Of a stretch of 64,000 nucleotides of DNA, positions 1 through 64,000 are shown in pieces. Made by a program: the position numbers and the translations under genes. The notes under the pieces were generated by a model. The model did not search any database. It had not been told where the DNA came from and was given only the letters and a program-made list of their open reading frames with translations. Each line of letters begins with the position of its first letter. The first letter of the stretch is position 1. This DNA is from Malus domestica. Its lineage: Eukaryota > Streptophyta > Magnoliopsida > Rosales > Rosaceae. The stretch lies in assembly GCF_042453785.1 (NCBI RefSeq), contig NC_091672.1:3130001-3194000 (forward strand), given 5' to 3'.

Positions 1-270
1 TAACAATATGTAGTATTATTATCTTTTGGCCTCAGAATATTTGGTAGTATCAATTACGGTTTCTGTAAAATCTCAGACTTCTTCCAAGAAAGCAAAACAG
101 ACAGATCCTTTCGTTACTAACTTTTCCACTTAGTATTTAATACCCAGATAACTGAAATTTATGGTTAAATTCAGCTAAATTTTCCCAGCAACCAAACAGA
201 ACAATAATGCAAATCCAGCAGAACACATAAAATAGAACAAAATTGAGGAGAAAATGCATCGAAAACTTAC

Positions 271-469
271 TTTGGAGCTTTTTGTCCATGTACCTGTTGA
301 AATAAAAAAAAAGCAACAAATTCGAATTAATTAGCACCCTAATTCATAAAAAAACAAATTCAAAAAATAACAAAAATAATACAGCAGAGAATCGGAACGA
401 CGAAATCGAGCATTCGACACAAAATAATACTTACTTTTTCAGATCCGGAGGCTGGCCTGATCTGCTCAT
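271..469 (-). CDS. SmG: SmG core spliceosomal protein (5' part, two coding exons)
   Basis: SmG is one of the seven Sm proteins that form the ring on U1, U2, U4 and U5 snRNAs in the nucleus. On the minus strand the first exon (435-469) encodes MSRSGQPPDLK plus two bases. A GTAAGT donor follows, and the second exon (271-293, after a pyrimidine-rich acceptor ending CAG) continues with KYMDKKLQ. The joined peptide MSRSGQPPDLKKYMDKKLQ matches the conserved N-terminus of plant SmG as I know it. A second GTAAG donor ends exon 2. The remaining Sm1/Sm2 motifs are not visible in bases 1-270, so the gene continues beyond the left edge. The start is the only ATG that gives this conserved N-terminus. A GA microsatellite (about 481-506) lies in the likely 5' UTR. 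The exons are tiny and are easily missed by ORF callers. Confidence 0.9.
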
Positions 470-480
470 GGCGAGGAATG

Positions 481-506
481 AGGGAGAGAGAGAGAGAGAG
501 AGAGAG
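481..506. repeat. GA microsatellite in SmG 5' leader
   Basis: A run of about 12 GA units lies directly upstream of the SmG start codon. On the gene's strand it reads as CT repeats, common in plant 5' UTRs. Confidence 0.85.
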
Positions 507-603
507 GCTTCGGGCGAAGTCGACTTCGGATAAACCCTAGCGAATGAAATATTTTTGGTCTCTTCGGTTTCTATGGAGGTAGGAAACGGGTTTTGATTGA
601 GAG

Positions 604-652
604 GTGGGCCATCAAAAAGCCCAGTAACGGGAGACAAGGGCCCAATAAGCCC
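604..652 (-). promoter_or_regulatory. Site II-like (TGGGCC/GGCCCA) cluster upstream of SmG
   Basis: TGGGCC at 605-610 and GGGCCCA at 638-644, plus two AGCCCA/AGCCCAC variants, lie 135-180 bp upstream of the SmG ATG. Such site II motifs are bound by TCP factors and are typical of plant housekeeping and proliferation genes. The assignment is inferred from motif and position. Confidence 0.5.
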
Positions 653-673
653 ACAAAAAATGAGAAAAATGTT

Positions 674-745
674 GGGGTGTTGCGAGAATCGAACTCACGA
701 CCTCTCGCACCCGAAGCGAGAATCATACCACTAGACCAAACACCC
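674..745 (-). tRNA. tRNA-Pro: tRNA-Pro (anticodon CGG)
   Basis: Read on the minus strand, these 72 bases fold as a full cloverleaf. The 7-bp acceptor stem is GGGTGTT with AACACCC, followed by discriminator C. The D arm contains the A-box-like GGTCTAGTGGTAT. The anticodon stem TCTCGC/GCGAGA encloses loop TTCGGGT, giving anticodon CGG. The T arm has GTTCGATTC (B box) with one T-G wobble in the stem. No CCA is encoded and there is no intron, as expected for a nuclear tRNA-Pro. It lies about 205 bp upstream of the SmG ATG on the same strand, inside that gene's promoter region. Confidence 0.95.
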
Positions 746-2890
746 GGTGATGGTATCGGTTCCGAACACAATCTACTTAGACATTTCATGATAAAACTCA
801 AACTTGATAACCTTCATCCGTTTGTGCTAAACTGCGGATTGAGATGATTTTACTTCCTTATAACATACGTGTACCCTATATGGCACGTTCTATTAATTTT
901 CTGCCTTGGGGAACGTTTCTTTGTATCTCCAAGCCTAAGAATTGGACGATGCTGGTGTGTTAGTGATTGTGATCGATCGGCTTTGTTGACTAATGGTTTC
1001 GTCCAGAAAGTTTCGGGCCATTCAACCTCGGTTCCGCTTTCAAGTCACTCTTACGTTCTAATCGCGTCAACAGACGAGAAACTTTTCATCTCCGCTTGTT
1101 TAAAATTTGTTGTTAGTTGGTGTTATTTCCCCATTGCAGGTAGGTTCTTCTCCAAGTCTTTCACGTTCCGTTCCCAACACAGTTGTCTTGTTGTAATTTC
1201 GAATGTAATTTACACAGTTGGTTGCTGGCGTTAGAGGATTTGGTGGGGTTGGGTTCATGTTATGGTGATTGGTTTCTTGTCTTGGTTGCTGGAGTTTAGT
1301 TTTGTCCAAAATTTAGGCACTCATAATTTGATTTATTCCTTTGCCGTAGGTTTCTTTATACTTTGTTGCTGTTTGGAGTTGATCTTGAAGATGTTATTGG
1401 TGTCGCTGTTGATGGACGTGGTGTAGGCAAGTTTATGGTAGTTACGTTGGTATTTGTATGACGTTTTTGTTTGTTACGCCTCGTAATGTTAATCAGGCAG
1501 CGTGTCTTTTAATTAAGACGTAACTTTAGTTTTTGATACTTAGTTCGGGTTTGGATAGATTTGCTATTCTATGTACTATCTTATGATATTCAATAAAGCA
1601 TCAAATTCATATAAAAAAACAATATTCTTGTTGCTCGCAAGAAGTTTATATATGAGTTGGTGTTGTAAATATTATTTATTATGTGGCCATTCACTTATGG
1701 ATCAATACGTAATTAGTCAGGACTTTTCTACGTAAATCATAAACCTATAATATAAACACTATAATGAGAACGAAAAGACACTCTGATTTTTCCTCCCAAT
1801 CTCTCTCTCGTCTCTCCTTGTTCTCTCTTACTCTACACTTTATTTTTAATAGTTGGTTATTGATCTCGAGTCATGCGTCCGGCTCCTCCCTTATATCATC
1901 TGTATTAAAAAAAACTAATATTTCAAATGCTAAAGGAAAACATTATTCCAATGACATACAGAGTGGAAAACAAGAGCACATACTATGTATACTATGGTCG
2001 TGGGAGATCTTGACAAACCCAGGTCTCCGATAAGCCTCCTAGAACTAGAAGACTTGGGGTGAAAGCAAATCGACAACCACGCTTTGTCCCCACAAAAATT
2101 GGGCATCTTTTGACACGAACAAACACTTTTGTTCATATGTTCAACTATTTTAATTGTGTGATTTTTCTAACTTAAAGACTCCAAGAAAGTCAAAATTGAA
2201 TACGAAAGTTTTGGAAGATTTTTGTTTGTCCACATAGATATATCCATCTTCTTATATCGCTCATCATATGATTAAGAAAAACTAATTTATTCAATCATAT
2301 GCAAGCATCAAGCATCTCTTCACGACTTCGAGAAATTCTTATGTCTGACGATTATACTTATTCAGGTCCAAATGATACGCAAACACATTGAAACACATTT
2401 TCTTATAAGTGAGTCAAATGATCCACATTATTGTACTGTCGGACGCGAGAATTTCTCTACTACTCAACACAGACATTTGTGGACACTTGTTTATTAAATT
2501 ATTTATGTATTCCTTTCGTTGAATTTAAATTTTTCAAAAGGTGTCCTTGGTGAATGGAGTACATTTTTTAAGTACAAATGGGTGTCAATGTTTCATGGTC
2601 CAAATAAACAACTCAAAGTCTTCACGTATAACTCTTAGGCCTGGTCAATTCATTCTGTTCCAGATATGGCCGGTCCACCCAATGTCCCTATTTCATATCT
2701 CCTAGTGAGTGGAGTTACTCCATGACTTTTCGTGTCAACCATGCCTTTGCATTTCTTATAGGCAAATGCCGGCCATGCTTTCTTATTTTTTTATTTGCCT
2801 AATATATAGACTTTCTTTATTCTTTGCTCCTCACACGTTGCAATCAAATTTAACTATTGTAGTAGTAAGTTAGAGCATCCCTTCTTGTCT
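746..2890. other. Intergenic, no gene recognised
   Basis: About 2.1 kb with only short, uninformative ORFs. The longest (869-1234, plus) has no recognisable domain. I see no clear terminal repeats. T-rich and AT-rich tracts dominate. Confidence 0.6.
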
Positions 2891-2892
2891 TC

Positions 2893-3156
2893 ATTATTTC
2901 AAATGTCAATGCCAAAGTTCGATAGCTTCTAGCAACATTCCCATTGACCACTTGTTTCAAAGAAAAAGTAACGTAGATGGTAGATTTCAACAGTTAAGAG
3001 AGTTCGGTGGGTAAAAAATAAAAATAAAAAGTTCAAGTGGTACTGATGTGCATTCTTTGCAAGATGTGGTGGTTCTTGCGTAAAATCCTCTTATTTCAAG
3101 TGTCAATGCCAAGTTCAATAGCTTCTCGCAACACTCCCATCCACCACTTGTTTTTA
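2893..3156. repeat. Direct duplication of about 67 bp
   Basis: The segment at 2893-2960 (TTATTTCAAATGTCAATGCC onward, through CCACTTGTTT) recurs at 3090-3156 with few changes, about 197 bp apart. The origin is not recognised. Confidence 0.8.
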
Positions 3157-3184
3157 GGAAGAAGTGTAGATTTTAGATTTGTAT

Positions 3185-3522
3185 GGTAGAGAACTCATCT
3201 CTGTATTCATGATTGTAATTCGATTCTAGCGATTGAGAGCTATATAGGAATAGATGTTTCAGATAAGGTTTTTCTCGTACAAAACTTATCTATGCATTCA
3301 TGATAAAAGTTCGACTCTAACGATTCAGGATTACCCCGGAATAGACAGATGTGAGAGAGTTTTTAGAGTTAGAGAAGTTATTTCGGTACTCATAACAAGA
3401 GTTCGACTCTAATCATTGGAAACTATCAACAGACAAATGAGAACAAGTACCTGCAGTAGATAACTTATCTTTGTATTCATGATAAGGGTTCAGATTCAAC
3501 AATTGTGAACTATTTAGGTAGA
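3185..3522. repeat. Degenerate tandem repeat, unit about 90 bp, four copies
   Basis: Four diverged units each contain an AACTYATCT-like word, a TATTCATGAT-like word, then GTTCGACTCTAA-like and GATTGNGAACTAT-like words. The TATTCAT word falls near 3204, 3294, 3386 and 3474, giving spacings of about 90, 92 and 88 bp. No coding potential is seen. Confidence 0.75.
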
Positions 3523-3665
3523 GTGGTGTTATCCTTACACTCATTTTTACTTCTTACACATTCTTTTTAATTTCTGACCGTTGAATCGAATGAATTGAAA
3601 ATGATTAAATGACAAAAATTAATAAGAGCGTATATAAAGTAAAAATGAGTGTATGAATAGAACTA
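3523..3665. mobile_element. MITE-like foldback element, about 143 bp
   Basis: The terminal inverted repeats are imperfect: TTACACTCATTTTTACTTC near the left end pairs with GTAAAAATGAGTGTATGAAT near the right. The body resembles the cleaner element at 35261-35408 (TTTTTACTTCTTACACA and TCCGTTGA-like core). It is probably an older member of that family. Confidence 0.6.
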
Positions 3666-4305
3666 CGCTTTATGAATTGACAAGTTCTCTTGTTATTCAA
3701 TGGAAAACTAAGAGACAAGAGTGTGTTTGTTTGGTTGGTGGATAGTTCTTAATTCCTTTTTGAGTTTGATTAGGGAGCCCTTAAACTATGATGGTTGGTT
3801 CTTGTATGGAAAGATAAAAACAAACCAACTATTTCCTTTTGACTTTCCAGCAAATGAATTGAGATTCCACTCCCCATAAAGTTAATCAAACCACTATGAA
3901 TCTGGTAATGATAAAATGTGGTCGGTATTATTTACCAAAAAAGAAAATTTGTGGTTGGCATGCATTTGGTTCAAACTGACAAATGATTCCTGATTTTAAA
4001 GTATACAGTAGTGCCAGTCCATCATTTTTAATATGTTTTTGTTTTAAATTTATTATTAAAAAAGTGAGATTCCATAAACTTTTTGTCATCTCACAATTTA
4101 ACATAAATTTCAATGTCAATAATATAAAACATTGTGTAAAAAATATGAAGCGACAAAAAATCCATGAAAAATCTCATTTTGAGAGATTATTCTTAACATT
4201 TCTCTTATGGGAACTATAACATTTTACATTCCATCCTTTGTTTTCTCTTTACCATACATCAAAATAATTTTTGTTTCATTTATATAGAACCCTTTGGTTG
4301 ACTCA
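3666..4305. other. Intergenic, no gene recognised
   Basis: AT-rich sequence of about 640 bp with short ORFs only. Nothing in it is supported as a gene or repeat. Confidence 0.6.
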
Positions 4306-4316
4306 AATTTCCAAAT

Positions 4317-4781
4317 AGTAAATTGTAGCAAATGGTCCCTCAACTTTAATCAAATTGGAGCAATAGTCTCTCAACTAAAAATCCATTACCATTGGTCCCT
4401 CAACTCATCAAATTTTGTAGCTATGGTTATTTCGTCAACTTCGTTAGAATTTTGTCAAAATGAGTTATGTTGGAAGAACCATTGCTACAATTAGGTTCAC
4501 TCAACTCATTAAAACGTGTAGCTATGATCATTTTCATCAATTTCGGCAGAATTTTATCAAAATGAGTTATGTTGGAGGGACCATTGCTACAATTGGGTTA
4601 AAGTTGAGGAATCATTTCTCTAGTTGGATTAAAGTTGTGGGACCAATGGTAATGAATTTTTAGTTGAGGTACCATAGCTGCACGTTTTGATGAGTTGAGA
4701 GATCAATGATAATGAATTTTTAGTTAAAAGACCATTACTTTAATTAAATTAAAATTAAAATACCATTACTATAATTTACTC
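4317..4781. mobile_element. Long-TIR foldback element, Mutator-like MITE
   Basis: The element begins AGTAAATTGTAGCAAATGG and its right end read in reverse complement begins GAGTAAATTATAGTAATGG. Internally, words such as GGTCCCTCAACTTTAAT and GGGACCATTGCTACAATT occur in both orientations, so most of the 465 bp folds back. AATTTCCAAAT flanks both sides (4306-4316 and 4782-4792), a target duplication of about 9-11 bp that fits Mutator-type insertion. It has no coding capacity. Confidence 0.7.
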
Positions 4782-4986
4782 AATTTCCAAATGATACATC
4801 AACCATTGTGTACCGACAAATGTGGTGTTAAACCGTCTGACATGTATTGTCAAATGCCAAAGTGGGTCATTAGACGTTCCCACTGTTTTTGAATTAAGGA
4901 AATTCTATGAGACCGCACTATTCTTCCATTTCCAAATTATACATCAACCATTGTGTACCAACAAATGTGGTGTTCAACCTTCTGTT
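4782..4986. repeat. Direct duplication of about 58 bp
   Basis: ATTTCCAAATGATACATCAA onward at 4783-4841 is repeated with small changes at 4929-4986 (through AAATGTGGTGTTCAACCTTCTG). The first copy begins at the target duplication of the foldback element to its left. Confidence 0.75.
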
Positions 4987-5363
4987 TATACTTATAATAT
5001 ATATAATTTCATCATAAACTACAAAGTAGAATGATGAAGTATTTGAACATAATGAAGACATGAGGAACAAACATATAATTTGTGTTCATTTAAGTATACA
5101 AGTCCTTAATAATTTATTGTAAAAAATAAAATGTAAAATGAAAGTTATCTATTTTTTGGTCTAAGTGAATCGCAACCTAGGCTGATCTCTAGACGGGTCT
5201 GGGCGGACTAGGCAGATGCCTAGGTGATCTAGGCGAGAGCCTCAGCAGGTTTAATCGTCTTTTCTTAATTTTCAAACGTCTAGGCATTAATCGGGACGGT
5301 AGCCAACCACCTAACATCTAGGCAGGGCCTAGTCGGCGCTAGGCATAGATTTTTATAACAATG
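4981..5363 (-). mobile_element. Truncated non-autonomous hAT element rich in CCTAGGC words
   Basis: The segment is the reverse complement of part of the complete element at 49945-50483. It shares the AAGTATAAACAG-like inner sequence, the ACTTTCATTTTGCATTTTA-type middle and the CGCCTAGCGCC-type end. The right terminus in minus orientation reads CATTGTTATAAAAATCTATG, matching the other copy's CACTGTTCTAAAAATTCC. The opposite terminus is missing, so this copy is truncated. Confidence 0.75.
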
Positions 5364-5604
5364 CTTATATAAATTATAAATTTTAAATTATTCTACCATA
5401 TGTAAAAGTGATTTAGACAAAAAACAAGCATATTACGGTCCCTAATTGAACTGTCATATCTGTCAGAACTTTATAATATCTTTGCTTGTGAGATTAATTG
5501 CTCTAAACAGTCACGTTTGGATCAAATAAGTGCTCTAAACTGTTAAGAAGTCAGAAACAAAGGAGACTCTTTCTGAGACATTCCCCCCACTCCCATAAAT
5601 CTCA

Positions 5605-5611
5605 TATAAAA
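5605..5611 (+). promoter_or_regulatory. TATA box of the SAUR gene
   Basis: TATAAAA stands 166-172 bp upstream of the SAUR start codon. A leader of about 140 nt would follow, including a CT microsatellite at 5721-5753. Confidence 0.65.
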
Positions 5612-5714
5612 TCCTCTTTCCCAACCACCACCATTTCCTTATGTCCACTAACCAAAGTCATGTAGCCACTCCCTCCTCCTTAGCCTTCTCAACCTCCACC
5701 ACCTCCAATCTCCA

Positions 5715-5720
<6 letters not shown>

Positions 5721-5753
<33 letters not shown>
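5721..5753. repeat. CT microsatellite in SAUR leader
   Basis: About 16 CT units lie in the probable 5' UTR, 24 bp before the ATG. Confidence 0.9.
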
Positions 5754-5754
<1 letters not shown>

Positions 5755-5776
5755 AACCTCAAAAAACCAAACCAAA

Positions 5777-6160
5777 ATGCTTGGAAAAAAGATGGTGAGT
5801 TTCAAAGAGCTAGCAAAGAAAGTGAAGGTTATGGGAGGAGCTGAGAGAGAGCCATCACACCATGAGTATCTGCTGAGGAATTCGGAGCAAGGAGGCTCTC
5901 CGTCAGCGAAAACCCCGACTGGATTTTTGGCCTTGTATGTAGGCGAGGAGCGCCAGAGGTTTCTGGTACCAACAAGCTCCCTTTCTCATCCACTCTTCAA
6001 GATGCTGCTGGAGAAAGCTTACAATGAGTACGGCTTTCAGCAGAGATATGGGCTTGTGGTGCCCTGCAGCGTCTCAGCTTTTGAGGAGGTTTTGAATGCT
6101 GTGGAATGCAGCAATGGCAAGTTTGATTTTGGTGAACTTGTTGAGGAGTTTATTTCATGA
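5777..6160 (+). CDS. SAUR-family auxin-responsive protein (127 aa)
   Basis: SAUR proteins are small plant proteins, often auxin-induced, that promote cell expansion by inhibiting PP2C.D phosphatases at the plasma membrane (family knowledge). The intronless ORF encodes 127 aa. The SAUR domain spans about residues 50-125: PTGFLALYVGEERQRFLVPTS, then HPLFKMLLEKAYNEYGF, then GLVVPCSVSAFEEVL. Length, single exon and domain order all fit the family. The chosen ATG follows a TATA box and a CT-rich leader and starts MLGKKMVSFKELAKKVK, a basic N-terminus seen in SAUR proteins. The upstream ATG at 5641 is in another frame. No neighbouring SAUR cluster is present, though these genes often occur in tandem. 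I cannot assign the exact subfamily. Confidence 0.93.
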   Translation: MLGKKMVSFKELAKKVKVMGGAEREPSHHEYLLRNSEQGGSPSAKTPTGFLALYVGEERQRFLVPTSSLSHPLFKMLLEKAYNEYGFQQRYGLVVPCSVSAFEEVLNAVECSNGKFDFGELVEEFIS

Positions 6161-6478
6161 GTCAAAAATATTTGTTTTCTTTTTGTACAAGAAATACTGA
6201 GAGAGTGATGAATCAAAATTGAGACCTCAAGTTCTAGTAGCTTAGGGCGACCGGGCCAGGCCGAGTCAGAAAAGTTTTGATTGCACAAGGTGAATGCTCT
6301 TAACTAAACTAAATTACGAGCCATTAAAAGTAAAACGTTATGTTTCGATGCTTTTTTTTTATTAGTGAAAGTGTTTAGCTTAGTGATTATGGGTTTATAA
6401 TTTCAAGTATGTACTGGAACATGTTCATATTACATATTAAACATTGCTCACCTATTCAGAAGAGGTGAAGCTACTTTC
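6161..6478. other. SAUR 3' flank
   Basis: AT-rich sequence of about 318 bp that should hold the SAUR 3' UTR and polyadenylation region. No other feature is seen. Confidence 0.5.
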
Positions 6479-6689
6479 GGAATGAGGATCCTCTCTGGAT
6501 CCTATTTGTGAGGATTCCGGATTCCTCAAATCGTGTCCGTTCATTGTATATCGTACTGTCAATTTTCGTCATGTACTTTTCATGTTTAATTTTAAATAAA
6601 AGTATTTAAAATGATTTATAACTGTAAGATGTACGATGAATAGACACGATTTGATGATCCCGGATCCTCACAAAGAAGATCCTCATTCC
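6479..6689. mobile_element. MITE, about 211 bp, GGAATGAGGATCCTC ends
   Basis: The left end is GGAATGAGGATCCTCTC and the right end reads GATCCTCATTCC. The inner arms GTGAGGATTCCGG/CCGGATCCTCAC and AATCGTGTCCGTTCATTGTA / GATGAATAGACACGATT also pair. The flanks TACTTTC (left) and TACTTTT (right) look like a 7-bp target duplication with one change. There is no coding potential. Confidence 0.8.
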
Positions 6690-6814
6690 TACTTTTGGTC
6701 AATTTAGGTAATCTTCCAAAAGGATACATTATTATGTTCTTTAATCCCTCTTAGTACAATTAATTGCAATTCTCAGTTCAACTTCTGCAATTTGACCTTT
6801 GAGTTGTAGTCTTA

Positions 6815-7411
6815 GAGCGTCTCCAAAGGACAAGGCAATTTACGTGGCAAACCTAATTTTCCTTCCACATTAACATTTTATCTTCCAATGGATAAAGGCA
6901 AGCGTCTAAAGGCAATTTGCCTCAACGGGTTTGGCGGCAAGGCAACACATTGCCTTGTTGACAAGGTGAAGGCAAATAGGGACCCATTTTTATATTATTA
7001 TTTAGAACATGATTTATGTGTATGTCATGAAGTGATGTTGTCTGGGTGTTTGGTTTAGAAAAATGACTTTTTCACTCTCATTTCATTCTCCTGCACGTTT
7101 TGCTTGTTTTTGTCCATTAAATTACCGTTGATTTATTTAATCATGTGGCTAAAGCAAGAAGGAAAGTGTTAGAAAATAAAAAGGAGTTGTGGAAATCATT
7201 TCGTTTTACTTCATTAGTTGCCTCATCACTTAGAGTGACACGGTAAAATTTGAGGCACCTGTATTTTGATGATCCATGTGAACTTTCTTCAGTAGTTACC
7301 TCATGAAAAATATGTCACTCTAAGCGATGAGGCAAATACTGAAAGCAAAAGTTCACATGGATCATCACAGCACATGTGACTCAAAATTTTACCTTGTCCC
7401 TTGGAGATGCT
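6815..7411. mobile_element. MITE-like element with GAGC(A/G)TCTCCAA ends, about 600 bp
   Basis: GAGCGTCTCCAAAGGACAAG at the left pairs with CTTGTCCCTTGGAGATGCTC at the right. An inner inverted repeat (GATGATCCATGTGAACTTTC near 7270 and GTTCACATGGATCATCA near 7360, with TTGCCTCATCACTTAGAGTG and CACTCTAAGCGATGAGGCAA) makes a second foldback. It is probably a Tourist-type non-autonomous element. No ORF is convincing. Confidence 0.7.
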
Positions 7412-7840
7412 CCAAGATCACATAATAAGGTTGCAGATGCTGTGGAGCTAATTCTGCAGATTTTCTACCACATTGAATATAGAGACCAAATTTACGGTGC
7501 AGAAGGAAGTTGTATGACTTGCAAAAGGGAAATTTAGACATGATGAGCTCGTATGTTGCCCGGGATTGGATTGGAGTTGGATAACTCTCTAAATTAAATG
7601 TGTGTTGAAGGAAGAAATGAGCAAATTTTCCAACTTGGAAGTAGGAGATGGATTAATCATGAATGAAATTTATCCCATCCAATCGCTAGAAAATGGTAGG
7701 TTTAGAAGAGATAAGTTTCCTTTGTGTCTAATCCCTTGCATTTGACTCGGAAAAAAAAAAATCATTCACTTCTACTCCACACATACCTTGAATTATATGA
7801 GTTATCAATACAAAGCTTAATACAGCAACGTGTAACACGA
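7412..7840. other. Intergenic, no gene recognised
   Basis: About 430 bp lie between a MITE and a hairpin. Nothing supported is present. Confidence 0.5.
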
Positions 7841-7936
7841 GTACACCACCACTGTGGCAATAATATGACGCCGTGTGTAAAGGTTTTTACACATGGCATC
7901 GTATCATTGTCATAAGCCGTCACAGTTGCGGTGTAC
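7841..7936. repeat. Hairpin of about 96 bp, possible foldback element or small-RNA precursor
   Basis: GTACACCACCACTGTGGCAA at the left pairs imperfectly with TGTCATAAGCCGTCACAGTTGCGGTGTAC at the right. The inner arms GTGTGTAAA and TTTACACATGG form the loop base. It lies 350-445 bp downstream of the stop codon of the minus-strand gene at 8286-11265, so it might be in its 3' flank. Whether it is transcribed is unknown. Confidence 0.55.
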
Positions 7937-8285
7937 CTGTGCCATGGAATTCCTTCTTCAATCCTAGGCACCACATGAGATGGCCAAAGACTGGACTGTT
8001 TCTCATGATGCATCAGAGATTCTGAATAAAAGAGCAATTCATACAGTTGGGCATCTCTGTAGGAAACAAATTTTGTTGTCCATTTTATTGCAGACCATCA
8101 TACTACACCAACAAGTACAAGTTTGAACAATCAACTTTCCAGGGAGAGGGAGAACCTGGTAATAAACTGTAAACCCGGTGAACTGACGGGTTGGCCTCTT
8201 ATAGGGCCTTCTCGTCCTTCATCGGAAAGCTGTATAGCCCGGGCCAATGGGCACATGCCTCCATTGATTAAGCTCATAAAACAAC

Positions 8286-11265
8286 CTAGCTCTCACTCTC
8301 AACATCCTTACAACCGTTCACAAGAATGCTCTTCATGCGGTCCATCAAGTCCTGCATTTGTTCCCTCGAATGCAATGGAGACGGATAAACACAAGCACAG
8401 TTCAAGCATCCATCACGTATGGTGTCGAAAATGGCTATGGAGGGGCCAACTCCATGGGCTGAAGCGCAGCCCTCATAGTCCTCAACCCCAAGCTCTTTGT
8501 TGATTTCACTAGACTCATCAATCACTGTGTCCTCAAACACTGAGATAAAGGCAGTTCTCATAGAAGACGATGGGGTTAAGCCAGGGTTTTCAATAGCCTT
8601 GCACATGAGGAAGTTGAGGTCTGCCATGTCTGTGAAATGCTTGTTAGAGTTCTTGGCACTGGCAAAGGACGTGTAGCATCTCTTTGCCAGATCCCACAAT
8701 GTGTTGCCTTCTCCGTTGATGTCATGCGTGTTCATGATGGCGGAATGATAAAACCCTGAATCAATTAGTGATGCATGCCAATCTTATTTCACCAGCACTT
8801 TTATTATTGACAATTTGACATTGTATTCATATCAATGATCAATGACTTTTAAAAACTGAAATTTAATAGTCAAAAATTCGATTGAAGGTAAAAAGTAAGC
8901 AATGGCTTACCGAGATGATTGATAGAGAGGGGTGGATCAAGAATTGGCCGACAATCGAGTAGGGTTACAACACCATACTTCTCCCATTGATGATCGGGAA
9001 GCTGCTTAGAGGCACGGGCAGCAATCATTCCAGCAGCTGCCAAGGCTCCGCATAATTTTATATCTCTAGACTTACAACCCTGCAGTTCAAGTCACCAATA
9101 AAGCGGCCAATAAGTAATCTAACAACACCATCAGTCACAATTCTTGACATTTTCGAGTTATACCAAATCAACGAATTTGCGTTGACAATTACTTAGTTTA
9201 TATAGAACCATAGATGTAGAAGTACAAAAGAGAGCTCTAGTCTTAAGTTTTTAATAATTCACAAGTATGTGTATAACCCGAAAATGTTTCAAAACCAAAT
9301 AAAACTCCCGGAAAATGTATGGTTTGCTTAATGCGAAGCTTGATTGTATGTTATGATTAAGTAAATGGCTTGATTGTATTGTCCTTCCTATTTACAGACT
9401 TGAGTCCATGACGAACCCAAGGATATGGAGAAAAACTTCCGTAACAGTTGTATGCCTAGGTCAGGTCACGTAAAACGGACACATAATTATACACAACTGG
9501 CTACAGTTAAAATTTTCGTCACAGAGATGACGCATTATACGAAACTAACAAGCAACAGAAAAACGAGTAGTCTACATAATTGAGAAGAAAACAACAACTC
9601 CACGCACATTCTTATGGAAAGAGGACAAATCATCAGGCCCATGACGCCCATTCCTACTACTCCAAGGGCTTACACACGACAAAGGTTTGATGCGATAGGG
9701 GACCAAACGACTGGTCGTATAGCCCACAGGACCGCGCCCCATTTCCATTCTCAATGTCGAGCCATTGTTAATTTTGTTACCTCTTTTGTTTCTGCAACAG
9801 CACAAATGGGACCAACTACGATATTTTTTTTCATTTGTAAGTAAGGTGTTTTAAATTTTACTCTCATTGATAGCAAGTTCGATACTAAATTATTGTAGCT
9901 GATTTATTGTGAGATTTAGCCGTAATTTTTCATTTTTATTTTATTTTATTGTTATATTAAAAAAAAGAAAAAAAATACACCCTGTAATAAGTGGCCACGT
10001 ATCAATAAACTGGGGATGGTTTAATTAGAGGGGAAGAATCCCCTCCGGATCTCTCCCATCAAATTTCAAAGGTTCGGATCTTTGAATCTCTAAAATTTGG
10101 AAAGAGAGATCCGGAGAGGATGTCTTTCCTTATCGAGTAGATGGATTATTAAATTGCCGTTAAAATTAGGTTCACGCGCCGTTATATTTTATAAGGAAAC
10201 CCACTTTTATGTCGTTTTCAAACACATGCATGCAGTGACCCTTCTATCTTTAACAAAAATACATAAACTAATTAAAAAAAACTAAAAAAATATCAATGAA
10301 ACACAAATATTCTGTTGATCTAATAAAAAATTGTGTAATTATTTATGGTTAAATGTGATATTAAAAGTGTAGAATAATGCATATTTGTGTAATTTCATCA
10401 TTTAATGTTAAATTTAACGGTGAATAACGATGACCAAGAGAACGTGACTCAAAAATTGAAAACGACTTACAGCGAGCAGCCTGTGGGTATCTTCTGGGCT
10501 CAACTGTAATTTCACCACCTGGGAGCGCCTTTCGGAACTCGCGTCTTGGAACTCCAGGTTCGACAGCCTCAGCGAATTCAAAGAGTACCCCATCATGTCC
10601 ACCCCACGCGCCCAAAACGGCTTATTCGCCTTCCCGTTCGGGATCAAATCTTCTATTCCCAAACTCACCTCCCCGTCTCCCTTTAATTCCCTCTCTGCCC
10701 CTCCTCCCCCCGTTGACTTCAACTCCCCCAGCAGCTCCTTCAGCACCGCAACGGCCGCCGCGCGGTCGCAGGCTGACGTGTGCAGGCGGAGCACCAGTAC
10801 CCACCGCGACTCGCTTATCGCGTACGTGCTCGCATATATCACGTCCGTGTCGGATTCCACCGAAGGGTCGAGGTTTTGCCACGGGTTCAAGTTCATCTCG
10901 TGCTCGAGGATCTGATGCAACGGGGCGATATTGTCGGGGTTGATTTGAAGAATGGGAGCCGTTGACGGGAGATCGAACGGCTGGATTTGGAGGTGAGGGG
11001 TGGGGAGAGTGAGGAAGGAGTAGGTACCGGTGGCGGGGTCGAAGTGGTGTTTCGAGCGGAGGATGGGGTGGGAATTTTGGAGGTTGTGGAGGGCAGTTTG
11101 GAGATTTGAGAAGTTTGGGGGTCTCGTGAGGAGGAGGGCTAGGACAGTTATACCGGTGCCGCAGGGAACGGCTTTGCACCAACTGTGCTCAGTCCCGCCG
11201 ACGAGTCGGGTCTTGGGCTCCGGCATTGCTGGTGGGTTGGGGTTTTGATGATCCGACTCCGACAT
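8286..11265 (-). CDS. Condensation/acyltransferase-like protein, paralog A (477 aa, 3 exons)
   Basis: Exons on the minus strand are 10471-11265, 8911-9079 and 8286-8755. All junctions are GT-AG and the joined frame is open for 477 codons. The N-terminal SWCKAVPCGTGITVLALLL and ALHNLQNSHPILRSK resemble the start of the condensation/chloramphenicol-acetyltransferase-like fold. LHTSACDRAAAVAVLKELL (H162, D167) sits where BAHD and condensation enzymes carry HxxxD, but here four residues separate H and D. Exon 2 gives GCKSRDIKLCGALAAAGMIA. Exon 3 contains SSSMRTAFISVFEDT and GVGPSIAIFDTIRDG. The role is probably acyl transfer, with substrate unknown; I know no characterised member. Intron 1 (about 1.4 kb) carries a MITE. 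A close paralog on the same strand lies at 31997-34360, indicating gene duplication. The first exon is GC-rich compared with the surroundings. Confidence 0.85.
10029..10131. mobile_element. Short MITE in intron 1 of paralog A
   Basis: AGAATCCCCTCCGGATCTCT and AGAGATCCGGAGAGGATGTC form inverted arms around a loop of about 45 bp, with AAATTTCAAAGGT/TAAAATTTGG pairing inside. The GGATCC-rich ends recall the element at 6479-6689. Confidence 0.65.
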
Positions 11266-13159
11266 GTTGGAATGCGAGAGATTAGATGAATAAAAAAATT
11301 GGTTGGGGAAATGTTGGGTCCGTTGGGATATATAGGAGGAAGATTATGAGAAAATAAAAGACCACGTTTGTTTTATTTATTTATTTTCAACACATAGAAA
11401 CTAGAAAGTAAAAGACCATTGGCTCCTCAATGCACAGTGAGGACTAAGAGCTCATCCTCAATTAATTACATAGCGGATTCATGAAATCTTAATGTTTATA
11501 TTTTAGATTCCTATGTAACGATTATTTTTGTAAAAAATTAGTTGAATATAATGAATTTGTAAAAATTACAAATCGTCTATTTGTTTACAACAATTAATTG
11601 ACCAACAACTTTAATTAAAATTCTTTTTTTTATAATGTTTACAATATAAATTTATAATATAAACTGCTCAGATCATAAACTCAAATTTTTGTTTTGAGTG
11701 GTTTTAAGTCTTTGTCTTTATTTATGGGTCAACTTTTGTGTGCTTATCAGTCTAATTCTTAATACTTGCTACATTTTCATATTATTATTTTGGGAATACC
11801 TGGGCCCGTGGGGATATGCTATCCCGGAAAAGAATATGTGTTATGTTCTAAATGGTAATTACGAGTTACGACCAAGGTTTATACCATTCATTTTTCATTT
11901 AGTAGCGGTTATATCTATATCTAGTGGGTAAATGTTTAACTTGTAGAGTAAAGACCACATATTTATAGAATGTTAGGTGTATTATTTAGCGAGACAAATT
12001 AATGAACTAACATTCATGTGATATGTACATATCATTTGCCACATCAAATCGTAGATCAATGTCATATGAACATGTGGTCTTCCTAACATGTTCTTTTAAA
12101 GAGATGATGATATATATTGTAATGAGGTGACCATTATATAGGTGTAGCTAGGTAAATTCATGGCCTAACTTTTGGAGAAGTTTTTCAACACACGAAAAAG
12201 GGAGAGGCGAAATTTAAAAAGGTAAAAGGTCTAAACAAATTTAGACAATCAAATTCTTTTAGCCTAAGATTAAAAACAAAAATTTAACGCACACACAACG
12301 CAGCACTTCGGCAAATCGACGACAACCAAAGTTTTAAATATCAATTTTTACGAAAATATCGCCATATATTTTATTTCGATATCGATAGACATTTGGAGAA
12401 GATATTTTTCAGATGCACTCAAATATGTTGTATAAAAATTAGGTAGTGTGTATATATCATATATTTCATTATATAACATATTTAGAAGTTAACTTTTTAT
12501 TAAGATAAAAAGACTTAAATAAAATAAGAAAAAACTTAAATGTTGTCTAACTACTACTTATTGACCCAATACGTTCAAGTTATTGTTGACCAAAAAAAAG
12601 GATCCATTTCTGGTTTTAGGCTAAAAAATTGTGGAAATTTTGGTCGTTATTATAATCAATTTTGTGGATATTGACGGATATTTGCCCAAAATCACCAACA
12701 CGAAGAAGAAAACATTTCATCGAACACCTTCCCTGCATATTCGGAGGGGCAAATTTCGCATTCTTTACGGAAATTTTCGATAATTAGAGGTGTGGCCGCA
12801 CTTCCTTGCGTTGTTGTGACTACACCACTGCACTCAACACACCGTCATGTGGTTTTAATCTCCACTCATATTATGAAATAGGTGACTTGATACACAATGT
12901 GACAAGTGTTTTCTATACCCCAAAATTCATTCAATATTTAAGTTTTACCTTTTATGTTTGATTCTGTGACAATTGTATAAGCACTTCAAAATGATCGTAC
13001 ACCATCATATATACAATTATACAGACATGGGAATGATTTAACCCCATCATATGAGACCCATATACATGAAAAATCATCGGAACTCAATCTTAACGGAAGT
13101 TGACGGGATATGGGTGTGGCATAGAATGAGACTGTCATTATTTATTTTCGGCTTTTCAA
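11266..13159. other. Promoter side of paralog A and intergenic DNA
   Basis: About 1.9 kb of AT-rich DNA upstream of the minus-strand gene. The first 100 bp should hold its leader and core promoter. TATATAGGAGG-like sequence near 11328 is a possible TATA region but is not certain. No other gene or well-defined repeat is seen. Confidence 0.5.
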
Positions 13160-13475
13160 CCAAAATGGTCTCTGAGATTTGTATAACTTCTCATTTTAAT
13201 TTTTGAGATTTGACATCAATACAAGTGGTTCATGAGATTGTCTATCATCAATCATTTTGGTCCTTCCATGCATAGTTATGTTAAATAAAGATTAAAATGA
13301 CAAAACTACCCTCAATTTAGTAAACAGTATACCAAAATGATTTGACAAAAATTGAGGGTATTTTTGTTATTTTTCCTTATTTAATGGAAATTTTTCACGG
13401 AATGACCAAATGATTGATGATGGACAATTTCAGGGACTAAAATGATGAGTTATGCAAATCTCACTGATTATTTTG
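13160..13475. mobile_element. Foldback MITE, about 316 bp
   Basis: CCAAAATGGTCTCTGAGATT at the left pairs with CAAATCTCACTGATTATTTTGG at the right. Further inside, CTATCATCAATCATTTTGGT pairs with ACCAAATGATTGATGATGGA, and CTCAATTT pairs with AAATTGAG. No ORF is convincing. Confidence 0.75.
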
Positions 13476-13645
13476 GATAAAAAAAAAGTTTTTATTTTCA
13501 GTTTCTTCCAATATCTCAAATTCATATGGGTTCCAAATAATTCATTTTCCAGAGTCGTGATGATATGTTCCATCCTTTTCTTATCCACATATCGCTCTCA
13601 TGTAAGTATGACCATATATAGGACCATAACATCAGTTAAGTATGT

Positions 13646-13678
<33 letters not shown>
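13646..13678. repeat. Compound (GT)n(AT)n microsatellite
   Basis: A run of about six GT units passes straight into about ten AT units. Confidence 0.9.
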
Positions 13679-14119
13679 GAAGAAAATTCAGTTTCGTTTA
13701 AAATCAAACTTTGGTTTAAAGGATGGATGTTTTAGCAGTCCATAAGTTGACACGAAATAATTTGGACAATATTGTAAAAAGAAGTTCTAGTGATTTCATT
13801 CATTTTTAATAATGTTACACTTACCGTCTATTTGTACTATCTCTCTAATAAAGGTAGAACTCACCAACACATATGACACAAATATAAGCAATTTGTCTTC
13901 AGTGCACACCAAGATATCTTCCATATAATTAACCTAATCAAGAAGTTGACAAAAAAAAAAAAAAAAAAAAAACCTAATCATCAAGAAGATTTAGGGTTTA
14001 GGGTGAACCTAATCATCAGGCAATGAACCTAGCCTTTTAGATTACGGAGAGATTTAGGAAGTAAAACAATCACGCTAATAAATAGTAAATAAAATAGTGG
14101 TTCAAATTTCAAAATCGAA

Positions 14120-14253
14120 GTCACTTAGTATTACGGTCTACTAGTATTTCTCTTCACTTGTAAGTGAGAGGTCTTATGTTCGATTCCAAGTGTATTAGAA
14201 CCATATTATTGTTAGCCCATTGTGAGGCTCAACCCACTCCCCCACCCCTTTAG
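14120..14253 (+). mobile_element. tRNA-derived SINE copy
   Basis: TCACTTAGTATTACGGTCTA carries an A-box-like TACGGTCTACTAGTAT, and TTATGTTCGATTCC about 55 bp later is a B-box match (GTTCGATTC). The 3' part reads TTGTTAGCCCATTGTGAGGC. A diverged second copy in the other orientation lies at 36131-36260. The spacing of the two boxes and the shared body support a pol III SINE family. Confidence 0.7.
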
Positions 14254-14537
14254 ATAGGCTTGGCAAATGGGTCGTGTTTGCTATGTTCATGTCGTTTTCG
14301 TGTAACATCTTAATGGGTTCTTAATATGTTAGGTCACTTTATTGACCCGTTAAGAATTTTTGTTTCTTTTCTAAATTTGCACATACCCCCTTACCATGTA
14401 AATATAATTACTTCAAAACATAAAAACATATTTGTCATTAAGTACTACATCTACATACTCCAAAATATGAGCTTAATGAAAAAACATCAATACATTACTA
14501 GTCTACTGCAAAATATCAAATGTGTAAGGATATGCAT
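14254..14537. other. Repeat-derived sequence, not classified
   Basis: GGCTTGGCAAATGGGTCGTG followed by AGGTCACTTTATTGACCCGT resembles common plant repeats with GGGTCGTG words, but no second terminus is visible. The rest is AT-rich with no gene. Confidence 0.35.
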
Positions 14538-15572
14538 GCATTTATTGTGGCGTTTCCATCTTTGCTAGTTGTGTGACTCTCGACTGTGAAGTATCTGTAA
14601 GTGGACCCCTTCTAAAATGCATGTTTTAATAGTAGAAATGCATACATGATAAACATGATTTATTGATTACGTTTGATGAGATATTATGCTTACTGAGAAT
14701 ATTTTGAATTATCATATTTTATCGAACTTATGTTCTTTATAGTATATATGATGGATGACTATATACTATTTAGGAACATGTTTTCTTTACACTTCTTTAT
14801 AGTATATATGATGGATGACTATATGCTATGAAGATGTTTTTGAGATATATGTACCTATGTTTGGAAAGATTATATTCAATGTTTTTGTGCGTATCTAATG
14901 GTCACTATTCTGCCTCTGGGCAATGATACTTATATTAGGCATTCGGGTCGGGTGATGTAGGGGCCTTCAGGTCGATTGAAGATTTATATATATGCCTTTG
15001 GGTCGGGTGATGTAGGGGCATTTGGGTCGATTTGAAGATTTTTATATTGGCCTTCGGGTCGGGTGATGTAGGGCCTTCGGGTTGATTATGATACCACTAG
15101 TTAGCATACTATATACGATATATGTTTTATTAAAGGTTTTATGGCATGCTAGGGTTTTCAGAAAACCTATCACATATTATGCTATTAGTTTTAAAAAAAC
15201 TTTAGGGGTTAGTATGTTGATAACTGTTTTTATTTATTATATATATATATTATGTTTGTTTTGCACCCCCTCAGGACTTAGAATCGAGACGCACAATCTC
15301 GGCGTCCAGGCACTTCTGCATCGGCATCTTCAAGTCCTCTCGGTGTATGACCCATTCCTTTATTCATTCAATTTCATATTACCTCCTTTTAGTGTTCTAA
15401 ATTAGTTGTATGCTTTGTACACTTTCCTCATTTGCATATTAATTATATTTAAATTTATAAGTCTTATTTATTTCTGGTTCTCATGTATCTTAATATGGCT
15501 TCATTATCTTCGGGTGTCGGCTAACACGTGCTTACCTTAGTGTTTGGGAGAATATCAGGGTCAGGCGTGTTA
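14538..15572 (+). repeat. LTR-retrotransposon LTR remnant, copy 1 (Ty3/gypsy-like)
   Basis: This stretch is repeated in the same orientation from 15712 onward (GCATTTATTGTGGCGTTTCC start; end near AGGCGTGTTA, matching GGGGCGTGTCA in copy 2). The end style and length of about 1 kb suit a Ty3/gypsy LTR. Three tandem units of about 55 bp, each with GGGTCGGGTGATGTAGGGG, lie near 14940-15090. No internal coding region is found between the two copies. It is an old fossil. Confidence 0.6.
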
Positions 15573-15711
15573 ATAATAAGAGTATTCCAGGAATATTCCC
15601 GGGGCCTTTCTTAAGGTAATTCGACGTCCTGAATCCGTTTTTGACGTCTATTTTCCCAAATTCAATCGTTTTAATAGGATTTTATTAATTGGACCCTTTA
15701 TGTGCTTAGGT

Positions 15712-18637
15712 GCATTTATTGTGGCGTTTCCATCTTTGCTAGTTGCATGACTCTCAACGGCGAAGTATCTGTGAGTGGACCCATTCTAAAATGCATGTTT
15801 TAATAGTAGAAATGCATACATGATAAGCATGATTTATTGATTATGTTTTATGAAACGTTTTATGAGATATTATGCTTACTGAGAATATTTTGAATTATCA
15901 TATTTTATCGAATTGATGTTCTTTGTAGTATATATGATGGATGACTATATGCTATGAAGATGTTTTTGAGATATATGTACCTATGTTTGGAAAAATTATA
16001 TTCAATGTTTTTGTGTGTATCTAGTGGTCATTGTTTTGCCTCCGGGCAATGACACTTATATTAGGCCTTCTGGTCGGGTGATGTAGGGGCCTTTAGGTCG
16101 ATTGAAGATTTATATGTAGGCCTTTCGGGTCGGGTGATGGGGCATTCAGGTCGATTGAAGATTTATATATTGGCCTTCAGGTTGGGTGATGTAGGGGCCC
16201 TTGGGTCGATTATGATACCACTAGTTAGCACACTATGTACGAGATATGTTTTATGAAGGGTTTTATGGCATGCTAGCGTTTTTGGAAAACCTATCACATA
16301 TTATACTATTAGTTTTTATAAAACTTTGGGGGTTAGTATGTTGATAACTGTTTTATTATATATATATATATATATATATATATCAACTTGGTCCACTCAT
16401 GTTTGTTTTGCGCCCTTTCAGGACACAAGAACGAGGAATAAGATTCCAGATACGAGGCATTCCCCTACAAGTGATACTGCATCTTCCTCTTTGCTTTGAC
16501 TTCTATTGTAATAGCACCTCTCTATTTTATCTTCCGCCTGTGCTCTGAATTAGATGTATGCTCTGAACATGTTATGCATTATCATTATATTCATTGTTGG
16601 CACTTGAATATTATTATTGTGATAGAATCTTCACGCTAGGGGTGGGCACTTGGAACCGAAAACCGAAACCGAAACACGACTCGAATCGAACCACACCGAA
16701 CGGTTTGGTTTTGTGGTTTTGAAACGGTTTCGGTTTCAAAACTGAACTGCGACAAAGAAAATGGTTTGGTTTCGGTTTTGGGTTTTCAAAACCGCACTGA
16801 AACCAACACGAAACCGAAACCGCACCATATAATAAATAAATGTTATATTTTAAACTTTTAATTAGTTTCAAGTTCAACTAGGTTATAGATTTGGTTTTGC
16901 GGTTTTGGGTTTGCACTTCTCTTCAACTCTTGACTGCTTCTGCGCCTTGCATCTTTGCCTCTGCCTCTGCAATCCGCATCTCTGCCTCTACCTCTGCGAC
17001 TACGACTGCCTGTTTGCATCTCTACCTCTGCAATTGCAACCTCACTGAGTCACTGCTTGCCTTGCATCCCCAGATCCCCTTCATTTGCAAGCCCTAATCT
17101 CTGCAAATCAAAAGTTCTGCAAAACAGACTTGGCAAATCATTCACCTGCTCTTCGTTCCAGCTAATATGGTAAGAACTTAGAACTTGTATTAGTTAGAAC
17201 TTAGAACTTGTATTAGTTAGAACTTAGAACTTGTATTACTTCAAACTTGTATCATTCATCAATTTAATCTGTTTTTATGTTGATCTATATATATATAGCT
17301 AGTTTTAAGATATTAGATTAAGCAACTGTTTAGTTGAGGGCGTTGTATTTAGTATTACATTTGCATAATCTCTTTATGGTTTACATTTTATTTTTCATTT
17401 TGTTTCAATCTATTTTATCAGTTTTGGACCTTTCAATTTGTTTTCAGGTGATTCCTCTCTCATGGATTATTTTTTGTGGATTTTCATATGCAAATTATGC
17501 TAAAATTTTGATGTAATGTTCTTTAGATCTCTGTTAATGTTTTCGTTTGCAAACACGGTCGGTTCTCGGTTGTGAAGGACAATATTTCTTTTTGTGTTTT
17601 AGAATGAAATAGAATATGCTTTGTGTCAATTTTATGATCTGAGTTACTTGTCGAACTAGGTTATTTCGGGTTTGATGTGTTTGAATTTGTTCTGGGAGCA
17701 TTCAAGTAGTTAGAAACTGAAACCCCTAAGTTAATGAGAAACCATGTGGTCATTTTATTTGGTTTGTCATGGATGTGTTCTTTGTCTTCTGTGAACATCT
17801 TATTGTTTCTGGTTATGTTTTTATTTGCTCAAGCTTGCTTGATTTGGCTGCTTATAGAACATCTAAGGGAGTACTTAGTTTTTTATCGAGCAGAGGAGAG
17901 GTTTTCTTCACAGTCTCATTAACCAGGTTTACCTATATAGTTAAATGTGGTGTTTGACTAAGAACGAAAAACAAATTTTAGAATTGAAATGGTGTTGGAC
18001 CTTTTGCTTGAAGACAGCCTGATGCCTTAGCAGAAGAGTATGATGTTAATTAAAAGTTTTAAACTTGGATTGAAGTTGGTCGAATTTGATTAATGAAACA
18101 TGCAGTTCTGGAGCTTATAGCAGCTCAGCTAGCTGTTTTCTGTTTTGTTTTTGCTGAAACAGTTGATTTTGTTTGGAATTTTTGTTTTGAGCAATTCTGT
18201 GTTGGGTTCTACTTCTGGGATTATGTGATATTGTGATTGTTACAAGGAAAATAAGATCGTCTTATGCATAAATATGTGTATATTTTAAATTGTACATTTT
18301 TTTCTCAAAAACCAAACCGAAACCGTTTGAAACTGCACCGAACCGAACCAAACGGTTTGGTTTCATTTCGGTTTTGGCTTCAAAACTGCACTGCACCGCA
18401 CCGCAAAAAGTTTCTGTTTCGGTTGTGGTTTCACTCGAAATCGCACCGAACCGCACCGCGCCCACCCCTACTTCATGCATGAATGAATAGTCACATCCTA
18501 TTATTTTGCTATAATTTATACGCATGTTTTACATGTTCTTAGCATATGCATTCATTAAATGGGTTTCGTCATCCTCGGGTATCGATCAGCACGTGGCCAT
18601 CCCAATATCCCTCGGACATTGAGATCGGGGCGTGTCA
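15712..18637 (+). repeat. LTR remnant, copy 2, interrupted by a hAT element
   Basis: It shows the same sequence order as the copy at 14538-15572, including three units of about 55 bp near 16065-16210 and an AT microsatellite near 16360. The copy is split by the hAT insertion at 16637-18470 and resumes at 18479, ending GATCGGGGCGTGTCA. About 140 bp (15573-15711) separates the two LTR copies; it may be the 5' part of this LTR. It is an old fossil without coding parts. Confidence 0.6.
16637..18470. mobile_element. Non-autonomous hAT element, 1.83 kb
   Basis: The ends are TAGGGGTGGGC and GCCCACCCCTA, a perfect 11-bp inverted repeat typical of hAT elements. The 8-bp target duplication is CTTCACGC on the left (16629-16636) and CTTCATGC on the right (18471-18478), with one change. 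Both subterminal regions are packed with CCGAAACCG/CGGTTTCGG words. The interior has a C/T-rich leader-like stretch (about 16915-17165) ending near ATG and GTAAGA, then intron-like sequence, but no transposase. This suggests a deletion derivative of a larger element. It sits inside an LTR remnant. Confidence 0.88.
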
Positions 18638-19211
18638 CCAAACTTAAACCCAATGGCTAAAGTAATTAAAAAAATATTCTTTTATGTGTTTCATATTCTT
18701 TTATAGTTTTTCACGAGTTTCATGGTGTCGGTTAATGATTTTTCAATATTTGTCGGAATCTAAATATTTTTAGGTTAAAATGTTCACAAAATTAAATTAG
18801 GATAGTCTACATAATTTTATCTTTTAAAAAAAGTTACTTTAAGAAAAAAAATTAGCCTAAATTCATTCTTTAAAAATCTGGAGCTAATATTTTAACTAAA
18901 ATGTTGGGTTAAAACATAAATTTTCTGGGCTAAAAATTTTAGGTTTTAACCCAAGAGTTGGAGATAGAATATTATGGCTTGGATATTTTGTATCATAATG
19001 CTTGGTATGGGATGGTAACGGCGAAGAAAAGGATGCACGATGACAAGTCGTCGTCATATAGGCCTTTAGCGTGGTATGTCAAAGCTATCGCTAGTTCTAA
19101 TTAATCCTAGCTCACATTGTGTATTGGAGTGTGATTCGCAGTCATCCTGTTTCAAAAGAAAAAAAAATTCATGTCATTCCATGTTATACAGAGTGGTTTA
19201 CGTTTTGCAGG
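18638..19211. other. Intergenic, no gene recognised
   Basis: About 570 bp of AT-rich DNA between the LTR remnant and the next transposon. Nothing supported is present. Confidence 0.5.
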
Positions 19212-19214
19212 TAA

Positions 19215-20071
19215 GGCCTCGTTTGGCAGCTCGGACTGTACTGACTATTTCTGTCGGATAGGATAAATAACCACCGGATAGTACTGACTAAATTAGTCGG
19301 GCGTTTGGTGCAGTATCGGATTAATAACCGTATTATTTATACTATGTTTGGTATTATACCGGATAAGTGGAATTCAAAATATTAATATTTTAAGATAAAA
19401 ATTGATACTTAGGTTTATTTTTCTTTTTGTACGGTTGTTTCTTCACTTTGCAGAAGAGAAGCACTTTGCTTCTCCCATTCCCGAAGCAAAATGAAAGGCA
19501 CTCTACAAAGACCATCAACACCGAAGCCTCTCAAATCTCCACCTCTCTGTCATTTGAAGCACTTTGCTTCTCCCATTCGAGTTTCGTCAATCCATCGCGA
19601 AGATGAAAACCCAGAAGCAAAAAATGGAGAAGATGAAAACCCAAAAGCAAAAAGATGGAGAAGATGAAAACCCAGAAGCAAAAAATTGAAAACCCATAAT
19701 TGAAAACCCAGAAACACCATAATTGAAAACCTGGGTTTCGTCTGCCTAGCTACCTTTTCTTCCTTCTTGGGCTCCCCCGTCGCCGGAGCCTCTGCTGGCA
19801 GTTGGGAAGGAGGGAGAGACAGAGCAGCAATACCTTGGTGGAGTTCGCGTTGGGCAGGAGCAGAGAGGGTCGGAGAGAAGAGCATACTGGGCGCGAACCC
19901 GACTAATTATACCAACCTATTGGAGAGGATAGCTAAGCGGGTGCAGAGTGTATTAAAATGGTGGGCCCGGATTATTTAATCCGGTGCTTATTTAATCCAA
20001 ACGACCACCAAACACCGTACATCGTATTATTAGTACTATCCGGTGTCTTATACGGTGTGCCAAACAGGACC
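19215..20071. mobile_element. Non-autonomous PIF/Harbinger-type element, 857 bp
   Basis: The left end GGCCTCGTTTGGCA and right end TGCCAAACAGGACC are inverted repeats, flanked by TAA on both sides (19212-19214 and 20072-20074). This is the 3-bp duplication typical of PIF/Harbinger and Tourist elements. Further inward, CCGGATAGTACTGACT pairs with AGTACTATCCGG. The interior holds a short tandem array (about 19600-19720) of GAAGATGAAAACCCAGAAGC-like units. There is no transposase. Confidence 0.82.
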
Positions 20072-20074
20072 TAA

Positions 20075-20511
20075 GTGTTTTCTTAATTTTTATTCTGCAT
20101 CAATATTAGTGGTGTCATCGTCACATTCCTTAATTTAACTACCAACGTTTTTTCAGGCCTATGTTATTTCTTGAAGGATTCTGATCAGAACCGCATGAAT
20201 CATTTAAAGGAAGTAAGAAAACGAAATAAAAGAACATACAAAATGCATAAATTGACGATGAGACAGGAAAAGAAACAAATAATTTGTCGCTGCCTTTCTC
20301 ACCTCTTCCCGGCCCTTTTGTTATTTTTGTGGCAACCAAATAGACGGAAACGAAGCTATTTGGGATTTTTCCCTGAAAATTGAGGGTTGCGGATGGCTTG
20401 TACAAATATTTGGACTTTGTGAGACTATTATGCCTTTTCCGATCATGTATTTTTTTTATTTCTCTTGTAAGTTTGGTTTGCAATTTGTGAGAAGTTTAGT
20501 TAGAGCATTCT
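20075..20511. other. Left flank of the CACTA element
   Basis: About 440 bp without a supported gene. Short ORFs on both strands lack any known domain. Confidence 0.5.
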
Positions 20512-20539
20512 ACCCACTAGTAGAAAAAACACTTTGCAC

Positions 20540-20870
20540 GACGGAGCAAATTTAGTCGTGCAAAGTGGGTTTGCGCGACTATAAACACAAAGTGTCGCGC
20601 AAATGTATTTTGCGTGATGAAAGTTGTGTCGCGCAAAACTGTTTTGCACGACGCAACCTTCGTCGTGCAAGATTTTGGTGCCAAACGAAGCATATTTACC
20701 GCTTTTATCCCAACTTTGCGCGACGCAGATGGGAAGTGGTCGCGCAAAACTGCTTTGCGCGACGGAGATGGGCAGTGGTCGTGCAAAACAGCTTTGCGCG
20801 ACGCCAGCCTTTGTCGCGCAAAGCTGTTTTGCGCGACCACTGCCCATCTCCATCGCTCAAAGTGAAACTA
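20540..20870. repeat. Left subterminal repeat zone of the CACTA element
   Basis: About a dozen TTTGCGCGAC or GTCGCGCAAA words, in both orientations and often 20-40 bp apart, form small hairpins. In En/Spm-type elements such motifs bind the TNPA protein (family knowledge). Short overlapping ORFs here are artefacts of the repeats. Confidence 0.85.
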
Positions 20871-21629
20871 GAAATTTTTGTCCTTCTGTCATTTATCACA
20901 CTCATCACTCCAATTCAAACACTTCACTCAAAACTGAGAAAACCCAACAGTTCACTCATCACTCCAATTCCAACACTTCACTTCACTCACTCTCATCACT
21001 CCAAAGGTAAGAGCTTTCTTTCCCCCACAATTTTGCTACTTTTCAAATTTTCATTTATTTTTTTATGACTTCTTTTTCTTTTGATTTAGTGTATTTGTTT
21101 GTTTATTTTAGACAAGACTCTAGGAACATGTAGAAATTGACTCAAGAGGAACGTGTAGATATTGAAAGCTTAAGCAGTTGCCATCTGATTTACTAAAGCT
21201 TATTAAGATTGGGGAGTGAGTCAGATAGAGTGACCATCTAAGCAACTACACCAAATGGAAATAAAGAATTTAATACAATAAATTGGAAAGTTAAAGAGAA
21301 TATATGATATTTGTAGTAATTTTTAGGTCCACTTATGTTCCCTTCTCTTTTCCCATGGATACTGACGAGGAAAAGAAAATGAAAAGCTTCAAGGACAAAA
21401 ATATCATGAGCAGGGGAGAATCGATCCCATGCATCATTCATTCTTCGTTGTCCAGTTCTATTGATTAATGTTGCGTTTCAGGAGGGAGAAGAAGATAAAA
21501 AATGAAGGACAATACTTGCATTCAATGTTCTGGTGTAAAAATGAATCTTTCCTTGTTGATGGCTCTTAGAATGAAATGGAATTGTAAACTATGTAACAGA
21601 GACAGGCCTTCTAATTTAAATACCTTGAT

Positions 21630-21880
21630 GATACAGGCAGGTGGAAGTGGGCATGAGGCTGCACACGCTGGATTTCTGGGGAATGGAATGCTAACTGCAG
21701 CTATTTGCGGGGATGTTTTTGCCTCACCACAAGTTGATTCAATTCTAGCAGTATGGTCTCCTGCAATTTATAGCTTTAATTGGAAGGGAACCAAACCCTA
21801 TTGATTTATGTACAATTGTTACATGAGGAGACTCTGATATGATATAATTGTATAATTTATAGGGCATCCGAGCTGTGACT
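21630..21880 (+). pseudogene. Captured fragment of dihydroxyacetone kinase (Dak1 domain)
   Basis: After an acceptor (GATGATACAG), the exon at about 21636-21750 encodes [18 protein letters not shown] and [20 protein letters not shown], the GGGSGHEPAHAG region of the DhaK-type kinase domain where substrate binds. A GTATGG donor follows. The next piece after TTATAG (about 21864) encodes GIRAVTG, the expected continuation in the plant enzyme. Only this small part of a protein of about 590 aa is present, and intron sequence is retained, so it was copied as genomic DNA. It sits inside the CACTA element upstream of the transposase. Residual function is unlikely. Confidence 0.85.
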
Positions 21881-23220
21881 GGTATAATTTGAAGGAGCAT
21901 TCTGAAAGACCATTGCTTGGGTTGTGACTGATATATTTATCATCATAGGGTTTTTGAACTCCTTCAGGTTGTCTTCTTATTGTGCAGGTATAATTTCTAC
22001 TTTGTCTTGAAGTTTGTTTGTTGGGTTATCCTTTGTATGGTTGGGATGCTAAATAATAGTTATGGCCCAAGTTTTGGAGCATTCTGAAAAACCATTAATT
22101 CATATTAAATTATGGAATTGATTTAGCTATAACAGAGACATGAGTGTTGCAACACAGTTACCACTGCTATTGCCCACTTCGACATCAATATGTGCAAGTC
22201 AGGCGGTGAATTCAGTTAAGATGTTTGTGGATTTAAAGGAGTTTTTATGCTATAACTATTAATTAATTAATTAAAATAAAATAAAAAAAACAGAAACCTT
22301 TGCAATTTTAACATAAGGTAAAGCTAGCATGCAAATGTGAAAACCAATTAGAGAAATCTGATCAAACCTAAGAAAATAATTAGTCCAAAAAAACACAAAT
22401 GCCATTAATTTGAAGGAGGTCAAACCCTATGATGATAAGAAAAATATGAGAAAATAAGTAAAGTGACACACAAAATTTTGTCCCGTTAATTATAAGAACA
22501 ATAGATCACAAAAATAAAATAAAATAAATACACAAACACTAAATTAAAATAAATACGAAAACTAATAAGATTAAAAAACTTGTTATTGTGTACCTTTGCC
22601 TGCGTGCTATGCCCTTTTTTGGTCATGATGGAGTTTTTTGGGATTGAATTTTTAATTAATCTTTATTAATTTTATCTATTTTATTTAGTTCTAGTAATTA
22701 TTGTGATTTAGTTTATTTGTATGCACATATTTTTGTACATCACGTACAAAATTGTTTTGTGTTGTACGAAGTTAATACTACTTAACTTCGTACCCTTTTT
22801 TCAAGAAAAGCTTAGTTTCCCGTTTGAGAATTAGTTGGATTTCGTGCATGGATGCGAAAGCATGACTGCGGTCCAATTAATTCTTGAATTGTCCCATTTT
22901 TTGGACAGTTTGGGAATGCATAGTTATGTGTTGTAGTTTGCGGTCCACATATTAGGTTTCGATAGTGGAAATTTTGGTAACATTTCCTGATGTTCTTCGA
23001 GTACACGGTGGATATTATGTATCTACGACGTGCACTTGAAGAACTGTAAGGAGATGCTGCCGAAATTAGCCCACGTCGAAATTTAATCCATTGGAATCAT
23101 AAATTACGGCACATAACTGTGCATTCTTGAATAGGATAGGGCCTTACCGGAGGAATAAGGTGACAAGACAATAGTTGAAGTTGTTGTAATTCTTGTACTT
23201 TTATTGGGATTGCAGACAAA

Positions 23221-26200
23221 ATGGACAGACAGTGGATACATAATCATAATAGATGTGCTGTTGAGTACTTGGATGGAATAGATGAGTTTGTTGAATTCGC
23301 AACTACACACAACCTAGGTTCAACTCATATCCGATGTCCGTGTAGGAGGTGTAACAACTCAATGTGGGAGACATTCGAGAATGTTCGATTTCATTTAGTA
23401 AGAAATGGGATGATGGAGACCTATACTACTTGGTATCATCATGGAGAACGATTAGACCAAGCTTCGTCTTCATACGTGACACGAGTGGAAACTGTTGAAT
23501 CTAATGTGGATCCTAATGAACAAGTTATGAATATTCTAAATGACGTTTATCCATACGCCTTGAGCAACACCAATCAGGAAGGGGGAGAAGGGGGAGATGA
23601 CAGTCGTCCAACCATGGACAGTGAGGAATTCAAAAACTACGAAAAACTATTGAAAAATGCCAAACAAGAATTATATCCGGGTTGTGAGAACTTTTCAGTG
23701 CTCACAGCAATTGTGGAGTTGATGCATGGCAAGATAAAGTTTCGTTTGTCAAACAAGTGTTTTGATTACTTTTTGGGAGTTATCAAGAGGATGCTTCCAA
23801 ATGAGAATTGTTTACCTGAAGATCATAAAAGTGCCCAAAAAGTGTTGAAGGGTCTCGGATTGGGGTATGAAAAAATTCACTCATGTGTAAATAATTGTAT
23901 ATTGTTCTATAAGGAGAACAAATCGTTGGATAAATGCCCTGTCTGCAATGAGCCGAGGTTTAAAATGACATCACATAATAGAAAGACCAAGATTCCACAA
24001 AAAGTAATGCGTTATCTTCCATTGAAGCCTAGGTTGCAACGATTGTACATGTCGATGCATACCGCAACCGACATGAGATGGCATAAAGAATGACGAGTAT
24101 ATGATGATGTTATGAGGCATCATGTAGATGGAGAGGCATGGAAAGAATTTGATCGGATGTACCCTGATTTTACAGCTGATCCGCACAACGTCAGATTGGG
24201 ACTTGCCACCGATGGATTTAATCCGTTCGGGGTTTTAAACCAAACCCACAACACTTGGCCGGTCGTCGTGTTTCCTTATAATCTGCCACCTTGGAAGTGC
24301 ATGAAAAAAGAATACATGATGTTGACTCTATTAATTACCGGAGATCCAAGAAAGTCCATTGATGTTTATTTGCAGCCGTTGGGTGATGAGCTAAAAGATT
24401 TATGGGAAAACGGTGTTCGTACATATGATAAATATACTGGGCAGATGTTCACCATGCGAGCGGCAGTGATGTGGATAGTAAACGATTTTTCCGCGTATGC
24501 AATGGTTTCTGGGTGGATGACTAAGGGTTATTTGGCATGTCCAATATGCAAGGAGAACGTAACATCGTCTTGGCATGCAAGAAAAGTTTGTTATCTTGGT
24601 CATCGTAGATGGCTCCCTTGGGACAACGAGTGGCGTCAGAATGATAAAGCCTTTGACGACACAAAAGAGACTCGGCCAAGACCAAGAGAATGGTCCGGAG
24701 ATGAGATTTTGGATCAGTTAAACCGTTTGGAATTTGGTCATTTCGGCAAAGGGGTCAGTAACCCCAGACCAACTACACATCTGAACTGGACACACAAGAG
24801 TATGCTATTTGAGCTTCCGTACTGGTCAAAGTTAAAATTGAGACACAACCTCGATGTTATGCATATTGAGAAAAATGTGTTTGACATTTTGGTCGGGACA
24901 ATTCTAGACATTGAAAGAAAAACAAAAGACACGATCGAAGCTCACCTCGATTTGGAACGAATGGGCATTAGGTCATCCTTGTGGATGAAGAATGTTGGTG
25001 GTACATTGAAGAAAGGCCATCCCTTTTTTATAGTTAAGTCAAATGGGAAGAAAGAGTTTTTCAACTTTATTTCTTCTGTAAAGTTTCCAGATGTGTATGC
25101 TTCCAATATCTCGCGTTACGTGAACGTGAATGGGTGTAAATTTTCAAACATGAAGAGTCATGACTGTCATGTGTTACTCCAACGCCTTCTTTCGGTTGGT
25201 ATTCGACATTTATTGCCTCTTGATGTGGTGAAACCAATCGTGTTGTTGTCGAGATTTTTTTCGCAGTTGATTGCGGTGTTTGCGGAAGTCAGATGTTAAA
25301 CAATTGCAGGACGACATTGTGAACGTCTTATGCAAGTTCGAGCAGATATTTCCCCCAGCTTTCTTTACAAGTATGATTCACGTGATGATTCACTTGCCAG
25401 ATGAGGCATTGCTTGCCAGACCAATGAACTGTCGATGGATGTATCCAATAGAAAGGTACTTGATTAAGCGTGTATATATATATATATAACATATTCATGA
25501 TCAACGAATGCTTTGAATAATTTGTAGCATACCTTTTATTTGTGCAGATATCTTGGTGAGTTGAAAAAGTGTGTTCGAAACAGGGCAAAGCCCGAATGAT
25601 CACTTGTGGAGGCATGGGTCGCATATGAGTCACTTACGTTTTGTGCAATGTATCTTCAAGATGTTGAGACAGCTTTCAATCATCTTGAACGCAATAATGA
25701 TGGTGGTGTCAGAAAAGAGAAACTGTCTGTTTTTGCCCAAATTGCGCGACTATTCGGCGATCCTGTAAAAGGCAAATCATTTACCAAAAAGAACATGAAG
25801 GTAGCGCATTGGTTCATACTCAACAATTGTGATGAGGCTTTGCCATACCTTCAAGAGCATGAACAGTTGATGAAGCAGGAACATTCTTCACATTCATATG
25901 CCAAGAAGCACCGTGACTTGTTTCCTTCGTGGTTTCACGAACATGTAAGTTGTATGTGGTTTGAATTGAGCATATTTTCCAAATTGTTCATGCCCGTCTT
26001 TAAATTTGGTTACACTAACAGGTTAACTTTTTGTATATGTTATGTTAGATGAACAAATTGAAGGAATTGAATTCACCCTCTTACGATGAAGAATTATATA
26101 ACTTGGCGAGAGGACCGATTCACACTGAATTGTTCTCAGGTTGTCATGTCAACGGGATCAAGTTCTTGGGGGCAACACGTGATGACAAGTTATCTACTCA

Positions 26201-26796
26201 AAATAGTGGTGTCCATGTCCCGGGTGCGGGCGACAGTGAAGACATTGATTTTTATGGCAAACTAACTAGTGTAATACAATTGCTTTACAAAGACAGGTGT
26301 CAAGTGATACTGTTTAAGTGTCTTTGGTTTGATACAAACCCACATAACCGAACGAGTGTTAAGCAAGACCATGGTTTACTATCAGTAAACACTACGAGAC
26401 ATTGGTACGATGAAGACCCATACATTTTGGCAACCATGGCGAAACAAATATTCTATCTGGACGACCCTAAAGCCGGCAATGGTTGGAAAGTTTTTTCAGA
26501 AGATTGATCGAAGAGGGCTATATGATATTCCAGAACTAGATCATGATGACAACGTCGCTGACCAACAGTTATCATCTTCGATAGAAATTGGTGAAGAAAC
26601 ACTTCGGGATACTAATATTGTCCAAGAACCGTTTGACGTACCTGGAGTTCCCGAATTCGAAATATCAATTGACCTTGGTGATTTGCCTCAATACAATGCA
26701 CCGGAACAGGCAAACGAAGATGAGGATGAATGGGAATCCGAAAATGATAGTAGTGAGGATAGCGAGAGTTATTATTGTAGTTCGGATGAGGATTAA
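23221..26796 (+). pseudogene. CACTA transposase (TNPD/Tnp2 type), decayed
   Basis: The N-terminus MDRQWIHNHNRCAVEYLDGI through IRCPCRRCNN is the transposase-associated domain (residues about 1-75). The Tnp2/transposase_21 domain follows: LYMSMHTATDMRWHKE, then GEAWKEFDRMYPDF, GLATDGFNPFG, PPWKCMKKEYMML and RHNLDVMHIEKNVFD. Downstream are a DUF4218-like part (FFTSMIHVMIHLPDEA) and a DUF4216-like part (DFYGKLTSVIQLLYKD). It ends in an acidic tail (EDEDEWESENDSSEDSES). Introns are visible at about 25456-25546 and 25945-26048. The reading frame is interrupted by an in-frame TGA near 24091, a frame change near 25268, another TGA near 25598 and a frame change near 26490. The element therefore cannot make a full transposase from this copy. 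I saw no separate TNPA gene. Confidence 0.88.
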
Positions 26797-27317
26797 TATA
26801 AACTTGGAAAGAAAAAAGCAGGAGGGTGAGGAGAGGCAAAGTCAAACTAAAAAAGGCACGGGATGAGTTCAAAACAATGCTAGAAGTACGTTGTTATCTT
26901 CTTCCCTCAAATTATTCTTCTCTACATAGAAATTATATGCTTTGTCTCATTTTCTTGTTCATGGCTTCAATTCCTTGTACGTTGTTATCTGCCACCGACG
27001 GCAGAGGCAGTTGGTCGTTTCACTGATGAAAACTTGTTCCAAACTGAGTAAAGTATTTTTGACTCCTATGGTGTATGAACTGTATAAAACAGGAATGGGA
27101 GAAACTACTTTTGAAAATGTGAAGTATTATATAAGTAGGCACCATTTTGTTTCCTTCCCAAGTATAAAAACAAATGTTTCCTTCCCAAGTATGCTTAGAC
27201 AATTGAATGATACCATAAGCTTATTAGTTACTACTTACCGTTCACATCTTGTTAGTTAACTGTTATGTGGTTTGGAATGTTGTCTTCTGTAATACTGCTT
27301 TATGAAACTGCAATTTA

Positions 27318-27790
27318 CATTGGCGAATGTGGATTTTGCAGATGTAAAGGTAGTCATGAAAAACTCAGGAACTGAAATGCTCGGAGTAGGTGTTTCCTCA
27401 ATTCAATCAGCTACTTCCATTCAATCAGCTGATTGGATCTTCAATTCAATCAGCTACTGGCGTTGTGTATAATATCACAAGTGGAGGTCGTAAATTATTG
27501 CTAGTGGTTGGTGCTGGTAGCCCCTTTTTCTTTGCTCCTTTCCTTGGCCTAATGAAGTCTGCAAACTATTGTAAATGTTCAGGTCCTTCTGTTAACATAA
27601 CATTTGGGGCTGTTGTGGATGATCGCTACGACGGAGAGCTTCATGTGACTATTATTGCAACAGGCTTTTCGCAGTCATTTCAGAAGACACTACTAATTAA
27701 CAGACCCCAAGGCAGCAAAGCTGCTTGACAAGGTTGCAGGGGGCAAGAAAGCAGAGCCACCACCATTTCATCAAAACCGTCGCCGAGAAA
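27318..27790 (+). pseudogene. FtsZ1: Captured fragment of plastid division gene FtsZ1
   Basis: Three collinear blocks match the C-terminal half of plant FtsZ1: LANVDFADVKVVMKNSGTEM with LGVGVSS, then LIGSSIQSATGVVYNIT, then NITFGAVVDDRYDGELHV with TIIATGFSQSFQKTLL. The family tail (TDPKAAKLLDKVAGGK-like) continues in a shifted frame near 27704-27750. Native sequence between the blocks is missing or replaced, with a short internal duplication of an ATTCAATCAGCTACT-like word. FtsZ1 forms the stromal Z-ring for chloroplast division, but this piece lacks the GTP-binding N-terminal part and cannot do so. It lies inside the CACTA element, downstream of the transposase. Confidence 0.88.
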
Positions 27791-28080
27791 GCTTTTATTT
27801 TAATTCAATTTGTATTTTTTCTCAGTCTCTTGTGCATTTTGCCTTGTAATGATACTAAAGTTCCAATCTATGAGATTTCATGTCACTATTTTCAGTCAAT
27901 TCCTTTAATCTATTTCACCTCCCACCTTTTACTTTCACTGCGTTTTATAACAAAATTTCAAGAAGCACGAACTTGAGATTGGCTAAATCAGTGGTCTCTC
28001 AAATATACGTACACACATTACATGTTTCAGTCATTTTTCCTCATGAAAATGTGAAAACAAAAATAAAAAATTGAAGAGTT

Positions 28081-28190
28081 GGTAGACGTCAATGTTGAAG
28101 CCATCTGCTTTATTTATTTTTGGCCCCAGCAAGCTATCTCGGTTGGAAGAGTTGGACGTCAATGTTGAAGCCATCTGCTTCACTTTCGAT
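28081..28190. repeat. Direct repeat of about 26 bp
   Basis: GACGTCAATGTTGAAGCCAT followed by CTGCTT occurs at about 28086 and again at about 28156. It may be leader-like sequence from another captured piece; the source is not recognised. Confidence 0.6.
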
Positions 28191-28559
28191 CTTAAATTTC
28201 CTATCATATCCTTTCAACGATTCATCTCTTTCTCTGATCTGAGTTTCAAAAATGGCAGCATAAAGAATGTCATACAATGATAGCCAGAAGTATGTTTAAC
28301 ATTATGAAGGACTATCTTACTATAACTGTGTTTGATTTTTATCAAAAGTTTCATGAGCTTCTATCACAAACGGTGATCACATGAAATACAAACTTAAAGA
28401 AGTCATAACTTGGGAATAAACCTCGTCACATGCTACATTGACCAATAGAAACCGGAAATGAAAGAAGAGCATACAACAGTGTTCAATTCCTATATTTGTT
28501 CCAATAGCAGTTTGGTGTATGCATTAAAACAAGTCAACTGTGATTACTTAAAAGAAGAG

Positions 28560-28815
28560 AATTAAGATTGAAGCAGTTGTTGTTCCATCCTTCTTCAAAG
28601 GAAACTTGAACTCAATCTCTAAATTCAGGAAACTTGTTAGACTGTTGGCAACCATGGAAATGATTTCCTTGATTTTGAGAGGATCATTTCTGTGTTTATG
28701 GCTAAGTATTGCAAACACTTCCGCTTCTTGTCTGGAATGTCCATCTTGAAGCCCTTTCAAGTTAGCATATTCTTCCAAGAGCCTGATCATGGTTGTAACA
28801 ATTTGCACCAGCAAG
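28560..28815 (-). pseudogene. Unidentified coding-like fragment inside CACTA
   Basis: The minus-strand frame reads VTTMIRLLEEYANLKGLQDG, then SRQEAEVFAILSHKHRND and LKIKEIISMVANSLTSF, with plant-like codon usage and helical character. I do not recognise the protein. Given the neighbours it is probably another captured host exon, but this is inference. Confidence 0.4.
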
Positions 28816-29151
28816 AGCACGATTTGACCAAACTGAGATAGAAATCAGCATGTACGCTTGATTTCTATCTCAACTTTGTAATCCTGAGTTTTGGACAGTT
28901 GAAGATCTGAATTTTTACCTTTTTTCTTAAGCTTATTTCGAAAGCTTCTTTTCCTGCTAAATGTCGTCTCCTATAATAGGAAAGCAAACTAATAATTACC
29001 AAGATCCACCAAAAAGACTCCATCGTCAATCAGAGCAGTAACAACATAGCAATATGCAATTCATTGTCTAAAACTAAGGATTAGGTGGAAGCAAAACGGT
29101 TGAATCATAATTAAGAATATCTTGTTTCAAATGGTATGTTTTTATACTTAC

Positions 29152-29290
29152 CACAGGCAGATCAAGTTCTCCTGCTCTACGAACTGCAGCAACCAGGTCA
29201 CGGTTAGATTCTGTATACATGCTAGTCACAAGTCCATATTGACCAGCTCTGGCTGTACGACCAACCCTGTGTATAAAGTCCACAGCATAA
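29152..29290 (-). pseudogene. Captured fragment of a DEAD-box RNA helicase (C-terminal motif VI region)
   Basis: The minus-strand sequence encodes VDFIHRVGRTARAGQYGLVT and SMYTESNRDLVAAVRRAGEL, containing helicase motif VI (HRVGRTARAG). It ends at a GTAAGT donor after LPV, so an exon edge was captured. The YTESNRDLVAAVR context resembles the plant RH22/RH39 group (my recollection). It joins directly to an RRM piece on its upstream side. Confidence 0.82.
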
Positions 29291-29299
29291 GTACCAAAT

Positions 29300-29400
29300 T
29301 GAGAGGACTAGCAGCAGCCATAGCTGAGTCCTCTTTGTCAAACTGAACAAACCCAAAACCCTTTCTCTTCCCATTTTCGTCTACTACATTGAAAGAGATG
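29300..29400 (-). pseudogene. Captured fragment of an RRM protein (poly(A)-binding-protein-like)
   Basis: The minus-strand frame reads NVVDENGKRKGFGFVQFDKE followed by DSAMAA. GKRKGFGFVQF is the RNP1 motif of an RRM, and the surrounding residues resemble cytoplasmic poly(A)-binding proteins. It is fused in the same open frame region to the helicase fragment, giving a chimera of two unrelated host genes. Upstream minus-strand sequence (to about 29918) is open but unrecognised. Confidence 0.7.
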
Positions 29401-30424
29401 AGAACGCAGGTCCTCTCCATTAACCATGTTGTATAATTCCTCTGATTGAACTTGTTGCTCTGATTGATGACAACCCTTTGATAAGATATATTGTCACAAG
29501 GATCAGTGAGAGTGTGACACCAACCCGGTTGCTGGAAAATATGGTCTTTCGCTATGCAATTAGGAAAGCAAACGGCATCCTGGTGTACATCAACCCTATT
29601 ACACAATTCCTGATTCGATTTCGATAACAAGCTGGTGAAAATAGAATAGTCAAGCTGGGAAATGGCCATGATTGTCAATGCACAGCTATGTAACAGTGAT
29701 AAGCAGAGGAACTGCTTGATAGCATTGATATGACCCAAACACCCATTCTCCTCAGTGAAACTAGCTGCAAGATCTTTAGGCGAAGAACGACAAACAAGTA
29801 CAACAATATCCAAAGCTTCCAGGTTGCTACTCAATGACATATTCTCCGTATTATGCCTCTTAGACATATCATCAAACAGATGGAATGCATAGAAATTTTT
29901 CTTCACAAATTTACCCACAAGATACCAATTAACTCATCCACATTTCTCAATCAAGAAGTCTTCATACATGATCACAATAACACCAGTATAATATGGTAGA
30001 ATAAACTGCAAAATCCAATACCATTTGTCCTTCCGATTTGTAAAATTTGAACCAATTCAAGTAAATATTCAATCACAGCAACTGCTGCTCAGATAAAATC
30101 GATGCAAATTCAAAACTTGAAACAAAGTAAGAAGTAATTAAACAACATGCACAAACCTAAACGATCCCACATAACCCATAATTCGCCAAAAAAAATGCTG
30201 ATGGACCCTAAATTCTAATCGAAATTGTCAAAACGAAACCAAGAAATTTTTTATCTCGATCATAAATATACGGGGGGAAACAAGATTGAAATAGATATGA
30301 TCCCAATGTAGAGGGTGATGAATTACCTGATTTAGGGATTGCGAATGTGGGCCGTGAAGAATGGGGAGATCGGAAGGGAGGGCAGAGACTGATCCTTGCA
30401 AAAGGATGATGCTATTTGTGCAAT

Positions 30425-30466
30425 CGGGTAAAAACGTTTTGCGCGACGTCGCGCAAAGTGTTTTAT
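30425..30466. repeat. Inner TTTGCGCGAC palindrome of the CACTA element
   Basis: GTTTTGCGCGACGTCGCGCAAAGTGTTTT is a near-perfect palindrome, the same motif as in both subterminal zones. Confidence 0.8.
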
Positions 30467-30523
30467 TTTTTTTTCCCTTTGCTTTTTTTTTGGGTTCTTG
30501 CATTGCCTTTTTTTTTTTTTTTC

Positions 30524-31316
30524 GTATCCACTTGTGTAAATGTTTTAAATTGACGATCGAATTAGTTCATTATATTCATATAGGATTAAAGAGTGTAGCT
30601 GTAAAAAATCATCAAAATCGGAGTTAAAATAACCGTTAAATCGTGAATTTTCGTTTACAACCGTCGAAACGTTTTGTCCCGTAACTTACTTGTGAACGTT
30701 TTTTTTTGAGATTTTTTGCGTATGCGATCTTGAAGCATATACAAACAAGTTTGACGGTTGGATCGTTGAAACTAGTCTCGTAGAATGCGTATCCCATTAA
30801 AACGATATATTCCCTAGCACTTAGATTTTATTTATACTTGCATCAACTATAACATAAGATTTTGTGGTATCCACTTGTGTAAATGTTTTAAATTGACGAT
30901 CGAATTAGTTCATTGTATTCATATAGGGTTAAAGAGTGTAGCTGTAAAAAATCATCAAAATCGGAGTTAAAATAACCGTTAAATCGTGAATTTTTGTTTA
31001 CAAACGTCGAAACGTTTTGTCCCGTAACTTTACCTATGAACGTTTGTTTTTTGAGACTTTTTTCGTATGCGATCTCGAAGTATATACAAACAAGTTTGAC
31101 GGTTGGATTGTTGAAACTAGTCTTGTAGAATGCGTATCCCATTAAAACAATATATTCCCTAACACTTAGATTTTATTTATACTTGCATCAACTATAACAT
31201 AAGATTTTAGGGTATCCATTTATGTAAATGTTTTAAATTGACGATCGAATTAGTTCATTGTATTCATATAGGGTTAAAAAGTGTAGCTGTAAAAAATCAT
31301 CAAAATTGAAGTTAAC
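30524..31316. repeat. Tandem repeat, unit about 343-345 bp, 2.3 copies
   Basis: The unit beginning GTATCCACTTGTGTAAATG starts at 30524, 30867 and 31212. The first two copies are complete and nearly identical; the third stops after about 105 bp, where the right subterminal zone begins. The low divergence implies a recent duplication. Confidence 0.92.
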
Positions 31317-31468
31317 AGGCTTTGCGCGACGCATGCCCGTCCTTCTGTCACTACCTTTGCGCGACAGTTTTTGCGCGACGAAGGTCCATTGTGCTAAGTT
31401 TTGCGCGACCTTTTGGGACTTTGCGCGACGAAGGACCTGCGTCGCGCAAAGTGTTTTTGGTACTAGTG
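31317..31468. repeat. Right subterminal repeat zone of the CACTA element
   Basis: Several TTTGCGCGAC/GTCGCGCAAA words occur within 150 bp, ending in the CACTA terminus. They mirror the left zone. Confidence 0.85.
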
Positions 31469-31471
31469 ACC

Positions 31472-31996
31472 TCTATTTCAGTATAACGTACGAGTCAACG
31501 TTGTCCAAATACCATTCAACAATGCTTATATGTTTAGATTTTGTTGTTCTCAACGTTTCCAGGATTCTCATTTTGCATATGTCGTTATATACCAGACTGA
31601 TCTTGTGATATAACGAAATGTCAAAGTGGCGTTGTTGCTGCTTGTACAAGGAACTACCTCAGGATGTGAAAGATACACCTGACCGGCTAACTTTAGTGAT
31701 TTCATGTAAGTTTTCTCCTCTGATGCCACGGAAAGAGAACTTGTTCAAGTATTAGCAGAAACACATACGATGGATGGCGAGCTAATCAGTTCAATGAATT
31801 TTATAGATAAAGATCACAAACTCGAATCATATATAATTATGCCAGCATATATAGAACAAGTGCTGCATCATAAACTGAAAACATACAAATTAACTTCAGT
31901 TTAAGTAGATGGTTTAGTACTCAATTTTTTCAGCACACACGTAAAACCCTTCAATAACCAATAATAATATTACTACCTGGCCACACACTCTTAAGC
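31472..31996. other. 3' flank of paralog B and right flank of the CACTA element
   Basis: About 525 bp that should include the 3' UTR of the minus-strand gene ending at 31997. Nothing else is supported. Confidence 0.5.
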
Positions 31997-34360
31997 TTAT
32001 ATCTTGCTGTCACAATCCACAAGAATTTTCTTCATGTTATCAACCAGCTCCAGCATTTGCTCTCTCGAGTGCAACGGTGTTGGATACACACAAACACAGT
32101 CCAACCTTCCATTCCTTATTGTGTCGAAAACCGCAATGGAAGGGCCGATGCCATGCACCGAAGAGCAGCCGATGTAGTCATCTACTCCCAGCTCTCGCTG
32201 TATGTCATTGTAATCGTCAATGATCGTGTCTTCAAACACTGTCATAAATGATGTTCTCAGTGAAGATGATGGGGTTAAGGCCGGGTTATCGATGGCCTTG
32301 CACATCACAAAGCTCAGGGTAGCCAAATCCGTGAAGTGTTTGTCGTTCTTTTTGGAGTTTGCAAAGGCCGTGTAGGTTTTCTTGGCCAGCTCCCATAGAT
32401 TTTCTCCTCCTTTTATGGTGTGGACGAGGGGGATGACAGAGTGGTAATTCCCTGAAGGTCAAACGGTAGTTCTCTTTATTACCATCACGGGTAGAAAAAT
32501 CCTATAATTGTATGATCTAAATAAAAAACAAATCATAGAGTTCTCATCCAGTACGACCTTTTGTAACTATATATGTTTTGTAGCATCCTCTCACACAAGA
32601 AAAACTTATGTGAGATTGCTCTTGCCACGTGACACGAGTGGATTGGTCAGCGACATGTGTGTAAATTCAATTTCAAGATGCCATCTCATACATTCATTAA
32701 TTCTAGATATGCTGCTATTAATTTATTGAGTAATCTTAGCAAACCAAGTTACTGTCAAGTCTCTCTCGCAAGGACAAATAGATAGGTCAGGTATACTAGA
32801 CACAAACCCAAACATGTCTAGGATTATGACTTTTCACGCCTTCGATTTATTATAGATAACCATAACATGTCAGAGCAACTTCTATGGCACGAGAGTTGTT
32901 ACAATAACAAAGTACTTGTTTTGTGAAAATCATCTCTTACTGTGTGTTCGTTTATGTATGTTTAAGATCACTGAGAAACTAGTGTGAATTACCAAAGTGG
33001 TGAATTGAAAGAGCTGGATCAAGATCCGAGCGGCAATCAATGAGTGTCAGCACTCCATACTTCTTCTTTTGATTAGGTTTCGAGCATTTATCTGCTGCAA
33101 TCAATCCAGCAGCCACCAATGCTCCACATAGTTTAATCTCTCTGGCCTTGCATCCCTACAAATTTTGATTTCATATAACACAAGGGTCTCAACAAACCCT
33201 ATATATTTTGACCAAAGAAAAACCTTATATATATAAATGAGAGTTATTAGGTACCGGTACTCATATACAGTGTTAGAGTATATTTTGATACAATACTATT
33301 GATAGTCTGCTGTTATTGACACTCTAAAAATATCATTCTGCACTTTCTATTTTTTTTTTTATATATACAAATTTCTTTTAGATTTTTTTAAATTTAGAGT
33401 GCATGATGACCTTTTTATAGTGACAATAACATCTCCATATCGATATTTAGAAATATCAACACTCTATCAGCTACTGTAAATTAGTAGCGGTACTACTCAT
33501 TACAAGCTTGACGGAAAAGTTGAGGCTGCATGCATATATATACATATAAAACTTACAGTGAGAATCCTCTTCGTTTCATCTTGATTCATCTGAAACCTCA
33601 CCACCTGGGACGATCTAACTGATTTGTAGTCTTTGAATTTCAAACTTGACAGCCTGACGGTATTCAGAGAGTAACTAATCATGTCACCCCCACGACTCCA
33701 AAAGGGTTTCTTAGCAACCCTAGCAGGAACAAGATCCTCAATTCCAAAATTGGCCTCCCCTTTATTCCCAGTTTCCTTCACTATCCCTTTCCCCTCTCCA
33801 CCATCATCACCATCATCAGCACTCATCAAGAACCCTAGCAACTCTCTCAGCATTGTCTCAGCTGTAGTGTGGTCGCATGCTGCCACGTGGAACCTCATCA
33901 CTGCCACCCACTTGGCGTCCGGTAGGGTGTAGATGGTTCCAAAGAACATGTCATGATCATTTGGCGGCGACGACGATGACGACGAAGTAGTCTTAGTCCA
34001 AGTGTTTTGGTTGAGCTCATGCTCAAGGATCAGATGGAAGGGAGAGACTGAACTGTTGCTAGGGTTTGAGAGGGTTTCAAGGATTTCCAAAGTTGATGAG
34101 AGGTCCAATGTTTTGATTTGGACAAAAGGAGTAGGGGATGTGACAAAGGAGAATGTGTTTGCTTTGGTATTGGTATGGAGCCTAGAGTTGAGGATTGGGT
34201 GGGCATTTTGGAGTTTGTGAAGGGCGGTTTGGTATTTGACCATATCCGGGGCTTTGGATATGTCAAAACCTAGCACCGTTATGCCCGTGCCGCCGGGGAC
34301 CGCCCGGCACCAGCTGTTCTCCATGGCACCAACTGCCCGGCCTTTTGGTTGCTCAGCCAT
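31997..34360 (-). CDS. Condensation/acyltransferase-like protein, paralog B (473 aa, 3 exons)
   Basis: Exons on the minus strand are 33557-34360, 32993-33155 and 31997-32451, with GT-AG junctions and the same phases as paralog A (0, then 1). The first ATG (34360) gives MAEQPKGRAVGAMENSWCRA. Matching blocks with paralog A include AVPGGTGITVL, ALHKLQNAHPIL, FHVAACDHTTAETMLRELL (H158, D163), GIEDLVPARVAKKPFW, GCKAREIKLCGALVAAG, SSSLRTSFMTVFEDTIIDD and GIGPSIAVFDTIRNGRLDCV. The motif is again H-x4-D rather than the HxxxD of BAHD enzymes, so the change is family-wide and not a local error. The function is probably transfer of an acyl group, substrate unknown. A low-complexity loop differs between the copies (serine- and aspartate-rich here). 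The ORF reads intact. Confidence 0.85.
33237..33507. mobile_element. Foldback element in intron 1 of paralog B
   Basis: ATGAGAGTTATTAGGTACCG with GTACTCATATACAGTGTTAG at the left pairs loosely with ACACTCTATCAGCTACTGTA and GTAGCGGTACTACTCATTAC at the right. The arms are diverged. It is absent from the same intron of paralog A, so it would post-date the duplication. Confidence 0.45.
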
Positions 34361-35252
34361 TTTCAAAAGCCTAGTTGGTTGTGGTGGTAGTGGCAGTGGT
34401 AGTAGTAGTAGTCAAGGTGGTGGGATTTTATACAATATGTGCATAAATTATAAAGAGTTGGGATTGTAAGAACTGTAAAACAAATTGGTGAATTTTGCAT
34501 TAATTTTCTATCTGCCCTCTGTTTGGTTGGTGGTTGCTTTGATGATGCATTAAAGAAATCTTGAAGGCCCAATTAATTTCTTAGCTATTTTACGAGAATG
34601 GACTAAATTTGCCATGCATCTCAACCATCCTTATGTGTAGGTTTAGGATTTGAACTTTGGGGCTTTTAGTGTTTAAAGTTAAAATTTTTAAGATAGCAAT
34701 ATAGTGTGAAGTGTGCAAAAAAAAATTTATTCATTGAGACATTGCGTCGAATAATTGGCGGGCGTGTGTTGTCAGCTAACCCATGTTACGCACAGGTATA
34801 CGGATATTGACATATGCCGAAACAATCTGAGTAGTATCAAGAGAATTTGGCGTGTGTTGTCTACGCAATTTGTCGAGATATGCCTAGCAAATATTACATC
34901 AAATACTTGGTTTCCACAAAAGGACTTGTACCAAACATTTGAAGGGTCCTCATAAGATCTTCACATGAATATTTTCCAAACCCCGGGTGGTCCTGAGACC
35001 TTGTTCCCAATGTACATCCTCCTCTGGTTACCTAATGTTTTATTATTATTTAGAAATACTAGTAATGGGGCATATCGGTCTCATCATCAACCACATTATA
35101 ACACGTGTAATAATAGTATTATGTGAGGGTATTTTAAGTGAACACAAAAAATTTCCATTGGGAACGAGTTATATGAAATGAGGATGATAAGGTGACGATA
35201 TCTCAAAATAATCATGTGAAAATGTTAAAACACGTAAGTGACGTATGTATGA
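34361..35252. other. Promoter side of paralog B and intergenic DNA
   Basis: About 890 bp. A short run of GTGGTA/GTAGTA trinucleotides (about 34380-34412) lies in the probable leader. I see no further gene. Confidence 0.5.
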
Positions 35253-35260
35253 TATATAAT

Positions 35261-35408
35261 GGGGTGTGCTATCCACACACGCCTTTTTACTTCTTACACA
35301 CCCCTTGTTAATTTATGTCCGTTGATCTTCTTTAATTCATCCGATCCGAAGGCCGAAAACCAAAAAAATGTGAGAGAAGTAAAAAATGGTGTGTGGATAT
35401 CACACCCC
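35261..35408. mobile_element. MITE, 148 bp, with 8-bp target duplication
   Basis: The left end GGGGTGTGCTATCCACACAC and right end GTGTGTGGATATCACACCCC are near-perfect inverted repeats. TATATAAT lies on both sides (35253-35260 and 35409-35416), an 8-bp duplication that suits a hAT-type MITE. TTTTTACTTCT pairs with AGAAGTAAAAAA inside. Confidence 0.88.
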
Positions 35409-35684
35409 TATATAATTTGAGATACAACTAGAGACGTTCCGTTGCAAAATGAGGCCTTTCTAATTTAGTACCTTAATGTGATATTTTTCACAATAATATA
35501 AATTGGAGGTGCATCATACTAGATTTCTTAGAATAAGAGATGAATGATGATTTTTTTTTATATATAATGAGAACATGAAGAAAATACGGTGCCTAATTTA
35601 AAGCAAGGCCTAAAACGTATGCCATATTCATTTTGTCTCCGGGCCGCCTCTGGACACAACCATTTTAATGTCTCTTTTTCCTAT

Positions 35685-35922
35685 AAGGTTCGTTTGAAAT
35701 TGTTTTTAAAATGAATGAAAACGTTTTCTATGAAAAATGTTTTAGAACCAATCTTTAGTTAAAATGCAAATGAATCTTGGAAAAGTATTTGAAATGTTTC
35801 CTACAATAAGCATATAAATAATGTTTTTTACAAGAAGCATTTTTAATGCTTTTGAAATCCAAAAATATTTTTTTAAACCAATTTTAATCATTTGAAAAAC
35901 ATTTTCAAACAATTTCTAAGCC
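35685..35922. mobile_element. Foldback MITE, about 238 bp
   Basis: AAGGTTCGTTTGAAATTGTT at the left pairs with AACAATTTCTAAGCC at the right, and AAATGAATGAAAACG with CATTTGAAAAACATTTTC. The element is AT-rich without an ORF. Confidence 0.6.
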
Positions 35923-36130
35923 TCTCACCCATTCCACATCAGCCGAAGTTCTTTAGCATTAAAAACTCATATCTTAATGCAACTTAAAGAAAGTGCCAGC
36001 CTCCTGTCTCTCTTTTACTCGCATTAACTAATTCTCCTACAAAAACAGAGATTTCCTCTCGTCAACAAACGATGCTGACAATTCTTCTCGTCCTGTTGTC
36101 TCTTTTCCCTCATTACTACCTTTTTTTTAT

Positions 36131-36260
36131 ATTGAGTTTAATTTCATAATTAGTTAGCAATAATATGGTTAGTTAAAATTCGTTTTTGACAATAATCGAA
36201 TCTAAGACTTCTTATTTACAAGTGAAGATGAATATCATTAGATCGTAATACTAAGTGACC
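36131..36260 (-). mobile_element. tRNA-derived SINE, second diverged copy
   Basis: In minus orientation it reads TCACTTAGTATTACGATCTA, then CATCTTCACTTGTAAATAAG, then a B-box-like GATTCGATTATT, and AATATTATTGCTAACTAATTATG. It is the same family as 14120-14253 but more diverged. Confidence 0.65.
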
Positions 36261-37124
36261 CCTTATTAATTTCACATAGGAAAATTGTTTGAGGTCTGGG
36301 TGGGCATGTGCCCATGAGAGACTAGTTTGGTGTCAAGAATTGAGAAAAAAAAAATGGTGATAATTCTCGAAAAATAAAAACACGAAGAGGGATCTGCAGA
36401 GGAATTTATTGATATGCAAAATCAAGAGAAACATGGCTCCTTCATTGTTTTCCATTTTGGTGTGAAACAAGAACGAGCTTTCATAAGTTCATTTTCTTAG
36501 GTACAACAATAGCTTATCGGCCATCCACCAAAATAAATTTAGGTAAGGAGCTCCATCACTGGCATGTTAAATATCAATGAGTTCAGTTACGTTGTATTGG
36601 AAGCTTTAAAATTTTTAGGTGATTCGAAGTACTCGATATTTTGGATCATGCCAAAAAAGAGCTAAATACTGCACCGGGCGTATTCGGTAAACTTTGATTT
36701 CTTTAGCGAGGAATTTATTATTGATTTCATGTTATAGATCAGCCAAGCTGCATTTTCATCATTATCATTTTACCTGCTCCACCTAACTGTTAACTCCTTT
36801 CCACCAATCTCCGGAGGTAAAAAAATTAAGGGCAGGAGGTTTTTAATGTGTTTTTAACTTCCAAACGAGCCTATGTTATCAAGATTTTAGAAAAACAGTT
36901 AGCAATGTACTATAAAATAAATTGATATTGTCTCTCCGAAATAAGATATAAAATGAAAATGGGGTTTTAACTTCAATATACACGACCACACTATCATATG
37001 AGTACGCAATTTATATTTATACCACATCTTAATTGAATTGTACAAAAATTCAACGACTTGTACTCACTTCTCAGCCACATGATTTTGACTTCTTATAAAA
37101 TTTACAATATTATTTTAATACTAC
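36261..37124. other. Intergenic, no gene recognised
   Basis: About 860 bp of AT-rich DNA with only short ORFs. Confidence 0.5.
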
Positions 37125-37223
37125 CTTGGGAGCAGCCTCTTCATAAAATGGGGGTAAGGCTAGCCGACATTCACCTCTCCCAGACCTTGCGTAAAGCGGG
37201 AGCCTTGTGCACTGGGTACGACA
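37125..37223 (+). mobile_element. Au-SINE-like fragment
   Basis: CTTGGGAGCAGCCTCTTCAT, then GGGGGTAAGGCTAGCCGACA, TTCACCTCTCCCAGACCTTG, CGTAAAGCGGGAGCCTTGTG and CACTGGGTACGAC match, as I recall it, the conserved body and 3' end of the widespread plant Au SINE. The 5' promoter part is not visible, so it is 5'-truncated. Confidence 0.72.
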
Positions 37224-37619
37224 TTTTTATTTTAATACTACGACATCTTACTAGGAGAAATAGTAGACTTTTCTAGCATAATTAATCCTCCTTGTCTCTT
37301 GCTTTGCTTTTCTTGTTGTGGAATAACCAGCAACCAGGTAAGATATTGCTACAGAATCCCTTAGTCGTAGTTTGTTGATCAGACTAACTAAAACGCAGAA
37401 TTTGGCATCAGCTTCTCCATAGTATCACTATCATGATTTCTTAATTTTTGTACAATAACTACTGAGTTGTGGATACCTCATGCTTATTTATAATGTTTCA
37501 ATCGAATAAATTAAAACAATCTAAAAATCAACGGACAAAAAAATACAGAATATGCAAATGGAGAAAATGAGTGTGTAGAAAATTTCCTAGGATTTTATTT
37601 TCACGGGGATGATGAACCC
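37224..37619. other. Intergenic, no gene recognised
   Basis: About 400 bp with no supported feature. The left boundary of the older Copia fossil may lie near its right end. Confidence 0.4.
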
Positions 37620-37963
37620 CCTGTTGTATTTATTCTAATATAATTGTGAATTGATTCCCTCTGAATCAATCTTGTATTTCATGTTTTGGATACACGTAAG
37701 ATTGATTGAGTTCTTGACAATTATGTACTTATGATACCTAACTGATAGGCTAAGAAAATAGGATTTGAGATTCTTTTATGGACGAAACCCTAATGCCTTG
37801 GCCAGTATAAATAGTAAGGTCCCTACAAACCCTAGATACACAACAAACCAAACCTGACAGACACATTTTTTCCTTTTGGGAGGCTTCCCATAAAGTAGTT
37901 GTATCCGGCTAGGTGTTTGTAGAAGATCTCGATATTGCAAAAGCTTTTCTTCGTGTTCAAATT

Positions 37964-38345
37964 TGATGGAAATTGGGTAATTCACCAGATCGGAAACAAA
38001 TGTTGCTTAGACTATCGATCACAATATGGTCTAAAGAATATGAACAGATAGTGATTATAGAATTGAATGAATCTAACAAAAAAGGATTGACAAATATATA
38101 GAGATGAAAATAACCTTTCTGGAGGAGTTGTATTCTTCAGGGGAGGTTATAACTTTTCACATTGAAATACAACTGTTCATATCTTTTTAGAATTAAATAA
38201 ATAAATAATTATATTATTTCCTTTATTAATTAATTAACTTCTTTCACTACAATCATATGTATATTAGTACACCAATGTTATGGTGTACCTTCACACATCA
38301 TTACAGATATTGTGAAAACCATTTTATCATAATTATATTCCAACA
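37964..38345 (-). repeat. 3' LTR of the Copia fossil
   Basis: This 382-bp LTR is paired with 42317-42692. It shares TTAGACTATCGATCACAATA and GTACACCAATGTTATGGTGT-type blocks with the other LTR. Confidence 0.88.
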
Positions 38346-38787
38346 TCTCCCATTGATTATGATGACCTAAATGGTTTCCTATTCTGATTTCTTTCTCAAG
38401 AGTATTACTCATAAAGAAATTCAATGTAACATCAGATATGTGGCTTCTTTACCTAGTGTGCACCATTCCACTTTATCTGATAACATTTTACACTTTAGTA
38501 AAATGACATCATATCCAAGTAACTAGGAAAAACAATCCATACCCGGTTACAAATGATGACTTAGTCCCACACTATACGCCACAATGTTATATAAATTATT
38601 TCTTGAAGCTTATTACGGATTTTACTTTCAAGACAATTTATTATAACATGGTTTCCTCGCTAGTACCCTTTATCTTTAACTGACCAAGTACTAAAGTACG
38701 AGATAAAGTCGCATCTACTTGTCCATGTTTCAGGCGTTCCTAAAACCATCCAATGATGCCCGCATCACGTCTCACACTACAACACAT

Positions 38788-39720
38788 CTAGATGTTTTGC
38801 AAACCCATTGTACTCACATGCTCTCTAAATTTTTCTAGAGACAATCCCCTGGTCATCGATTCGGCCACCATCTCTTCGGAGGGTATGTAGTTGACCTTTA
38901 CCTTTCCTCTCTCCACTATATCTTGTAAATAGTGATATTTAATATCAATGTGTTTTCCTTTGAAACTATTTACTCCACTCTTTATCAGAAAGATGGCAGA
39001 CTCATTATCACAAAACATATTGACGAGCTCCTTAGGTATACCTATATTTAAATTATCGATAAATCCCTTAACCCATATTGCAGTACTTACCGTTGTGCTA
39101 CATGATATATATTATGCTTCCATGGTAGATTTTGCAACACAACCTTGTTTCTTACTTAACCAAGAAGCAATCGTTCCCTAAACAAGACAATATTACCACT
39201 TGTTGACTTTCTGTCATCCCAGTCGCCTGCGAAAACTGCATCGCAATAACAAATTAAATCCAGATCATTTTAATCTGAAACAAAGTTTCATACCTTGGGT
39301 GCCTTTTAGATATCTAATAATTCTCTTTACTGCCATCCAATGTTGCTTTCCGGGGTTGGATTGATATCTACTTACCAATCCAACTGCATAACATATGTCA
39401 GGTCTTATGCTGGTCATAGCATACATCAAACTTCCAACTACTTGGGCATACAGAACATTTTGCATATTAATGATGTCTTGCTTCTGTACCAGACACATAT
39501 TTTTGGAAAGCATCATTCATTTACAAATAGGTGTACTAACTGGCTTGCAATCTTGCATATTAAATCTTTTAAATATTTTATCCAAATAATTTCGTTGATC
39601 CAAATAGAGCGTTTTGGCATCTCTATCCTTAGTAATTTTAATTCCTAGAACATAAGATGCTTCTCCCATATCTTTCATTTCAAAATTGAATCCCATATAT
39701 GACTTAATCTTTTCAATCAT
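38788..39720 (-). pseudogene. Copia pol remnant (RT C-terminal part and RNase H)
   Basis: Recognisable blocks are the RT C-terminal region (YVLGIKITKDRD), the VGSLMYAMTSIRPDICYAVG block and the RNase H-type end (FCDNESAIFLIK and GKHIDIKYHYLQD). They identify the Copia superfamily. It is a broken fossil. Confidence 0.85.
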
Positions 39721-39747
39721 ATCTATATAGTTACCTGCAATAAGATG

Positions 39748-40360
39748 TCATTTACATATAGTTTCCTTTTTCCTATAATTTTTACGAACTTCTTCAATAG
39801 CCAACATTGCAAGCAATGTATCCATTGTTAATTCAACTTGACCATAAGTCATGGAAGTAACTACATTTTTCCAAGAATTTGGGAGGTTACCAAGAAGAAC
39901 AATAACTTGCATTTTATCGGAAACTGGATGGCTAGCATTGGCTAAGTCTTTTGCCATTACCTCCATTTTAGTAATATGATCGACCATAGAATCCCATTTT
40001 AGTCCCATTGTATTTCTTAAGCAATAACTGAATGTATGTTTGAGATTTAGGGCCATACTTCTTTCAAGTACATCCATGATTTCTTTGGACGAATCATATT
40101 CTTCATAGAGAGGTATTAATTTATCTTCCATGTAATTGAGAATTGTGGCCTTAGCCAACTCATTATCTTCCACCCATTTCTTATAAACTCAAGATGGCCC
40201 AAGGGGTCTCTCGTCCTTGATAGTGTACAAAGTCTTGTCATGAGTTAAAAGATAAGCGATCCTTCTCTTCCATATTTGATAATTAACGTTGTTCAATCTC
40301 TCTATTTTAAAAACTTCAGATCTGGAAGATTTAGTTGACATATCTCAGAAAATTACAAAA
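39748..40360 (-). pseudogene. Copia gag remnant
   Basis: NTMGLKWDSMVDHITKMEVM and IVLLGNLPNSWKNVVTSM are typical of the gag (UBN2-like) domain of plant Copia elements. It is a broken fossil within the element above. Confidence 0.75.
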
Positions 40361-41279
40361 CAAACACAATACTTAATACAAACTTAAATACAAATACAAA
40401 TACTACTAGTGTACTTTTAATTATTACAAGCTACAGATACTAAATGTTCTTTATAAATTAAGGACTAAAAAATAAAATAAAATAAAAGATTGAGACTTAT
40501 TTATTTTTAGTAGTAGATACCGCACGCATTCACAGAGGCTTTGTCTAATCAGTGAAAGACGCGATCACGTCGATAGAAGGCTCGTGGATTTCTTACTTGT
40601 CTACTTGGTCAGGCCTGATCAATTCTTTCCTTATTTTTGTGCATAAAAGCATCCTCTTCTCGTCTAGTGGATTCTTTTTCAATTCTCAGTGGCCTTGGTC
40701 ACCTTAAATTTCTTGCAGTTGAAACTTCTCTTTGTGCCAAATCAGGATATATAAAATCATAATGAGTATTATATTGTTCCAAATGATTGAGCACTCTAAC
40801 TCTTGGATCCCCTAAAATTAAACCATTGCTTCCACTTTTGGTCTTTGTGACTGTTATTCAAAGTATTCCACAAATCAACCTTAAAATTATTAAGGTAAAC
40901 ATGATTAATAAAACCTGAATTTTGTTTGATCGTAACACCCAAACTAGTAGGGAAGGGTTCCAATTGTAGCTGTCCTGAATTTTGCCTAGAGGAAGAGCCC
41001 ATTTCAAAGAATTTGTTGACTTAAAACAAATTCTCCTTTTTTATTTTCAAGGCAATTCCCTTATTCTTCTTTATTTTTGAAGCACTTCCTCCAGGAAAAA
41101 ACAAGTTTCTCTTTCTGCTGTCTCTGGAAAAACTTTGTTTCTCAGCCTGGCGGATAATCTCAAACGGCGGTGACAATTCTTCTTGGAGGATAATGGTGTT
41201 GTTGGTGTGGTCTATTACCGCGAGAGCACAAGACCGCGGCTGGATGATGTGACCATGGTGGGAGAACATTGTAGACATT

Positions 41280-41840
41280 GAAATTTCGGTGGCATAAATG
41301 TTAGCCATTGCATTAAGATTACATTTGTAAACATTGAAATTTTGGTGAAATAAATGTTGACCATTGTATTAAAATTACAACCTTCATTCACTTCACCTAC
41401 ATCATACATTAAGTTCACCTACAACATCCACCCAAGTTCACCTACATCATACACTAAGTTTACCTACAACATCCACCCAAGTTCACCTACAACATCCACC
41501 AAGTTTCACCTACAACATCCACCAAAACAAATGGATGGTGGTGATTCATTCCCAAAGCCTATAAATAGGCTCCTCCATCAAAGAATCAAGAGAGGATTTT
41601 ACATACGCTTTCTCTACTCCCAAATTGGAAGAGAATTCACACCACACCAAAGCCTTGAAGCCTCGAAACTCTAAAGCTTTCAAGCAAATTCCGAAGAATC
41701 AAGAAAGCCCTCTTCGTTCTTCGTCAAAATCCTCCTTCAAGATCAAGCCCCAACGACCCTTGAAGAAACTTCCACTAATTCAAGATCAAGCAATGCCGAC
41801 TGCAATGGGTTTTCTGAGGTTATAATAGGACTGAATAAAT
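41280..41840. repeat. LTR-like insert with minisatellite inside the Copia fossil
   Basis: A duplicated stretch of about 56 bp (41277-41388, ACATTGAAATTT words) is followed by about six short CACCTACAACATCCACC-like units (about 41390-41525) and then CCTATAAATAGGCTCCTCCA, a promoter-like word typical of LTRs. It may be a nested LTR fragment or part of the element's untranslated leader; its limits are not clear. Confidence 0.45.
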
Positions 41841-42316
41841 CATCTGGATGTAATTCGTTCAAATTCTGATAATGGTAATTATATTTGGGGAGTGAACTTA
41901 GTGAATTTGAATGCTGAAATGGTTCAATGGAAAATTGAGTTTTGTTCTCTGCCGAATGAAATGGTGTGGGGGAAAATAGTTTGAATTGTTAGGTTAATTC
42001 AGGCCTGGGTTCAAACGGGTTGTATAATGGGATTTCGAACAAGCTATAATGTTTAAATGATTGGGTATTTTTGTGAGTTTTAGATTATGCAGGAAAATTC
42101 TCAGATGCCGATTTTGAACTTTTGATTAAAATCAGTTCAATATTTTCCTTGTCCACCAATGTCTTCTTCCCTAATTTCTTCTCAAGTTGAAACTTAGTAA
42201 GAACGTTGTTGAATTCGTTACTTGATGAAGAGGAAGTCTCAAATGTAGTTCGAGATGTCATCGGATGAATACTGGGCAAATTGTTTTGATTCATGAAAAC
42301 CTAGCTCTGAGGCCAA

Positions 42317-42692
42317 TGATAGAAATTGAGAAGTTCACAGGATCGGAAATGGATGTCACTTAGACTATCGATCACAATATGGTGTAAAAGATATGAACAG
42401 AGAGTGATTATAGAATTGAATGAATCTGACATAAAAGGATTTGACAAATATATAGAGATGGAAATAACCTTTATGGATGAGTTGTATTCTTTAGGGGAAG
42501 TTATAACTTTTCACATTGAAATACAACTGTTCATATTTTTTTAGAAATAAATAAATATATTATTTCCTTTATTAATTAATTAACTTATTTTACTACAATC
42601 ATATCTATATTAGTACACCAATGTTATGGTGTATCTTCACACATGATTACATATATTGTGAAAACCATGTTATGATAATCATATTCCAACAA
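42317..42692 (-). repeat. 5' LTR of the Copia fossil
   Basis: This 376-bp LTR is the partner of 37964-38345. The primer-binding-like site lies directly inside it (42300-42316 region). Confidence 0.88.
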
Positions 42693-42859
42693 AACTGATT
42701 CGATGGATGCTTGAGCCACATCAGGTTAGTCATCTTTCTTTTATTATTGTGTTTTAATCGTATAATCATATTAGGCTAACTCCCCCTTCACAAAAAAAAA
42801 TGTAAAGATGGAAGTTCATAACATAATTAATTAGTACCTTGTTGTGATGTCGTTGTTGT

Positions 42860-43430
42860 GGATTATGAACTCATTCCACTTAGATATAGTCGACAACATC
42901 ATGTACACTGAAACTGTTGTTGTAGTTTGGGACGACCTCAAGAACATATTTTCATAGAGCAGTGACTCGAGGATCTACCAAGTTCGACAAGAAATTAATC
43001 GTCAAAGGCAGCTCTCTGTTTCTTCCTATTACACCAAGATAAAAGCCGTGTGGGATGAGTTAGCGTCCTACCATGACCTACTTACTCACACCTGTGCAGG
43101 CTTGAAAAGACTCACTGAACAGGAAGAGAAAGAAAGAGTTATGCAATTTCTGATGGGATTGAACGACTCTTACTCAACTGTACGAGGCTCGATTTTGATG
43201 ATGAACCTGCTCCCTAACACACGCCGAGTTCATGGCCTTATTCTCCAACATGAACAGCAAATGGATGTGGCCAGTCACCGCGATATGGGGACTAACTCTC
43301 ATGCCATGCAGGTCCAACGAACCCCAGCGTTGTCGTCATCTAACAACAAGCCCTCCAACACACTTTCACATAAGTCACTTAAATCCGACACTATAATCCA
43401 TAAACCTCAAATTTGTATTTAACCGTCGAT
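42860..43430 (+). pseudogene. Copia gag remnant of the older element
   Basis: SRIYQVRQEINRQRQLSVSS, then YYTKIKAVWDELASYHDL and RVMQFLMGLNDSYSTVRGSI identify the gag domain of plant Copia elements. It is a broken fossil. Confidence 0.85.
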
Positions 43431-43537
43431 TTTTGTTTAGGCTTTATTCTTTATTTTGAATTTCATTTTAAAAAATTTCTATTTTGAAAACATGATCTTT
43501 TGGGGGATGTTGGAAGATGAACGATTCAGATATTTGA

Positions 43538-44523
43538 TGTGACGACTCGTCCTTAATTTTCCTATGTAATTTATCCCCGAGTATGTGTATTAACGGTTAT
43601 GCCTTTATTGGCAAGTGACGTGGACGTAGTTATATCGTTTTTATTGTATTTCTTGTTATTGTATTTAAATTGTACACGTTGTTATGAGTGTACGTAAATT
43701 TTATCAGTGTGAAAACACTATTCCGGATAGATTTTCGATACTCTTTTCTATGCAAAATCCAAAACCCTATCCCTAGCTTTTTATTAGCCCATCCCGTGCA
43801 CTCCACCAATCCCATCCATTCCCTCATCTCTGTCCCCCAATCAGAAAAAGAGAAAAGGATTTCTCTCTCTCTCTCGTATACTCTATTTCTCTGCAAAACC
43901 CTTAATCGAGCTTCAAAGCTCACAGATCGAACCCAAAAACCACACCATTGTACTCATCTCATCCTCACGAACATAACCATGTTCTTGAAACCTAGAATGT
44001 ATGAGCTTTCAACGTCGAACTCGTGAGGTCTGAACTCGAGCACACTGACTTCGACGTGTTTTTGAATGAGTTAGGATGTTTTGAAGCTTGGGAAGGCTTC
44101 TACACAACATTTTAAGGGTCCTAGGCTTGTTTTGGAAAAAGGTTGATGTGAAATGACTGAGTTTCAAAGAGTTCATTTTTGGTCGGAATTTTCGAGGCGT
44201 TTTTCGACAAACTCCGTCCACTTTTTGGACTCCAAACAGGTATAACGCGATTCTTCACTTCACTAGCTTCAAATCCATATAAAGTACGTCGAAAATGGTT
44301 GAGAAATGAAGGAGAATAGTGCATTTGAAAATTTTCCAGAAATCCGGCGAAGTTGAGTTGCTGACAGCGACGATGGTGAGGCTAGCCAGAGAAGGAGCCA
44401 GAATATTCCGTCAAAGAGACGGAATATTCTGACGGCGTCAGGTAACGCCAGAGGGCTCGTTTTAACTCTCTGGCCCTCCAAGAAATTAATATTTTAATGA
44501 ACAGTGCATGGTCATATTTCTTA
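43538..44523 (+). repeat. Ty3/gypsy-type LTR fragment
   Basis: It starts TGTGACGACTCGTCCTTAAT, a start style common to plant Ty3/gypsy LTRs, and runs about 985 bp with a GAATATTCCGTC/GACGGAATATTC palindrome near 44402-44434. The far end is not seen; a Harbinger element begins at 44524. It is a truncated fossil. Confidence 0.6.
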
Positions 44524-44929
44524 CCATCTCCAACAGAGGGCCATAAGACTCGTTTTAGCCATGTCACAAAAAACCGTCTCCAACTGAGGGCCAAAGGGTT
44601 ATAGGGCCAAACATAATTTATTATTTAAATTTAAAAACTACAACTTATGTTTAAAAACTACAACTTAAATTTAAAAACTACAAATTAAATTTAAAAACTA
44701 CAACAACTAAAATATATAGGGAAAAAATGAATACTTTTTAATATTTTTTTTTACAAATTTTGACCAAAAAAAGTTCAAATTCAAATCCAACGACTAGTTG
44801 ATGTCAGAATGACGTCAGCTAGCCATTGGATTTGAAATATTTTTTTTCTATAAATAGGATGGATATTGGGCTATAATTCACACACCTTTGAATTCAATCT
44901 ATTTCATTGCAATCTCTTTCAATTCAATC

Positions 44930-47660
44930 TCATGGCGCAACACACAATATGTGGCAGCCATGGTGTGTCAGCCAATTGAGGAACAACCTCAATGGGATGG
45001 CTCTGTTGCTGGTCACTCTTACAAACCATAAAACAAAAGGATGACATATGCCAATCTGATGAACAACTACTTCAACCCAAACTCGGTGTACACAGAAGAT
45101 GATTTTAGACGTCACTTCAGGATGAGGAGTCATGTCTTCGAGCATTTACTTCATGATGTCCATCAGGTCAATCCAAACTTTCAACAGAAGCTGGACAGAG
45201 CAGGCCGCCCTGGTTTCTCACCTTATCAGAAGGTTACTGTTGCACTATGAATGATGGCCTATGCCTCCCCAGCTGATTCGACGGATGAAACCCATGGTAG
45301 TCTATATGCCTTGACACTCTTACTGAATTCTGTAACATAATTATTCAACTTTACAAAAGAGGAGTACCTCCGCAAGCCAAATCAAGAAGATCAGGATTGG
45401 CTCATTCGCAAAGTTGAAGTGTAATACCCTGAAATTTTAAATATATGAAAATGTGGAGAAAAATTGAAAATAAAGTGATGTACGATTATGAAAAATTGAA
45501 TGGAGATTTTATATTATTTTTTGGGAATTTATATTAAATTATTTGAATTTAGATTTTAATTAAAACTAGTTATGAAGAGTGAAGTTTGGAAATTAATTAT
45601 TTAAAATCCATAGACCGTTCGAGGTCACAATTTATATAACTCGATCTCATGAACGCGTAGGCGTAAACCGTTCGCAAAACAAAATTATAACGAAAAAGTT
45701 ATTAATGTTTAAAGTTAAAGACATTTTTGTAATTTTGACTTGAACTAGAAGGCTCCAGAAAATCTGGAGCAATGGGAGTGCCACGTGGGTGGCTGAGATG
45801 AAAAGGGAAGGAAATGGGGGAATTGGTCTACCCAATCAGAAGAGGAGGAAATGAAGGAAAAGAGATAGGGGAGAATGAGGGAATCGGGTTCCCTTCGACC
45901 CAAGTAACCCGACCCAGAGGCATCCATGATTTCCGATACAATCCATGGTGCTTTCTGGCGAGTTGACGCCACTCACCATCGGGAAAATATTTACCATTGA
46001 CCCCTCTACCATTTCCATAAAAAAATGAGAAGAATTGGCATTAAATTGGTGAAACCCGCACCGATGGGTGCGGGGGTACCTTATCGAAGAACCACCAATT
46101 TTGAAACAATTTCTTTCAATTTCCACCACCATAACCCTCATCTTGAGCCGAGGAACAAAGACCAAACAAGTTTGGGGGCGTCGGAGTTGTTATGGAGTCG
46201 AATTGATGGCACCCAAATTCTAGGGTTCCGACGGAATTGAGTGAAATTAGGGCTTTTATCGGCCGAATTGGAGTTCGGCTCAGGTATGGAAGTTGTTACT
46301 CTCATTGAGATATACTTGCCTGTAAAATTTGGTAATTTTTTTTAAATAGTTGAATTTTCCGGCAAGTCGGGGCGGCCGATTGCCATGTGCGGCGACGCGT
46401 GACCATTGAGCCAATGTCATCATTTTACGCTAATTTCGATGTTCTGAATCTATATTTAATATACATTTGGTGTGATTCACTTGTTTGAACCTAGTTAGTG
46501 ATTGTGAGTCACTTAAATATTTTTCAGAAATGAGTTAGGAAATGGAATGGTGAACTACGAAATGCTTGATCCCATTCAAGGGTACGTAGGTAGTCTAACG
46601 GGGGTTAGATGCAACCTTAAAACAACCGAGATTAATCTTTCGTTGAAATTTGTCTAAGTAGAGGAATTGGATGATTAATTTACAAAATTTACCTTATGTT
46701 CTTGGTAAATGAGTTGTGTTATAAATTTTGTGACTAACTCATAATTGGATAATCAAGAATTAACCTTTGGTTGAGAAGTTGATTAAATAGAAGAAATATG
46801 GAGATTTAATTGGTAATTTAAACATATGTTTTGGTAATAAAATATGATTGTAGTGTTATGAGGAATTAAGGAATTTAAGTAAAGAATCGTGATTAATAGT
46901 AGCTAAATAAAACAAAGTTTAGTTTGGGTCTATCACCGATATTATTTACCGAAATAAATATTTCAGGATGGGGCGTTTCACGAAGACCGTGGGTTTTCGG
47001 GCATGATAGGGTCATTAGACTGCATGCATTGGAATTAGAAGAACTGTCCCACCAGATGGCAATGAAGCTTTAGTGGAAGGTCGAGAAAGCCAACTATTGT
47101 GTTAAAGGCAGTTGCCTCACTTGACACATGGATCTATCATGCTTTCTTTGGAGTCCCTGGATCCCAAAATGACATTATAGTTCTTGGGCGTTCACCCCTC
47201 TTCAATAACCTGACGGAAGGTAAATCACCTCAACTTGACTACTACATCAACGATTGTCAATACAATATGGGGTATTACTTGGTAGATGACATCTACCCAA
47301 ATTGGGCAACACTTGTCTAAGTAATTTCAAACCCTAAAAATGAAGCCAAAAATTGTTTTACCATACACCAAGAGGCATATTGGAAAGATGTTGAGAGAGC
47401 TTTTGGTGTTCTACAAGCACGGTGGAAGATCATTAAGGAACTGGCAAGAGGGTGGAGTTGAGAAAATTTGGACTCCATCATGATGTCTTGCATCATATTA
47501 CACAATATGATTGTGGAGGATGAGCGAGATGGGTATATTGATGGAGAGTCCGATGACAACCAAGATGATCCAAATAGGTCAAGAAGGGCTTGTGCAAAAA
47601 TATATGATGGGCCTAATTTGCCTTTCAATTCAAGAACTGGTAGTATTTCTATAAATTAGT
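44930..47660 (+). pseudogene. HARBI1-like transposase of the PIF/Harbinger element, decayed and split
   Basis: The first part (about 45038-45415) encodes NLMNNYFNPNSVYTEDDFRR, HFRMRSHVFEHLL and AGRPGFSPYQKVTVAL. After the solo LTR the second part (46986-47660) gives MIGSLDCMHW with the first catalytic D, NCPTRWQ, LKAVASLDTWIYHAFFGVPG, SQNDIIVLGRSPLFNN, VDDIYPNWATL in place of the usual ADGIYPNW, ERAFGVLQARWKIIK with the catalytic E, and IILHNMIVEDERDG. The product would be a DDE endonuclease that cuts at transposon ends. Several stop codons interrupt it (for example TGA at 45248, TAG near 47036), besides the 1.56-kb insertion. No MYB-like partner gene is seen. Confidence 0.88.
45420..46980 (+). 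mobile_element. Solo LTR (Ty3/gypsy-type), 1.56 kb
   Basis: It begins TGTAATACCCTGAAATTTTA and ends GATGGGGCGTTTCA. The flanking TGAAG (45415-45419) and CGAAG (46981-46985) are a 5-bp target duplication with one change. The two sides join within the same transposase domain, which confirms the limits. No internal region is present, so it was left by LTR-LTR recombination. It is a fossil. Confidence 0.88.
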
Positions 47661-47884
47661 ACATGAGGCTATAGGATGATACGTTCCCGTGCCACAAACA
47701 AGTACCTACAACAGGATCTTGTTGCACATCTTTGGGCCAAAAGAAGCATGGAGTAGGAAGTTATAGGAAAAAATAATTTTAAAAATTTTGTAAAATAAAA
47801 TTCAAAAATAACGACTAGCTGACTTCAGCACCTAGCCGTTGGTTTTTTGAATCTTGGCTCGGTCCAGGGCTGACTGGCTCTTTG

Positions 47885-48512
47885 TGTCACATCCTAGTTC
47901 GCATAGTAAGATATTGTCTGCTTTTGGCCACACCCTCACAGATTTGTTTTTGGGCTTCCACCCAAAACGCGTCTCACTATAGGGAGGTGGACATGTACAT
48001 ATAAGGCACATCACCTTTCATCCCCCAGGCGATGTGGGATCTTACAATCCACCTCCCTTAGGGGCCCAACGCCCTCGTCGGCACACTTCTGGCCGGGGAG
48101 TGACTCTGATACCAAATTTTCACATCCTAGTCCGCATAGTAAAATATTGTCCGCTTTGGGCCACACCCTCACAATTTTGTTCTTGGACTCCCCCCCCTAA
48201 ACGCATCTCACTATAGGGAGGTAGGCATGTACATATAAGGCACATCACCCTCTCTCCCCCGGTCAATGTGGGATCTTACAATCCATCCCCTTTAGGGCTT
48301 GACGTCCTCGTTAGCACACTTCCGGGCAGGTAGTGGCTTTGATACCAAATTGTCACATCCCAGTCTGCATAGTAAGATATTGTCCATTTTGGGCCACGCC
48401 CTCACGAATTTGTTCTTGGGTTTCCACACAAAACGCGTCTCACTATAAGGAGGTGGGCATGTACATATAAGGCACATCACCTCCCCTCCCCCAGACGATG
48501 TGGGATCTTACA
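47885..48512 (-). mobile_element. TRIM element as a three-LTR tandem array
   Basis: Three LTRs of about 162 bp (47885-48046, 48118-48280, 48351-48512), each TGTCACATCC-like to GATCTTACA, alternate with two copies of an internal domain of about 70 bp. The internal domain contains CTCTGATACCAAAT, which is a tRNA-Met-type primer-binding site on the minus strand. CTTTG lies on both sides (47880-47884 and 48513-48517), a perfect 5-bp target duplication. There is no coding capacity, as usual for TRIMs. It is inserted in the Harbinger element. Confidence 0.9.
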
Positions 48513-48640
48513 CTTTGGCCATTTTTTGTCCAGTGAGGTCCACGAGCCCTTTGGCTTGGCCCTCGGTTTGAGACGGTTTTCAGGCTACTTTTGGCCCTCT
48601 GACCCTTTTATCCCTTTTGACCGTTTGGTTAGAGATGGTC

Positions 48641-49804
48641 TAAGCGTAAATGTGTTTTTTTGTTGGAAGTGTTTTCATTAGAAACATGTTAGAGCATCTT
48701 CAAAAAAAAAAATGTTAAAATTACCACATAGACATGCAATAGCAAAAAAATGACAACAAACTCATTGAGAGACATAACAATAAGTGACACCAAATGTAGC
48801 CCCCATCTCATTACTACATTTTGCGCATGGCTCATTTGAATATGCACATGGTGCATTTATATCTTATTCGGAACAAATCATGTTGAATGCTTCAAATTCT
48901 AGGGTTGATGTTAAGTATTAATTAGATACTGTATACTTCAAAATGTAGGGTGTACATGCATTGACATTAATAATGGTTGAAACTTGAAATGACACATCCT
49001 GAGTTTGAAATACTTTCAAAACTTGGCAACTCATATCCTCCAACTCTTTTCTCTTTAAGAAGATTTCTTAGAGTACAAAGTTGTTTATAATTTTTTTTTA
49101 AATTTATTATTATTAAGAGGAGGACGAGGGTTCGAAACTATTATATTAATATAGGAGAGGGGAAGTTTTGAACATGGGATGCATGAGTAGAAATTCAACA
49201 ACCTATCTACTAGAATAATAAATTACATGCAAAACAAACCAAGGGACTTAAGGCTCGAAAAATAAAAAGTTACACTAGGATGTCATGAGGCCAAATGACT
49301 CTTGCTATATCAGCAACTAGAAGACATATACAAGTTGAAGGAGCTTACTAAAAAAATATTGAACCAAATAACATGATAAAAACCCATACAATCCAATTCA
49401 TCAGCAAAAATTTATCTTTTCATTTTGTGTTGTACTCTTATTCCCCATTTAAGTGTGAATATGTACGAATTATTAAGGAGTTTATAGCTCATTTAGTTAT
49501 ATTAACATTCACCCTTGTACTTGATCAAGTGCCGAGTACGACTCAATCTCCCTTAGTATCACCTATTTAAAAATAAGTATGCAAATTACTCAAATTCTAT
49601 GATCCCAATTGGTTTAGAGTGCTTCTATAAAAAATAATTGTACAACTCAAATTTTTAAATCTATAATCTGTATAAATAAAGTGAGAAGGCAAAAATGGTG
49701 AAACTTTCAAAATGCTAAAATTTGCTCTTCTCTCTTAAGTAGAATTCTAAAATATTAAAATTAATTAGTTAGAGTTACAATAGTAATTTTAGAATAAAAT
49801 CACT
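48641..49804. other. Intergenic, no gene recognised
   Basis: About 1.16 kb of AT-rich DNA. A GAGGGTTCGAA word near 49129 recalls a pol III B box but no companion A box or second copy is evident. Confidence 0.5.
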
Positions 49805-50955
49805 TATGGCTCGTTTACTAATCTCTAATCAGAAGGAGAGGAATTGAATCGAGGAGTTAGAATGGGAAGCAGTCAGAATTGAATTCATATTGAAGTTGTT
49901 TACTAAAATGTTCTGGAATCAAAGAATGAATGGTAATAATTTCACACTGTTCTAAAAATTCCCGCCTAGCGCCTAGCCTAGTGCTGCCTAGGTGATAGGC
50001 GGCTGGCCACCGTTCCAATTAATGCTTAGACGTTTGAAAATTAAGAAAGGGTGACTAGACCTGTTGAGTCACCCGCTTAGACCGCCTAGGCACCCGCTGA
50101 GCTCGCCCAGACCCGCCTAGGCACCAGCCTAGGTTGCGACTTACTTAGACAGAAAATAGATAACTTTCATTTTGCATTTTAATTTTTACAATAAATTATT
50201 AGGAACTTGTTGTATACTTAAATGAACACACATTATATCCTTGTTCCCAATGTTTTCATTACGTTCTAATACTTCATTTTATATATATATATATATATAT
50301 CATTCTACTTTATAGTTTATGATGAGATTATATATATATATATATATTAAGTATAAACAGATACTTATATACACAAAATATAATAGATTTACTTAAATCT
50401 GTTTAGTCCACCTAGTCCGCCTAGGCGCCCGTTTAGGCTCTAGCATGCCGTCCGACTAGCACCTAGTGTCTTTTAGAACCCTGTAATTTCATATAAGTTG
50501 TTTACTAATATGCATGAAATTGAATGAAAGTTAATATAATTATTAAAATATCATTGTCCTAAAATAAGTATTTTATATACTAATTAATAAAAAAAAATTA
50601 AAATGCACGTTTTTGTCAATGTTAAACATACTATAATGTAAAATCCCTTTTTCAGAATTTTAATTATTCCAATATTAGGTAAACATTGGGGTATCCTGTT
50701 ATCAAAATTCATTTTCGCATTTTGATTTCGATTATAGTTAGGTGAATGTGCCATTAGTGGGTAGTTACTTCATTTTGTATTTTTGCATTTTTATATTTGT
50801 AATTAAAAAAATAGATCCACCAAAAAAATCATTTAAAAATAGAAAACATTTGTCTTGAATTTAACATTGAAAAAAACTAATTGTCACACACGTAGACGTG
50901 TGCCTCGAGGCTATTGTTTTAAGTGAAACCAAAAGTAATTTTTCATTAGTAAACT
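49805..50955. mobile_element. Possible MITE with GTTTACTAAT ends, split by a hAT element
   Basis: GGCTCGTTTACTAATCTC at the left and CATTAGTAAACTAAACAC at the right are imperfect inverted ends, and TTGTTTACTAA words recur inside. The hAT element at 49945-50483 is inserted within it. The call is tentative because the arms are short. Confidence 0.4.
49945..50483 (+). mobile_element. Non-autonomous hAT element, 539 bp, rich in GCCTAGGCG words
   Basis: The ends CACTGTTCTAAAA and TTTTAGAACCCTG are inverted repeats. TAATTTCA lies on both sides (49937-49944 and 50484-50491), a perfect 8-bp target duplication typical of hAT. Both subterminal regions repeat CGCCTAGG/CCTAGGCG words many times. The centre is AT-rich with AT microsatellites. 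It has no coding capacity. A truncated copy in the other orientation is at 4981-5363. Confidence 0.9.
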
Positions 50956-51040
50956 AAACACAGTTTTTTTTTTTTTTCACCAAAAGAAAATCATGGTTAC
51001 TGTTCTTCCTGCAAAACTTGGAATTTTATGCCATGTGAAA

Positions 51041-51090
51041 GGCCGGCCCAAAGGCCTAAAGTTAGCAGTCTATCATACCCACACGGCCCA
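51041..51090 (+). promoter_or_regulatory. GGCCCA (site II-like) motifs upstream of KIN5C
   Basis: GGCCCA occurs at 51045-51050 and 51085-51090, about 375-420 bp before the start codon. Such motifs are common in promoters of genes active in dividing plant cells. The function here is inferred. Confidence 0.4.
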
Positions 51091-51350
51091 AACCACCTGA
51101 AAACTGCGCCGCCACCAGAGCCCGCAAAACATAAAGGCACAGGTCAACCTGTTATTTGAGGCAAGAAACAAGGGTAATACAGTCCATTCACCCCGACAGA
51201 AATTGAAAATTAAAATCGAACAATCATGACCGTCCGATGTAACATTCTTTGAACTTTGAAGTAGAGCCGTAGATATATTTATAGAGAGAGAGCGCCTCTC
51301 GAAATTTCAAATCTCACTCTCATCCCGCTCTCCTCCCATTTCAGACCAGT

Positions 51351-51380
51351 AGAGAGCGAGAGAGAGAGAGAGAGAGAGAA
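51351..51380. repeat. GA microsatellite in KIN5C leader
   Basis: A run of about 12 GA units lies in the probable 5' UTR, about 85 bp before the ATG. Confidence 0.85.
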
Positions 51381-51463
51381 GCATTTGGGGAAGCGGATCT
51401 ACTACAAGTGAGCCCATCATAGGTGTGACCGATTCTCCGTCGCCTTCTCGCCACCGCATCAGA

Positions 51464-54400
51464 ATGTCCGGCCGCCACGAGAAAGAGAAGGGCGTTAACG
51501 TCCAGGTCCTTCTCCGTTGCAGGTATTTACCCTTTCCCGCACTTCATTTCTCTCTTTAGGGTTAGGCTTTTTCAAAATCGTTATAAGGCGACATTTTTGA
51601 ATTTTTGAAATCCCTAATTACTTTGCGATTTTGTTAATTGTTACTTAAATTGTTGATTTAGGCCGTTTAGTGAGGATGAGTTGCGGAGCAATGCCCCGCA
51701 GGTTATTACTTGTAATGAGTACCAGAGGGAAGTGGCCGTGTCTCAGAACATTGCCGGAAAACACATCGATAGGGTTTTCACTTTCGATAAGGTCTTTTCC
51801 TTCAACCCAAGTATTGTTTTCTTTAATGTTGATTTTTCGGATTTTCGAAATTTTGAAATTGGTATGGTTATGGTCAAATTTTTAATTTTTAATTTTTGTG
51901 GCTTCTACTTGTAGGTTTTTGGTCCTAATGCTCAGCAAAGAGATCTTTATGATCAAGCTGTGATTCCAATAGTGCACGAAGTCTTGGAAGGCTTCAACTG
52001 TACCATTTTTGCGTATGGGCAAACTGGTACCGGTAAGACATACACAATGGAGGGTGAATTCAAAAGGGCAAAGGTATGGTGTTGCGGTTTCGTATTGAGT
52101 TTTGTGGTGATGTTGTCCAAGTTTTTGTCATTTAAATCTTTTGATGTCATGGTCTATTTAAACAGACTGGGCCTAATGGAGAATTGCCTCCCGAGGCTGG
52201 AGTTATTCCAAGGGCTGTCCAGCAGATTTTCGATACCCTTGAGGGCCAGAATGCAGAGTACAGTGTGAAAGTCACTTTCTTAGAGCTTTACAACGAAGAG
52301 ATTACTGATCTTCTTGCTCCAGAGGAACTTAATAGAGTTTCTTTGGAAGATAAGCAGAAAAAGCAGCTGCCTCTGATGGAGGATGGGAAAGGTGGAGTCC
52401 TTGTAAGAGGTTTGGAGGAGGAAATTGTGACAAGTGCGAATGAGATTTTTACTCTTCTCGAAAGAGGGTCTTCTAAACGTCGTACTGCTGAAACTTTATT
52501 GAACAAGCAGTCAAGGTAATGCAAATGCTTCTTTGACTGACTTCATGTATTCAGTGTCAACTTTTGTTTATGGTATTTTACTTTGTCAATTTCAGTCGGT
52601 CACATTCTCTCTTTTCCATCACCATACACATTAAAGAAGCAACCCCAGAAGGTGAAGAGCTGATCAAATGTGGAAAGTTGAATCTGGTTGATTTGGCCGG
52701 CTCAGAAAATATTTCTCGTTCGGGTGCTCGAGAGGTGCAATTCAGTTTGACTGTTCAAGTTTGTTTGTAGTGATAGGAATTGCTCTTTTAAATTTATGCT
52801 TAAACTGTTCTTAATTTTGCGCTCTCACAATTATTAGGGTCGTGCAAGGGAAGCCGGAGAAATCAACAAAAGTTTACTGACTTTAGGGCGAGTAATCAAT
52901 GCCCTGGTGGAACATCTTGGGCATATCCCATACAGGTTTGCTAAGCACTGTTTTGCTGTTATCTCTATGCCTATGCTCGTGGTTCTTCCCAGTTCTATTA
53001 ACAGAGTCGTATTTGAAATCAGGGATAGTAAGCTAACACGATTACTTCGGGATTCACTTGGAGGAAGAACAAAGACCTGCATCATAGCTACAGTATCGCC
53101 TGCTGTGCACTGTCTTGAGGAAACCTTGAGTACGCTGGATTATGCACACAGAGCGAAAAATATAAGAAATAAACCTGAGGTTTGTTATTTCATAATGGTA
53201 CCCATAGTTTCTTTATCTGATATGTTTCTCAACTGCGATCTTTTTGGTCAACTCTACAACAATTGTCTAAGGGAAGTTTGTTGTTGGTGCATAGAAAACC
53301 AGAGGCTCTTTTGTTACTGGAATAATACAATAATGAATTCGTCTTCTTGGCAAATTTGTACACCGTTACATGCCTATAGGAGTGATTACTGTTGGTTTGT
53401 GAATTTGTACATTGTTACAAACTTTAGGAGTGATTACTGTTGGTTCCACAAGTAATCTGTCCTTTCTTCTGTGAAGACTATAGTTTGGACGAGTTTACAA
53501 TCCTCACTTTTTATGTTTGTATGTCTTGTTATTTTGTGTTATTGCACAATGGTACTGTCGTATGTGATCTTTGTTAAGTGTTGAAACCTTTTTTCTTTTA
53601 ATGTTTCATAAAATGATGAAGTGCTGTATTTCAACCATTTGTAGGTGAATCAAAAAATGATGAAATCAACTCTTATCAAGGATCTTTATGGTGAAATTGA
53701 ACGGCTTAAGGCAGGTCAGACACTTTGGCTGCCGGTTTAAGTAAAGTGTCCCTGTAATTTCATATGGTGATTGTTTCTAATGTTGTGATTGTGTTCAGAG
53801 GTGTATGCTGCGCGTGAGAAGAATGGTGTTTATATCCCGAAGGAGCGATACTATCAGGAAGAAAGTGAAAGGAAGGTATAATATTTTCCTTTAGCTTGTT
53901 AAGGATATTATTTGTGTCTGGATCTGATAGCTTTTCTGAGGTACTTCTGTACAATGTTTGTTTGCTGATTTCTAGAAGGCAGTGCTTGCTTACTTTTTGT
54001 ATTTGTGAAACTTAACTTTTCTTTTCTCCATTTTTTGTTTGTGGTGGGTGTGGGGGGTTGCTATTATGGCTTTGCATAAACAACTCTTTCCATATATTTT
54101 GAAAGACATTGTACTTTCATTGATTAGCTGATTCTGAGGCCTTGTTAATTTTGTTTTGCTGTACTTATTCCCTTTTTTTCTTGTGTGTAGTCCATGGCTG
54201 ATCAGATTGAGAACATGGGGGTTGTAATAGAAAACCATCAGAAGGTTTGTCCATACGACATTTTTTTAAAGATAAGTCATTGACTTATTTCTGGTTTTTT
54301 GGCGATATCTAACTTCATTTTTACATGTGGCATGTTATAAACAGCAATTTGAGGAGTTGCAGAATAAATATGATCTCCAGGTTCGACAGTGTTATGAATT

Positions 54401-57400
54401 GAGTAGCAAGCTTGATTCAACTGAGGTGAGCTATCTTCATCTACTCATGTTCCTGGTATTTTGGGTAAGGATTTTTTTGCTATAGATTCTGAAAACTCAT
54501 TGTAAAATGATGTTGCAGAAAACTTTGAACCATACCACTAAGTTACTTTCTACCACTGAGGAAGAATTGATGAAATGCCGGTATGCTTTGAAGGAGAGGG
54601 ATTTTATCATTTCTGAGCAGAAGAAAGCTGGTCTGTCTGAATCCTTAATTTCTTGAACTTGATTGTTTTCTGCATTTGTGTTTGTTTTGATATTATTGAA
54701 TGCATGGCAGAAAATGCTTTGGCTCAGCAAGCATGCAATTTGCAATCTGACTTGGAGAAAGCACTTCACGATAATGCATCCTTGTTTCTAAAAATTGGTT
54801 TGTAGCCCTCAACAAGCAAATATATTTAAGTTGTTTTAATTGTCAAACAAATTTACTAAGTCTTTGTGTTTATGATGTGATACTGTGCAGGTAGAGAGGA
54901 CAAGCTGAGTGCTGATAATAGGTTGGTAGTGAATAATTACCAGGAAGATCTTGCCAAACAAGTTGGTTCTCTTTGCCAGATTGTAGCAACATCGATGTCT
55001 CATCAGAATGAACACCTTCAGTGTGTAGAGAATCTTTGTCATTCTTTTTTGAGTGCACATGTTAAGGTATCATTTGAAAGTTTCCCTTGCTTTTCTCTCT
55101 TATGAGGTTCATTTATGTTAGGATTGTTTTTTAATGATGTCTTCTTGCTTTTGGACTTCTTGATTTTAGGCAATTATGGACATGAAGAGTAAATTGACAT
55201 CTTCAAGGACTTTGTATCTTTCTCATATTGAGGCAGTGCAAAATGTTGTGCGTTTGCACAAGGCGAGCTCTAATGCTGGTCTAGAGGAAATTTCATGTTT
55301 GGCTTCTTCTAATGTGCAGTCTGTTGAAGAAGTAGGTAGCAATGATGGAGTTCCCCTGTTGCACATATCAGTTTTGTACCATGGTTTCTTGTTGCCGCTA
55401 ACCCTTTTTACCAACTTTTTTTTGTATTTTCTTGGAATCAGTTTCTAACTTCAGAGGCTGGTGAAGCAGCTACAATATTTGAGGATCTTCAGAGCGGTCT
55501 CTCAACACAGCAGGGTGAAATGACAGCTTTTGCTAAGGAATTGAAACAGGTCCTGCTCTGACTTCTACCTTATTACATTTATAATTTAATCTACGAAAAT
55601 TAAGTTTGTAGCACATTAGTTATTTGCATAGCATGGGGAAAAAATTAAGTTTGTAGCACATCAGGTCCTGCTCTGCTTTTTCAATATCTTCTTATTTGGT
55701 TTCTGCATAACAGAGATTCAATTTGAGTATTAAGCAAATAAAAGACATTTCTGAGTACTCTCAAGGATTCCTACACAAGCTTTTGGAAGAATCAAAGAGG
55801 CTTGAAGATCATGTGGGGCAGACCAATGATATTAAATTAAATAGCATTGCTGAATTTCAGAAGGCTTATGAGGTATAGACAATTACTGCACAGATATATC
55901 TGCATTGATATATTTTCTTCTGAAAAATTTCTGACATCCCAAGTGTATGTCACACAGGAGCAATCAAAATCTGATGCAGAGAAGCTTATTGCTGATATCT
56001 CTAGTTTAGTCTCCATTCACATGTGCCGTCAGAAAGAGATGGTTTGTTTCCATTGTTGGTTTATTATAATTTTCTCCAGATTAAGATTTTTATTCATTCT
56101 CATTTTGAAATGAATCACTGTTGAACTGACAGGTGGATGCCAAGCTTGTTGGTTTCAGAGAAAGTGCTATTGCAGACAAGTATTTCATGGACGGTCATGT
56201 TTCCTCCATGGAGGGTATTACCACAGACGCAAAAAGAAAATGGCTTGAATTTTCAATGCAAGCAGAAAATGATGCTAAGGATGGTGTTGACTATTCTGCT
56301 GCTAAGCATTGCCGCATGGAGGTTATTCTACAAAAAAGGTAAGTTTGTCATGTTTCATGCCGACTCTTGATCCATAATCTTTTTCTTCTTGAATGCTGAT
56401 GTTTGTTCTGTTCTTTTATTTGTTAGTGTAAGTACTGCTGATACAGCTTTGGAGCACTGGAAAAAGACACAGGAGTCTGTGAATGATATGGGAAATAAAC
56501 ATGTTTCAGCTATGCTGTCACTTATCAGGTAGGGAAACCTTTTTCACATCTTGTTCATCAGGGATTTGTTGCTTTTGCTTAAGTTTTGTATGGGCAACCC
56601 CATTAGTCTTCTTGAAAAGAAAATGTACCGGAGAACGAACTGTGCTTCTTAAATTTAACAGATAAAAGGGCCTCTACTTTTAAACATTAAGGGGACACGT
56701 TTATCGTTCTTATAACATCATAGATTTTGTTTGTTCCATTTCATGTCAATTACCCTTAATCCTTAAATATTTCTTATTGCAGGAATGCTTCGGACAGTAA
56801 TGAGCAACATGATGTCGAGATCAATTCAGTGAGGGCTGCAGTTGAGCAAGATGTGGCAAAGAATACTGATGATCTCCTTCAGCATGTTGATAGTAAGTTT
56901 TTGTTGTCTTACTTTAACATATCCTGAATCTGTTGAGCGGTGATGAGTTGTTCAAATGTTTTGCGATTTTTCTTATAATTGTATTGTTCAAGCAATAAGC
57001 GTTCGCATGATCTAACTGGTCAGCAATTGCCAGCTAGCAGTACACATTCCAAAACCTTTCCAGGTTTTGAAACTGGTTGTTAGAGTGTAAAACCTACAAC
57101 TGACTCATTGTTTCATGCATTTGAATTTGAAAAATGAAGTTGGGCAACGATGATGAAATGTAGGCAAAGTTTAATACATTAGAGACCTGAATACGAGCAG
57201 TATATTGTTTTTTTTATCTCTGTTTCTACTGGCTTTGGTTATATTTTACCGAAATCTCCTACAGGTGTGCGTGAGCAGGAGCAGGAATCCATATCTAAAA
57301 TCTTAGAGACTATCAAGGCTCATACAAACACCCTTGAGACTTTCCGGGAGAGTCACTCGGGCCAAGCTGTTTCAATTGAGGAGAGGGCACGGGAAACCTT

Positions 57401-57825
57401 CCAGAACCATTATTTGGTGAGCTTTCTTTCCACACTTGCTATTATGATCTACTTATCGGTCATGACTATCTTCAGAACTGGAAATAAATTGTGCTTGAGC
57501 ACATTCTCCTACTTGTCTACTGATTTATATTAAAGGGAAAAGTAACAAGATATCGAGAATTTTATTCTTCTTACTTATGTGCTCATTTACAATTCGGTTC
57601 ATGATTTATGTTTTGATGAATGTGTAGGACTATGAACCTAGTGGATCTACGCCGGAAAAGTCTGAGCCGGAAGTTCCAAGCAAGGGCACCATTGAGTCAC
57701 TTCGAGCCATGCCAATGGAAGCTCTTGTGGAGGAGTTCCGGGAAAACAATTCCTACGAGTCATTCGATGTGAAGGAGTTGAAACCGTCACTTATACCTCG
57801 CACTCCGCTTACACAACTGAACTAA
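51464..57825 (+). CDS. KIN5C: Kinesin-5 motor (KIN5C / KRP125-type), 1009 aa, 23 exons
   Basis: Kinesin-5 forms bipolar tetramers that cross-link and slide antiparallel microtubules in spindle and phragmoplast. Exons: 51464-51522, 51662-51791, 51915-52073, 52166-52515, 52596-52734, 52838-52935, 53023-53179, 53645-53714, 53799-53875, 54191-54244, 54345-54425, 54519-54630, 54711-54797, 54891-55066, 55170-55331, 55442-55549, 55714-55872, 55958-56041, 56133-56338, 56427-56528, 56783-56892, 57265-57416, 57628-57825. All are GT-AG and the joined frame is open. The motor head (about residues 10-365) has P-loop GQTGTGKT (98-105), switch I NKQSSRSH (229-236) and switch II DLAGSE (265-270). A coiled-coil stalk follows. 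The tail [23 protein letters not shown] and the final PRTPLTQLN (T1003, a possible Cdk site) match the plant KIN5C/KRP125c group. Length is normal. AATAAA near 57982 is a likely polyadenylation signal. Confidence 0.96.
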
Positions 57826-58776
57826 ATGTGGCGCGATGATCATTGCTCGATTACCCGCATGAAATGGAATTTGTATTTGTATCATTATTTTACACTTTTT
57901 CTCGCTTCTGAGAAATATAATGTAGCAGAGTGTAGTGGAAGTTGGGGGTGTATGGTTTGCTCCTGGTGCAGTCGGTGTACCAATAAATCCTGTCTTTGGA
58001 TTTAGCAGTGTAGCTCGATATACGTAGGAATTTATATTGGAGGCAGAAAAAACCTACATCTGTTTAATTTTTTTCAATCAATGGTGTTTTGTTCAACCAC
58101 ATTTGCAAGTTTTATCTTTCTTTTTGCGTTGACGTTGATTCGTTATCTCCTTCCATGCCGGCCATGATTTCGCGGTTGCTGCCGGTGCCACCAATCTCTT
58201 CCTCTTCCTCTCCCTTCTCTTATTGTCTCTGTACTGGTGAAGGCAAATGTTGAAATAAAATTCATAGGATTGTACTTTGCTCTTCAACGTTCAAATGTTA
58301 CAAGAGCTCGAGTAGAACTTGCGTCAAAAAATCGACTTGTAACTTGTAAGTAAAGAATCTTAAGTACGCTTAAATATAGTCTTAAATTATATTCTCCCAA
58401 ACCTCATGAATTTATGATAACCTGATTTCGAGAAAGGAAAAGGGAATATACCCTAATTCCATTTTACTTTTAAAACAAAAAAAAGATGGTATCTAAAGTT
58501 TCAAGTTCGATTCTCATAGAAACTTGAAACAAGATCTCCATATTATATTTGTGTATGATTCAATGAAAAATTCTATGATGTTACGGAGTATAAGATAGTT
58601 TAAGCTTTTTAACCTTTAGATTTAGATTTTTTAATTTTAAATAAAAGATCTAATGCTTAAAAAACCCGGATTTTCCATGTTTCAGATCATCGTAGAAAAT
58701 CCGTGACGTGCTGTCTCATTCTGAAACTACAAACTCCAAGACTGTTTGAAACATTGTCAACTCCCACAACCTTGTT
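57826..58776. other. KIN5C 3' flank and PPR promoter region
   Basis: About 950 bp. The KIN5C 3' UTR should end soon after AATAAA (57982). The remainder holds no supported feature apart from AT-rich sequence before the PPR gene. Confidence 0.5.
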
Positions 58777-60630
58777 ATGCTCAAACTGAAAAACCAGACC
58801 TTCCTTGACCCCAACCATGGCATCCTCAGACTCCCATTGTTCTCCACAGCTGCTGCTGTTACAAACACCACGGCTGTCCCCGCCCAACCTCATTTTCCCC
58901 GAACTCTGGACCCCAAATTCTATGTCAACGTCCTGCTCAGCTCCAGAAACATCTTTCACATCCGACAAGTGCATGCCCAAGTGACTGCCAATGGAATGCT
59001 CCAAAATCTCACCGTTGCAAACAAGCTGCTTTATATGTACACCCAGCAGAGGGTGCTGGGTGAAGCTTATGCTCTGTTTGGTGGGATGGAGGAGAAAGAT
59101 GCAGTTTCTTGGAGTGTAATGGTTGGTGGGTTTGTGAAGGCTGGTGATTATACCAATGGTTTTGCAACATTTAGGGAGCTTATTCGAGGCGGTGTTTCGC
59201 CGGATAACTATACATTGCCCTTTGTGATTAGGGTTTGTAGGGATTTGATGGACCTGCAAATGGGCAGGTTGGTTCATGGCATTGTGTTGAAGCATGGGTT
59301 GGTTTCGGATAATTTTGTTTGCGCTGCGCTCGTGGACATGTATGCGAAATGTAGGGTTATCGATGATGCCCGCCAACTGTTTGATAATATGCAGAGCAGG
59401 GATCTTGTGAGTTGGACAGTGATGATTGGTGCATGTGCTGAGTGCAGGAATGCTGATGAGGCTTTGGTTTTGTTTGATCGGATGGTTGATGAAGGTGTTT
59501 TACCGGATAAGGTTGCTATGGCTACTGTTGTTAATGCTTGTGCAAAATTGGGGGCTATGCATAAAGCCAGGCTTGTTGATGATTATATATGTAGGAATAA
59601 GTTTTCGTTGGATGTGATCTTAGGAACGGCGATGATTGATATGTATGCTAAGTGCGGATGTGTTGATTCTGCTAGGGAAATTTTTGATAGGATGCACGTA
59701 AAGAATGTTATAACATGGAGTGCTATGATTGCAGCGTATGGTTATCATGGGCACGGCCGAAAAGCTATTGATATTTTTGAAATGATGTTAAGCAGTGGAG
59801 TGTCACCAAATGCAATAACTTTTATTTCACTATTATATGCTTGTAGTCATTCAGGCTTGATCGAAGAGGGTCTTCGGTTTTTCTCTTCGATGTGGGATGA
59901 ATATGCTGTCAGAGCAGATGTCAAACATTATACTTGTATGGTTGATCTCTTGGGCCGTGCTGGGAAACTTGATGAGGCCTTAAAATTAGTCGAGAGCACG
60001 GCAGTTGAGAAAGATGAGGGGTTATGGGGAGCTTTTCTTGGCGCATGTAGAATCCATGGGAATGTAGACCTGGCAAAAAAGGTAGTGAATTCTCTTCTTG
60101 AACTACAGCCAGAAAACGCAGGGCATTATGTATTGCTTTCAAATATATATGCACGAGAAGGTAGGTGGAAGGAAATGTCAAAAATGAGAGATCTGATGAC
60201 CCAGAGGAAACTGAAGAAAATTCCGGGTTTGACTTGGATTGAAGTGGATAACAAAATTTACCAATTTAGCGTGGGCGATAGGTCTCATCCATGGTCAGAA
60301 AAGATTTATGCGATGATCAAGAGTTTGAATGAGAAGTTGGAGCTGGCTGGTTATGTGCCTGATACAAATTTTGTGTTACATGATGTTGACGAGGAAGTGA
60401 AGTTGGGTATGTTGTCTTCACATAGTGAGAAGTTGGCAATTGCATTTGGTCTCCTTGCCACTGCTGATGGAACTCCGATCAGAATTACAAAAAATCTTAG
60501 GGTTTGTGGTGACTGCCACTCGTTTATCAAGTTTGTATCGGCTATAACACAAAGGGTTATCATTGTTCGAGATGCAAATCGATTTCACCACTTCAAAGAA
60601 GGGGCATGCTCATGTGGAGATTATTGGTAA
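58777..60630 (+). CDS. DYW-class pentatricopeptide repeat protein (617 aa)
   Basis: PLS-type PPR proteins with a DYW domain bind organelle RNAs, and the DYW domain is the cytidine deaminase for C-to-U editing. The intronless ORF shows PPR motifs from about residue 40 to 415, for example DAVSWSVMVGGFVKAGDY, NFVCAALVDMYAKCRVIDDA, DLVSWTVMIGACAECRNADE and HYTCMVDLLGRAGKLDEA. The E region (about 416-485) and the PG box PGLTWIEVDN (483-492) follow. The DYW deaminase domain has the catalytic HSE (H549, E551) with zinc-ligand CGDCH (577-581), and ends CSCGDYW. All key residues are present. The N-terminus (LPLFSTAAAVTN) is compatible with an organelle transit peptide. Single exon and length are normal. 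The edited target site cannot be told from this sequence. The gene is 950 bp downstream of KIN5C, same strand, with no functional link implied. Confidence 0.95.
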   Translation: MLKLKNQTFLDPNHGILRLPLFSTAAAVTNTTAVPAQPHFPRTLDPKFYVNVLLSSRNIFHIRQVHAQVTANGMLQNLTVANKLLYMYTQQRVLGEAYALFGGMEEKDAVSWSVMVGGFVKAGDYTNGFATFRELIRGGVSPDNYTLPFVIRVCRDLMDLQMGRLVHGIVLKHGLVSDNFVCAALVDMYAKCRVIDDARQLFDNMQSRDLVSWTVMIGACAECRNADEALVLFDRMVDEGVLPDKVAMATVVNACAKLGAMHKARLVDDYICRNKFSLDVILGTAMIDMYAKCGCVDSAREIFDRMHVKNVITWSAMIAAYGYHGHGRKAIDIFEMMLSSGVSPNAITFISLLYACSHSGLIEEGLRFFSSMWDEYAVRADVKHYTCMVDLLGRAGKLDEALKLVESTAVEKDEGLWGAFLGACRIHGNVDLAKKVVNSLLELQPENAGHYVLLSNIYAREGRWKEMSKMRDLMTQRKLKKIPGLTWIEVDNKIYQFSVGDRSHPWSEKIYAMIKSLNEKLELAGYVPDTNFVLHDVDEEVKLGMLSSHSEKLAIAFGLLATADGTPIRITKNLRVCGDCHSFIKFVSAITQRVIIVRDANRFHHFKEGACSCGDYW

Positions 60631-62691
60631 TCACATATTTGACGATAATTTAGGTTAGTTTTCCCAAAGTCAAAATAAAAAGTTGAGATTTCCTCTCTTG
60701 CTTTAGTTTCCATCTCATGATATAATTATGCAATATCAATTTAAAAGACATTTAGGTTTTCAATTTTCTAGTGAGTTTATGTCTTTAATAGCACATCATA
60801 TATTATACACGGATCAACTAAAAGTTTCTTGAACGACATAGATAAAATATGAAAATCTGGATTGTTCTTTATAGACGGATTTAGCCAATTTATCCGAGCT
60901 GCAAGTGTTCATCTCAACATCTAACGTCTGAATTATTGTTCAATAGATAATTTAGGAAGAGGAAAAGGAAGAGTCGGTATGTTTATTATAGTTCTTTTGA
61001 AGAGAATTCATGGGTAGTTATATAAGACTCAAATCTGCTCCGGAAATTAGCCTTGAATTAAGCTGATCAGACAAGAGTTTGGTTGTTGGGCCTTGTTTGG
61101 TTTATTGAAATTTCTTCCCACAAATTCTAGAAACTTTTGTTTTTGTTGTCACCCAAAAGTATTAAGGCTCATCGTGTGGTGAGGTCTGGGATGCCATCTT
61201 AGTAGTCTCTTGTGTGTTGTGGAGGTACAGGATGACATCCCGTTAGTAGGCACATAATGCTTAAGTGGGAACGGGGCAATAATATTTTTCAGTCGTTTTT
61301 CTAGGGGAGCATCAGCATTAAAAATTTTAGTAGTACAATATTTTTCTTTCAATGTGAATGATAATTTTGAAATTAAAAGAGATCGTAACAAGAAAATAAT
61401 TCAAGTCTTGATGTAGTTTGGTGGTCATGCTGATCTTTTATATGTTGAGTTCTTAATTATGTTTTTAATTAGTAACAAGTTTGACATGATTATCATCTAC
61501 AACTTGTGATTAAAATTTTAAGATAGTCTCCCTTCGGATATTTGGTCCCCTGATTAGAACGCGAGTGATCTGGTTTTCTAAATTAAATGATATGATTGTT
61601 ATTTAGTTTCGTATTGTTGTTAGGATTGTTGTGTCTGTTTAACCCCTTAAGGGTTATGATTAGTATATTTTGCCTCTACATTTTTTCAATAAGTATAAAC
61701 TTGGAAAACATCAACTCCCCAAACATCGTTGCTTTCTTTGTTCTGCTTAGTCTTTTGGTTCTTGAAATGTTCCTTTTGTGTTACTCTACGTTTACCTTTC
61801 CCAGCCCCATCTAGTTTCCTTGTTTCACAATGGTCCACTGAATGTCAAGACCGTGTCATCCCCTCTTCAGGAGGATGTGGACAACCTTAGAATTTACAAG
61901 TTTGCAAAAGACCGTTGACCTATCTGGGCAGGTAGGGATGTCGCCTATCCATAAGCGATTGTGTGACCATTTAGGGTACCCAACAGTTAGAATGTCACAA
62001 TCCATCTGTTGTGTTCCTTTGTAACTTTAGCTTTTGCACTTAAATTAATAGCAACGACAATGTGGGTGAACTTGTCATGGATGAAGGGACTAGGCTTCTA
62101 GCTAAAGATCAAACTCGGAAACAGAACAACTCCTATCTATTTGTGTCTCACCAGCAACTGTTTTGTACTTTAACGAGACAAATACCTGCTATAGTTAGTT
62201 AGAGGGACTTGAATTCAATTCAATTCTACCAAACCTAGAGGCAGTAATTACAAACCAAAGTTTAGACCCCTTCCTCAACCAGTTAGTGATAAAACAACCC
62301 AATCACTGATCCTATTTGTCGAAAACTTATATTTGTAAATTATTAGCTATACCTAATTCTGAGGGATTGTGGGACTAATGATGCTTATTCACCTTGTTAG
62401 CACTACTGTTATAGTCTTTTGGATCCTTAATTTCTATGATTATGCTAATTATTAGTTCAATTGATGTTCGACACAAGGAAGACAGGAATGTTCTGAGTTG
62501 CTTTCTAGCTATAAACTACCAATGCATGATTCAGAGAAAGATCACAAATTATGAAATATTGTATTCGAAGCTTTTGAAACCTCCATTGCTTTGAATTTGA
62601 TCTGAACTATAAAATAACTTTTGGTACAAAAATAAAAACAAAAGTTCTGTGGTGAGACCTGCAAGCTGTTGATTCCATACATCATCTATAC
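60631..62691. other. PPR 3' flank and intergenic DNA
   Basis: About 2 kb with only short ORFs lacking known domains. I found no clear transposon ends. The first part should contain the PPR 3' UTR. Confidence 0.5.
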
Positions 62692-62957
62692 CAGGGCGTA
62701 TTTGCGGCTGCTTTTGGAAGGGCTAAAAAGTGGTTTCTGCCAACCATAAGCACTTTTGTCTATGTTTAGCAAGAAAACTTAAAAAATGTTTCTAGGTCAC
62801 AGAAACAATTTCAGAGGAGCACTCCCAACTGCTTTTCCAGGAAGCATTTGAATTTTTAATAATAATTTCAACGTGCTTTTAAATAAAATCACTTCTAGCA
62901 GAAACTCTTATGATGAACAAAAGTGCTTCTTACGTAAGCAGTCCTAAACGGCGACTC
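62692..62957. mobile_element. Probable hAT-type MITE, about 266 bp
   Basis: CAGGGCGTATTTGCGGCTGC at the left pairs loosely with GCAGTCCTAAACGGCGACTC at the right. Inner words AGCACTTTTGTC and CAAAAGTGCTTCTTAC also pair. The GCACTTTT-rich composition is typical of small hAT derivatives in plants. No target duplication was confirmed. Confidence 0.5.
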
Positions 62958-63143
62958 TAATATGTAATTTCATTCTAACTCTTCAAAATTGAATCATTTG
63001 GCACATCTTTATTATGTTTTTATGGTGAATATATCTATCTGTTGTTATAAATGGACAAAAGTTAGAGAAATAACCTTTGCTATGAGCGAGATCGAATAGG
63101 GTGTAATATATCACACTGTTTTTGTTTATTAACTATAACAGAA

Positions 63144-64000
63144 TGATTGCAGGTAAGAGAAATACGAGAATGCAGAAAATATTCTAACTTATCTTTCTTC
63201 TCTTATTGCTTTTTGTATCCGTGTGTTTTGAACACTCGTAGTGCTTTATTTATCGAGCAACTACTTTGAAAATTTACAAAAATTTCACTATTTAGCATAT
63301 GAATATTTACTGTATACATGTGGGCAAACATACCCACTGTTTACAACACTCCCCATTGGATGCTCACATATCAACATCAGTTGTCTCGTTAAAACTTTGC
63401 TTGGAAAAACCCAGTAGGAAAAAACCATTGTGAAGGAAAAAGAGTACAACTTTACCCGAATTGTTGATATGGTGTTGAGCATGCTTATGTTGCCTCGTTA
63501 AAACCTTGATAGAAAAAACCCAATGGGAAAAATCCTAATCGAAGGAAAAAGAGTACAACATGCATGTATCATGGATGCTCCCCCTGAATTGTATCTCCCC
63601 CTAATTTCGCATTCTTCAAATTTGTAAGCCGATGTAATCCTATTCCCTGCACTAACTTCTGAAATGTGCACTTTGGTAGAGATTTGGTGAACAAGTCTGC
63701 CAAATTTTCATTGGAACGGATTTGTCTGACTTCAATAACTTTAGTCTTCTGAAGCTCATGTGCACTGAAAAACCTTGGAGATATGTGTTTAGTCTTATCA
63801 CCCTTGATGAATCATTCCTTCATCTGGGCAACACAGGCTGCATTATCTTCATGAATGACAGTTGGAGTGTCTGTCTTTGAAGGTAGACCACATGAATTCC
63901 GGATGTGATGGATTATTGACCTTAATCAAGAACATTCACGACTTGCTTCATGTAAATCAATTATTTTCGGGTGATTGGAAAATGTAGCAACTAATGTTTG
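63144..64000 (-). mobile_element. Copia-type element entering from the right edge (3' LTR and RNase H region)
   Basis: A probable LTR (about 63144-63348) starts TGTTGTAAACAGTGGG and ends CCTGCAATCA on the minus strand. It is bordered by a polypurine tract (CCAATGGGGAG on the minus strand). Further right, the minus strand carries the RNase H end of Copia pol, for example FFSAHELQKTKVIEVRQIRS and LADLFTKSLPKCTFQKLV. Only part of the element is in the window, so its state cannot be judged fully; it is treated as a fossil. The outer LTR boundary is approximate. Confidence 0.75.

Follow-up and report, generated by a model that had tools for sequence, protein, structure and literature searches.

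A CACTA transposon of apple that carries pieces of five host genes and a slice of another repeat

How does a single transposon come to hold pieces of several host genes? The question is raised by a window of 64,000 nucleotides from Malus domestica (NC_091672.1, positions 3,130,001 to 3,194,000), in which 20515–31468 was originally predicted to be one CACTA element with both ends present, an ACC duplication, a decayed transposase of its own and, on the two strands, fragments captured from several genes. Gene acquisition by cut-and-paste transposons is unsettled, and both copying during repair and fusion of neighbouring insertions have been proposed. In the present case a single genome holds the five donor genes, their presumed homoeologs and sister copies that overlap in part, so that each junction can be compared with an intact donor and the steps placed in order.

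The interval 20515–31468 is one CACTA (EnSpm) transposon carrying host DNA. The left end, at 20515, reads CACTAGTAGAAAAAACACTTTGCACGAC, and the right end, inverted, reads CACTAGTACCAAAAACACTTTGCGCGAC, its last base being 31468. The two ends form 28-bp terminal inverted repeats in which 25 of 28 bases are identical, with ACC on both sides, just as predicted. The features of the element proper are the following.

20512–20514, no strand: left target-site duplication ACC, read from the sequence
20515–20542, plus strand: left terminal inverted repeat, starting CACTA, from the genome-wide family
20515–21171, plus strand: 5′ end of the family, common to the C15 copy and other elements, from genome comparison
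20570–20837, no strand: subterminal direct and inverted repeats TTTGCGCGAC of the 5′ side, from self-comparison
23179–26796, plus strand: decayed Tnp2-type transposase gene, from Pfam domains, with an in-frame stop at 24091
30524–31315, no strand: 345-bp tandem repeat, 2.3 copies, in the 3′ region of the family, from repeat and genome comparison
31441–31468, minus strand: right terminal inverted repeat, from the genome-wide family
31469–31471, no strand: right target-site duplication ACC, read from the sequence

The termini are those of a repeat family, as had also been proposed. With up to three mismatches the 28-base end pattern occurs at 228 + 219 places in the 651-Mb genome, and the same pattern read backwards, as a control, at 0 + 0. 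The element combines CACTA-type terminal inverted repeats, a 3-bp duplication and a Tnp2-type transposase with subterminal repeats and dispersed copies sharing common ends, all marks of the CACTA superfamily. The transposase gene has the domains Transpos_assoc, Transposase_21 (1.2e-86) and DUF4216 above the Pfam cut-off, and DUF4218 below it; its coding sequence is interrupted. Relatives with transposase sequence are numerous in the genome (best 40 of 454 candidates scored). Repeat counts are lower bounds throughout, the best 40 of 454, 93, 407, 355 and 258 candidates having been scored; the searches with ORC1/FtsZ1 (15 of 15), dihydroxyacetone kinase (16 of 16), the joined flanks (2 of 2) and the 21234–21526 piece (9 of 9) were scored in full. 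The joined flanks match only the window's own two flanks, and thus no empty copy of the site was found in this genome.

Between the CACTA ends lies captured host coding DNA, as in Pack-CACTA elements. The pieces trace to four donor neighbourhoods and to one further repeat, and five host genes were identified.

21234–21526, no strand: piece without an assigned donor gene, 97% in the C15 element and 81% to C9:5141198–5141539
21566–22096, plus strand: dihydroxyacetone kinase (Dak1) piece, donor C6:34778773–34779221
27024–27152, plus strand: ORC1 exon piece, donor C3:23287948–23288076 (96%)
27163–28076, plus strand: FtsZ1 piece with intron sequence, donor C3:25939561–25941565
28077–28104, no strand: templated filler from the SNARE donor beside a junction, from donor comparison
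28102–28550, minus strand: Qc-SNARE gene piece, donor C3:25953741–25954189 (95.5%)
28845–29298, minus strand: DEAD-box helicase piece set within the chimeric-repeat slice, donor C13:5762959–5763412 (96%)
30044–30375, minus strand: another piece from the Qc-SNARE locus, donor C3:25955454–25955787 (94.6%)

The kinase piece matches Pfam Dak1 (3.4e-17) and a dihydroxyacetone kinase in the PDB (4.1e-16). The exons of the ORC1 donor, when joined, find ORC1 in the PDB (8.6e-8), with Pfam Cdc6_C at 3.9e-4, below the cut-off. The FtsZ1 piece matches FtsZ in the PDB at 6.9e-10, for a peptide joined across broken frames, and on a single frame Pfam FtsZ_C falls below the cut-off. The joined exons of the Qc-SNARE donor, which we take to be SYP51/52, match syntaxin 8 (7.5e-5), and no Pfam family reaches the cut-off with them. 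The DEAD-box piece matches a DEAD-box helicase in the PDB (1.5e-4); the fragment itself has no Pfam match, and the donor exon adjoining its source has Helicase_C at 5.3e-16. The piece at 21234–21526 has no Pfam match, and its other matches listed are of at most 50 bases. The original prediction was thus right about dihydroxyacetone kinase, FtsZ1 and the DEAD-box gene, and missed ORC1 and the Qc-SNARE. FtsZ1 and the SNARE come from one C3 neighbourhood. Their pieces follow donor order and orientation along C3:25939561–25955787, and being collinear neighbours they probably share one donor locus rather than being independent donors.

Relative to its donor the FtsZ1 piece has lost two internal stretches, of about 730 and 281 bp. 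Because intron sequence is kept, capture occurred at the DNA level. A processed (cDNA) origin of this piece was considered and rejected, as intron sequence is retained and the deletions ignore exon borders, as the frames are read.

What is the DNA that interrupts the SNARE piece? Genome comparison identifies it as part of a dispersed repeat.

28543–28832, minus strand: slice of a dispersed chimeric repeat
29298–30051, minus strand: the slice continued, holding a 235-aa frame

The frame (minus strand, 29226–29933) contains RRM_1 at 2.1e-5, above the Pfam cut-off, and Sec7-like HUS below it. An RRM piece had been predicted, and the domain is present, but its reading as a direct host-gene capture was rejected, the same sequence being dispersed in other surroundings; we therefore treat it as a slice of another, already chimeric repeat.

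The element was at first taken to be a single copy, and this is not so. Related copies that share several of its pieces occur at C16, C15 and C17 (the C17 copy at about 31218000–31262006), and others with one or two at C4, C7, C12, C14 and C17; the FtsZ1–SNARE joint is common to C12, C15 and C17. The C16 sister repeats most of the pieces of the C12 element (the copy in the window) in unchanged order and at about 97%, and is collinear with the window over 22553–28039, 28162–29432 and 30014–31315, lacking 28040–28161 and 29433–30013 (most of the 235-aa frame). Its family ends lie at 34280394 and 34257244, both flanked by TTA, a pairing that rests on position and the equal TTA, with long stretches before the right end unread. 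The C15 copy joins the dihydroxyacetone kinase, FtsZ1, SNARE and repeat pieces and lacks 23645–27743, hence the Tnp2 domain. Its ends, at 34261550 and 34273310, are paired by position, again with much unread before the right end, and have no clean 3-bp duplication (TTT vs ATT, with ATTTT on both sides). Since the C16 sister, with a TTA duplication of its own, keeps their order, the captured pieces move as one unit, and the host-gene pieces travel together.

This bears on whether the pieces could be separate later insertions, or assembly errors, rather than one mobile unit. Four donor neighbourhoods and another repeat are represented, and the repeat slice could have inserted by itself; yet the C16 and C15 copies keep the pieces in the same order, and a scan allowing up to four mismatches finds family ends in the C12 element at its two termini only. 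Self-comparison of the element reveals no repeats bordering the slice at 28543–30051, which is not an addition but replaces 1.26 kb of SNARE donor sequence. We regard separate insertions or assembly errors as highly improbable. Two outcomes had been named as refuting the original prediction, termini that form no repeat family and gene fragments that arrived as separate later insertions; both were looked for and neither refuted it.

Alignment of the fragments with their parental genes, an approach put forward with the original prediction, gives K2P distances of 0.050 (dihydroxyacetone kinase), 0.040 (ORC1), 0.048 and 0.049 (FtsZ1), 0.046 and 0.053 (SNARE) and 0.036 (DEAD-box). All of these (0.036–0.053) are smaller than the distances of 0.076–0.196 between the donors and their second copies, presumably homoeologs. 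The element–donor distances are homogeneous (chi-square 1.34, 4 df, p 0.86). The inner DEAD-box piece has the smallest, as its nested position predicts, by a difference that is not significant.

How, then, was the host DNA taken in? The junctions have alignment overlaps of 1–10 bp or fillers of 10–12 bp. The overlaps are short and mismatched, and therefore alone cannot separate copying from end joining. Three fillers are copied from nearby donor sequence, each score being reached by 0 of 200 shuffles that preserve base counts only, with filler windows picked after inspection. A 76-bp insert (21884–21959) inside the Dak1 piece includes a copy of nearby donor sequence. We favour a reading, to which we give a probability of about two in three, in which the CACTA element took in its passengers over several steps by abortive gap repair, a process on which Rubin and Levy are reported to have written (mentioned in PMC8978399). 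The element or a progenitor would excise or break, and other templates would be copied into the gap in place of the sister chromatid, with switches between them where homology is slight or absent. The C3 neighbourhood from FtsZ1 to the SNARE would have been taken in, probably once, and internal parts then lost; the 12.2-kb interval between the two on C3, mostly unread, fits one capture with a large deletion or two local captures. The interior of the SNARE piece would later have been replaced by a slice of the chimeric repeat, and the interior of that slice in turn by DEAD-box sequence, which would produce the nested order SNARE[repeat[DEAD]repeat]SNARE. After this the element may have spread, and deletion derivatives arisen.

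Alternatively, two nearby insertions might have fused, their outer ends jumping together and carrying the host DNA between them. PMC8903248 presents such fusion as a model for Pack-CACTA and further Pack-TYPE elements, and the FtsZ1–SNARE block is collinear with its donor, as expected of DNA between two insertions. Fusion alone, however, yields neither templated fillers nor a nest of unrelated donors. Internal GCGCGAC repeats are present at 30438–30457, as fusion might leave, but this block borders ordinary family 3′ region common to other elements. Among the 100 of 447 terminal-pattern places listed, none is closer than 100 kb to any of the four donor loci, the nearest being about 202 kb away, on C13. 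Old insertions near such loci may have vanished. Gap repair is favoured over fusion because of the nested replacement, the short junction overlaps and the three locally templated fillers; we consider fusion unlikely, at something like one chance in four.

Could the captured exons serve a function, being transcribed into a new protein or giving small RNAs that regulate the donors? The 235-aa minus-strand frame at 29226–29933 is suggestive, and in soybean the exons of Tgm-Express1 become spliced into transcripts of the host (PMC1947982). But changes of 19, 4 and 1 bp, together with larger deletions, disrupt the FtsZ1 frame, and the C16 copy lacks most of the 235-aa frame (29433–30013). A chimeric gene under selection is quite improbable, and the passengers are most likely without protein function. 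In the chimeric repeat itself the long frame differs between C8 and C10 by 22, 18 and 18 changes at codon positions 1, 2 and 3 (928 codons), and no selection was seen.

More speculatively, the CACTA lineage might keep a running record of gap repairs that failed. Each breakage would add one more insert, locally templated and further inside than the last, and the nested donors would then form a time-ordered log; the family would then transmit blocks of host genes together with their neighbours, and slices of other gene-capturing repeats. We think this less likely than not. The slice suggests that host-gene pieces pass between gene-shuffling repeat families, and for gene annotation such elements are a warning, since they hold spurious fragments of genes such as ORC1 and FtsZ1.

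In the literature searched, by title or abstract opening, we found no description of CACTA gene capture in Malus, and 'little-described', as the original prediction had it, may be fair for this lineage. Elsewhere three reports offer close comparisons. The soybean Tgm-Express1 is a 5.7-kb CACTA element in which five unrelated host genes are represented by exonic and intronic segments, and it lies within a flower-colour gene into whose transcripts its exons are spliced (PMC1947982). The apple element likewise holds pieces of five host genes; unlike Tgm-Express1 as described there, it retains a gene for the transposase and can be compared with sister copies, with its donors and with their presumed homoeologs, and is known from sequence alone. 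The Pack-CACTA elements of Arabidopsis, rice and maize belong to the Pack-TYPE elements, described as non-autonomous (PMC8903248). In contrast, the apple element has transposase coding sequence, though broken, and is therefore not filed as a Pack-CACTA; the C15 copy, without 23645–27743 and the Tnp2 domain, is nearer that definition. CACTA elements of Chenopodium share with it both captured gene pieces and a tandem array in the 3′ part, but their captures occupy the 5′ region, ahead of ORF1, whereas those of apple lie mostly 3′ of the transposase and come from more donors in one element (PMC8978399). Multi-gene capture by a single CACTA is thus already known, Tgm-Express1 with its five fragments and the maize Pack-CACTAs being direct precedents, and the apple element is a well-documented further example.

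The element at 20515-31468 (the C12 element, contigs of this Malus domestica genome being written C1, C2 and so on) is bounded by 28-bp terminal inverted repeats that start CACTA and are identical at 25 of 28 bases, and ACC is present at both flanks as a target duplication, just as the original prediction described. A genome search with the element ends, proposed at the same time, reveals a repeat family: the 28-base end pattern, with up to three mismatches, occurs at 228 forward and 219 reverse places in the 651 Mb of 19 contigs, and a control pattern matched nowhere in either orientation. The window itself corresponds to C12:3130001-3194000. The transposase region has at least 41 matches in the genome, a lower bound because 40 of 454 candidates were scored. 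Its gene contains Transpos_assoc, Transposase_21 and DUF4216 domains above the Pfam cut-off, with a DUF4218 match that falls short of it. All seven aligned relatives among the fetched loci lack the in-frame stop that the gene has at 24091. Both family ends also lie ~750 bp apart at C17:11414661-11415411, perhaps a very short member.

A 345-bp tandem repeat at 30524-31315, within the 3′ end of the element, is found also in the C15, C16 and C14 copies, and its copy number seems to vary among elements. Elsewhere in the window, tandem units of 53-55 bp that resemble each other form one array at 14930-15087 and another, ~1 kb away, at 16057-16211; also present are a kinesin motor exon (52838-53455) and a PPR-DYW protein gene with an open frame of 626 aa (58750-60630).

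The captured pieces and their donors, the host loci that match them, were mapped by blastn of the C12 element against fetched loci.

Pieces within the C12 element and matching loci
21234-21526, further piece: 97% alike in the C15 element, 81% at C9:5141198-5141539
21566-22096, dihydroxyacetone kinase (DAK): donor C6:34778773-34779221, 94 and 90%
27024-27152, ORC1: donor C3:23287948-23288076, 96%
27163-28055, FtsZ1: donor C3:25939561-25941514, 95, 81 and 82% (gaps contribute to the low values)
28102-28550 and 30044-30375, Qc-SNARE gene: donor C3:25953741-25955787, 95.5 and 94.6%
28543-28832 and 29298-30051, parts of a dispersed repeat: copies on C1, C4, C6, C7, C8, C9, C10 and C17; loci L036 (C8:6457316-6461000), L037, L038, L039, L034, L055, L035, L041, L042, L046
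28845-29298, DEAD-box helicase: donor C13:5762959-5763412, 96%

Donor genes were named from Pfam and PDB matches. ORC1 has a Cdc6_C match below the cut-off, the SNARE, which we take to be SYP51/52-like, matches no Pfam family at the cut-off, and a Pfam scan of the DEAD-box fragment itself found nothing. DAK, FtsZ1 and DEAD-box stand as predicted, ORC1 and Qc-SNARE join them, and the supposed RRM capture is a slice of the dispersed repeat. Pfam scans of two repeat copies found Hsp70 and Ufd2P_core above the cut-off, with GTP_EFTU, Sec7-like HUS and Sec7 below it, on C8, and RRM_1, Ribosomal_L3 and MFS_5 above it at C6:27.08 Mb. The CACTA element has therefore taken in part of a different repeat, one that was chimeric beforehand. 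This repeat has long frames joining several host-gene pieces in series, with an open stretch of 930 aa in the C8 copy; changes between the C8 and C10 copies are without codon-position bias. By resemblance we take it to be possibly a non-autonomous LTR element.

The captured pieces of the C12 element move as one mobile unit. The related copy at C16:34257244-34280394 (read outside 34257411-34270301 and 34278967-34280091) has family ends on both sides and TTA at both flanks, and carries transposase, ORC1, FtsZ1, SNARE, repeat and DEAD-box pieces collinear with the C12 element, lacking 28040-28161 and 29433-30013. Identity is 96.9% over 22553-28039, 96.3% over 28162-29432 and 89.0% over 30014-31315, tandem array included. 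The C16 copy seems to be without the DAK region, since a query of 21100-22300 gave no C16 match among those listed. The copy at C15:34261550-34273310 (read outside 34267701-34273289) has DAK, FtsZ1, SNARE and repeat pieces, lacks 23645-27743 and with it the Tnp2 domain, and shows no clean 3-bp duplication at its flanks. A third, on C17, was read and delimited in part; it has transposase, ORC1, FtsZ1 and SNARE pieces, and no repeat or DEAD-box piece among the matches listed (40 of 93 candidates scored). Elements of partly mapped extent on C4, C7 and C17:18.1 Mb combine the family 5′ end with a DAK piece, and others, two of them on C14 and one at C12:16.7 Mb, have FtsZ1 3′ or SNARE pieces. The element is thus not the single copy first supposed, and the C16 copy, with most pieces collinear, opposes the alternative that they are separate later insertions.

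Each donor has a second, more distant copy (DAK on C14; ORC1, FtsZ1 and SNARE on C11; DEAD-box on C16), taken here as its homoeolog. Alignment of fragments with their parents, the dating originally suggested, gives K2P distances of 0.036-0.053 from the C12 element to the five groups of donors, below the 0.076-0.196 between donor and homoeolog, with no significant difference among these groups (chi-square 1.34, 4 df, p 0.86). These captures therefore postdate the homoeolog split and are similar in age within error. Distances from the C12 element are 0.010-0.029 to the C15 copy, 0.016-0.039 to the C16 copy and 0.042-0.058 to the C17 copy.

How were the pieces assembled? On our reading of the frames, intron sequence is retained and deletions disregard exon borders; DNA was therefore copied or taken, and an origin from cDNA is rejected. 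The FtsZ1 and SNARE pieces match C3 in order and orientation inside 16.2 kb, for which a simple area argument gives a chance near 2e-5 for two random pieces, and they probably derive from a single donor locus. Fusion of neighbouring elements (the model in section 9 of PMC8903248) is a possible source of this block; against it, no end-pattern place lies within 100 kb of the four donor loci among the 100 of 447 places listed. The pieces are nested as SNARE[repeat[DEAD]repeat]SNARE, and where neighbours meet, their alignments share 1-10 bp, in which mismatches occur. Other junctions have fillers of 10-12 bp (27153-27162, 28833-28844). Three fillers, within DAK, within FtsZ1 and at the FtsZ1-SNARE joint, match donor sequence near the junction, each outscoring 200 of 200 base-count shuffles in windows picked after inspection; the FtsZ1-SNARE filler is shared by the C17 copy. 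Nesting, overlaps and donor-copied fillers together favour a gap-repair origin, in which repair would copy other templates, switching between them, and so insert the pieces.

The captured FtsZ1 frame is broken, and a 235-aa minus-strand frame is mostly absent from the C16 copy. Judged by sequence, the captured pieces would best be read as passenger DNA.

No description of CACTA gene capture in Malus was found in the literature searched (titles and beginnings of abstracts), and the word 'capture' is absent from the main text of a Rosaceae transposon survey (PMC11197308). The C12 element is unusually good material to test the mechanism of capture. It belongs to an already known kind, the gene-capturing CACTA elements, of which it is a new example: Tgm-Express1 of soybean is likewise a CACTA element carrying fragments of five host genes (PMC1947982), and Chenopodium CACTA elements similarly combine captured fragments with tandem arrays (PMC8978399).
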